Part shown: positions 1-39,167 of the stretch, one piece after another
Layout: each line of letters starts with the position of its first letter
How positions within the stretch are numbered: the first letter of the stretch is position 1
Origin: Methanoculleus sp.
GTDB taxonomy: Archaea; Halobacteriota; Methanomicrobia; Methanomicrobiales; Methanoculleaceae
NCBI GenBank assembly: GCA_030156625.1
Contig: JASGMC010000007.1
Location: 1-39,167, forward strand
Direction of reading: 5' to 3'
Length of the DNA stretch: 39,167 nucleotides
The notes under the pieces: generated by a model
What the model was told of the DNA's origin: nothing
The model's database searches: none
The model's input: only the letters and a program-made list of their open reading frames with translations
Made by a program: the position numbers and the translations under genes

Positions 1-1
1 C

Positions 2-886
2 CCGGACCCCGGCGCATACTGGCGGCTGGTCCAGGACCTCGGGGTGACGATCTTCTACACCGCGCCGACCGCCATCCGGATGTTCATGCGCTACGGCGAC
101 GAGTGGCCGGCGAAGTACGACCTCTCGACGCTCCGGGTGCTCGGCTCGGTCGGCGAGCCGCTCAACCCCGAGGCGTTCGAGTGGTACTACCACACCATCG
201 GCGGCGCGCGATGCCCGATCGTGGACACCTGGTGGCAGACCGAGACCGGAATGCACATGGTGACCACGATGATCGGGGAGGCGATGAAACCGGGGTTTGC
301 CGGAAAGCCCGTCCCTGGCGCCGTCGTGGACGTGGTCGACAGGACCGGCAACCCGGTCCCGCCCGGCACCGGCGGGTTCCTGGTCATCAGGGAACCCTGG
401 CCCGCGATGCTCCGGACGGTCCACGGCAACGACGAACGCTACCGCGCCTACTGGAACACCATCCCGGGATGCTATAAGGCAGGGGATCTCGCGGTGAAGG
501 ACGAGGACGGCTACATCATGGTCATCGGGCGGGCCGACGACCTGATCGTCGTCTCCGGGCACAACATCGGGACCGCGGAGGTCGAGAGCGCGCTCGTCTC
601 CCACGACGCGGTGGCTGAGGCGGCCGTCATCGGGAAGCCCGACCTCCTGAAGGGCAACGTCATCAAGGCCTTCGTCACCCTCCGCATGGGTGCGGACTCG
701 GGTGACGGCCTCTCCGACGAACTTGCCCGCCACGTCAGGAAAAGCCTCGGCCCCGTCGCGGTGCCGGCCGAGATCGAGTTCATGGACAGGCTCCCAAAGA
801 CCCGGAGCGGCAAGATCATGCGCAGGGTCCTGAAGGCCCGGGAGCTCGGCATGGACCCGGGGGACATCTCCACCCTGGAGGAGTAA
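2..886 (+). CDS. acs: Acetyl-CoA synthetase (AMP-forming), C-terminal part
   Basis: The 5' end lies outside the window. The open frame runs from base 2 ([19 protein letters not shown]) to TAA at 884-886. The enzyme adenylates acetate and then forms acetyl-CoA in the cytoplasm. Visible hallmarks are the WWQTETG motif of the adenylate-forming core, [14 protein letters not shown], the hinge/C-terminal domain [20 protein letters not shown], and the C-terminal [10 protein letters not shown] motif with the lysine that is catalytic in the first half-reaction and is acetylated in homologues. One oddity: the residue after SGH, usually Arg in bacterial Acs (SGHRLGT), is Asn here. Another short-chain acyl-CoA synthetase is therefore possible. 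The MFS transporter starts 5 bases downstream and is probably cotranscribed. Confidence 0.9.
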
Positions 887-891
887 CCCCC

Positions 892-2193
892 ATGCCCGAC
901 GCACCGGCGATCTTCGGTCTGCCCGCGGAGAAGGGGCGGTGGGGGCTTGTCGCCCTCGGCCTCGTCATCAACCTCTGCCTCGGGAGCATCTACTCCTGGA
1001 GCGTCTTCGTCGCGCCGCTTGCGGCGCACTTCACCGCGGCGCTCGGCCGGGAGGTGACGGCAGGAGAGGTGCTCCTCCCGTTCTCGGTATTCCTCGCATT
1101 CTTCGCGATAGCGATGCCGCTCGCCGGGAAGTACATCGAGCGCTACGGCCCCCGGAAGGTGACGATCGTCGGCGGATTCCTCACCGGCCTCGGGTGGCTC
1201 CTCGCCTCGACGGCGACGTCGGTCGAAGCCCTTTACGTCGTCTACGGGGTGATCGGGGGGCTCGGGGTCGGGATCGCCTACGGGGCGCCGGTCGCCGTGG
1301 CCGCCCGGTGGTTCCCGGACCGGCGGGGACTCGCGGTGGGGCTCACCCTGCTCGGGTTCGGGTTCTCGGCGTTCATCACGGCAAACGCAGCCGGGGCGCT
1401 GATCGCCGCGTACGGGGTGATGGCGACGTTCCGCATCTTCGGGACCGCGCTCATCGCCGTGCTGGTCCTCTCGGCCCTGCCGCTCCGGTTCCCGCCGGCC
1501 GGATGGCAGCCCAAGGGCTGGTCGGCGCCCGCACCCGGGGTCGGAACGGCGCCGGTCTGCGAGTGCGACCGCAGCGCAATGCTCAGGACGGGAACCTTCT
1601 ACGGGCTCTTCGCCTGCTACTTCGTCGGCTGCCTCGCGGGGCTTATGGCGATCTCGATCGCAAAACCGGTCGGGACCGAGGTAGCGGGTATCGATGCGGG
1701 GCTCGCGACGGTCCTCGTCGGGTTCTTCGCCGTCTTCAACGGCGCGGGAAGGCCGGCGTTCGGCGGTCTCGCCGACCGGATATCCCCGCAAAAGACGGCG
1801 ATGCTGACGTTTGCCCTGATCGCGGCGGCATCGGTCCTGATGTGGTTCGCGCCGGGGGCGCCCGCCTACATCGTCTCGTTTGCCGTCCTCTGGGGCTGCC
1901 TCGGGGGCTGGCTCGCCATCGCGCCGACGGCGACGGCGTCCTACTTCGGGACGTGCGACTACCCGCGGTGCTACGGGGTCGTCTTCCTCGCTTACGGCGC
2001 CGGCGCCATCGCCGGGCCGCAACTCGCGGGGTCCATCCGGACGGCGACCGGGACCTACCTCGGGGTCTTCCCGTGGGTCGCGGCCCTCGCGGCGGCGGGG
2101 TTCGTCGTCGCCTGGCTCCTGATGCGGCCGCCGGCGGGGGTTCCGGCGACGGGGGAGGAGAGAGAAGAAGAAGGGGTTACGCCCTCTCCGTGA
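892..2193 (+). CDS. MFS transporter, oxalate/formate antiporter (OFA) family
   Basis: A 433-residue membrane protein with about twelve hydrophobic segments, the normal length for a major facilitator. The first helix carries VINLCLGSIYSWSVF, the typical OFA-family opening. The loop between helices 2 and 3 has GKYIERYGPRK, and the second half has the matching GLADRISPQK, the usual duplicated MFS loop. A central cytoplasmic loop (about residues 200-230) contains a CECD motif. The start ATG is 5 bases after the acs stop, so a shared transcript is likely. A small carboxylate such as acetate, formate or oxalate is a reasonable substrate guess from family and context, but the sequence does not settle it. 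The 3' end overlaps the convergent RNase III-like gene by 17 bases. Confidence 0.85.
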   Translation: MPDAPAIFGLPAEKGRWGLVALGLVINLCLGSIYSWSVFVAPLAAHFTAALGREVTAGEVLLPFSVFLAFFAIAMPLAGKYIERYGPRKVTIVGGFLTGLGWLLASTATSVEALYVVYGVIGGLGVGIAYGAPVAVAARWFPDRRGLAVGLTLLGFGFSAFITANAAGALIAAYGVMATFRIFGTALIAVLVLSALPLRFPPAGWQPKGWSAPAPGVGTAPVCECDRSAMLRTGTFYGLFACYFVGCLAGLMAISIAKPVGTEVAGIDAGLATVLVGFFAVFNGAGRPAFGGLADRISPQKTAMLTFALIAAASVLMWFAPGAPAYIVSFAVLWGCLGGWLAIAPTATASYFGTCDYPRCYGVVFLAYGAGAIAGPQLAGSIRTATGTYLGVFPWVAALAAAGFVVAWLLMRPPAGVPATGEEREEEGVTPSP

Positions 2194-2641
2194 GCCCGAG
2201 CCGCCGGAGCACGCCCGCGGCCGCGTCCATCCCGCCGTCCAGGTAGACAGCGCCGACGAGCGCTTCCAGGCACTCGGCGAGGACCCGGCCGGAGGTCCAG
2301 ACCGCCTGGGCGGCCTCGCCCTTTCCCCAGCGGACGTAGTCGGCGAGATCGAGGCCTTCCGCGAGGCCGCGGAGCCGGGTCATGTTCACCAGGTTCATCT
2401 TCCGGTTGGTGATCGCGCCCTTGTCGTGCGCCCCGCCCGCGACCACCGCCTCCACGACGACCACGTTGATGACCGCGTCGCCGAGGGTGGCGAGGGCGTC
2501 CATGTGGGCGCCGGGAGGAAGGCCCGCCTCCAGGGCGTAGGCGAGACGGGTGAGCGCCCGCGTAAGAAGTGCTCGGTCCCTGAAGGTGTAGCCGATCCGC
2601 TCCTCGAGCCGGCGTACTCCGCCGGTGTCACCGCTGTTCAT
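2177..2641 (-). CDS. RNase III-like protein, single catalytic-type domain, degenerate active site
   Basis: 154 residues covering one RNase III fold and no double-stranded RNA binding domain. The family opening is clear (LEERIGYTFRDRALLTRALT), as is the end (LAECLEALVGAVYLDGG). The signature normally reading NERLEFLGD is MDALATLGD here. Against E. coli RNase III numbering, D45 and E117 are kept (D55 and E126 here), D114 becomes Glu, E38 becomes Asp and E41 becomes Ala. Activity on dsRNA is therefore uncertain. The gene lies 10 bases after the cyclophilin stop on the same strand, so the two probably form an operon. Confidence 0.8.
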   Translation of the reverse strand: MNSGDTGGVRRLEERIGYTFRDRALLTRALTRLAYALEAGLPPGAHMDALATLGDAVINVVVVEAVVAGGAHDKGAITNRKMNLVNMTRLRGLAEGLDLADYVRWGKGEAAQAVWTSGRVLAECLEALVGAVYLDGGMDAAAGVLRRLGLTERA

Positions 2642-2651
2642 GAAAAAGGGG

Positions 2652-3143
2652 TTACTCCAGAACTTCGGCCTTCTCGATCCGGACGGGGACCGCCGGTTTA
2701 TCGGCGGAGTTCGTCTTCACCTTCCCGATCTTATCGACGACGTCCATCCCTTCCACCACTTCACCAAAGACCGGGTGGGCGCTCGGTGTCCGGGGGTTGT
2801 CCCAGTCGAGATAGGTGTTGTCCACCAGGTTGATGAAGAACTGGCTGCCGCCGGTGTTCGGGCGGCCGGTGTTCGCCATGGCGATCGTCCCCCGGACGTT
2901 CGAGTGGCCCTTCACGAACTCGTCGGTGATCTTGTAGCCCGGTCCGCCCGTCCCGGTGCCGGTGGGATCACCGCCCTGGATCATGAAGTTCGCGATGACC
3001 CTATGAAAGATCGTGCCGTCGTAGAACCCGGATTTTGCGAGTTTCTCAAAGTTCCCCGCGGTAACCGGCATGTCGTCGTAGAGGCGGATCGTGATGTCTC
3101 CCATGGTCGTGTGGAGCACGACGTTCTTCTCTGCCATAACCAT
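2652..3143 (-). CDS. Cyclophilin-type peptidyl-prolyl cis-trans isomerase
   Basis: 163 residues, the size of a single-domain cytosolic cyclophilin, with no signal peptide. It catalyses cis/trans isomerisation of X-Pro bonds during protein folding. Active-site motifs are FHRVIANFMIQGGD (catalytic Arg at about residue 48, Gln at about 56), GSQFFINL and HPVFGEVVEG. Two in-frame starts exist, ATG at 3143 (MVMAEKN) and ATG at 3137 (MAEKN). A GGAG about 8 bases before the second makes that one attractive. A TATA-like stretch at 3175-3183 on the minus strand fits a short leader. It is the first gene of a two-gene unit with the RNase III-like gene. Confidence 0.93.
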   Translation of the reverse strand: MVMAEKNVVLHTTMGDITIRLYDDMPVTAGNFEKLAKSGFYDGTIFHRVIANFMIQGGDPTGTGTGGPGYKITDEFVKGHSNVRGTIAMANTGRPNTGGSQFFINLVDNTYLDWDNPRTPSAHPVFGEVVEGMDVVDKIGKVKTNSADKPAVPVRIEKAEVLE

Positions 3144-3174
3144 TAACTCCGTAATGGTATTGTCCGTCGTTGCT

Positions 3175-3183
3175 ACTTATACT
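3175..3183 (-). promoter_or_regulatory. Putative TATA box for the cyclophilin gene
   Basis: The minus strand reads AGTATAAGT. It is centred about 36 bases upstream of the first ATG, which would give a leader of roughly 10 to 17 bases. This is a visual match only. Confidence 0.4.
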
Positions 3184-3275
3184 GATGGAGGGCGGAATGC
3201 ACGCAGGCCCGGCAGCCATGGCCCCGGCTTATCGAGTCAATGATATATCTTAAACAACAGCAACAAGTAAAAATG

Positions 3276-3285
3276 ATTTATATTA
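3276..3285 (+). promoter_or_regulatory. Putative TATA box for the THEP1-like gene
   Basis: ATTTATATTA is preceded by an A-rich BRE-like stretch. It is centred about 25 bases before the ATG at 3305, the spacing expected for a leaderless archaeal transcript. A second TATA-like element (GATATATCTTA) lies about 35 bases further upstream. Confidence 0.5.
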
Positions 3286-3304
3286 TCAGCCCGGAAGTAT
3301 ATGC

Positions 3305-4009
3305 ATGTACTCCGGAATGAACCGCCGTGCGCCGGTCTTCATCATCACCGGCGGGCAGGGCCAGTGCAAGACGACGTTCCTGCACCTGGTTCTCGGGCTC
3401 ATCGTCGGGCTGAACGTGCGGGTCCGGGGGGTGCTCGCTCCCGGCCATACACGGGACGGACGGAGGTCGGGGTTCACCCTGGTCGACCTCGCCACCGGCG
3501 GGCACGAGGAACTCGCTTCGATCGACCCCGACCCGCGGTGCGAAGCCCACGGCCGATTCTACTTCCAGCCCGTTGGGCTCGCGTTCGGCCGCAGGGCGCT
3601 CGCGCCGCCGGACCCCCGGGAGACCGATCTGCTGGTCATCGACGAAGTTGGGAGGTTCGAGCTCCAGGGCGCGGTCTGGGCGGAGCAGCTCGACCGATTG
3701 ACCGCACACCCGCACCCCCCGATGGTCTGGACGGTCCGGCGCCGGCTCCTCGATACAGTCGTCGAGCGGTGGGATATCACGAACCCGGTCGTGGTGGACG
3801 TCGGGACCGCGAGCGTCATGGCGACGGCGGACGCCGTGATGGAAGCCGTCTGGGAGTGGCGCGAGGCGCAGACGGCCTCCGGGGCTCCGGCTTTCCCGCT
3901 CCCCCGGGGCTGTACCGCCGGCGATCCCCCGCTGCTTGCGGATGCAGCCGCCGGGGCGCCACGGAGCACCCCGGTGATCCTCCGGCGGTGCTACGGCCCG
4001 GAGGAGTGA
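3305..4009 (+). CDS. THEP1-like nucleoside-triphosphatase
   Basis: 234 residues. The N-terminal P-loop reads GGQGQCKT (residues 16-23) and is followed by the THEP1-type GVLAPGHTRDGRRSGFTLVDL. The Walker B equivalent is LLVIDEVGRFEL, matching the family IDEIGxxEL motif. THEP1 proteins hydrolyse NTPs in vitro, and their physiological role is unclear. The second P-loop glycine, next to the essential Lys, is Cys (TGC in place of GGC). ATG 3305 suits the TATA box at 3276; ATG 3317 is an alternative. After about residue 195 the chain is Pro/Ala rich without a recognised domain. The 3' end overlaps the convergent DGC-domain gene by 19 bases. Confidence 0.75.
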   Translation: MYSGMNRRAPVFIITGGQGQCKTTFLHLVLGLIVGLNVRVRGVLAPGHTRDGRRSGFTLVDLATGGHEELASIDPDPRCEAHGRFYFQPVGLAFGRRALAPPDPRETDLLVIDEVGRFELQGAVWAEQLDRLTAHPHPPMVWTVRRRLLDTVVERWDITNPVVVDVGTASVMATADAVMEAVWEWREAQTASGAPAFPLPRGCTAGDPPLLADAAAGAPRSTPVILRRCYGPEE

Positions 4010-4350
4010 GGGGGGCCGCCCCGGATCGCCCCGATCACCGCCCCGCTGAGCCGCTCGATCTCGTCGAACCGCGGCTCCGCCATGCCGTTCTTTGCGATCC
4101 CGCACCCGGTCGCGACGACGTGCAGGTCCGGCTCGACCCCGATCTCCCGGAGGTTTTTGAGCGCACAGGTGTCCTCGCAGCCGTCCAGCGCGAGAACCCG
4201 GCCGGAAAGCGAGGGTGGGAGGCGGCGTGCCGGGATGCAGTCCTCAACGGAGCCCGGATACCGCTGCTGGACCACTATCCCCACCCGACCGGTCAGCTTC
4301 CCGGTGTTCGAGAGGCCGGAGCAGGTGACGATGGTGACGGGCTCGGACAC
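3991..4350 (-). CDS. DGC-domain putative zinc-binding protein
   Basis: 119 residues that match the DGC domain family, named for its Asp-Gly-Cys motif. Visible are an N-terminal CSGLSNTGKLT, then LALDGCEDTCALKNL, then VVATGCGIAKNG, giving a set of conserved Cys that could bind metal. The GTG start at 4350 lies 4 bases after the DUF2703 stop, so the two genes are translationally linked. DGC and DUF2703 proteins often sit beside ArsR regulators and arsenic or metal genes in methanogens, and the ArsR gene at 6484 fits that. The biochemical function is unknown. Confidence 0.8.
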   Translation of the reverse strand: MSEPVTIVTCSGLSNTGKLTGRVGIVVQQRYPGSVEDCIPARRLPPSLSGRVLALDGCEDTCALKNLREIGVEPDLHVVATGCGIAKNGMAEPRFDEIERLSGAVIGAIRGGPPHSSGP

Positions 4351-4354
4351 GGCC

Positions 4355-4747
4355 TCACTCCAGCTCGAGCGCTTTTGCAGCCGCCCGCCCGATCAGCTCC
4401 GGCGGGATCGCCTCGTACTCCTCGCCGTTGTAGCGGAGCGTCCGGCACACCGCGTCTCCCCCGCAGGAGTCGCAGGATGCGCAGGAGCAGGATGTGGCAG
4501 TCACCTCGACCCCCTCGAGGAGTTCCTCGATCGGCACCCCGTTGAAGAGCAGGCTGCTCGATTCCGCAGCCGCGTCGTCTTCGAGGATCGTCTCGACCAG
4601 CCGGACGTCGATCCCCTCCATCTCGAGGAGCATGCTGATCTCCGCGAGAACGGCCGCAAGCGTCATTCCGGTCTCCTCACACAGTTCGCAGGCACTCTCG
4701 CCGTCCCTTCCGGTATGTTTCCATTCGATGACGAGTTCGGTCTTCAT
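4355..4747 (-). CDS. DUF2703 domain protein (thioredoxin-like, Cys-rich)
   Basis: 130 residues starting MKTELVIEWKHTGRDGESAC. This start is chosen because the minus strand reads GGAGGAGGT just before it, while the longer open frame upstream covers an arsC remnant. The N-terminal half has the CELCEETG motif and then an amphipathic helix, as in DUF2703. The middle LFNGVPIEELL resembles the thioredoxin-like 'VxxNGVPIEE' substrate loop. A Cys cluster (CSCASCDSCGGDAVC) follows at about residues 93-107 and probably binds metal. The partner gene is the downstream DGC protein. An arsenic- or metal-related redox role is inferred from context only. Confidence 0.8.
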   Translation of the reverse strand: MKTELVIEWKHTGRDGESACELCEETGMTLAAVLAEISMLLEMEGIDVRLVETILEDDAAAESSSLLFNGVPIEELLEGVEVTATSCSCASCDSCGGDAVCRTLRYNGEEYEAIPPELIGRAAAKALELE

Positions 4748-4861
4748 GGTGTACCTCCTCCATTGGCATCGACGGGACATCTTCCTGTCGCATGTAGTTC
4801 GTCTCACGGCAAGACCGGTCGGGTGGTGGAGGCCAGACAGATGACGACAGCAGCCACTGTT

Positions 4862-4951
4862 GTTCACTCTTCCGAACGCCCCGTCGAATTCACCGCGATC
4901 CCCGGGGCGATGGCTGGAGATGTCGATCCCGATCTCCGCCACTGCACGGGC
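4862..4951 (-). pseudogene. Remnant of arsC (arsenate reductase), internal fragment
   Basis: On the minus strand about 25-30 codons read ARAVAEIGIDISSHRP followed by GEFDGAFGRV. This matches the internal region of LMW-phosphatase-type arsenate reductases (typically AVRAMAEIGIDISSHR). Neither the N-terminal CTHNSARS catalytic loop nor the C-terminus is present nearby. Homology begins directly beside the 8-bp tandem repeat at 4953-4983. An in-frame extension joins it to the DUF2703 gene, but the ribosome binding site before 4747 argues against a fusion protein. Boundaries are approximate. Confidence 0.6.
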
Positions 4952-4952
4952 G

Positions 4953-4983
4953 GTACAGGGGTACAGGGGTACAGGGGTTCAGG
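4953..4983. repeat. 8-bp tandem repeat, about four copies
   Basis: GTACAGGG occurs three times in a row with a partial fourth (GTTCAGG). It borders the arsC fragment and probably marks a slippage or rearrangement point. Confidence 0.8.
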
Positions 4984-5006
4984 ACCCCCGAGCCGGTGCC
5001 GGGGGG

Positions 5007-5222
5007 TTAATCGTCGTCGCCACCGTCGTCGCCACCGTCGTCGCCCTGATCAGGTTCCTCCTCAAAACCTCTCTGATTTACCTCGTCCTGCCCGACTATC
5101 TTCGGCTTAACCTCCTCCTCTTCAAAAAACCTATCATAATCATCCGCCCTTCCCCTCGAAGAAAAGAGACCCTTAAGCCTTGAAACAATTCCGGTAGTAT
5201 TCTTGCCTGCCATGGTCACCAC
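5007..5222 (-). CDS. Small acidic protein of unknown function
   Basis: Up to 71 residues; the start may be ATG 5222 or ATG 5213 (MAGKNTTGIVSRLKGLFSS). The N-terminus is basic and amphipathic, the middle is charged, and the C-terminus is a Gly/Asp tail (GDDGGDDGGDDD) encoded by a 12-base repeat. A TATA-like stretch at 5264-5274 on the minus strand and the GGTG before the ATG support expression. I recognise no family. It could be a genuine small protein or a leftover of the decayed region it sits in. Confidence 0.45.
   Translation of the reverse strand: MVTMAGKNTTGIVSRLKGLFSSRGRADDYDRFFEEEEVKPKIVGQDEVNQRGFEEEPDQGDDGGDDGGDDD
5013..5045. repeat. 12-bp tandem repeat, about 2.75 copies
   Basis: GTCGTCGCCACC units in frame with the small acidic gene, encoding its Asp/Gly tail. 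Copy number could vary between strains. Confidence 0.8.
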
Positions 5223-5227
5223 ACCCG

Positions 5228-5252
5228 CTCCGGCCGCTGTGCCGGAGTTTTT
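5228..5252 (+). terminator. Hairpin followed by a short T run
   Basis: CTCCGG pairs with CCGGAG across an 8-base loop and is followed on the plus strand by TTTTT. No plus-strand gene ends here. The element may instead be a leader hairpin of the minus-strand small gene, or chance. Confidence 0.25.
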
Positions 5253-5356
5253 CGACCGAGTCTGAAATACTTTTCGCGAAGCATGGATATGAAGGTTTCT
5301 ATTTTCAATTAAAGCCGAAACCTGTCATTACTGCGAAAAGGACGGGCATTGAGGGG

Positions 5357-5935
5357 TTACATCCTCCGCGGCATGCTCCGCCTGTGCAGGTGCATCGCGG
5401 CGGCGGTGAAGGCCAGGGCAAATCCGGCGAGCGCCCCGATATCGATGGGGACCGGGAAGTAGTGTGCGCCGGTGAACGAGTAGCGGACAATGTCCGTGAA
5501 GTAGGTGAGCGGCGAGCAGGCCGCAAGAATAAGCCCCCACGCCAGCATCTGCTCCAGGGGGACAAAGATGCCGGATATGAAGACGAGCGGGAACTTCAGG
5601 AGGGGGGAGAGCATCATGATGTTCGAGGGCACGTTCGTCGGGGGACGGCAAGGAGTACGCCGATTGCCGAGAAGCAGCATGCAGCGATGGGGATTGCCAA
5701 ACCGCTGCTTCGCCTGAACCGGTTTCTTCATGATATCGTGCCCGAAGATCCTCGCACTCCCGCCGTCCATCGGGATGACGCCGGTGAGCATCCGGGTGGT
5801 GGTGGTCTTTCCCGCCCCGTTCGGCCCGAGGAAGCCAAAGATCTCTCCTTCGCGGACCTCGAACGAGACGCGGTCCACGGCGGTGATGGCGCCGAAGACC
5901 CTGGTCAGGTCTATGGCCTCGATCACTCCCGGCAT
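5357..5935 (-). pseudogene. Broken ABC transporter: ATPase head joined to permease tail
   Basis: The first 80 or so residues are a normal drug-type ABC ATPase N-terminus (EAIDLTRVFGAITAVDRVSF, then LGPNGAGKTTTTRMLTG as Walker A). Homology stops after KQRFG, before the signature and Walker B regions. From about residue 106 the chain is the C-terminal part of an ABC-2 permease (SNIMMLSPLLKFPLVFISGI, then SPLTYFTDIVRYS) with about three membrane segments. Between them, a second frame reads IPIAACCFSAIGVLLAVP, clearly permease, shifted by one base at a C run near 5646-5650. So a large deletion fused the two genes, and a one-base loss then restored an open frame. The product cannot be a working ATPase. 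Confidence 0.8.
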
Positions 5936-6051
5936 GCCGCTCTCCCTCCTCCTATCCGGCGTATCCCGAGGACGAACAGCCGCGCGCGACTCCTGCTGCT
6001 CCGCACCCCATCCACAACGCCCATCCTTTCCTGCATATCAACGTCGTCCTC

Positions 6052-6072
6052 GTGCAAGCTCCGTACTTGCAC
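6052..6072. promoter_or_regulatory. Inverted repeat upstream of the broken ABC transporter
   Basis: GTGCAAG and CTTGCAC form a 7-7-7 inverted repeat about 120 bases upstream of the ABC start. The spacing and symmetry suit a dimeric regulator operator (PadR, TetR or ArsR type). The identity of the regulator is unknown. Confidence 0.4.
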
Positions 6073-6133
6073 TGTTACAAGCAACACTTCTGCAAGCGGA
6101 GTATTGAGGTGCAACAGATGACGACGGTGAAGG

Positions 6134-6262
6134 CTATACTTGCCCCTCTCCGAACGTCGCCTCGATCCAGGCAGTGATCCCGTCCCGGATCTGCCGAACG
6201 CCGGCCACGATCTCCTCGTCGGTGCCGATGAGTTTCGACGGGGCCGGGATCCGCAAATTCAA
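6134..6262 (-). pseudogene. Remnant of arsC (arsenate reductase), C-terminal fragment
   Basis: On the minus strand the last 40 or so codons read PAPSKLIGTDEEIVAG then VRQIRDGITAWIEATFGEG. This resembles the C-terminal helix region of LMW-phosphatase-type arsenate reductases. Nothing upstream matches the rest of the enzyme, and the open frame beyond it runs into the arsR promoter region. On the minus strand this C-terminal piece lies upstream of the internal piece at 4862-4951. The two are therefore not one gene split by an insertion. Confidence 0.5.
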
Positions 6263-6273
6263 ACTTTTTTGAA
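6258..6273. promoter_or_regulatory. Possible ArsR-type operator
   Basis: TTCAAA, four bases, TTTGAA: a perfect 6-4-6 inverted repeat in an AT-rich pocket. TTCAA/TTGAA dyads are common in ArsR/SmtB-family operators. It lies about 210 bases upstream of the ArsR gene and directly before the arsC remnant. Confidence 0.4.
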
Positions 6274-6434
6274 GTGATGTGTACGGTGCCGGGTGCGGCA
6301 GGACAACCCTGCTGGAGCCCTCTGCTCGGCCCGTAGGGAGTGATTTATGGCCGGTACTGCTCCCGATTCCCGCGCGAGAGGGTATGTGTCCGGGGCGAAA
6401 TGCGCGGGTGATAGGGCACACGACAGTCTTGAAA

Positions 6435-6443
6435 AGGTATATG
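6435..6443 (+). promoter_or_regulatory. Putative TATA box for the ArsR gene
   Basis: AAGGTATATGCC lies about 45 bases before the GTG start. Transcription would begin near 6463, leaving room for the purine-rich ribosome binding site GGAAAGGAAG. Confidence 0.4.
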
Positions 6444-6483
6444 CCGCCTCGTTTCATACCAGTGTGGAAAGGAAGAGAGCATT

Positions 6484-6867
6484 GTGGAGGAGAAGAGAGG
6501 GCGCCGGGAAGAGACGCTGCCTCTCCCGCCGGAGGTCGAGGAGGCGCTCTGCCGGTGCGGGGGCATCGCAGGGCTGACGGGGAGGCTGCCGGAGGACGAA
6601 CTCCTCAACAGGGAGAGCGCTCTTTACCGCGCACTCGCCGACCCCCTCCGGTTGAAAATCCTCGCAATGCTTGCCGTGCAGCCGCTCTGCGTCTGCGTCA
6701 TAAGGGAGGTGCTCGGGATAGCGGACTCGAAGCTCTCCTACCACCTCGGGGTTTTGAAGAAGGCCGGGCTGATCGCCGGCGAGGCGCAGGGGAACTGGAT
6801 CATCTACCGGCTGACCGCCGGGGGCGTTGTGTGGGCGCGGCAGGTGGCGGGCGACGCCAGAGACTGA
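6484..6867 (+). CDS. ArsR-family winged-helix regulator
   Basis: 127 residues. The central ALYRALADPLRLKILAML, then ADSKLSYHLGVLKKAGLI is a classical ArsR winged helix-turn-helix, ending with the wing GNWIIYRLT. The LCVCVI motif (Cys 69 and 71) just before the recognition region resembles the ELCVCDL metal/arsenite site of ArsR. A second Cys pair lies at residues 23 and 25. The GTG start is preceded by GGAAAGGAAG. It probably once controlled the arsC/DUF2703/DGC locus on the other strand through the dyad at 6258-6273, an inference from position and family. Confidence 0.85.
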   Translation: MEEKRGRREETLPLPPEVEEALCRCGGIAGLTGRLPEDELLNRESALYRALADPLRLKILAMLAVQPLCVCVIREVLGIADSKLSYHLGVLKKAGLIAGEAQGNWIIYRLTAGGVVWARQVAGDARD

Positions 6868-6948
6868 ATGTTTGCTTCGCGCGATCCCGGATATCTGGGA
6901 GGGTGACTCTCGGGGCCAGAGAATCCAAAAAAGATGATATCCCGGGCC

Positions 6949-7527
6949 CTATAGCCCGAGTCCCTCAAGAAACATCCGGTGCAGGCGCAGATCCCCTCCA
7001 AGCTCCGGGTGGAAGGCGAACGCCATGTGCCGGCCGCTTTTGACCGCCACGATTCCTTCCGGGATGCGGGCAAGCACCTCAACGCCGGGGCCGACCTCCG
7101 ATGCCACCGGGGCCCGGATGAAGAACGCCCGGAAGGGGTCCGCGAGGCCCGCTATGTCTAAAAAAGCCTCCCGGGAGTCGACCTGCCGCCCGAAGGCGTT
7201 TCGCGCCACGTGCATCGGGATGAGGTTCAATGTCCGCACCCGTGGATCGTCCAGGTGGTCCGCAACGAGGACCATCCCCGCACAGGTGGCGAATACTCCG
7301 CCCGCAAACTCCGCGAGCGGCTCGTACATTCCGTTCTTCCCGATCAGCCGGGAGATGGTGGTGGACTCCCCGCCCGGTATCGCGAGCGCGTCGAGGTCCG
7401 CGAGGTCCCGCGCCTGCCGCACCGGGACGACCAGAGAGCCCGGCCGGTCCGCGAGAGCCTCGCGGAACGCCGCGATATGCTCGGCGACGTCGCCCTGGAG
7501 CGCGAGAACGCCGACCTTAACGCCCAC
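6949..7527 (-). CDS. pdxT: Pyridoxal 5'-phosphate synthase glutaminase subunit PdxT
   Basis: 192 residues, class I glutamine amidotransferase fold. [12 protein letters not shown] opens the protein, and [13 protein letters not shown] carries the family GGES motif. The nucleophile Cys is in [11 protein letters not shown] and the His is in [11 protein letters not shown]. PdxT releases ammonia from glutamine and passes it to PdxS for de novo vitamin B6 synthesis. The start is GTG, and the first 11 bases overlap the end of pdxS. It is the last gene of the purA operon. Confidence 0.96.
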
Positions 7528-8413
7528 GGGTCTGCAACACCTCTTCTTCGCGGAGAAGATGGACGTCGAGGCCCTTCATCGCCTCGCCGAGACCCTTGCT
7601 CACCTCGGCGATGACCTTTGCATCTTCGTAGTGGTTCACCGCCTCCACGATCGCCCTGGCGGTCGTCTCGGGGTCTGCGGACTTGAAGATGCCCGACCCG
7701 ACGAAGACCCCGTCGGCCCCGAGCTGCATCATCAGCGCCGCGTCGGCAGGCGTCGCGATGCCGCCGGCGGAGAAGTTCACGACGGGAAGGCGGCCGAGGT
7801 TTGCGCACTCGATGACGAGTTCCACCGGCGCCTCGATCTCGCGGGCCCGGTCGGCGAGCTCCTGGCCGTCCATCCCTTTCAGCGCCCGGATACCGCCCAT
7901 GATCGCCCGCATGTGGCGGACCGCTTCAACGACGTTGCCGGTGCCGGCCTCGCCCTTCGTCCGGATCATCGCCGCACCCTCGTTGATGCGGCGCAGCGCC
8001 TCCCCGAGGTTCCGGGCGCCGCAGACGAACGGGACTGAAAAATGGGCCTTATCGATATGGAACTGCTCGTCCGCCGGGGTCAGCACCTCGCTCTCGTCGA
8101 CCATGTCCACACCGAGCGCCTCCAGGATCTGGGCCTCGACGAAGTGGCCGATCCGGGCCTTCCCCATCACCGGGATGGAGACCGCATCGATGATCTCGAC
8201 GACCTTCTGCGGGTCGGCCATGCGGGCCACGCCCCCGGCCGCTCTGATATCGGCAGGGACTCTCTCAAGCGCCATGACGGCGACGGCACCGGCCTCTTCG
8301 GCGAGCTGCGCCTGCTCTGCGTTGACGACGTCCATGATGACGCCGCCTTTCTGCATCGACGCAAAGCCGCGCTTGATCAGCTCGGTGCCAAATCTCAGTT
8401 CCTCGAGTTTCAT
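7517..8413 (-). CDS. pdxS: Pyridoxal 5'-phosphate synthase lyase subunit PdxS
   Basis: 298 residues of a very conserved TIM-barrel enzyme ([76 protein letters not shown]). It makes PLP from ribose 5-phosphate, glyceraldehyde 3-phosphate and ammonia supplied by PdxT, forming a dodecameric complex. It starts 5 bases after the cbiB stop and overlaps pdxT by 11 bases. Confidence 0.97.
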
Positions 8414-8418
8414 TACTT

Positions 8419-9339
8419 CTATGTATAGCTCATGAACCCCAATAAAAATAGTGCGGCGATCTCGGCGAGGGCGAAGATGATCGTCGCCGCCCGGACCGCG
8501 CGGACGATCTCGGCGCCCGCCTCCGCGAGCGTCCGCTCCGCATCGCCGATCGTGTAGAAACCGGGCTTCTCGAGCCGGACGCCGACGCCGCCGGCGATGA
8601 CGGCCATCGGGATCCCGCCGTTGAACCCCGGGCGCTTCTTTCTATCCCGGCACAGCGCAGCCCAGGCCGGGGCGAACCGGCCCTTCACCGCGAAATAGGC
8701 GAGGAGGATAACCCCGGTCAGCCGGGCCGGGATGAAGTTCGCGATATCGTCGGCGCGGGCCGGGAACCACCCGAGCCGGAGCCGCTCGTCCCGGTAACCG
8801 AGCATCGCGTCCAGGGTGTTGACCGCCCGATAGATCGCGGCACCGGCGAGGCCGAAGAGCCCGAAGTAGAAGAGCGGGGAGACGATGCTGTCCACCAGGT
8901 TCTCCGTCATCGATTCGTACGCGGCCGAGAGGACGTGCTCGGGATCGAGGCGCGCCGTATCCCGGCTCACCATCATCCCGGCCCGCGAGCGGGCGGCGCC
9001 GATGCCGCCGTCCTCGAGTGCCCGGACCACGGCGGCGGTATGCTCCTCGAGCGCCCGCCAGGCCAGGCAGGCCTTGAGGAGGAAGGGCGCGAGGAGGAGG
9101 TAGAGATACCAGGGAGCCGCGAACTGGACGAGGATGAAGGGGACGGCAAAGAGCGATGCGGTCAGAACGGTCCCCGCGACCCCGGCAGCCCGCTGGATGC
9201 CGGCCGGGTAGCGGGCCGGAACCCCCCACCACCCGATGAACCGGCCGAGGATCGCCACCGGGTGATGCCGTGAGTGCGGGTCGCCGATCAGCCGGTCCAC
9301 CAGCAGCGACGCGGCGACTACGACCGCTGCCGCAGCCAT
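8419..9339 (-). CDS. cbiB: Adenosylcobinamide-phosphate synthase CbiB
   Basis: 306 residues with several membrane segments. Family motifs are [21 protein letters not shown] at the N-terminus, [40 protein letters not shown], and [15 protein letters not shown]. The enzyme attaches the aminopropanol arm to cobyric acid in the membrane, a late step of cobalamin synthesis that methanogens need for corrinoid methyltransferases. The start overlaps the end of the upstream DUF7524-like gene by 22 bases. Confidence 0.95.
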
Positions 9340-9842
9340 GTAAGGATGAACCCGAGTAAAAGCGCCGCGAACGCAGCGGCGTTCAAGAGATCAACCCCTA
9401 GTGCGAACCACAGCCCGTAGAGCACCAGGGCAGCGGCAACGAGGGCGAGGATCGGGACGGAGGAGCCCCACCGGAACGGGACCGCCGGGGCGGCCGGGGC
9501 CGCCGGGATCTCGACCGGCCCGGGCTCCGGTGCCGCCCGCTCCCTGACGACGACCCGGAACTCCGCTCTTCTGGCGCCGTACCCGGCGATCACCTCGACG
9601 TTGAAGACCCCGGGATAGGCGTCCTCCCGGATGGGGATGCGGAACTCCTCGTCCCCGTTCACGTAGAGGTTCTCGTGGAAAAAACCGGTGAAGATCGAGG
9701 AGTTCGTTGAGGCGAGGGTGATGTGAAGCGGTGACCCGTGGTTGACGATATGGAGGACAAGGTCGCTCCCCGGCATCGCCTCGACCTCGTCCGGAACCTC
9801 GATGAAGTTAATCCCCCGGCGGTTGAGATGAATCTCCGTCAT
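9318..9842 (-). CDS. Membrane-anchored protein of DUF7524 type
   Basis: 174 residues. Residues 1-100 look like a beta-sandwich (alternating hydrophobic strands, for example DLVLHIVNHGSPLHITLAS and VFNVEVIAGYGARRAEFRVV). A Pro/Ala linker follows, and two transmembrane helices lie at about 128-149 and 151-170. The arrangement recalls the archaeal family DUF7524, an assignment from memory. No signal peptide is obvious, so the topology is uncertain. It sits between the Trm112-like gene and cbiB in the operon. No function can be assigned. Confidence 0.75.
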   Translation of the reverse strand: MTEIHLNRRGINFIEVPDEVEAMPGSDLVLHIVNHGSPLHITLASTNSSIFTGFFHENLYVNGDEEFRIPIREDAYPGVFNVEVIAGYGARRAEFRVVVRERAAPEPGPVEIPAAPAAPAVPFRWGSSVPILALVAAALVLYGLWFALGVDLLNAAAFAALLLGFILTWLRQRS

Positions 9843-9850
9843 CGGTCAGC

Positions 9851-10036
9851 TCAGTCCTCACAGGCGGTCTGCGGGAGGAGGTTCGGGATGCCCTCGTTGA
9901 TGGGGTAGTCGACGCTGCACGCCGCGCACCGGAGGGTGCCTTCCAGCACCTCCTCACCGCTCTCTTCGGTCACGGTCAGCGAAAGTTCGCCCTTGCAGAC
10001 CGGGCAGCAGAGTATCTCCAGCAGGCTTTTTCTCAT
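9851..10036 (-). CDS. Trm112-like zinc-binding protein
   Basis: 61 residues: MRKSLLEILCCPVCKGELSL at the N-terminus, then LRCAACSVDYPINEGIPNLL. The two CxxC pairs form a zinc ribbon, and the family C-terminus YPI..GIPxLLP is intact. Trm112 and its bacterial UPF0434 relatives activate several RNA and protein methyltransferases by binding them; the partner here is unknown. The ATG overlaps the purA stop as ATGA, showing translational coupling. Confidence 0.85.
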   Translation of the reverse strand: MRKSLLEILCCPVCKGELSLTVTEESGEEVLEGTLRCAACSVDYPINEGIPNLLPQTACED

Positions 10037-11043
10037 CGTTCGCCCCTCAGATCGATGATCTGGGACATCTCGGGACCCGTCGATATCAGGGTAACGGGTT
10101 TGCCGATGTCCTTTTCGGCCTGCGCGATGAAGTCCTGTGCCGCTTTGGTCAGCTGATCGTACTCCGTCGCGCCGAAACAGGCCGGGTCGATCCGGTCGAT
10201 GCCGGTGATCGCCGCCTGGGTGCACCCGTTGATCATCGCCGAGTAACGGGCCATCTTCCCGTCCCAGGTGCCGATGCGGCGCTGGCGATGGGTGACGGTG
10301 CCGAACTCCTCGATGCCGAGCTCGTGCGACCGCTCCGTCGTCATCTCCGTGGAGAAGGGACCCTCGCCGACCCGGGTCGGGTAGGCCTTGAAGACGACAA
10401 TGACGTCGTCGATCCGGGTCGGGCCGACGCCGTTGTCGGCGGCGATCTGCGAGGCGGAGGTGTCTTTGCTTGTCACGAACGGGTAGGTCCCGAAGTAGAG
10501 CGAGATCCCGAAGCCCTGGGTCCCCTCGAGGAGGACCACCTCGTCCCGGTCCAGGGCGCTGTTGACGTCTTGGGCCACGTCGGTTATGTAATCCGCGAGC
10601 TCCGGGACGTCTTTCGCCTGCCGGGACGTCCGGAGGACGCGGTCGGCGTTCGCCGGACCGCACCCGGTGCCGGTGCTCCCGATCTTATCCCTGAGATGCC
10701 CGCTCGCTCTGTCCCGGGCGATGTGCTCCTCTTCGATGACGCCGCACCGCCCGTCGACAAAGATCCTGCCCCGGACGCCGAGCAGATCGACTTCCCGCAG
10801 GAACACCCGGGGATCGACGAGCACGCCGCTTCCGACCATGAGGGCCGCTTCCTGGTAGACGAATCCCGAAGGGACCATCCTGACACCGTACTCCTTCTCT
10901 CCGACACAGACGGTATGCCCTGCGTTAGGGCCGACACCGCCCCGGGAGATGATGGATGGTCTGTCCTGATGAGCGATGTGGGCTACGATCTTTCCCTTTC
11001 CCTCGTCACCAAAGAACCCGCCGACGATAATAGTACAACTCAT
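10033..11043 (-). CDS. purA: Adenylosuccinate synthetase, short archaeal type
   Basis: 336 residues from the ATG at 11043 (MSCTIIVGGFFGDEGKGKIV). Longer open frames upstream lack homology. The GTP-binding loop GFFGDEGKGK, GPNAGHTV, GSTGTGCGPANADRV, EGTQGFGISLYFGTYPFVTS and GIDRIDPACFG are family motifs. The enzyme joins IMP and aspartate using GTP on the way to AMP. The length is typical of archaeal PurA, which lacks segments found in the 430-residue bacterial form. First gene of the six-gene operon running to pdxT. The upstream 650-base gap carries ORB elements. Confidence 0.95.
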   Translation of the reverse strand: MSCTIIVGGFFGDEGKGKIVAHIAHQDRPSIISRGGVGPNAGHTVCVGEKEYGVRMVPSGFVYQEAALMVGSGVLVDPRVFLREVDLLGVRGRIFVDGRCGVIEEEHIARDRASGHLRDKIGSTGTGCGPANADRVLRTSRQAKDVPELADYITDVAQDVNSALDRDEVVLLEGTQGFGISLYFGTYPFVTSKDTSASQIAADNGVGPTRIDDVIVVFKAYPTRVGEGPFSTEMTTERSHELGIEEFGTVTHRQRRIGTWDGKMARYSAMINGCTQAAITGIDRIDPACFGATEYDQLTKAAQDFIAQAEKDIGKPVTLISTGPEMSQIIDLRGER

Positions 11044-11194
11044 TGTTCTATCAAGTAGGATGGAGCGATACTGGGTGATAAACGTTACAATGTGACACCG
11101 GGAGAGCTGCCACCCCGCTTGAACATAACCGGGTTCCGACAACCGGTACACTGCCCGCTTCACACCGTTTCGCGCCCCGGGAGGGAGGGGCGGA

Positions 11195-11327
11195 CCGGAG
11201 ATGATCGGCAGGCGCGGGGTTCCGGGCATGCACTTCCGGCATTGCGCCGTGATATTCGCGCATGTCCCGCATTTCCGGCGGCAGCGGCCATCGCATATCA
11301 ACCCCGGCATCCGCCGATCATCTCCGG
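11195..11327. repeat. Long inverted repeat, 15-bp perfect arms
   Basis: CCGGAGATGATCGGC at 11195-11209 is the exact reverse complement of 11313-11327. Pairing can continue inward imperfectly (CGGGGTT with AACCCCG). The loop of about 100 bases is itself rich in partial repeats of the type TTCCGGCAT. It could be a cruciform near the origin, a structured leader of purA, or the trace of a small mobile repeat. Confidence 0.6.
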
Positions 11328-11350
11328 CACGGTTGCCGCCGGGATCTGGA

Positions 11351-11372
11351 CCCCTTCATTTCCAGTGGAAAT
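11351..11372 (-). promoter_or_regulatory. Origin recognition box (ORB), minus orientation
   Basis: The site reads CCCCTTCATTTCCAGTGGAA followed by AT. On the minus strand this is the archaeal ORB pattern TTCCACTGGAAA plus a G-rich tail (GGGG). Orc1/Cdc6 proteins bind such boxes. AT-rich sequence (TTTAATTTCTTGGATATT) follows directly. Confidence 0.75.
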
Positions 11373-11566
11373 TTAATTTCTTGGATATTCCAGACCGTCA
11401 CGTCGAGTTTTTCCCCCGGAGCGGCATGGTGATCTGTAATCAGATCGGTCACCGGGGCGCGGATGCGAACCCGAAGATCTGCCCGGGGTTTGAGGGACCG
11501 GATGCATATTCCCGATACGGGTACGACGGGATCCCGACCGGCCAGAATCCCTGAATAAATCCACAT

Positions 11567-11588
11567 CTCCAGTGGAAATAAAGGGGTT
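11567..11588 (+). promoter_or_regulatory. Origin recognition box (ORB), plus orientation
   Basis: The site reads CTCCAGTGGAAATAAAGGGG then TT. It is inverted relative to the box at 11351, with about 195 bases between them. Confidence 0.75.
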
Positions 11589-11692
11589 GTCCGCCCGTCG
11601 TTTTTCTGTCGGACACCAAACTATCAGTTGCCCGGGCAGAGATTATCCATAAAAGAATTTCGATTTTCGTTTGAATATTTATGGGGATATTT

Positions 11693-12853
11693 TTATTTTA
11701 TCGATTCAAGAAAGGTCCCCATACGGGAGAGCGCCTCTTTGAGATCGTCGCGCGAGACCGCGTAGGCGCACCGCAGGTGCCCGACACCCGAGGGCCCGAG
11801 GACGCTTCCCGGGACGACCGCCACGTGCTGCTCGCGGAGAAGCGCCTCCGCAAATTCGGTATCGGTCATGCCGGTGCTCTCCACAGAGGGGAAAGCGTAG
11901 AACGCACCCTTCGGGACGTGGCAGGAAAGACCGAGCTTGTTCAACCCGTCGACGAAGAGGTTCCGCCGGAGGCGGTACTCCCGGACCATGGCGTCCTTCT
12001 CGGCTTCCCCGATCCGGAGCGCCTCGTAGGCCGCGATCTGCCCCATGACGGGGGCGCAGAGCGCGACGTACTGGTGGATCTTTAAAGCCGCCGCGGCGAT
12101 CTCGGCCGGAGCGCAGAGGTAGCCGATCCGCCACCCGGTCATGGCGAAGGCCTTCGAGAACCCGTTCAAGGTGATCGTCCGCTCGAAGAGTTCGGGGATC
12201 GTCGCTGGCGAGAAGTGGCCGCCGTCGTAGGTGAGCTCGGCGTAGACCTCGTCGCTGATGAGGAGAAGGTCGTGGTCGACCAGGAGATCGGCAATGGCGC
12301 GCCAGTCCGCCTCCTGCATCACCCCGCCGGTTGGGTTGTTCGGGAAGTTTGCGACGAGCACCTTCGTCCTCGGCGTGATCCGTTCCGCGAGCGCGTCGGC
12401 CGTCAGCCGGAACTCGTCCTCCGCCCGGCAGGGGACGGAGACCGGGATCCCGCCGGCGAGGGAGACGCAGGGGATGTAGGAGACGTAGCAGGGCTCGGCG
12501 ACGAGCACCTCGTCGCCCGGGTCCACGACGGCCCGGATGGCGATGTCGGCCGCTTCCGAGACGCCGCAGGTCACGATGATCTCTTTGTCGGCATCGTAGC
12601 GGGTGTTAAACCGGGTATCGAGGTAGCGGCTGATGGCGCCCCGGAGCTGGGGCGTCCCCTTGTTCGAGGTATAGGCGGTCGACCCCTGCTCGATGGAGTA
12701 GATGGACGCCTCGCAGACGCACCAGGGGGTCACGAAGTCCGGTTCGCCGACACCCAGGGATATGACGTCCTCCATCGTCTGGGCGATATCGAAGAACCGC
12801 CTGATGCCCGACGGGGGTATGGCACGGGCCCGTTCCGAGACGAAGTCCCTCAA
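11693..12853 (-). CDS. Class I/II pyridoxal-phosphate aminotransferase
   Basis: 386 residues, fold type I. Landmarks are SLGVGEPDFVTPW, the cofactor-binding NFPNNPTGG, SDEVYAEL, and the PLP lysine in NGFSKAFAMTGWRIGY (Lys 234), with a C-terminal Arg region HLRCAYAVSR. It resembles archaeal aspartate/aromatic aminotransferases; the exact substrate cannot be read from sequence. The start is TTG at 12853, preceded by a strong GAGGTGAGGTG. The first internal Met (MEDVISLG) would remove conserved N-terminal residues. It is the last gene of orc1-lrp-aminotransferase. Confidence 0.9.
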   Translation of the reverse strand: MRDFVSERARAIPPSGIRRFFDIAQTMEDVISLGVGEPDFVTPWCVCEASIYSIEQGSTAYTSNKGTPQLRGAISRYLDTRFNTRYDADKEIIVTCGVSEAADIAIRAVVDPGDEVLVAEPCYVSYIPCVSLAGGIPVSVPCRAEDEFRLTADALAERITPRTKVLVANFPNNPTGGVMQEADWRAIADLLVDHDLLLISDEVYAELTYDGGHFSPATIPELFERTITLNGFSKAFAMTGWRIGYLCAPAEIAAAALKIHQYVALCAPVMGQIAAYEALRIGEAEKDAMVREYRLRRNLFVDGLNKLGLSCHVPKGAFYAFPSVESTGMTDTEFAEALLREQHVAVVPGSVLGPSGVGHLRCAYAVSRDDLKEALSRMGTFLESIK

Positions 12854-12864
12854 CGCACCTCACC

Positions 12865-13356
12865 TCAGAACGAGTAGGGGAGATGCTCAACCTCTTCGCG
12901 CTCGGCGAAGGTGGTGCCGTTCTCCTTGTAGGTCTTCATGATGATGTGCGTCGCCGTCTCCCGGATCCGGTTCATCGGAGCGATCTGCTCGGATACGAAC
13001 CGCGCAATCTCGTGCATGCTCGGCCCGGCGACCAGGAGCTGGAGGTCGTAGATCCCGGTCATGAGCCGGAGCGACCGGACCTGCGGGAACCGGGTCAGCC
13101 GTTCTGCGATCCGGTCGTAGCCGAAGTCCCGCTCAGGCGAGACCTTCAACTCGATCACCGCGGTGACCTTGCCGTCGCCGGCCCGCTCCCAGTCGACGAC
13201 CGCGCTGTAGCGGCGGATGGCGCCGGCCGCTTCCAGCCGGCTTATCCGGTCCTTTACATCCTCTTCACTCACCTCGGCCAGCACCGCAAGTTCGCTTACC
13301 GGGGTGCGGCAGTTCTCCTCCAGGAGATGGAGGAGGATACGGTCCTTCTCGTCCAT
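12865..13356 (-). CDS. Lrp/AsnC-family transcriptional regulator
   Basis: 163 residues: N-terminal helix-turn-helix (DRILLHLLEENCRTPVSELA, then VKDRISRLEAAGAIRRYSAV) and a C-terminal RAM/ligand domain (VTAVIELKVSPERDFG, LMTGIYDLQLLVAG). Such proteins form dimers or octamers and sense amino acids. The ATG follows CAGGTGAAGTT and is 4 bases after the orc1 stop. The aminotransferase begins 11 bases downstream, so the regulator may respond to that enzyme's substrate or product (inference). Confidence 0.92.
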   Translation of the reverse strand: MDEKDRILLHLLEENCRTPVSELAVLAEVSEEDVKDRISRLEAAGAIRRYSAVVDWERAGDGKVTAVIELKVSPERDFGYDRIAERLTRFPQVRSLRLMTGIYDLQLLVAGPSMHEIARFVSEQIAPMNRIRETATHIIMKTYKENGTTFAEREEVEHLPYSF

Positions 13357-13360
13357 AACT

Positions 13361-14644
13361 TCACCTGAACATTGCTCTCAATCGGTTGATGTCGAGCTCC
13401 TTAAGCCTCTGGTCGTCGAGCCTCGGGTCGCGCATGACGACCTCTTCGATCTTGCTCGTCGTTGCGTCGAACCACATCTCCTTCGTCCGGCCGTAGCGGC
13501 CCCGCGAGACGACCCGGGTGTTGATGACGCCGAGCATGTTGAGCTCGGAGATGAGGTCCGTGATCCGGCGGTGCGTCAGTACGTCGAGATCGATGATCCG
13601 GGCGATCTCGCGGTAGACCACGGTGACCTCGCCGCTCGTGAAGATCCTCTTACCCATCTGCTCGAGGATCAGCATCGCGTAGAGGACCGCCTTGCTCTGG
13701 GTCGGGAGGGTGGAGATGCACTCCACCATGCTGTCGGTCTCGATCTTCTCCTGCGCCATCCGGACATGCCTCTCATCCACATTCGCGGCGTTCTCACGAT
13801 CCGCGAGTTCGCCAGAGACCCGGAGAAGATCGAGCGCCCGCCGGGCGTCGCCGTGCTCCTGCGCCGCGAGCGCCGCACAGAGCGGGATGACCGTCTCGCC
13901 GAGCGCTCCCTCCACGAATGCCAGATCGGCCCTCTGCTGGAGGATGTCGCAGAGCTGCGGGGCGTTGTAGGGGGGGAAGACGATCTCCTCCTCAGAGAGC
14001 GAGGAGAGGACACGGGGGTCCAGGAAGTCGGTGAACCGGAGGTCGTTTGAGATCCCGATGATGCTGACTTTGGCAGACTTCAGATCGGAGTTGATCCGGG
14101 TGAGGTTGTAGAGGGTATCGTCGCCGCTCTTCTTGACGAGTTTGTCGATCTCGTCGAGGATGATGACCATGACCCCACCGCTGCTCTCGAGCTGGTTCTT
14201 CAGTTCCGCGTAGACCTGGTCGGTCGGCCACCCGGTCATGGGGATGTGGTTCCTCGTGCTGTCGCTCGGGTGCTCGTCGGCGTCGTCGAGGCCGTTCGCT
14301 ATCTGGGCGAGGACCCGGTACTGGGTATCGATCACTTCACAGTTGAGGTGTACGATCCTGCACTTCGTCCCGGCGAGTGCGCTGGCGTTCTCGAGCTCCG
14401 TTCCCACGTACCGGGCCGACGCCGTCTTCCCGGTCCCGGTCTTGCCGTAGATGAGGATGTTTGACGGAGTCTCGTTCGTGAGGGCGGGCGCAAGAATGGA
14501 GGCGAGTTCGTCAATCTGCGGTTTCCGGTGAGGAAGGATCTGGGGACGATAGCTGTGTCGGAGCACTTCCCTGTTCTTGAATATACGCCTGTTGGTCAGG
14601 TATTTTTTGAATAATCCCATTGGGTTTGTCTTATCGTCCGACAT
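13361..14644 (-). CDS. cdc6: Orc1/Cdc6 replication initiator
   Basis: 427 residues. AAA+ ATPase: Walker A GKTGTGKT (residues 67-74), Walker B MVIILDEIDKL (about 159-169), sensor region VSIIGISNDLRFTDFLDPRV, arginine-finger/lid region and ARRALDLLRVSGELA. The C-terminal winged helix (VYREIARIIDLDVLTHRRI, DLISELNMLGVINTRVVSRG) binds origin DNA. The protein marks origins by binding ORB sequences and loads MCM. Several matching boxes lie directly upstream and nearby, as is usual for archaeal orc1 genes next to their cognate origin. First gene of a three-gene minus-strand unit. Confidence 0.96.
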   Translation of the reverse strand: MSDDKTNPMGLFKKYLTNRRIFKNREVLRHSYRPQILPHRKPQIDELASILAPALTNETPSNILIYGKTGTGKTASARYVGTELENASALAGTKCRIVHLNCEVIDTQYRVLAQIANGLDDADEHPSDSTRNHIPMTGWPTDQVYAELKNQLESSGGVMVIILDEIDKLVKKSGDDTLYNLTRINSDLKSAKVSIIGISNDLRFTDFLDPRVLSSLSEEEIVFPPYNAPQLCDILQQRADLAFVEGALGETVIPLCAALAAQEHGDARRALDLLRVSGELADRENAANVDERHVRMAQEKIETDSMVECISTLPTQSKAVLYAMLILEQMGKRIFTSGEVTVVYREIARIIDLDVLTHRRITDLISELNMLGVINTRVVSRGRYGRTKEMWFDATTSKIEEVVMRDPRLDDQRLKELDINRLRAMFR

Positions 14645-14723
14645 GATGTCACCGGAGGGGGTTGCCAGGACAGGAAATTTTCGTGTCGAGGACTCTTAAG
14701 ATGATCGTTTTCAGGACAGATAA

Positions 14724-14744
14724 CCCCTTCGTTTCCAGTGGAAC
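14724..14744 (-). promoter_or_regulatory. Origin recognition box (ORB), minus orientation
   Basis: CCCCTTCGTTTCCAGTGGAA then C. It is the closest match in the window to the archaeal ORB core and lies 80 bases upstream of orc1, where it could also mediate autoregulation. Confidence 0.85.
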
Positions 14745-14838
14745 AAAAGACCGTTGAATACCGGTGGGATGCCGATGAACCGTTCAGGATGGCGACGATA
14801 TCAGAGGGCATGCCGGGAGAAAAACCGGGATCGCCCCC

Positions 14839-14859
14839 ACCCCTTTGTTTCGTGTGGAG
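14839..14859 (-). promoter_or_regulatory. Degenerate ORB, minus orientation
   Basis: ACCCCTTTGTTTCGTGTGGA then G. The GGGG tail and spacing are kept, with a few mismatches in the dyad. It has the same direction as the box at 14724. Confidence 0.6.
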
Positions 14860-15001
14860 AGTGATGATGATACGACCCGTATCATTCAATCAAAAAGTGA
14901 TGACGATAGCCATGTGTACCTCTTCAACTCAAGCTATATAATTTTATGGAAAACGTACAGGACAGGAAGAAACGACTGCAGAGCAGGTAAACAGAAGCAT
15001 A

Positions 15002-15075
15002 GAACGAGGAAAGAAGAGGATCGGGTGGAAAAAGAGGAGGGGCAGGTGAAAAAAGAAGAGTCCAGAGTGGAGGGA
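15002..15075 (+). repeat. Purine-rich imperfect 21-bp tandem repeat
   Basis: Three to four units of about 21 bases (for example GGTGGAAAAAGAGGAGGGGC and GGTGAAAAAAGAAGAGTCCA) lie within a longer stretch of almost pure A/G on the plus strand. The position inside the origin suggests an unwinding or protein-loading element. Confidence 0.6.
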
Positions 15076-15446
15076 TAGGTGTACGGAACCGGAAGAAAAA
15101 GTTCGGAGTGAGAAGAGAATGGCACAGTACCCACCCCCGATCATCCTGTCGCCGGACCGATCAACCGTCGGTCAGGACCCCGGTTACTCTCCCGGACGGA
15201 CCGGATCGGCACTCCTCCGGGACCAGATTCCCATCAAGGTGAATCGAGTTGTTGCTCCGGACAGGTTGCATCTCCTCCCTAGAACGGGTCCGGTGGATCG
15301 GATCGAGGATCGGATCGAAAAACTCTCCTGCCAGCCTGGATCCTGTTAACTATCTCGGATAAACCGGATTCGGCCATCGGGGATCCACGGAACCCATCCT
15401 CCCTTCCTGCATCGCCCCTCCCCCCGGGCCGGGGCGAACCGTCATG

Positions 15447-15468
15447 GTTCCAGTCGAAACAAAGGGGT
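15447..15468 (+). promoter_or_regulatory. Origin recognition box (ORB), plus orientation
   Basis: GTTCCAGTCGAAACAAAGGG then GT. There is one mismatch in the dyad (CAGTCG for CAGTGG). It is inverted relative to the boxes on the orc1 side. Confidence 0.75.
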
Positions 15469-15543
15469 CGGGGATTGCATCCCGCTTCGCGGGGAGATAC
15501 AAAGAAGTAAAATACGCGGTACAGAGGTACTGGAAGATTCCAT

Positions 15544-16041
15544 ATGGAAAGTAGCCACCTAAAACCCCTCACCGTGAACGGAGCTGTCATCACCGTCTCT
15601 TCGACCCGGAAACCCGAGACCGACACCAGCGGAAAGGCGCTCGTGGATCTCCTCACCGCTGCCGGCATCGAGGTGACCCACTACGCCGTCATCCCCGACG
15701 ACCAGGAGCGGATCCGCTCCGAGGTCCGGGCGGCGCTTTCGCGCGCCAACTGCGTCATCGTCACCGGGGGCACCGGGCTCACCCCGGACGACGTGACCAT
15801 CGAGGCGGTCGCGCCGCTGCTCTCAAAGACCATCGACGGGTTCGGGGAACTCTTCCGCCTGAAGAGTTACGAGGAGATCGGGACCTCCGCAATCCTCTCG
15901 CGGGCGATCGCGGGCGTCGTCGACGGCCGGGCGATCTTCTGCATCCCGGGCTCGACGAAGGCGGTTACGCTCGCCGCCCGGGAGATCATCATCCCCGAGA
16001 TCCGGCACATCCTGACCCACGCCTCGGCGGGTCAGCGGTAG
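15544..16041 (+). CDS. moaB: MoaB/Mog-family molybdopterin adenylyltransferase
   Basis: 165 residues with the MoCF-binding fold. AVITVSSTRKPETDTSGKAL opens the domain. The substrate-binding CVIVTGGTGLTPDDVTIEAV is followed by GFGELFRLKSYEEIGTSAIL and the C-terminal FCIPGSTKAVTLAA. The enzyme adenylates molybdopterin before metal insertion; methanogens use the cofactor with W or Mo in formylmethanofuran and formate dehydrogenases. A TATA-like GTAAAATACG lies about 30 bases before the ATG. The 3' end overlaps the convergent cgi121 gene by 10 bases. Confidence 0.92.
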   Translation: MESSHLKPLTVNGAVITVSSTRKPETDTSGKALVDLLTAAGIEVTHYAVIPDDQERIRSEVRAALSRANCVIVTGGTGLTPDDVTIEAVAPLLSKTIDGFGELFRLKSYEEIGTSAILSRAIAGVVDGRAIFCIPGSTKAVTLAAREIIIPEIRHILTHASAGQR

Positions 16042-16559
16042 ACGTCGAGGAGCGCCACCCGCTCGAGGACCAGTTCGCGGAACCGGTCCTCCCCGACCAC
16101 TGCAATCTCTTCGGGGGTGATCCCGAAGAGGTCCGCGAGGCGCGCCCGTTTCTCGGGATCGATCTCCTCCTCCGGGTCGTCATCGGCGAACCGCACGAGA
16201 CCGGCAAGGCGGTCCCGGACGCCGGGCGCCGGGGGGCAGACGGCGACGTAAGAACGGTTTTCCCCCGGGTGAATCCCGAAGGACGAGGCCGTCTGACACT
16301 GCCGGGTTCCCGCAGCGTAGAGGAGCGCTTCCATCTCGATTGAGTTTGCGATCGCTTCACCGCTTTCCCACGACCGCCAGGCGTGCCGGAGCGCCGCCTC
16401 CACGTGGCCGCGCCCGGCGAGGCGGTCGGCGTCGAAGAGGATGATGTGGGTCCCGAACTCGTCGGCCGCCGCGCGGACCTTTCGGAGAAAGACGACGTTC
16501 TCATCGACCGTAAAGACCGCCCGGTAGATATCGCATGCTATCTCTGTCATTTCGTTCAC
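16032..16559 (-). CDS. cgi121: KEOPS complex subunit Cgi121
   Basis: 175 residues. The core [20 protein letters not shown], then [20 protein letters not shown] and [13 protein letters not shown] matches Cgi121. This small KEOPS subunit binds Bud32 and tRNA during synthesis of the universal t6A37 modification. The ATG at 16559 overlaps the hel308 stop as ATGA, which decides the start over the later MTEIACD. Linkage to hel308 is seen in other Euryarchaeota. Confidence 0.85.
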
Positions 16560-18694
16560 CCGAACCGGGAAAGGGTCGACTGCTCCTCGCCGGCATTCCC
16601 GATCTCGTCCCGGGCACCATCGAGCTGCTCGAAGACCTGTGCGGCGATCCCCTGCCCGAGAACCTTCCCGACCTTCTCCGGCCCCGCTTCCCGGAGCGCC
16701 TCGATCGAGTCGATACCGTTGTTGAAGAGCCGGCGGGCCCGGACCCGGCCGATCCCCCGGATCCTGATGAGCGGCAGGAGCTCCTTCCTGATGCCGTGTT
16801 TGGTCCGGAGTTCCATCTCCTCGATGGGGGCCTTGAGGTGCGGGGCAAAGAGTCCGGCGAGTTGCCGGCTCGCGTGGACCAGCCAGGCCACGCTCTCCAC
16901 CATCCCGTAGACGTCGCCCGGGCCGACGCTGTAGCGCTCGCAGATCACGTCTTCGCCCACCTCATCGGCCCAGTCGGCGAGGAGGAGCGCGGTCTTGAGG
17001 CTCCGGTCGAACCCCTCGCCCGCGTCCCAGGGGATCTCCGTCCAGAGTTCGTCCCGGTGGTCGGCCAGGAACCGGTCGAGGGCGTACATGTCGTTTCTCC
17101 TGACATAGAGCGTCGGCATATCCGGTGTCGAGCAGAGGAGATGCAGAAGGCCGATATCGGTGTATTCTCTCCGGCCCGTCATCGCCGTCACGATCACCTC
17201 GGCGCTTCTCGGGTCGATGTAGAGCCGGGAGACGAGCGACCCGTACTCGGTGGCCTCGAGCCACTCCCCCACCTCGGTGATCATCTCGCTCTCGCGCAGG
17301 AACTCAAGCACCCGGTCGACCGCCCGCGAGAGCGCACGCGGGCTCTCGCCCTGGTGGGCGTAGAACGTCCCGTCCATGAACCCCAGGACCTCGCCGCGTT
17401 CGCGGGCGAAGTTGGTGGCGATGAGCGAGAGGATATGGGTGCAGAGGACCGCCTCGTCCGCGCACCGGCTCCGGACGTCTTCCGCCGGCGCCTCGATGTA
17501 GCAGTCGAAGAGCTCGTCGACCATCTCCTCTGACTTCGCGATCAGGACGGCCTCGCCGTAGGGGTCGAGACGCGGCCGTCCGGCCCGCCCGGCCATCTGC
17601 CGGTACTCCCGGACCGGGATCGGAACCATCCCCTCGCCGGCGTTGAACCGGAGGTAGTCGCGGACGATCACCCGCCGGGCGGGGAGGTTTAAGCCCGCCG
17701 CGAGCGTCGGGGTCGAGGCGATCGCCTTGATATGCCCCTCGCGGAACCCCGCTTCAACGATCCCTCGCTCCTCCCGCGCGAGCCCGGCGTGGTGGAACGC
17801 CGCTCCCTGCGCGACGCATGCGGCGAGGGTCTTTCCCATATCGGTCGCGGCGTTCGACCGGAGCTTATCGGCGTATCCGGCGAGGACCGGGTTTGCGAGT
17901 TTCAGCCCCGATGCGGCCCGTTTCGCAAACGCTTCGGCGTTCTTCCTCGAGCTGACGAAGACCAGGCACTGCCCCCCCTCCGCGACCGTGTCGAGGACGA
18001 GGTCCAGGTCCTCGTACTTGCTCCGGCGATCGACCTCCCGGGTGCCGTCGGCAAACTTGATGCACTCCTCGAAAAAGACCCCTTCCCGGAGGTCGACCGG
18101 CCGCCACTCGCTCTCGACGAGTTCGGCGTCCAGCCACCCGGCGAGATCGGCAGGGTTCCCGATGGTCGCCGAGAGGGCGATGATCTGCATATCCGGGTTC
18201 TTGTGCCGGAGTTTTGCGATCACCATCTCGAGCGTCGCTCCCCTTGAGGGGTCGTCGATCAGGTGCGCCTCATCGACGACGAGCAGGGTGATCTCCGAGA
18301 GCCACGGTGTCCGGTTCCGCAGGAGCGAGTCCACCTTCTCGCTTGTCGCGACGATGATGTCGTTCCTTCCCAGGTAGTCGTCCCGCCGGTCGAAGTCGCC
18401 GGTTGCGATCCCGACCCGGAGGCCTTTCCCCGAGAACTCCTCGAACTTCTCGCTCGCGAGCGCCCGCAGAGGAACGATGTAGAGGCACTTGCCGCCCCTC
18501 CCCACCTGGTGGTGCATCGCCATCTCGGCGACCAGGGTCTTGCCGCTCGCGGTCGGGATGGCGATCAGAAGGTTTTTCCCCAAAAAAAGGCCTGCTTCAA
18601 CGCAGGCGGCCTGCGGCGGGTAGAGTTCCGTGATCCCGCGGCCGATGTAGCCGGCCGCGAGTTCCGGCGGGACGGGGAGGTCGGCTATCTCCAT
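16556..18694 (-). CDS. hel308: Hel308 (Hjm) superfamily 2 DNA helicase
   Basis: 712 residues from the ATG at 18694; a GTG at 18700 is in frame but falls in the ribosome binding sequence GGGGTGTAC. Q motif region [13 protein letters not shown], motif [17 protein letters not shown], motif [14 protein letters not shown], motif [12 protein letters not shown], motif [20 protein letters not shown] and [20 protein letters not shown] winged helix, the ratchet domain and a C-terminal helix-hairpin-helix ([19 protein letters not shown]) follow. Hel308 unwinds lagging-strand forks and acts in recombination repair. Its start region overlaps an ORB element. Confidence 0.95.
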
Positions 18695-18699
18695 GTACA

Positions 18700-18720
18700 C
18701 CCCTTCGTTTCCACTGCAAG
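18700..18720 (-). promoter_or_regulatory. ORB-like element at the hel308 start
   Basis: CCCCTTCGTTTCCACTG followed by CAAG. The G-rich tail and half of the dyad match the boxes near orc1. On the minus strand the GGGGTG tail doubles as the ribosome binding site of hel308. Confidence 0.55.
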
Positions 18721-18776
18721 CCGTATATGCGGCGTATTGCCGTGGCCACGGGCAGGGTCGGTCCGTCCTCTCCCCA

Positions 18777-19319
18777 TCACGAGTAGTACTCCAGCATCGC
18801 CTGTTTGGCTTCCTTCTTCTTCCGATCGAGGAACCCGTAGACGTGCTCGTGGGGCACGCCCTGGATCAGCATCTCCACCGCTTTTCTCGCGGTCTCGGCC
18901 TGGTCCGGGAGGCCGATGATCGCGACGGTCTTGCCCTGGACCGAGATCTCCGTGCTGGTCATATCCTCGATCTGGGCGCGGGACGTCCCCGCCTTGCCGA
19001 TGATCCGGCCCCGGAGCCGCTCGAGCTGCCGTGTCGACCCCGAGAGGTCGGCGAGGTCGAGGATATCGAGCATCATGTCCTCGTCCTCGATGAGCCGGAA
19101 CGCACGCTCCGGCGAGAATCCGCGGTTGATTGCGGAGACGACGTTCGTCGCCGTCATGACGCCGACGGGGTCCTCCCCCTCGATCGTCACTATGCCCTCC
19201 TCGCTGTCGATCCGGAGGGTTATCCCGGTCTTTTCCTCGATCTCACGTTTCGTGGACCCGCTTTTGCCGATGATTACACCGATTCTCGCCGTTGAAACTT
19301 TTATCTCCTGTGTGGTCAT
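18777..19319 (-). CDS. KH-domain rRNA-processing protein (Pno1/Dim2-like)
   Basis: 180 residues with two KH domains: the first around [20 protein letters not shown], the second around [20 protein letters not shown]. Both carry the GxxG loop (GKSG, GKAG). The C-terminal [15 protein letters not shown] is typical of archaeal Pno1/Dim2 homologues, which bind the 3' end of pre-16S rRNA during small-subunit maturation. The rio1 gene is immediately upstream, matching a conserved archaeal pairing of two 40S/30S assembly factors. Confidence 0.9.
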
Positions 19320-19342
19320 GGTTGCATCTCTCCTCCCGGTGT

Positions 19343-20119
19343 TCAGGGCTCCCGGCGTCCGGTGCCGACGAGCGTCTTGATGATCTCCTGCTCGTCCTGC
19401 ACGTCGCAGTAGCGGGAGAAATATCGATTAAGGTTCTTTATATCCCGGATCAGAAACGCGGGCGCCCGCGGGTGATCCAGGGTGACCGCCTGCCCCATAT
19501 CGATCAGGTATGGTTTCTCGTGGTAGAGGATATTGTATTCGGAGAGGTCGGCGTGAACCAGGCGAGCCTCCCGGTAGAGCCGCTCCACGTAGCCGAGGAT
19601 CTCGCGGTATACCGCCCCGTAATCCTCGACCTCGGCGTTCCGGAGCTGGGGATACGGCACCTCGTCTTCGCCGAGGAACGTCATCAGGAGGATGTTTCGG
19701 TCGAACGCGAGAGGTTCGGGGGCCGGAATCGCCGCTTCGTGCGCCCGGGCCAGGTTGCTGAACTCCTTTTTGGTCCAGGCGAAGATAAGGCCCTTGCGCG
19801 TCCCCCGGACGCTCGAGAACCGGCGGTCCCCTGCGAGGTACTCGGTCATCGCCTTGAAGTTCGCGGTCTGGATGCGGTAGATCTTGATGGCGAGCCCCTG
19901 CCCGTCGCGCTCGCCGTAGAAGACGTTCGCCTCTTTCCCGGTGCTGATCGGCCCGCCGATGACCGTGATCAGTTTTTTCTGGACGAGCTTGTAGAGGGCG
20001 AGGAGGGTGACCTCGTCAAAGACGTCGTCCCGTACCTTCACCGTATCGGCGTCTTTTATCCTGACGCCCATCGCCTCGATCTTGCGGTCGAACCGCTCGT
20101 GCTCGTCTCTCTGACCCAC
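19343..20119 (-). CDS. rio1: Rio1-type serine protein kinase/ATPase
   Basis: 258 residues from GTG 20119, chosen because GGTGATC precedes it and tyrS ends 7 bases upstream. The ATP loop ISTGKEANVFYGERDGQGLA is followed by the catalytic Lys in IKIYRI. The catalytic loop is LVHADLSEYNILYH, and the metal-binding motif is YLIDMGQAV. These are the Rio1 versions, including STGKEA. Rio kinases act in late small-subunit ribosome maturation, working with Dim2/Pno1, whose homologue is the next gene. Confidence 0.93.
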   Translation of the reverse strand: MGQRDEHERFDRKIEAMGVRIKDADTVKVRDDVFDEVTLLALYKLVQKKLITVIGGPISTGKEANVFYGERDGQGLAIKIYRIQTANFKAMTEYLAGDRRFSSVRGTRKGLIFAWTKKEFSNLARAHEAAIPAPEPLAFDRNILLMTFLGEDEVPYPQLRNAEVEDYGAVYREILGYVERLYREARLVHADLSEYNILYHEKPYLIDMGQAVTLDHPRAPAFLIRDIKNLNRYFSRYCDVQDEQEIIKTLVGTGRREP

Positions 20120-20126
20120 GGCCGGA

Positions 20127-21074
20127 TCACCTGCTGCAGACGTAATCGTGTACGGGGGCGAGGATATCGATGAGGTGGGCTGCGGCGGCGTTCTTGAGGT
20201 CCAGCGGGTGAATCTCGCCCGCCGCGTAGGCGCGCTCGAGGTCTTCGTAGGCGGCGAACTCCCGGTCCCCGCCGAACTTCTCGGGCCGGCGGATGGCGAC
20301 CGCACCCGCCCGGGGGAAGACGTGGTAACGCAGGATCTCGAGCACCGGGTTGTTCTCGACCTCGGGCGGACAGAACGCCTTCTTCATCTTCTTTTTGATA
20401 TCCTCTTCGGAATCGGCGACCGATATGACGTTTCCGGCCGACGACGACATCTTCTTCCCGTCGAGGCCGTTGATGATCGGCGTATGGATGCAGACCGGCG
20501 CCGGATACCCGATCGAGGGGAGGTGTTCCCGTGCGAGCATGTGAATCTTTCGCTGGTCGATCCCGCCGACGGCGGCGTCCACCTCGAGGGTCGCGATATC
20601 GACCATCTGCATGATCGGGTAGATCATCTGGGAGACCGTCGGGTTCTCCATCTGCCGCCCGACCTCGTCCATGCTCCTCTTCGCCCGGTTGAGGGTGATC
20701 GCCTGGGAGAGTTCGAGAACGGCAAGCTCGTACTCCGGCGTGAGCTGCACTTCCGAGCCGAGGACGTAGTTTGCGCCACGGAGGCCGAGCCCCTCGAAAC
20801 AGCGGCGGTTATACTCGGCCGTCTCCCGGATCTCCTCCATGGTCCCCTTGCGGTTCAGGAACGCGTGGAGGTCGGCGATGAGCACCGTCACCTCGAACCC
20901 CGCCTCTTGCAGATCCATCAGCTTGTTCACCGTCACCATGTGGCCGAGGTGGATCTCCCCGCTCGGTTCGTAGCCGGTGTAGACCCGCCTGACCGGACGG
21001 TCGATGAGCGCACGCAGTTCCTCGTCGGTGACGACCTCTACGGTATTTCGCGTCACCAGTTCGTACGGATCCAT
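20127..21074 (-). CDS. tyrS: Tyrosyl-tRNA synthetase, archaeal type
   Basis: 315 residues, class I synthetase. TGYEPSGEIHLGHM contains the HIGH-type motif (HLGH), GLDGKKMSSSAGNVISV the KMSKS-type motif (KMSSS), and EYELAVLELSQAITLNRAKRS the tyrosine-pocket region. The length is that of archaeal/eukaryotic-core TyrRS without the bacterial C-terminal S4 domain. It charges tRNA-Tyr. It heads a run with rio1 and the KH gene on the minus strand. Confidence 0.94.
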   Translation of the reverse strand: MDPYELVTRNTVEVVTDEELRALIDRPVRRVYTGYEPSGEIHLGHMVTVNKLMDLQEAGFEVTVLIADLHAFLNRKGTMEEIRETAEYNRRCFEGLGLRGANYVLGSEVQLTPEYELAVLELSQAITLNRAKRSMDEVGRQMENPTVSQMIYPIMQMVDIATLEVDAAVGGIDQRKIHMLAREHLPSIGYPAPVCIHTPIINGLDGKKMSSSAGNVISVADSEEDIKKKMKKAFCPPEVENNPVLEILRYHVFPRAGAVAIRRPEKFGGDREFAAYEDLERAYAAGEIHPLDLKNAAAAHLIDILAPVHDYVCSR

Positions 21075-21138
21075 TGAAAAGAATGGGTTTGCCGGGGAGT
21101 TAATCCTTCTTCCTCCTCCGGCTCCCCTGCCCGGCCGT

Positions 21139-22164
21139 TCACCCTATGGCGACGAGACCGAGCGCTTCGTTGGTCATCCGGATGGACTCTTCCGGATCTT
21201 TCACGGTCCCCATCAGGGCGCGGATGCAATCGATGTTCTCGGGGATGACGTCGGCCTCCTGGTGGATCGCCTGGAAGCAGTAGAACTCCTTGCCGTTCAG
21301 GATCGAGACCGACTCCTCGAAGACCCCGTTCTCCCAGAGGTCCGTCCTCGGCCGGCCGAGGTCCTGGGTGTACTCACGGAGCTGGGCGTTGCTCTTGATC
21401 CCGGTGGCCTTGCGGACGAGGCCGATCCGGCTGTGGTCCTCAAAGATCTTCAGCACCTCCTCCCGGGTGGTCTCCTTCTTCAAGTCCATCTGGATCGTGT
21501 GCATGTGCATAAACGTCGTCGGGACGATCATCGCGAGGGTGACGATGTCGATCTGCGGGAGGACGGTCCTGACGTCGGGGCCGTGGTGGCTCGGGATCGT
21601 GGCCGGGTTGAGGACGATGGCGTCGATCGGTCCCCTTTTCACGTCGTCGGGATCCGCTCCGCGCCGGACCATCACCGCCCGGACCCGCGCGACGCCGAAG
21701 GCCTGGTCCAGGGCGTGGATGACCCGGACGAGCCCGGTGGAGTTGCACGAGACGACCCGGGCGAACTGCTTTCCTGCGGCCTCGTTGTAGTTCGCGTGGG
21801 CGTTGAAGGAGAACCCGGCGACCTCGTGATCCTCGCCGCCCTGGAAGATCGCCTTTTTGCCGAGTTTCTCGTAGATCGGCCGGTTCTTCTCCCCGACGCC
21901 GCCGGGGGTGGCGTCCACGATGATGTCGGCAGCCTTCAGCATAGCGTCGACGTCGCCGGCGACCTCGATGCCGGCCTTCTCGAACGCCGGCTTTTTACTG
22001 AGATCTGCAATGTAAAGGGGATACCCGCGCTCTTTTGCGATGTACGCCTCGGCGGAGACGCTGGTCTTTGAGACCCCTATCACTTCCATGTCGGGCTGTG
22101 CGGCGACCGCATCGGCGACTCGCTTACCGATGGTGCCGTACCCGTTGATCGCGACTTTGATCAT
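21139..22164 (-). CDS. gap: Type II glyceraldehyde-3-phosphate dehydrogenase
   Basis: 341 residues from ATG 22164 (MIKVAINGYGTIGKRVADAV). A TATA-like element 26 bases upstream predicts a leaderless transcript starting at this codon. Rossmann loop NGYGTIG, catalytic Cys in VVSCNSTGLVRVI, and HHGPDVRT are archaeal phosphorylating GAPDH features. It is unrelated in sequence to bacterial GapA beyond the fold. In methanogens it works mainly in gluconeogenesis, feeding the sugar phosphates that PdxS and glycogen synthesis use. Confidence 0.95.
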   Translation of the reverse strand: MIKVAINGYGTIGKRVADAVAAQPDMEVIGVSKTSVSAEAYIAKERGYPLYIADLSKKPAFEKAGIEVAGDVDAMLKAADIIVDATPGGVGEKNRPIYEKLGKKAIFQGGEDHEVAGFSFNAHANYNEAAGKQFARVVSCNSTGLVRVIHALDQAFGVARVRAVMVRRGADPDDVKRGPIDAIVLNPATIPSHHGPDVRTVLPQIDIVTLAMIVPTTFMHMHTIQMDLKKETTREEVLKIFEDHSRIGLVRKATGIKSNAQLREYTQDLGRPRTDLWENGVFEESVSILNGKEFYCFQAIHQEADVIPENIDCIRALMGTVKDPEESIRMTNEALGLVAIG

Positions 22165-22181
22165 GCATGTTGGAATACAGA

Positions 22182-22196
22182 ACAAAAATTAATAAA
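22182..22196 (-). promoter_or_regulatory. Putative TATA box for gap
   Basis: The minus strand reads CCTTTATTAATTTTT, centred about 26 bases before the gap ATG. The remaining gap to 22443 holds no recognisable gene. Its plus-strand open frame that joins the acetyltransferase lacks homology. Confidence 0.55.
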
Positions 22197-22409
22197 GGTT
22201 GCTGGTTTGGAAATAGCGGAGATATCAGGCGCTCTTATCGCCAAAAGGGATTCCGGAGTGCTCTTTATCCCCATCAGGCCGATTAAGTCGCGAAAGAGAG
22301 ACCTCAAGGTATTAATGGGTTCCTTCACGCAGGCAGCAAGCAGGGGAGAGGGGCTCCTGCCGGAGATCTTCTGGCCGCCTCCTCCTGCAGGACCGGAGAG
22401 TGCGGCAGG

Positions 22410-22417
22410 ATTTATAA
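22410..22417 (+). promoter_or_regulatory. Putative TATA box for the acetyltransferase pair
   Basis: ATTTATAA, about 31 bases before ATG 22444. Both GNAT genes would be expressed from it. Confidence 0.45.
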
Positions 22418-22443
22418 CCGGCCGGTGCCATGAGCATATATCC

Positions 22444-23028
22444 ATGGAGAACCAGCCCATCCTCGCAACCGGCCGCCTGCTCCTGCGGCCGTATACCCTT
22501 GCGGACGCCCGTGCGGTTCAGCGGCTCTGCGGAGACTACGCCGTTGCCGCGACGACTCTCCTCCCCCATCCGTACCCGGACGGCCTCGCCGAGGCATGGA
22601 TCGCCTCCCTCCGCGAGGGCATCGAGCGCGGCGACGCCGCAGCCTTCGCCGTCACGCTCGCCGGAGAGGGGACCCTCATCGGCGGTGTCCGCCTGCGGAT
22701 CGACCCGGCTCACGCCCGCGGGGAACTCGGGTTCTGGGTCGCGAAGCACTGCTGGGGCCGGGGGTATGCTACCGAGGCGGTCCGGGCGGTGATCGAGTAC
22801 GGGTTCTCCGTGCTCGGGCTGCACCGGGTCCATGCCATGCATTTCTCCCGCAACCCTGCATCCGGCCGGGTGATGGAAAAGTGCGGGATGATCCGCGAAG
22901 GCCGCTTCAGGGAACATGTCCGGAAGTGGGGCATCTATGAGGATGTCGATCTCTGGGGGGTCCTCCGGGACCCGTCCGTCCGCCCCGGGGTAGAGATCCC
23001 CTCTCCGCCGGTAAAGGCACCCCTATGA
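22444..23028 (+). CDS. GNAT acetyltransferase, RimJ/RimL type (copy 1)
   Basis: 194 residues. The GNAT_3/RimJ-RimL architecture is clear: ATGRLLLRPYTLADARAVQR at the start, the acetyl-CoA region GELGFWVAKHCWGRGYATEA, then FSVLGLHRVHAMHFSRNPAS and MEKCGMIREGRFREHVRKWG. Family members acetylate protein N-termini or small amines; the target here is unknown. ATG 22444 is preferred because homology starts there, although the frame is open upstream. A close tandem copy follows, overlapping by ATGA. Confidence 0.9.
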   Translation: MENQPILATGRLLLRPYTLADARAVQRLCGDYAVAATTLLPHPYPDGLAEAWIASLREGIERGDAAAFAVTLAGEGTLIGGVRLRIDPAHARGELGFWVAKHCWGRGYATEAVRAVIEYGFSVLGLHRVHAMHFSRNPASGRVMEKCGMIREGRFREHVRKWGIYEDVDLWGVLRDPSVRPGVEIPSPPVKAPL

Positions 23029-23612
23029 CCGGACAGCCCGCCCTCGTAACCGACCGCCTGCTCCTGCGGCCGTTCACCCTCGCAGATGCCCCGGAGGTGC
23101 AGCGGCTTGCCGGCGACTACGAGGTCGCGTCACATGCTCTCGGTATACCCTACCCCTACCCCGACGGAGCGGCTGAGAACTGGATTGCCACCCACCGCTC
23201 GGGGTTTGAGAAGGGGATGCACGTCGTCTACGCCGTCACCTGCCCGGAGGAGCAGGGTCCTGTCGGCGCAGTCGGGCTCGTGGAGGTGAATCGCCGTCAC
23301 GGGCGGGCGGAGCTCGGCTACTGGGTCGCGAGGCACTGCTGGGGCCGGGGGTATGCCACCGAGGCTGCCCGGGCGACGATCGAGTACGGGTTCTCCGTGC
23401 TCGGGCTGCACCGGATTTATGCCATGCATTTTTCCAGGAATCCGGCGTCGGGCCGGGTGATGGAGAAGTGCGGGATGGTGCACGAGGCGCATCTCCGGGA
23501 GCATGACCGGAAATGGGGCGTCTTTGAGGATGTCGACGTCTGGGGAGTTCTCCATGACGAGTGGCTGGAGCGGTGCACGGTCCCGGCGATCCGGGAGTGC
23601 CGGGTACACTGA
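23025..23612 (+). CDS. GNAT acetyltransferase, RimJ/RimL type (copy 2)
   Basis: 195 residues, a tandem paralogue of the preceding gene. TDRLLLRPFTLADAPEVQRL, ELGYWVARHCWGRGYATEAA and GLHRIYAMHFSRNPASGRVM match copy 1 almost word for word, and the DNA of the core is nearly identical for long stretches. The middle (residues 50-90) differs, pointing to a different acceptor. The 4-base overlap with copy 1 indicates coupled translation. The stop codon begins a perfect 16-bp palindrome. Confidence 0.9.
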   Translation: MTGQPALVTDRLLLRPFTLADAPEVQRLAGDYEVASHALGIPYPYPDGAAENWIATHRSGFEKGMHVVYAVTCPEEQGPVGAVGLVEVNRRHGRAELGYWVARHCWGRGYATEAARATIEYGFSVLGLHRIYAMHFSRNPASGRVMEKCGMVHEAHLREHDRKWGVFEDVDVWGVLHDEWLERCTVPAIRECRVH

Positions 23613-23625
23613 ACCGGCCGGTTCA
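23610..23625. repeat. 16-bp perfect palindrome at the GNAT stop codon
   Basis: TGAACCGGCCGGTTCA starts with the TGA stop of the second acetyltransferase. It could be an end-of-transcript hairpin or an operator for the promoter at 23653. No T run follows. Confidence 0.5.
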
Positions 23626-23652
23626 ACCCTCCCACTCCTGCCGTACGGGAAA

Positions 23653-23660
23653 TTTATTAA
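23653..23660 (+). promoter_or_regulatory. Putative TATA box for a candidate RNA gene
   Basis: TTTATTAA inside GGGAAATTTATTAAACC. Transcription would start near 23683, just before the first hairpin of the candidate RNA. Confidence 0.5.
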
Positions 23661-23682
23661 ACCCCGGCGCGACGGTGTAATG

Positions 23683-23830
23683 GGGAATGTGGACGGGGTT
23701 CGCCCCACCACTCTGTTACTGCCCCGCCAAAGGCATCCGCCCGTACTGAATCAGACCTCCGCCGGACAGAGAGTCGGGCAGTTGCCTCTGCGGCGTCGGG
23801 AACCTTACCTCCCGGCAAAGACGGCGTAAC
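23683..23830 (+). ncRNA. Candidate structured non-coding RNA (unknown family)
   Basis: A GC-rich intergenic transcript candidate behind its own TATA box. The elements seen by eye are as follows. A GGGG-TTCG-CCCC hairpin is extended by GTGG/CCAC (23689-23711). CTCTGT (23711) can pair with ACAGAG (23766). ACTGCCC (23718) can pair with GGGCAGT (23776). These last two interleave, so they would form a pseudoknot or alternative folds. A small GCAG/CTGC hairpin lies near 23780-23790. A terminal 7-bp stem joins GTCGGGA (23795) to TCCCGGC (23810). It does not look like RNase P RNA, SRP RNA or a tRNA. A 49-codon open frame (23680-23829) covers the same bases but resembles no protein. Confidence 0.45.
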
Positions 23831-23899
23831 CCCGGTGCCCGTCCCCACATCGGCCGCAAAACATATATCATCACGAAGCCCTTTCCGGTGCCGGTACCT

Positions 23900-24268
23900 A
23901 TGACCAGCAGAATCAATCCTCCTGTTACCACCGAATCAAAGAACCCGGGATTTTCCGCCCTCCTCTCGTCCGTCTTCTTCGGGCTCGGCCAGGCATACAA
24001 CGGGCAGTTCCTGCGGGGCGTGCTGATCCTCGTCGGGACGCTGATCGGAGGCCTCTCCTTCGCTCCCGCCGGGGCGGCCATCTGGCTCTTCGGGATCTGC
24101 GACGCCTACGCCACCGCACGGAGGATGAACGGGGGCACGGTGCCGTACCGCGACAGCAGCATTGCGGCCGTCATTCTCTTCTTCGCGGTCTGGCTGGCCG
24201 GTCTTCTCCTCCTGCCGGTCACCCCTGCGGCGCTCTCGGCCGCCACGGCAGGGCTGTCGTCATGGTGA
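23900..24268 (+). CDS. Small membrane protein, TM2-like (copy 1)
   Basis: 122 residues from ATG 23900; GTG 23888 is in frame and would suit a leaderless start from the TATA-like CATATATC near 23861. The core NPGFSALLSSVFFGLGQAYN has the TM2/DUF5683-type opening with the GLGQxYNG motif. Membrane helices lie at about 28-60 and 85-110, with CDAYATARRMNGGTVPYRDS between. It is paralogous to the gene at 24666, which lies beyond the DUF5661 gene. Function unknown. Confidence 0.75.
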   Translation: MTSRINPPVTTESKNPGFSALLSSVFFGLGQAYNGQFLRGVLILVGTLIGGLSFAPAGAAIWLFGICDAYATARRMNGGTVPYRDSSIAAVILFFAVWLAGLLLLPVTPAALSAATAGLSSW

Positions 24269-24273
24269 CCGGC

Positions 24274-24555
24274 TCAGCCCTGAGCCTTTCGCTCCGCCCA
24301 GTATGCCTCCGCCTCTTCCTCCATCTTCTCGAGCCGGTCGTAGTAATCCGGGAACTCGTTTAAGTGCGCAAGCGCTATCTTTGCCGTCAGGAAGAGGTCG
24401 TCGTCGGTGACGTTCGTCGCCGGGTCGTGGAGGCCGTGCTCGAGCTCCACGATCATGCCGCGCCGGAACTGTTCGACGTCGAACTTCTTCCAGGTGATGC
24501 CGAGCTGCTCGCCCATCGCCTCTGCTTCTTCGGGGGTTACGTCTCTTCGTGCCAT
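24274..24555 (-). CDS. DUF5661 family protein
   Basis: 93 soluble, acidic residues with the family motifs VTPEEAEAMGEQLGITWKKF, FRRGMIVELEHGLHDPATNV, then TDDDLFLTAKIALAHLNEFP and DYYDRLEKMEEEAE. The family is common in archaea and bacteria and has no known activity. The start is ATG 24555. The gene lies convergent to one small membrane protein gene and divergent from its paralogue. Confidence 0.85.
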   Translation of the reverse strand: MARRDVTPEEAEAMGEQLGITWKKFDVEQFRRGMIVELEHGLHDPATNVTDDDLFLTAKIALAHLNEFPDYYDRLEKMEEEAEAYWAERKAQG

Positions 24556-24665
24556 GCAGGTTCCTCGGCGAGGGATAGCTCCCCGGGGTTATGAGCCTGT
24601 CGGCATTGCGATGATAAGCCGGAACCTCTTTCCTCCCCCAAAGAGCAGTACACGTACGAACAACC

Positions 24666-25064
24666 ATGGCGGAACCGGTTGACCTCCACAAAACGGGCAT
24701 CCCCGGTGCGGGAGGAGATGCTCCCGTGGGGGAGAAGAAGAACCCGGTCTTTGCGGCGGGCCTTTCCCTCCTCTTCCCGGGGCTCGGGCAGGTCTGCAAC
24801 GGAGAGACGGGGAAGGGTCTCCTGGTGCTCTTCGGGGTGCTCGCAGGGCTTCTCGTGATGCTCATCCCCGGGGTGGCCGTCTGGCTCTTCGGGGTTTACG
24901 ACGCCTGGGCGATCGCACGGCGGATGAACGCGGGAACCGTCCCGTTCCGGGAGGTGCGCCTGTCGACGATCGTCATCTTCATGGTCGTCTGGACGGTCGG
25001 GGTGCTTGCGCTTCTCACGCTCGCAGCGCTCGCGGCTTTTGCGGCCTTCACCGTGGGGATGTAG
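24666..25064 (+). CDS. Small membrane protein, TM2-like (copy 2)
   Basis: 132 residues. KKNPVFAAGLSLLFPGLGQV with CNGETGKG is the TM2-like opening. Hydrophobic segments follow at about 27-45, 48-75 and 98-128, with the charged FGVYDAWAIARRMNAGTVPF loop that closely matches copy 1 (FGICDAYATARRMNGGTVPY). The N-terminal 23 residues are hydrophilic and differ. Membrane location is clear; function is not known. Confidence 0.8.
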   Translation: MAEPVDLHKTGIPGAGGDAPVGEKKNPVFAAGLSLLFPGLGQVCNGETGKGLLVLFGVLAGLLVMLIPGVAVWLFGVYDAWAIARRMNAGTVPFREVRLSTIVIFMVVWTVGVLALLTLAALAAFAAFTVGM

Positions 25065-25210
25065 GGCGGGACACGATATCCGGAGATGGCTGGAGAACGG
25101 GAAGAGAAGTCCCCTGAAAGCGCAAATCGAGGTTTCCGTCACCCGTCCGTCTCCATAAGGCCTATCGGGGAGAACCGGCTGATAGTCTCCGGGCAGGCAC
25201 CTTTATCTCT

Positions 25211-25232
25211 CCCCGGTCCCTGCACACCGGGG
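25211..25232 (+). promoter_or_regulatory. Hairpin in the leader of the exported repeat protein
   Basis: CCCCGGT and ACCGGGG form a 7-bp stem with an 8-base loop, 4 bases before the ATG at 25237. Its 3' arm contains the only G-rich ribosome binding candidate, so folding could limit translation. A TATA-like CCTTTATC lies just upstream (about 25200). Confidence 0.4.
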
Positions 25233-25236
25233 GACA

Positions 25237-26922
25237 ATGGCGCAGGCGAACCGAAGGTGGAGGTACGTGCTGTTCATACTTCCCGTACTGCTGCTCGTGC
25301 ATGCCACGGCCTTTACCTCCGCCGCCAGCGTGGCCGATCCGGCGGGAGACTTCCCGGACGCCGACATAACCGATCTCTCCTGCGACGCCGGTGAGGGCGT
25401 CCTGTATGTCCGGATCGATCTTGCCCGGGACCCCGCGGGGAGTTACGGCGGGACGGTCTTCGTCGATGCCGACCGGAACCCTTCGACGGGCTACCGGGAA
25501 GGGACCGGCGCGGACTACGTCTACGACTTCTCCGTCATGCCCATCGTCTATGCCGAGCCGCTCGTCTCCGCAACCCTGAACGACGACCCGGTGAGCGAGG
25601 ATACCCTCTCCTGCAGCGGGAGCCGGGTCGAGATCGCGATCCCCCTCGATGCCTCCGGGGGCGGTGGTGCGGACCCGGACCTCTTCGCCGCCACCTACGC
25701 CGGAACCGCGGGGGGCCTCGCCTTCGACCGCGTCCCGGACTATGGGGTCGTGAACGCCGGGAACGGTGAGGTGCGGGTTCCGGGCGGGAACGCACGGATG
25801 AGCGCCGGGTTTCAGGACCGGGCAGGCGACGCGCCGTCCGGGGACGTCACGGGCCTTGATATGGACGTCCACGATGGCGTGCTCGACCTCCTGGTGACCT
25901 ACGCAACCCCCGTCGAGGACGGGGGGAGTTATCCGGGAGGCGACCTGAAAGGCTGGATCCTTATCGACGCGGACCAGAACCTGGCTACCGGGTTCATGAA
26001 CGCCGAAGAGGCGCCGCCGTCGTTCGGGATCGACTACCGCCTGGACTACACGATCGGATCCCTGCTCGGGACCGGCGCGAGCCTGGAGAAGGCCGGCCCC
26101 GGGCTCGCGGAAGAAGGCTACGCGGAGACTGCGGGCGTCCCTCTCGGGGCTCCGTACAACGACGCCGTGTTTCTGGTTGCCGGCAACCAGGCCTTCTTCC
26201 GGATCCCGCTCACGCTGCTCGGGTCCGACGACGGGAGGGCAAGCATCGTCCTCGACTCCTTCCCGCTCGATGAGTTGTCCTCCGCCGGAGAACTGGATCA
26301 GGTCCCGGATACGGGGGCCGGGGCGATCGATTCCGCGACCGGCAGGATTCTGCCTCCCCTGGCATACACCGGCCAGCCGGTCCTCTCCTCCGACCGGGTG
26401 GGTGATTCGGCCGGGTTCGGTTACGACGGGGACGACATTGTCTCGGTCGAGACCGGGTATGCGGGGAGTATCCTCCTCGTGAACGTCACCTATGCCAGCC
26501 TGGAGCCGGACGACGGGGCCATAACCACGGTTTTCTTTGATACCGATCAGGCAGGAGACGGCCTTTTCGAGTCGGCCTTTGTCTACTCCCTCTACAACGG
26601 GAAGCTCGATGCCCTGCTGGTGGGGGATACCGGCGGCGTCTTCGGGGCGAGCGGTGTCCGGCACCTCGTCACCATGCGGGGGAACAGCATCCATGCAAGC
26701 GTCCCCCTGGAACTCCTCAACGACGATGGGAAACTGGACCTCTACGTCGAGACCGCCCTCGTCCCGAGCCGTGCCAGTATCCCGCTTACCGAACTGCGCG
26801 GCAGGGTGTGGGAGGCCGAGGAGCGAACCGGAAGGGGCGAGGTTCACATCAATCCGGACAAGTTCAACAGGACGGTCTACGACCGGGCCCCGGATACCGG
26901 GTTCATCCCCGTCGCGCCGTAG
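25237..26922 (+). CDS. Exported protein with three repeated beta domains
   Basis: 561 residues. A signal peptide is clear (RRWRYVLFILPVLLLVHATA, cleavage probably after SAAS near residue 31). Three homologous domains follow, each opening with a DxxGD motif and a calcium-site-like strand pattern. They are SVADPAGDFPDADITDLSCD (from about 31), FQDRAGDAPSGDVTGLDMDV (about 193) and DRVGDSAGFGYDGDDIVSV (about 388). Each then has an 'xDxDxxxxTG' motif (VFVDADRNPSTGY, LIDADQNLATGF, VFFDTDQAGDG). This looks like a DOMON/CBM9-type sandwich, an inference from pattern only. The protein is acidic and probably a cell-surface or secreted binding protein. Confidence 0.75.
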   Translation: MAQANRRWRYVLFILPVLLLVHATAFTSAASVADPAGDFPDADITDLSCDAGEGVLYVRIDLARDPAGSYGGTVFVDADRNPSTGYREGTGADYVYDFSVMPIVYAEPLVSATLNDDPVSEDTLSCSGSRVEIAIPLDASGGGGADPDLFAATYAGTAGGLAFDRVPDYGVVNAGNGEVRVPGGNARMSAGFQDRAGDAPSGDVTGLDMDVHDGVLDLLVTYATPVEDGGSYPGGDLKGWILIDADQNLATGFMNAEEAPPSFGIDYRLDYTIGSLLGTGASLEKAGPGLAEEGYAETAGVPLGAPYNDAVFLVAGNQAFFRIPLTLLGSDDGRASIVLDSFPLDELSSAGELDQVPDTGAGAIDSATGRILPPLAYTGQPVLSSDRVGDSAGFGYDGDDIVSVETGYAGSILLVNVTYASLEPDDGAITTVFFDTDQAGDGLFESAFVYSLYNGKLDALLVGDTGGVFGASGVRHLVTMRGNSIHASVPLELLNDDGKLDLYVETALVPSRASIPLTELRGRVWEAEERTGRGEVHINPDKFNRTVYDRAPDTGFIPVAP

Positions 26923-26982
26923 TCCCGGTCGACTGCCTCCCTTCCCACAACCCTTATCCCCACAACCCCTCTACTTGCGCCC

Positions 26983-27195
26983 ATGCAGCGCCAGACCGTC
27001 GAATCCACCAACATCAAATCGGTCGGTTACGACCCGGAAGACGAGATCCTGGAGGTCGAGTTCCACAGCGGCGGGGTCTACCACTACGTCGGCGTGCCGC
27101 CCGAGGTCTATGAGGGAATGCTCGCGGCCCGGTCGAAAGGCCGCTACTTCGGGGAGTTCATCCGGCTGCGCTACCCCTACGAGAAGGTCCGGTGA
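26983..27195 (+). CDS. KTSC-domain protein (copy 1)
   Basis: 70 residues, one KTSC domain: STNIKSVGYDPEDEILEVEF, GGVYHYVGVPPEVYEGMLAA, RSKGRYFGEFIRLRYPYEKV. The family is small, often found in phages and prokaryotes, with unknown function. The region before it has CCTTATCCCC, a weak TATA candidate. A second copy follows after 61 bases. Confidence 0.85.
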   Translation: MQRQTVESTNIKSVGYDPEDEILEVEFHSGGVYHYVGVPPEVYEGMLAARSKGRYFGEFIRLRYPYEKVR

Positions 27196-27256
27196 GGGGA
27201 CCTCCGGCGGTGCCCGCCGCAACCGCTATCATCACCGCCGATCACAACCCACCCGT

Positions 27257-27493
27257 ATGTCTCAACAATCAGCCGGACGCGCCGGCGTCAGCTCCGTCGG
27301 CTACGATCCCACAACGAAGGCGCTTCTCGTCGTCTGCTCGACCGGAGACGCCTACCGCTACGCCGGCGTTCCGAGAGAAGTCTACAACGGTCTCCTCGCA
27401 GCCGCATCAAGGGAGCAGTTCGTCCGCGAGTCCATAGAGGGCAGGTACCCGCGGGAGAAGTACCCCTGCATGGCAGTGGGGGAGGACATCTGA
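27257..27493 (+). CDS. KTSC-domain protein (copy 2)
   Basis: 78 residues from ATG 27257. The frame stays open far upstream, but that part is a shadow of other genes. VSSVGYDPTTKALLVVCSTG, DAYRYAGVPREVYNGLLAAA, SREQFVRESIEGRYPREKYP matches the KTSC fold of copy 1 at moderate identity, so the duplication is old. The last 10 residues (CMAVGEDI) are extra. Confidence 0.8.
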   Translation: MSQQSAGRAGVSSVGYDPTTKALLVVCSTGDAYRYAGVPREVYNGLLAAASREQFVRESIEGRYPREKYPCMAVGEDI

Positions 27494-27505
27494 CCCCGAA
27501 CCCCC

Positions 27506-27931
27506 TCACTGCCGCTGCTTGCGGAACTCTCCGAACGCTTCGAGGCACCGCCGGCCGTCCGGGCTCTCGCTCAGGAACTCCAGGAAGAGCCTGAGGCGCT
27601 CCAGCGTCTCCGGGCTCACGTGGTGCTCGAACTGGCAGGCGTCCGTCTCCGCGATCTCTCCCTCGACCCCCAGGAGTTCCAGCAGGTCCGCAAACGTCCT
27701 GTGCCTTCTCTGGAGATCGCGGGCCATCTCCTCCCCTGCCGGGGTCAGCGTCGCGCCCGCGTAGGACTCGTAGACGATAAGGCCTTCCTGCTCCAGTTTC
27801 CGGAGCATCTCCGTGACCGACGGCGGTTTCACGTCGATCGCTTCCGCGATCCTGCCGGTCTGCGCCCGCCCTTCCTGTTTCTCGAGCAGGCAGATGATCT
27901 CGATGTACTCCTCCGTTGTCTTCTTGCGCAC
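27506..27931 (-). CDS. DtxR/MntR-family metal-dependent repressor
   Basis: 141 residues. N-terminal winged helix (TTEEYIEIICLLEKQEGRAQ, AEAIDVKPPSVTEMLRKLEQ) with the family recognition helix, then the dimerisation/metal domain (LLELLGVEGEIAETDACQFEHHVS). The conserved metal ligands are there: the DACQFEH segment with Asp, Cys, Glu and His, and His in the LQRRHRTF helix. The SH3-like third domain is absent, as in MntR-size proteins. GTG start with AGGAGG upstream. It follows feoB by 12 bases and probably represses its own operon through 29900-29915. Confidence 0.92.
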   Translation of the reverse strand: MRKKTTEEYIEIICLLEKQEGRAQTGRIAEAIDVKPPSVTEMLRKLEQEGLIVYESYAGATLTPAGEEMARDLQRRHRTFADLLELLGVEGEIAETDACQFEHHVSPETLERLRLFLEFLSESPDGRRCLEAFGEFRKQRQ

Positions 27932-27943
27932 CGTTCTTTCCTC

Positions 27944-29659
27944 CTAAAACCCGATCAGGATCATCCGTAGCGCGCCCCCGACGAGGAGCGCCGCCGTCAC
28001 CATCACGCCTGCGGCGGCGAGCATCCCCCGCGCCCCGAGCTCCCGGAGGAGCACCACGAACGTCGCCACGCACGGGAAGTAGATCGTGAGCATCGTCACC
28101 GCGATCACGAGCTGCTCCGGGCTCATCCCGAGCGGCACCAGCATCCCCACCGCGAGATCCTTTCGGAGGAACCCTACGAGGAGCGCGACGGCCGCTCCGG
28201 CGGGAAGCCCGAGCCAGGCCTCCATCACCGGGGCGAAGACGGCCGCGAGCAGGTCAAGGAACCCGACCGAGTAGAGCAGGTTGACGAGCAGGATACCGAG
28301 GAAGAGGTAAGGGATCGCCTCCCCGATGAAGCCCCGAACCCGCATCCAGGTCTTCGTGGCGGTGGCCCGGAGATCCGGCGCCCGGTAGGGGGGGATCTCC
28401 AGGAAGATCTCCGGGCACTCGCCCGGCACCACCCGGTTCAGGATCAGGCCCGCGGCGACGTAGACGACGGCGAGGGTCGCAAAGACCATCACCACGTACC
28501 GGAGGCCGAACGGCCCGAGAACCCCGAAGACCATCGCGATCTGCGCCATGCACGGGATCGCAAGCGACATGAGGGTGGCGGCGATGAACCGCTGCTTCTT
28601 CGTCTCCAGAACCCGGGTGGCGAGCGCCCCCGGCACGTTGCACCCGAACCCGAGGAAGACCGGGATGATGCCGTAGCCGTGCATCCCGAGCCGGTGGAAG
28701 AAGGTATCGGCCAGCGTCGCAAGCCGGGGGAGGTAGCCGGTGTCTTCGAGGATTGAGAGAACGAGGTAGAACGCCACGATGTAGGGGAGGATCATGGCGA
28801 ACGGGACGAAAAGCCCCGTGGTGAGGAGACCCATCGACTGGACGTAATCGATCTCGCCCTCAAAGAGTCGCCCGATCAGGATCTCGTGCAGGATCCCGGG
28901 GCCGAGGAGGTCGCTCGCCCTCATGACGATCGGGGTGTAGAGGTCGAAGAGCGGCTCGAAGACGTATGCTATGAGCCCTTCGCCGATCCACCTGACCGCC
29001 AGGAACGCGGCGGCGATGACCGCGAGGGCTATGAAGAGGCCGCTGATCGGCCGGATGCTCGCCTCCGCGAGTCGATCGGCGAGGGTGTGGTGCCGGTGGG
29101 CGATCGTCTGCACCTCCCCGGTGATCCGGCCGACCGTCGCCCACCGCTCCTCCTCGCTCATGGGCCGGATCGTCGCCGAGGGGCGTGCCTCGCCGAGCCG
29201 TCCCACGAGTTCCCGGATCCCCTCCCCGGAAAGGCCCACGGTCGGGACGACCGGCACCCCGAGGAGCGCTTCAAGCCCGGCGACGTCGATCGCGATCCCC
29301 TGGTGTCCGGCCTCGTCCCAGAGGTTGAGCGCGACGACCGCCGGGACCCCGCGCTCCAGGGTCTCGAGGGTCAGGTAGAGGTTCCTCTCCAGGTTGGTCG
29401 CATCGACGACGTTGACGACGATATCGGCCTCTCCGAGGATCCTCGCGGCGACCTCTTCGGCGGGGTTCGTGGGGGTGAGGGAGTAGGTGCCGGGCGCGTC
29501 GATCACCCCGGCAGGGCCGTCCGGAAGATGCATCTTCCCGCGGGAGACGTCGACGGTGGTCCCGGCGTAGTTCGAGGTGATGACCCGGGTGCCGGTCAGC
29601 CGCGAGAAGATCCCGCTCTTCCCGACGTTCGGGTTGCCCATCAGGACGACGGTCTTCAT
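27944..29659 (-). CDS. feoB: Ferrous iron transport protein FeoB
   Basis: 571 residues, shorter than bacterial FeoB (about 770). G domain motifs are GNPNVGKS (G1), the SNYAGTTVDVS switch (G2), DAPGTYSL (G3) and NLWDEA (G4, Trp where Met is usual). The membrane part has the two Gate motifs, GFGCNVPGALATRVLETKKQ and IYFPCVATFVVLLRELG, with their conserved Cys, and about eight helices. It imports Fe(II) into the cytoplasm. The ATG overlaps the feoA stop by 4 bases. Confidence 0.95.
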   Translation of the reverse strand: MKTVVLMGNPNVGKSGIFSRLTGTRVITSNYAGTTVDVSRGKMHLPDGPAGVIDAPGTYSLTPTNPAEEVAARILGEADIVVNVVDATNLERNLYLTLETLERGVPAVVALNLWDEAGHQGIAIDVAGLEALLGVPVVPTVGLSGEGIRELVGRLGEARPSATIRPMSEEERWATVGRITGEVQTIAHRHHTLADRLAEASIRPISGLFIALAVIAAAFLAVRWIGEGLIAYVFEPLFDLYTPIVMRASDLLGPGILHEILIGRLFEGEIDYVQSMGLLTTGLFVPFAMILPYIVAFYLVLSILEDTGYLPRLATLADTFFHRLGMHGYGIIPVFLGFGCNVPGALATRVLETKKQRFIAATLMSLAIPCMAQIAMVFGVLGPFGLRYVVMVFATLAVVYVAAGLILNRVVPGECPEIFLEIPPYRAPDLRATATKTWMRVRGFIGEAIPYLFLGILLVNLLYSVGFLDLLAAVFAPVMEAWLGLPAGAAVALLVGFLRKDLAVGMLVPLGMSPEQLVIAVTMLTIYFPCVATFVVLLRELGARGMLAAAGVMVTAALLVGGALRMILIGF

Positions 29660-29889
29660 TCGGCCACGTCCACGACGACCCTTCCGGCCATCCCGCGGCC
29701 GAGCGTCACTTCCCGGCCGTCCACTTCGATCACCACCGGGCCGCCGAGGGGGTGGCGGGTGACGACGGTGAGGGTCTTGCCCTCCCTGATTCCGATGGTC
29801 CTGAGTTTCCGGACAAAGCCCGGGTTTCCGATAAATCGGGCGATGGTCCCCTGCGTGCCCGGTTCCAGTTCAAGTAACGTCTTTTCCAT
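29656..29889 (-). CDS. feoA: FeoA, small SH3-like partner of FeoB
   Basis: 77 residues: LLELEPGTQGTIARFIGNPG, FVRKLRTIGIREGKTLTVVT, GGPVVIEVDGREVTLGRGMA. This is a complete FeoA domain, a cytoplasmic SH3-like protein needed for FeoB activity. First gene of feoA-feoB-dtxR. The start lies 10 bases from the DtxR-type palindrome, and AAGGATCG precedes it as ribosome binding site. Confidence 0.94.
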   Translation of the reverse strand: MEKTLLELEPGTQGTIARFIGNPGFVRKLRTIGIREGKTLTVVTRHPLGGPVVIEVDGREVTLGRGMAGRVVVDVAE

Positions 29890-29899
29890 GGCGATCCTT

Positions 29900-29915
29900 T
29901 TTAGGTATACCTAAA
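29900..29915. promoter_or_regulatory. DtxR-family operator of the feo operon
   Basis: TTTAGGTATACCTAAA is a perfect 16-bp palindrome matching the archaeal DtxR/MntR-type consensus (TTTAGG-N4-CCTAAA). It overlaps the expected start of transcription set by the TATA box at 29930. Metal-loaded repressor would therefore block the promoter. A degenerate half-site lies at 29931-29941. Confidence 0.85.
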
Positions 29916-29929
29916 TATGTGCGGGAAGT

Positions 29930-29939
29930 AGATATACCT
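29930..29939 (-). promoter_or_regulatory. Putative TATA box of the feo operon
   Basis: The minus strand reads AGGTATATCT, about 25 bases upstream of the centre of the operator. Confidence 0.5.
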
Positions 29940-30056
29940 TACTTCCGTAGCCGTGGGCACTCTCCCGGATCCGCCATCCCGGCCGGAAGCAAGGTTTATC
30001 CCGGTGGTTCACGTAATCCGAGAAGAGAAGCACCTGCCACCAGAGGAGTGACCCAT

Positions 30057-30983
30057 ATGACGACCGTGATTGCCGTTGACCTCGGCGGAACCAACCTCCG
30101 CGCCGCCCTGGCGGATTCCGATGCGACCCTGCTCGCCCACGACGCCGTCCCGACGCCGACTGCGGGCCCTTCCGGGGAGGTGATCACCGCCGCGATCGCC
30201 GCCCGGGTAGAGGCTCTCCTCGCGTCGCCGCAGGGGCGGGAAGCCGCGGCCATCGGCGTCGCATCGGCCGGACCTCTGGACCTCGGCCGCGGGTGGGTCG
30301 TCGGCTCCCCGAACATCGCGTTCCCGGTCGTGGAGATCGTCGAGCCGCTCCGGGAGCGGTTCGGGCTGCCGGTCGCCCTGATCAACGACGCCCGGGCCGG
30401 GGTCCTCGGCGAGCGATGGGCGGGCGCCGCCCGCGGCTCCGATAACGTCGTCTACGTCACCCTCTCGACCGGCATCGGCGGGGGTGCGGTGGTGAACGGC
30501 CGCCTCCTCCTCGGGATGAGCGGAAACGCCGGGGAGATCGGGCACATCCCCGTCGATACCCGCTACAATCTCGTCTGCGGGTGCGGGTTTGCCGGCCACT
30601 GGGAGGCCTACGCCTCCGCAAAGAACATTCCCGGGTTCTTCACGGCGTGGCGGGCGGCGGCCGACGTCCGGCATGTGGCCTTCGACCCCTCCTCCACCCG
30701 GGCGATCTTCAAGGCGGCCCGGGCGGAGGATCCGACCGCCCTCGCTTTCATGGAGGCGCTCGGGGAGATGAACGGCCGGGGTGTCTCGGCGGTCATCGTC
30801 GCCTACAACCCCGAGGTGATCGTCTTCGACGGGCCGCTCGCCCGCTACTACGGGGATATCGTGATCCGGCAGATGGAACCGTTCATCGACCGCTACCTCG
30901 CCCTTCCCCGGCTTGTCGTATCGGATCTTGCAGGACAGGCGCCGCTTCTCGGGGCGGCGGCATACGCGCTCGAGGCGCGGTGA
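30057..30983 (+). CDS. ROK-family sugar kinase (glucokinase-like)
   Basis: 308 residues from ATG 30057, preceded by GGAGTGA. The phosphate loop AVDLGGTNLRAAL, the ROK signature region VYVTLSTGIGGGAVVNGRLL, GNAGEIGHIPVD with the zinc-site His, and CGCGFAGHWEAYAS with its Cys pair are all present. One of the usual three zinc Cys seems missing. The protein phosphorylates a hexose or amino sugar; glucokinase is the likeliest annotation, and a link to the glycogen phosphorylase at 35073 is possible. It forms a plus-strand run with the phosphatase and the IMPACT-like gene. Confidence 0.88.
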   Translation: MTTVIAVDLGGTNLRAALADSDATLLAHDAVPTPTAGPSGEVITAAIAARVEALLASPQGREAAAIGVASAGPLDLGRGWVVGSPNIAFPVVEIVEPLRERFGLPVALINDARAGVLGERWAGAARGSDNVVYVTLSTGIGGGAVVNGRLLLGMSGNAGEIGHIPVDTRYNLVCGCGFAGHWEAYASAKNIPGFFTAWRAAADVRHVAFDPSSTRAIFKAARAEDPTALAFMEALGEMNGRGVSAVIVAYNPEVIVFDGPLARYYGDIVIRQMEPFIDRYLALPRLVVSDLAGQAPLLGAAAYALEAR

Positions 30984-30992
30984 AGTGGGCGT

Positions 30993-31502
30993 ATGATCGA
31001 GATCTACCAGAACCTGTATATCGGGACGCAGGAGGATTACGAGGTCGCGGTGGAGGCGCACGAGACCTGGTGCGTGGTGCACGCCTGCCGGAGCCCCTAC
31101 CACTGCCTGGCGGTCACCTACTCGCCGCTCGGCATGGTGCCGCCGGACCACCCCGAACACCTGGTCGCCCGGCGGGGGAACCGGCTGATGCTCAACCTGG
31201 TCGATACGAGGGACCCCGCCGACGTCCCGAAGGAGGCCGTCGACGCCGCTCTCGCCTTCATCGACCGGTGTCTTTCGGAGGGCCGGCAGGTGCTGGTCCA
31301 CTGTGGTTTCGGTGTCTCCCGGTCGGCGGCGATCGGGCTCCTGTATCTTGCGGCCTACACCGACGTCCTGCCGACGGAGAGGTTTGCCGACGCCGAGGAG
31401 GCCTACCGCAAGATATACCCGCCCTACAAACCCGGCCGGGGGATCCGGGGGTTCCTCGAGGCGCACTGGGACGAATACGCGAGGAGACAGGTGGCCGCGT
31501 GA
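30993..31502 (+). CDS. Dual-specificity protein phosphatase
   Basis: 169 residues. The catalytic loop VLVHCGFGVSRSA has nucleophile Cys 104 and Arg 110 (CX5R), and the general acid is probably the Asp of LVDTRDPADV. YQNLYIGTQEDYE at the N-terminus is typical of DSP folds. It removes phosphate from Tyr or Ser/Thr, or from a small molecule; the substrate is unknown. It starts 9 bases after the kinase, and its stop overlaps the GTG of the next gene. Confidence 0.88.
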   Translation: MIEIYQNLYIGTQEDYEVAVEAHETWCVVHACRSPYHCLAVTYSPLGMVPPDHPEHLVARRGNRLMLNLVDTRDPADVPKEAVDAALAFIDRCLSEGRQVLVHCGFGVSRSAAIGLLYLAAYTDVLPTERFADAEEAYRKIYPPYKPGRGIRGFLEAHWDEYARRQVAA

Positions 31503-31867
31503 CCGCGGAACCCCTCGGCGCCGCCGCGACCGAGGTCCGGCGATCGCGGTTCTACGCTCACCTCTACCGGGTTGACGGATCGGAAGACGTCGCGAGAGTT
31601 CTCGCCGGCCACCGGGAGGCCTACCGGAAGGCCGCCCACCACTGCGCCGCCCTCCGGTGCGGAACGCAGGAGGAGTTCAAGAACGACGGCGAGGTCGGCC
31701 GGCCGGGAAGGATCCTCCTCGACCTGCTCCGCAGGCACGCCCTCGAGAGCCACGCGCTGGTGGTCTCAAGGATCTTCGGCGGAGTCCTCCTCGGCCCGGG
31801 GAACGTAGGACGGGCGTTCCGCGACGCCGGGGAGGCGGCGATCCGCGAGGCAGGGATTACCCGGTGA
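31499..31867 (+). CDS. IMPACT/YigZ (UPF0029)-like protein
   Basis: 122 residues from GTG 31499, overlapping the phosphatase stop as GTGA. RRSRFYAHLYRVDGSEDVAR, REAYRKAAHHCAALRCG, DGEVGRPGRILLDLLRRH and VVSRIFGGVLLGPGNVGRAF match the IMPACT N-terminal domain. The usual fuller motif DDGEPSGTAGRP is shortened to NDGEVGRPGR. The family is linked to translation control in eukaryotes; prokaryotic roles are unclear. The last 11 bases overlap the convergent hypothetical gene. Confidence 0.8.
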   Translation: MTAEPLGAAATEVRRSRFYAHLYRVDGSEDVARVLAGHREAYRKAAHHCAALRCGTQEEFKNDGEVGRPGRILLDLLRRHALESHALVVSRIFGGVLLGPGNVGRAFRDAGEAAIREAGITR

Positions 31868-32249
31868 CGGGGGCCTGCCGCCGGGCGGCCGGGATGCCCC
31901 CCGGGAGGATCGCCGAGACGGGTGCAAAAGCGGCAGCCCGGGCGAGGACGGCCCGGAGCGCTGCGTCCGGCACCGTGTAGCGCTCCCCGGTGGCGAGCTC
32001 GAAGACGACCGCCTTCCCCGTCCGCGACCGCTCCGCGCGGCCGACCGTATCCCCGAGAACCGGGCCCCGGTCATCGCGAAGCAGCCTGACCCGGGCGGGT
32101 CGCCGACCGCCGAGTGCCTGCCGGAGTTCGCCGGCCCCGGCCCCGAACCGCCGGCCGTCGAGGGCGATCTCGATGATACGGCAGGGCCTCCCCTCCTCGT
32201 CGACCGCGGCGCACCTGCTGTTCTGGAGGTAGCCTGCTCTCTCTAGCAT
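31857..32249 (-). CDS. Hypothetical protein
   Basis: 130 residues from ATG 32249 (MLERAGYLQNSRCAAVDEEG). The frame is open further upstream but has no coding character there. The N-terminal half looks like beta strands (RIIEIALDGRRFGAGAGELR, VRLLRDDRGPVLG), and the C-terminal half like a helix followed by a Pro/Ala-rich end. No family recognised. Arg-rich, GC-rich codon use agrees with the neighbours. Confidence 0.6.
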   Translation of the reverse strand: MLERAGYLQNSRCAAVDEEGRPCRIIEIALDGRRFGAGAGELRQALGGRRPARVRLLRDDRGPVLGDTVGRAERSRTGKAVVFELATGERYTVPDAALRAVLARAAAFAPVSAILPGGIPAARRQAPVTG

Positions 32250-32323
32250 ACTCCCGGAGTCTCCCGCTGGGGTCTTGAATGCGCGCCGCGCGGGGGGTGA
32301 AAGTGAGAGGTCGGGACGGGGAT

Positions 32324-33736
32324 TTAGTATCCCGGCATCTCCCACGCCTGCCACCTCGTCCGCCCGCGGGAGAGGAGGAGCGCCGCCGGCAGGATGAGGA
32401 GGAGGCTTCCGAACGCATACAGAGGGTCGAGGATTGACGCGAAGATGAGGAGAAGGAGCGCCGGGCTTATCGCGAGCAGGTAGCGGAGAAAGACCCAGGC
32501 GTGATAGAGCATCACGTTCGGGTGGAGTCCCGTGAGGTAGACCGTCACCGCGAGGGTGTAGGCCGAGACCGAGGCGAACGCGGCAAGTGCCGGGATGAAT
32601 GTCCCCGCCCCGCCGGAGGTCGCCGCCGCGAGCACGAGCACGCCGAGCGGGAGGAGGTTCGCGAGGGCGTAGCTCTTCAGTTTCGCGTCGATCACCTCCG
32701 AGACCTCCACCGGCAGGAAGGCGTAGGAGGTGAAGGAGTCGAACTCGGTCAGCCAGTTGTAGATGGTGGCCGATATCACCCCGAGCAGGGCAGAAAAGAC
32801 CACGAGGGGATCGATCCCGGGGATGAACCGGATCAGGACCCTCAGGCAGACCCAGACGAGGCCGAGGGGGAAGAGGAACGAGAAGATCACCTTACCGGCA
32901 CCGCCCTCGCTCCGGAGGAGGTCGAGGGCGTCCTTGGCGATGAAGTGCGCGCTCCCGAGGGTGCGGACCCTTTCCGCGAGGGGATCGAGGCTGTTTTTAA
33001 ACCGCTTCGTCCGGTCCGGGTAGTCGACGGTGACGAAGAGCACCGAGGCGGCTGCCGGGACCAGGATGAGAAGGAGCGAGATCGCGAGCGGTTCCACCGC
33101 GGGGTCGAGGAAGAAGGCGTACGGGGGGAGGACGGCGGAGACGGTGATCGCCCCGAGGCGGAATGCCGCAAGCGCGAGCACCGCGAGCCCCGCCGCCGTT
33201 CCGGCAAGGAGCGCGACGGAGCGTGCGTAGAGGGTCGAGAGGAAGCAGACGGCGGAGAGGCCGAGAAGGAAGGCGAGCGCGAGTGAGACGAACGCGAGGA
33301 CCGCCAGACCCGGATCGAGGCCGATGAAGGGCGTCGCCGCCGCAAACCCGGCCGCGAAGGGGAGGACGTAGAGCAGGATGTAGTAGACGGTATCCTTCAC
33401 CAGGAACGCGGCGAATATCCGCCGCTCCGAGACCGGGAGGCTCCGGGAGGCGTAGGCGACGAGACTTGCCTGCCCGAACCGCCGGTTCATGAACTCCCGG
33501 CCCATGAGGCCGAACGACCCCACCATCACGCCCATGAGCAGGAAGAGAGCGTGCGCAAAGAGCGCGACCGCGTCGTACGGGAGCACGTCTGCAAAGAGCG
33601 GGAGGGTGAGCGACCCGAGAAGGGCAAAGACCGCGATGACCGCCGGGAAGAGGGCGAACCCGAGGCTCCCGAAGATCGTCGAGTGCATCCGCCACTCTTC
33701 CTTCATCATCGCGCAGAAGAGGTCAGGCACCGGCAT
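32324..33736 (-). CDS. ABC transporter permease
   Basis: 470 residues from ATG 33736 (MPVPDLFCAMMKEEWRMHST), overlapping the ATPase gene by 14 bases. It has about twelve hydrophobic segments in two halves separated by the charged stretch DRTKRFKNSLDPLAERVRTL (about residues 235-275). The N-terminal FCAMMKEEWRMHST elbow is typical of ABC-2-like exporters. With its ATPase it would move a drug, lipid or peptide outward; the substrate is unknown. Confidence 0.85.
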   Translation of the reverse strand: MPVPDLFCAMMKEEWRMHSTIFGSLGFALFPAVIAVFALLGSLTLPLFADVLPYDAVALFAHALFLLMGVMVGSFGLMGREFMNRRFGQASLVAYASRSLPVSERRIFAAFLVKDTVYYILLYVLPFAAGFAAATPFIGLDPGLAVLAFVSLALAFLLGLSAVCFLSTLYARSVALLAGTAAGLAVLALAAFRLGAITVSAVLPPYAFFLDPAVEPLAISLLLILVPAAASVLFVTVDYPDRTKRFKNSLDPLAERVRTLGSAHFIAKDALDLLRSEGGAGKVIFSFLFPLGLVWVCLRVLIRFIPGIDPLVVFSALLGVISATIYNWLTEFDSFTSYAFLPVEVSEVIDAKLKSYALANLLPLGVLVLAAATSGGAGTFIPALAAFASVSAYTLAVTVYLTGLHPNVMLYHAWVFLRYLLAISPALLLLIFASILDPLYAFGSLLLILPAALLLSRGRTRWQAWEMPGY

Positions 33737-34454
33737 CACCCCGCACCAGGTCGAGGAAGAAGGACTCCAGGTGCCTGCCGGACCCGATGAGGTCTTCGAG
33801 CTGGCCGGCGTGAAGGAGCCTGCCGTTGTGGATGACCCCGATACGGTCGCAGATCTCCTCGGCGATCTCGAGGATATGGGTGGAGAAGAAGACGGTCCCG
33901 CCGCCCTGGACATACTCGCGCAGGAAGTCCTTGACCGTCCGCTGCATGATGGGGTCCAGGTTGATCAACGGCTCGTCGATGAGGGCGAGCTCTGGTTCGT
34001 GGAGGAACGCCTGCGAAAACATCAATTTCTGCCGGGTGCCCCTTGAGAGGTCCTTGCAGAGGACGTTCCGTTTGTCCCCAAACTCCAGCAGGTCGAACCA
34101 GCGATCGCACCGCTCGTCTACGTCGTCGAGGCTCCTTATGCGGGCCACGAAACGGAGGTACTCCTCCGCGGTGAGGAAACTCGGCGGCGTCTCCTGCTCG
34201 GGGATGATCCCGACGAGTCCCCGGACCCCGATGGGGTCTTTCGCCGCATCGAGCCCCATCACCCGGGCCGACCCGGAGGTCGGCGGGATCTGCCCGGTCA
34301 GCATCCGGATCATCGTCGTCTTGCCCGAACCGTTCGGCCCGAGCAGGCCGAAGAGTTCCCCCTCCGTGACGGTGAACGATACCCTGTTCACCGCGGTGAC
34401 GTTGCCGTACTCTTTCGTGAGGCTATCCGCCTCGATCATCTGCCGCACTCCCAT
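33723..34454 (-). CDS. ABC transporter ATP-binding protein
   Basis: 243 residues from ATG 34454, set by AGGAGG just before it. Walker A LLGPNGSGKTTMIRML, Q-loop IIPEQETPPS, signature LSRGTRQKLMFSQ (variant of LSGGQ, common in this exporter class), Walker B LALIDEPLINLDP, and H-loop FFSTHILEIAE are all intact, unlike the broken ATPase at 5357-5935. A TATA-like element at 34500-34510 (minus strand) could drive both genes. Confidence 0.92.
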   Translation of the reverse strand: MGVRQMIEADSLTKEYGNVTAVNRVSFTVTEGELFGLLGPNGSGKTTMIRMLTGQIPPTSGSARVMGLDAAKDPIGVRGLVGIIPEQETPPSFLTAEEYLRFVARIRSLDDVDERCDRWFDLLEFGDKRNVLCKDLSRGTRQKLMFSQAFLHEPELALIDEPLINLDPIMQRTVKDFLREYVQGGGTVFFSTHILEIAEEICDRIGVIHNGRLLHAGQLEDLIGSGRHLESFFLDLVRGDAGA

Positions 34455-34577
34455 TATGCGCCTCCTGATTTTTCCGTGAAAGAACATCGGCAGGACGTGT
34501 CTATAATACCTTTCTATTCCTCCACGACCGGCTTTTGCCGGGTTCCGTCGAAACCCCTCCATAAATCCTGCCGTTCT

Positions 34578-34599
34578 CCCGGCGGGGATCCCCGCCGGG
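34578..34599. repeat. 22-bp perfect palindrome
   Basis: A GC-only dyad centred on GGATCC (arms CCCGGCGGGG and CCCCGCCGGG). It lies in the 271-base gap between the divergent ABC ATPase and 2TM genes. A second small dyad (GGCGAGTCGCC) follows near 34610. It may be an operator or a hairpin near a transcription start. Confidence 0.6.
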
Positions 34600-34725
34600 C
34601 GCGAGAAGCGGCGAGTCGCCTCCCGACTGTTGTACCGTTGCCGATCCTCCTATAGCGCCTGCAGCACTGGTTCTGCGCCGGGCGGCATAGGCAGGTATAA
34701 ACGTCAGGGTTCGTAACCGGAACTC

Positions 34726-35004
34726 ATGGACGAACAGGAACGGTATGCTCATGCGAAGAGGCAGGTCGAGGAACTCAGGGGGTTCTACATGCACCTTGCG
34801 GTCTACATCGCCGTCAATCTCCTCCTCTTCGCGATCAACATGGTGACCAGCCCCGGGGCGCTCTGGTTCTACTGGGTGACCATCTTCTGGGGGATAGGCG
34901 TGGTCTTCCACGCGCTCGGTGTCTTTGCCGGGAGCCGGGTCTTCGGCAGGGAGTGGGAGGAGCGAAAGATCCGGGAGATCATGGAGCGCGAAGAGCGGCG
35001 ATGA
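34726..35004 (+). CDS. 2TM-domain protein
   Basis: 92 residues: a charged helix (ERYAHAKRQVEELRGFYMHL), two transmembrane helices (about 23-42 and 49-68), then a charged C-terminal helix ending EIMEREERR. This is the 2TM domain family, sometimes found attached to histidine kinases but here free-standing. A TATA-like GGTATAAAC lies about 30 bases upstream. Function unknown. Confidence 0.8.
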   Translation: MDEQERYAHAKRQVEELRGFYMHLAVYIAVNLLLFAINMVTSPGALWFYWVTIFWGIGVVFHALGVFAGSRVFGREWEERKIREIMEREERR

Positions 35005-35072
35005 GCCGATTCCTGCCCGGCTGCCCTTCCTGATAGAAGCACTTATCAGGTGCGACAGGTAATGCCGGTCGG

Positions 35073-37286
35073 ATGAAGACGGAGATACCCTACGACCGGT
35101 TCGCCCACGTACCGGAGCGGATCTTCGGGCTGGTCGACCTCGCGTACAACCTCTGGTGGAGCTGGCACTCCTCGGCGAGCGTGCTCTTCAAGATGCTGAA
35201 CCGGGCGGAGTGGAAGATGAGCCGACACAACCCGGTCAGGATGCTTCTCGATACCCCGCCGCGGTTCTTCGAGCGGGCGGCGGCGAACCCGGAGTACCTC
35301 CGCCGCTACGATATCATCATGCACCGGTTCCGGGAGTACATGGTGCCGGGGACGAGCTGGTTTGCGCAGCACTATCCCGGACGGGCGCCGCTGACGATTG
35401 CCTACCTCTCGAGCGAGTTCGGGCTGCACCACTCGCTCCCGTTCTACGCGGGAGGGCTCGGGATCCTTGCGGGCGACCATGTCAAGGCGTCGAGCGATCT
35501 CGGCGTGCCGACGGTCGCCGTCGGGTTCATGTACGCCGAAGGCTATCTCCACCAGCATATCGAAGCGAACGGGTGGCAGAAGAACGTCGGGGAGATCCTG
35601 GACCGTGACGCCGCCCCGGTTCTCCGGGTGTTCGATGACGACGGAAAGCAGCTTGTGGTGAAGGTGCCCCTGATCGACCCCCCCATCTACGTCGCGGTCT
35701 GGAAGGTGCAGGTGGGACGGGTCCCCCTCTACCTCCTCGATACCCATATCGACGAGAACCTCCCCGAGAACCGGAGCATCTCCCACCGCCTCTACTTAAA
35801 GGAACTCGAGTGCCGGCTCCGGCAGGAGCTGGTGCTCGGCATCGGCGGGAGGAAGGTCCTCCATACCCTCGGCGTGGAGTACTCGTCAATGCACTTAAAC
35901 GAAGGCCATTCAGCGTTCGCCCTTCTCGAGCGGCTCCGGGAGCGGCTCAGCGCCGGGATGCCGCCGGAAGCGGCTCGCGAGCAGGTCCGGGGCACCTCGG
36001 TCTTCACCACCCACACCCCTGTAGCGGCCGCCCACGACGTCTTCCCCGAAGACCTGATGGCGAAGTACTTCCGGAGTTACTGCCCGTCGCTCGGTCTTTC
36101 CTGGGACGAGTTCATGGCGCTCGGGGATGACCCGCACAACCCGGGCGCCGGGTTCAACATGACCGCTTTTGCGCTCCGGATGAGCCGTTTCCACAACGGC
36201 GTCTCAAAGAAGCACGGCCAGGTCGCCCGGGAGATGTGGCAGCCTCTCTGGCCCGACCTCACCGTGGAGGAGGTGCCGATCGACGCTATCACGAACGGCG
36301 TTCACGTGCCGACGTGGCTGAACCACCGGATCGAGGCACTCATCGACCGGTACATGGACCCGGTCTACCCGAACTGGCGTGAGGACTACGATAACCCGAC
36401 CATCTGGGAGGTGGTCGACGAGATCCCGGACGAAGAACTCTGGCGTGAGCACCAGTGGCTGAAGATGAAACTCTTTGCCCGGATCCGGGACCGGAAACGC
36501 CGCAAGTGGGCCGGGCACCGGGATGAGCCCGCGAATCTCGCGGCCGAGGGACTCATGCTCGACACCCCGGCGTTGACGATCGGGTTTGCCCGCCGGTTCG
36601 CCGAATACAAACGAGCGGACCTGATTTTTGAGGATCTGGACCGGCTTGACAGGATCGTGAACAACCGCTGGAGGCCGGTGCAGTTCATCTTCGCCGGGAA
36701 GGCCCACCCGGCCGACGATCGGGGCAAACGGATTCTTCAGAAAATCTACCTGTACTCGCAGGACCCGCGGTTCGGCGGCCGGATCGCGTTCGTCGAGGAC
36801 TACAGCGAGCAGCTTGCGCGTTACATGGTCCACGGCGTCGACGTCTGGATGAACACCCCCACCCCGCTCATGGAGGCGAGCGGCACGAGCGGCATGAAGG
36901 CGGGGATGAACGGGGTGCTGAACCTCTCGGTCCTCGACGGCTGGTGGGTCGAAGGCTACAACGGGAGGAACGGTTGGGGTTTCGAGGGCCGCCCCCCCTC
37001 CGCGGAGGGTAACCAGCCGGATGCGGAGACACTCTACGACCTCATCGAGAACGAGATCGCACCGCTCTACTACTCGCGGACGATGGACGACGTCCCGCAC
37101 AAGTGGGTCCGGATGATGAAAGAGTCGATAAAGAGCATCGCCCCGCAGTACTGTTCCCTCCGGATGCTCAAGGAGTACGTCACCAGGTACTACCCCTCGA
37201 TCTGCATGTATGCGGCAGAGCCGGGAAGGCAGCTGGCCGGCACCGAAGGGGTCTGCCCCCCCGGCCCCGCGCCCGGGATGCGGTGA
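35073..37286 (+). CDS. glgP: Alpha-glucan (glycogen) phosphorylase, archaeal type
   Basis: 737 residues. Motifs of the short phosphorylase family: AYNLWWSWH at the N-terminus, YLSSEFGLHHSLPFYAGGLG, MHLNEGHSAFALLERL, FTTHTPVAAAHDVFP, ITNGVHVPTW, GFARRFAEYKRADL and the PLP-binding EASGTSGMKAGMNGVLNL (Lys 609). It releases glucose 1-phosphate from storage glucans. The last 20 residues are Pro/Gly rich and probably disordered. A weak TATA candidate is CACTTATC near 35041. It stands alone; the ROK kinase at 30057 may act in the same sugar metabolism. Confidence 0.93.
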   Translation: MKTEIPYDRFAHVPERIFGLVDLAYNLWWSWHSSASVLFKMLNRAEWKMSRHNPVRMLLDTPPRFFERAAANPEYLRRYDIIMHRFREYMVPGTSWFAQHYPGRAPLTIAYLSSEFGLHHSLPFYAGGLGILAGDHVKASSDLGVPTVAVGFMYAEGYLHQHIEANGWQKNVGEILDRDAAPVLRVFDDDGKQLVVKVPLIDPPIYVAVWKVQVGRVPLYLLDTHIDENLPENRSISHRLYLKELECRLRQELVLGIGGRKVLHTLGVEYSSMHLNEGHSAFALLERLRERLSAGMPPEAAREQVRGTSVFTTHTPVAAAHDVFPEDLMAKYFRSYCPSLGLSWDEFMALGDDPHNPGAGFNMTAFALRMSRFHNGVSKKHGQVAREMWQPLWPDLTVEEVPIDAITNGVHVPTWLNHRIEALIDRYMDPVYPNWREDYDNPTIWEVVDEIPDEELWREHQWLKMKLFARIRDRKRRKWAGHRDEPANLAAEGLMLDTPALTIGFARRFAEYKRADLIFEDLDRLDRIVNNRWRPVQFIFAGKAHPADDRGKRILQKIYLYSQDPRFGGRIAFVEDYSEQLARYMVHGVDVWMNTPTPLMEASGTSGMKAGMNGVLNLSVLDGWWVEGYNGRNGWGFEGRPPSAEGNQPDAETLYDLIENEIAPLYYSRTMDDVPHKWVRMMKESIKSIAPQYCSLRMLKEYVTRYYPSICMYAAEPGRQLAGTEGVCPPGPAPGMR

Positions 37287-37329
37287 TCCGGAAACCGGAG
37301 CGGGTGGCCGGCACCGGGAACCCCCCTCT

Positions 37330-37347
37330 CGGACCGGACCCGGTCCG
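37330..37347. repeat. Near-perfect dyad after the phosphorylase gene
   Basis: CGGACCGG-AC-CCGGTCCG lies 44 bases after the stop codon. It may form a 3' hairpin. A T6 run occurs further on (about 37465-37470), near AACG/CGTT. The rest of this 235-base gap shows no gene. Confidence 0.4.
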
Positions 37348-37521
37348 GCGTGCGAGCGGATCTTTTCCGGCGGCCGTTCGCGGACCGTTCCGGTGCGGCC
37401 TTATGCGACTATCCCGTATTAACCAATTTCGGAATAAACGTCCCTCTGAGCGAAACAGTTAACGTTTTTTAGCGTTGGATAGCAAACATCTCTACCGGAG
37501 GCCACTGTTCGAGGTTCTAAT

Positions 37522-38481
37522 ATGGAGAGGAAGGACGTTCTCCCGGTTCTCGCGGGTGGGCTCGTGATCCTGGTCGTCGCCCTCGTAGTGAAACCCGCCC
37601 TTCTCGGGGAGCCGATCGGCCTTGCCTCTCCTGGCTCGGTGCCGGTCCACAACCCGCCCGTATACGTCCCGCCGGCAGCGGCACCGACGGCGACTCCTTT
37701 CCCGGATGACGGCGCGGCCTATACCCGGAATTTCCGCTGGACGGCGATCGACGGCGGCGTCCGGACGACGGAGGTCACGGTCCCGGAAGCGCTCTTCCTT
37801 GAACACCGGGAGACCCCGCGGTTCAGCGACTATAATTCCTGGGGGAGGTATGCGCTCGCGGAAGCCGACCGGCCTGTTCTCGAGGACCTCGCCCGGGAGA
37901 TCGCGCCCCCGGCCGCCAATCCCGACGAGGGCTACTTCCGGTTGATGAACGTTGTCTTCTTCGTCCAGCAGATCCCCTACGATAAGGACGAAAACACGAC
38001 CTCTTACATTGAAGGCGCCCTCCCCCCTCACGCCATGTACGTGAAGGACGGCGTCGAGTATCCGAAATACCCCGTCGAGATGCTCGTCGATGGGCGGGGG
38101 GACTGCGAAGATGCGGCCATCCTGATGGGAAGACTCCTCGACGCCCTCGGCTACGATACGGTGCTGCTCCGATACTCGGATCACATGGCCCTCGGGATCC
38201 GGATGAACGAGTTCAACCCTTACTACGCAAAATACACGCCGAAATACTTCACGTACGAGGGGAAGCACTACTACTACGTCGAGGGGACGAACTATTGTGG
38301 GGGTGACGCCTTCTCAGGTGACCCCATAGCAGTCTGGGGAAAACCATATCCCATCGGGGATACCCAGGATTCGCTCCCGAGCGTGCAGTCAGAGACCCCG
38401 CAGATCATCCCGCTTCGCTACGTCCCCGAGCCGGGGGAGTACCGGATCCGTCCCGTCCGTCTGCCGGCGGGGGGAGCGTGA
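37522..38481 (+). CDS. Membrane-anchored transglutaminase-like protein
   Basis: 319 residues. One N-terminal transmembrane segment (VLPVLAGGLVILVVALVV) and then a Pro/Ala-rich stretch suggest an external protein. The transglutaminase-like core has the nucleophile in GRGDCEDAAILMGRLLDALG (Cys 195) and His 221 in RYSDHMALGI, as in archaeal transglutaminase homologues. The third residue may be in YYVEGTN. Such domains act as proteases or cross-linkers on cell surfaces. The downstream gene begins 2 bases after the stop, so the two form a pair. Confidence 0.82.
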   Translation: MERKDVLPVLAGGLVILVVALVVKPALLGEPIGLASPGSVPVHNPPVYVPPAAAPTATPFPDDGAAYTRNFRWTAIDGGVRTTEVTVPEALFLEHRETPRFSDYNSWGRYALAEADRPVLEDLAREIAPPAANPDEGYFRLMNVVFFVQQIPYDKDENTTSYIEGALPPHAMYVKDGVEYPKYPVEMLVDGRGDCEDAAILMGRLLDALGYDTVLLRYSDHMALGIRMNEFNPYYAKYTPKYFTYEGKHYYYVEGTNYCGGDAFSGDPIAVWGKPYPIGDTQDSLPSVQSETPQIIPLRYVPEPGEYRIRPVRLPAGGA

Positions 38482-38482
38482 G

Positions 38483-39100
38483 ATGGATCCCGACACCCCC
38501 GAACCGTCCGGCCTGAGGATCCCCAAGCTCCCCGACCTGAAGATCCCCAAGCTCACCGTCACCCGGGAGAAGGCGCTCGCGGCCGCCGGGACGGTGGTTT
38601 TCGTGGTGGTGGTCGCCGTCATCGGGGGGGCGATTCTTCTCAACTACACCGAAGATCAGCAGGTTGCGGCGTTCCACAGCCACGTGTCGGCATCGGAGGC
38701 CGACCTCTTCCTGGTCTCCGGGAAGATCACCTCGCATATGCGCACCCCCACAAACGATCTTTCGGTTGCCGAATGCGACGCCCATATGCGGGAGTTTGCG
38801 GCAATCGCGAGGTACGGCAGAGACGTTACGGCCTACCACCGCCGGATTGTCGCGGCCGATGCCGTCCCGGAGGCCTACGTCGGAGCGCAGTCGGCCTACG
38901 TCCGGGCGCTCGACAACCTGAACCGCGCGTTCACGTTCTGGTCGTCGGCCGCGGGCGCCTACGAGATGCGCGATTACAATGCGGCAAACCGGAACATCGC
39001 AGAAGCGGATGCGGCGTGGCGGGAGTACAACGCCGCGATCACCGATTACGACCGTGAACTCCGCGCCGCAGAAGAGGGGGCGGAAGTTCCTCCCGCCTAG
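38483..39100 (+). CDS. Membrane-anchored helical protein of unknown function
   Basis: 205 residues. The first 28 are basic and Pro-rich with a duplicated IPKLPDLKIPKL motif encoded by a 21-base direct repeat. A transmembrane helix follows (AAGTVVFVVVVAVIGGAIL, about 34-53). The rest is predicted almost all helical and Ala-rich, probably an extracytoplasmic coiled bundle. I recognise no domain. Coupling to the transglutaminase-like gene suggests a shared envelope task. Confidence 0.75.
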   Translation: MDPDTPEPSGLRIPKLPDLKIPKLTVTREKALAAAGTVVFVVVVAVIGGAILLNYTEDQQVAAFHSHVSASEADLFLVSGKITSHMRTPTNDLSVAECDAHMREFAAIARYGRDVTAYHRRIVAADAVPEAYVGAQSAYVRALDNLNRAFTFWSSAAGAYEMRDYNAANRNIAEADAAWREYNAAITDYDRELRAAEEGAEVPPA

Positions 39101-39167
39101 ACGAGGTACTTCTCCGGGACGGAGATGGTGATCTTAAAGGATTCCAGCGACTCCGAGCGGGTCACGA
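39097..39167 (-). CDS. 3' end of a minus-strand gene, truncated by the window
   Basis: The last 22 codons before a TAG (minus strand) read VTRSESLESFKITISVPEKY, then LV. The frame is open to the window edge. It overlaps the stop of the preceding plus-strand gene by 4 bases. Too short to identify. Confidence 0.55.
   Translation of the reverse strand, partial: VTRSESLESFKITISVPEKYLV

Follow-up and report, generated by a model that had tools for sequence, protein, structure and literature searches.

A probable oriC1-type replication origin beside orc1 in Methanoculleus and the ORBs that surround it

Introduction

Does the intergenic gap beside the orc1/cdc6 gene of Methanoculleus act as the origin of chromosomal replication? 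The layout described for archaea places opposed ORBs around an unwinding element (PMC6742236). Some archaea, such as Thermococcus kodakarensis, are reported to replicate without Cdc6 or an origin (PMC5663688). We analysed a stretch of 39,167 nucleotides (the window), which is contig C56 of a 2.16-Mb MAG in 130 contigs. Judged by Orc1, the named relatives closest to this MAG are MAGs and strains of Methanoculleus, and its genus group comprises 35 genomes. A search of the openly available literature returned no description of an origin in Methanoculleus or of an ORB associated with Hel308. We conclude, with a probability of about 0.93, that the gap is the core of the Methanoculleus chromosomal origin, of the oriC1 type. 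This places a likely origin in a fragmentary MAG and provides a conserved box map for the whole methanogen order.

Results

Six ORBs around the orc1 locus

The gap separates the orc1 ATG from a moaB-type gene. The genes and boxes of the locus are as follows.

11351..11370, minus strand: ORB D, TTCCACTGGAAATGAAGGGG, past the downstream end of the orc1-lrp-aminotransferase operon; two relatives have a degenerate copy
11567..11586, plus strand: ORB E, CTCCAGTGGAAATAAAGGGG, 216 bp from D and inverted relative to it; matrix and pattern match
13361..14644, minus strand: orc1/cdc6 initiator gene, 427 aa (NCBIfam NF001625, 603 bits)
14645-15543: 899-bp gap
14724..14743, minus strand: ORB A, TTCCACTGGAAACGAAGGGG, exact pattern match, 32.4 bits
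14840..14859, minus strand: ORB B, CTCCACACGAAACAAAGGGG, one mismatch to the pattern, 29.5 bits
15448..15467, plus strand: ORB C, TTCCAGTCGAAACAAAGGGG, opposite in orientation to A and B, exact pattern match, 32.5 bits
15544-16041, plus strand: moaB-type gene, far flank of the gap
16556..18700, minus strand: hel308 helicase gene (NF002654, 1071 bits), adjoining ORB F
18700..18719, minus strand: ORB F, TTGCAGTGGAAACGAAGGGG, roughly 5 nt ahead of the probable hel308 ATG; same place in 24 family relatives

A sequence-only reading of this DNA had proposed three ORB-like boxes in the gap, at coordinates that agree with ours to within about 1 base. These three are real, but the total was undercounted, as six ORBs lie over 7.4 kb. 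The boxes overlooked were 11351 (minus) and 11567 (plus), an inverted pair downstream of the orc1 operon, and 18700 (minus), before hel308. Boxes A and B on the minus strand and C on the plus strand give opposite polarity around the candidate unwinding region. The gap had also been described as gene-free, and the sole long ORF that overlaps it (15279-15668, minus strand) has no family match; the apparent conservation of this ORF is mainly due to its overlap with moaB.

The product of orc1 contains a Cdc6_C winged helix and a Cdc6 lid. The nearest solved structures, winged-helix segment included, are Saccharolobus Orc1-1 (2qby_A) and Aeropyrum Orc1 (2v1u). Orc1 is most similar to ORB-type initiators, with a conserved winged-helix segment, and this likeness to the Orc1-1 and Aeropyrum initiators fits the shared ORB type. 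The MAG also encodes three divergent Orc1/Cdc6 paralogues (about 26% identity; L003, L004 and L005 on contigs C71, C11 and C6), which are possibly element-borne or regulatory. No ORB of the window type scoring above 17 bits was found near these three.

ORBs are concentrated at the locus

A loose pattern derived from the boxes seen at the locus, allowing up to three mismatches, matched seven sites in the 2.16-Mb MAG, six of which were the boxes of the window; the reversed pattern matched twice in the whole genome. In a scan with a 20-mer matrix, the six boxes scored 29-32 bits and shuffled windows at most 14.5. The best match in about 2.0 Mb sampled from two relatives reached 16.9 bits. Because this matrix was built from sites of the genus Methanoculleus, its scores are not independent of those sites. 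The published Methanomicrobia motif, TCCA[GC]T[GT]GAAA[CT][AG]A[AT]GGGGT (PMC4164010), is an independent statement of the same sequence, and the window boxes match it fully or nearly.

Boxes are conserved while the spacer changes

The gene order aminotransferase-lrp-orc1-(gap)-moaB-cgi121-hel308 is largely preserved among relatives. All six boxes keep their position and orientation across Methanoculleus, D with the two degenerate cases listed above, and among 27 loci of the same family A, B, C, E and F recur in the same orientation in every locus that extends far enough. In each of the 27 family relatives, ORB A is 78-81 bp away from the start of orc1; ORB B was found in 27 of 27 family loci, and ORB C in all 25 of sufficient length. 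The boxes persist while the DNA between them changes: the B-to-C distance ranges from 172 to 1042 bp among family loci, and the whole gap, through large indels, from about 480 to 1350 bp. Across the order, a minus box followed by a plus box was present upstream of orc1 in 33 of the 34 loci tested.

Nucleotide skew inverts at orc1 in a closed congener

Skew was sampled as 20-kb stretches from two closed relatives, G003 and G011, the MAG itself being fragmented. The expected inflection at the site was borne out in the closed congener G003, where the cumulative skew curve turns at orc1 and GC and AT skew both invert there. We divided its chromosome into equal halves at orc1 and compared 60 stretches of 20 kb by permutation. 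The halves differed with p = 5e-5 for GC skew, and none of 20,000 permutations equalled the AT difference; these p-values are optimistic because neighbouring stretches are not independent. The best equal-halves boundary was orc1 for GC and combined skew, at a resolution of 44 kb. When the origin was fitted freely, it fell at 218 kb (GC), 306 kb (AT) and 262 kb (combined), with orc1 at 208.6 kb. For G011, of which two-thirds of the genome was sampled, AT skew was significant and roughly agreed, and GC skew gave p = 0.18.

The interior of the gap

Three features lie between ORB B and ORB C.

14860..14908, no strand assigned: twin direct repeat AGTGATGATGATA / AGTGATGACGATA, repeat family D9; block conserved in the genus alignment
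14911..14957, minus strand: AT-rich pocket with the least stable 60-mer of the gap, a candidate unwinding element; overlaps a TATA-like element
14959..15078, plus strand: purine-rich tract, 82% purine; the interior becomes pyrimidine-rich toward ORB C

The twin AGTGATGATGATA-type repeats sit between ORB B and the AT pocket and are a possible accessory protein site. The AT-rich pocket noticed earlier is present, with 70% AT over 14912-14951, and it includes the least stable 60-mer of the gap; in most relatives too, the least stable 60-mer lies near this position. As a candidate unwinding element between ORBs it is modest, being only 70% AT and overlapping the TATA-like element, and the least stable stretch of the whole window is elsewhere (11617-11716, beside ORB E). 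The TATA-like element is conserved on the minus strand (often ACTTTATATCTT), is followed by AGAGGTACAC-ATG and reads toward orc1. This block is the probable orc1 promoter, with a predicted leader of about 270 nt containing ORBs A and B. Because pocket and TATA-like element overlap, promoter and unwinding element are inseparable by sequence, and the pocket may be both. The assertion that no other function explains the gap was thus too strong, given this conserved element facing orc1.

The purine tract held up on inspection: 82% purine over 120 nt is the extreme of the 39-kb window. The plus strand turns purine-rich at about 90 nt past B and pyrimidine-rich toward C (14959-15447). Mean purine fractions in successive thirds of the spacer were 0.66, 0.50 and 0.38 in 26 family loci, and the profile was flat in 12 loci of other families. 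Stretches of 120 nt with at least 75% or at most 25% purine numbered about 3 per million sampled from two relatives. A screen with symmetric thresholds indicated that the purine-to-pyrimidine switch is genus-wide and nearly absent from 2.0 Mb of relatives' DNA; the tract itself was absent from G011, G031 and the sister genus. Locus L052 has an extreme switch, with several hundred bases on each side. One idea is that this interior might act as a strand-specific single-strand or priming signal. The Orc1 of Aeropyrum has a preference for single strands rich in T (PMC8287685).

ORBs beyond the gap

Less expected, the ORBs extend far past the gap: one lies just short of the start codon of the DNA-repair helicase gene hel308, and a single further site is roughly half a megabase off. 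ORBs D and E lie about 1.8-2.0 kb past the end of orc1, after lrp and the aminotransferase gene. Loci L069-L071, which belong to another family, have a counterpart of E near position -3056 as counted from orc1. The neighbouring purA frame (10033-11310) is probably over-extended at its start, as the family model starts at residue 90; the gap holding D and E would then be wider.

ORB F precedes the hel308 ATG by 5-6 nt in 25 of 25 covered family loci, the window included, and a box lies near the hel308 start in 6 of the 11 loci of other families in which hel308 was found. Loci with an ORB before hel308 are L042-L066, L069, L074, L075, L077, L079 and L080. This placement suggests that Orc1 binding at ORB F could affect hel308 expression.

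The genome-wide pattern search added a seventh site.

C20:45105-45124 (L094 5328-5347): solitary ORB, CTCCAGTGGAAATCAAGGGG

The two genes that flank it are convergent, and one is a SET-domain gene; a location between convergent genes disfavours a role as a promoter operator. The 24-mer of this ORB is identical in 14 genomes of the genus and nearly so in several more (L082-L093 among the loci); it is missing or diverged in some Methanoculleus genomes, including some complete ones. Its distance to orc1 is about 556 kb in G003 and about 632 kb in G007. Near-perfect ORBs far from orc1 also occur in closed genomes of other Methanomicrobiales families (G058:323974, G070:1146879, G092:221058, G105:664736, G106:695492, G109:151163 and G111:1232048). 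Since ORBs are found outside the origin too, a box alone is no proof of an origin.

Discussion

The earlier claim that sequence and layout fit an archaeal origin is very probably right, in view of the ORB enrichment, the order-wide inverted pair and the skew inversion. The two checks that the sequence-only reading had named, on GC skew and on ORB enrichment, both came out in favour of an origin. Origin function is highly likely, and the site would be of an ordinary, known archaeal type. We infer that initiation would proceed as follows. Orc1 from the adjacent gene would bind A and B at one flank and C, in inverted orientation, at the other; the opposed boxes would set the direction of the initiator, allowing two MCM helicases to be loaded between them. 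Melting would most likely begin at the AT pocket beside ORB B, which is also the apparent site of the orc1 promoter, so that Orc1 at A and B may limit its own expression. Boxes D, E, F and the remote box would be further Orc1 sites, titrating Orc1 or controlling neighbouring genes.

One alternative takes the boxes as operators (A/B for orc1, F for hel308 and D/E for purA), with initiation elsewhere. The fixed distance of ORB A from orc1 in the family, the conserved TATA-like element that faces orc1 between B and C, and ORB F directly before the hel308 ATG all fit such a role. However, ORB C is oriented away from orc1, stands at no fixed distance from it and lies ahead of moaB. These features, the retention of the inverted pair across the order and the inversion of skew at orc1 make this alternative very improbable. 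Regulation and origin function are mutually compatible in any case.

It is equally hard to believe that the D/E pair before purA is the true initiation site and the upstream gap auxiliary. The pair is inverted with the same polarity and adjoins the least stable DNA of the window. Yet D is degenerate in two relatives, many loci of other families lack a box at this place but retain the inverted pair upstream, and the unstable stretch falls outside D and E, at the end of the operon. Moreover, in Haloarcula hispanica an ORB cluster located downstream showed no origin activity and had a negative effect (PMC3936714).

The idea that an overlooked gene or structured RNA occupies the gap and that the boxes are incidental, to which the overlapping 129-aa frame (15279-15668) and a 7-aa frame after the TATA-like element might point, can be dismissed, because the 129-aa frame matches no family, no Rfam family scores above threshold in the gap, and the gap varies in length through large indels while the boxes stay. 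The 7-aa leader frame was set aside, as neither its length, which runs from 7 to about 30 residues or more, nor its stop is conserved.

Beyond the origin core, we offer as hypotheses that the outlying boxes and the purine/pyrimidine interior have regulatory roles. We consider it possible, though rather doubtful, that Methanomicrobiales Orc1 controls sites past the core, namely a hel308 box coupling a fork-repair helicase to initiation, the downstream pair, and in Methanoculleus a remote titration or timing box, and that the interior switch is a strand-specific unwinding or priming signal. Should the outlying boxes prove functional, they would be an archaeal analogue of initiator titration in bacteria and would tie Orc1 directly to the Hel308 helicase.

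Comparison with known systems

The locus resembles the orc1-adjacent oriC of Methanomicrobia (DoriC / Ori-Finder 2; PMC4164010) in its ORB motif ending in GGGGT, its gap beside orc1 and the extreme of the disparity curve. The conserved outlying boxes (D, E, F and the remote site) and the purine/pyrimidine interior are additions to that description. It shares the TCCA-GAAAC-AAGGGGT type, inverted boxes and a homologous initiator with the crenarchaeal oriC1 and its Orc1-1 (Saccharolobus) and with the Aeropyrum ORBs, but differs in gene neighbourhood, in a core spacing of up to about 1 kb and in the 7.4-kb spread of its boxes.

In Haloarcula hispanica, oriC1 also has inverted ORBs beside cdc6; the Methanoculleus locus yielded no equivalent of the G-rich inverted repeat known from that species. 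Boxes D and E may be compared with oriC2/oriC2D, where extra ORBs downstream of the initiator gene restrain the origin, probably by titration (PMC3936714). In contrast to oriC2D, only two downstream boxes occur here, and they lie past an operon instead of directly after the initiator gene. The Thermococcales ORBs inside the DP1 gene (PMC2643942) are likewise tied to another replication or repair gene, whereas the box described here precedes the hel308 start codon and does not lie within the gene.
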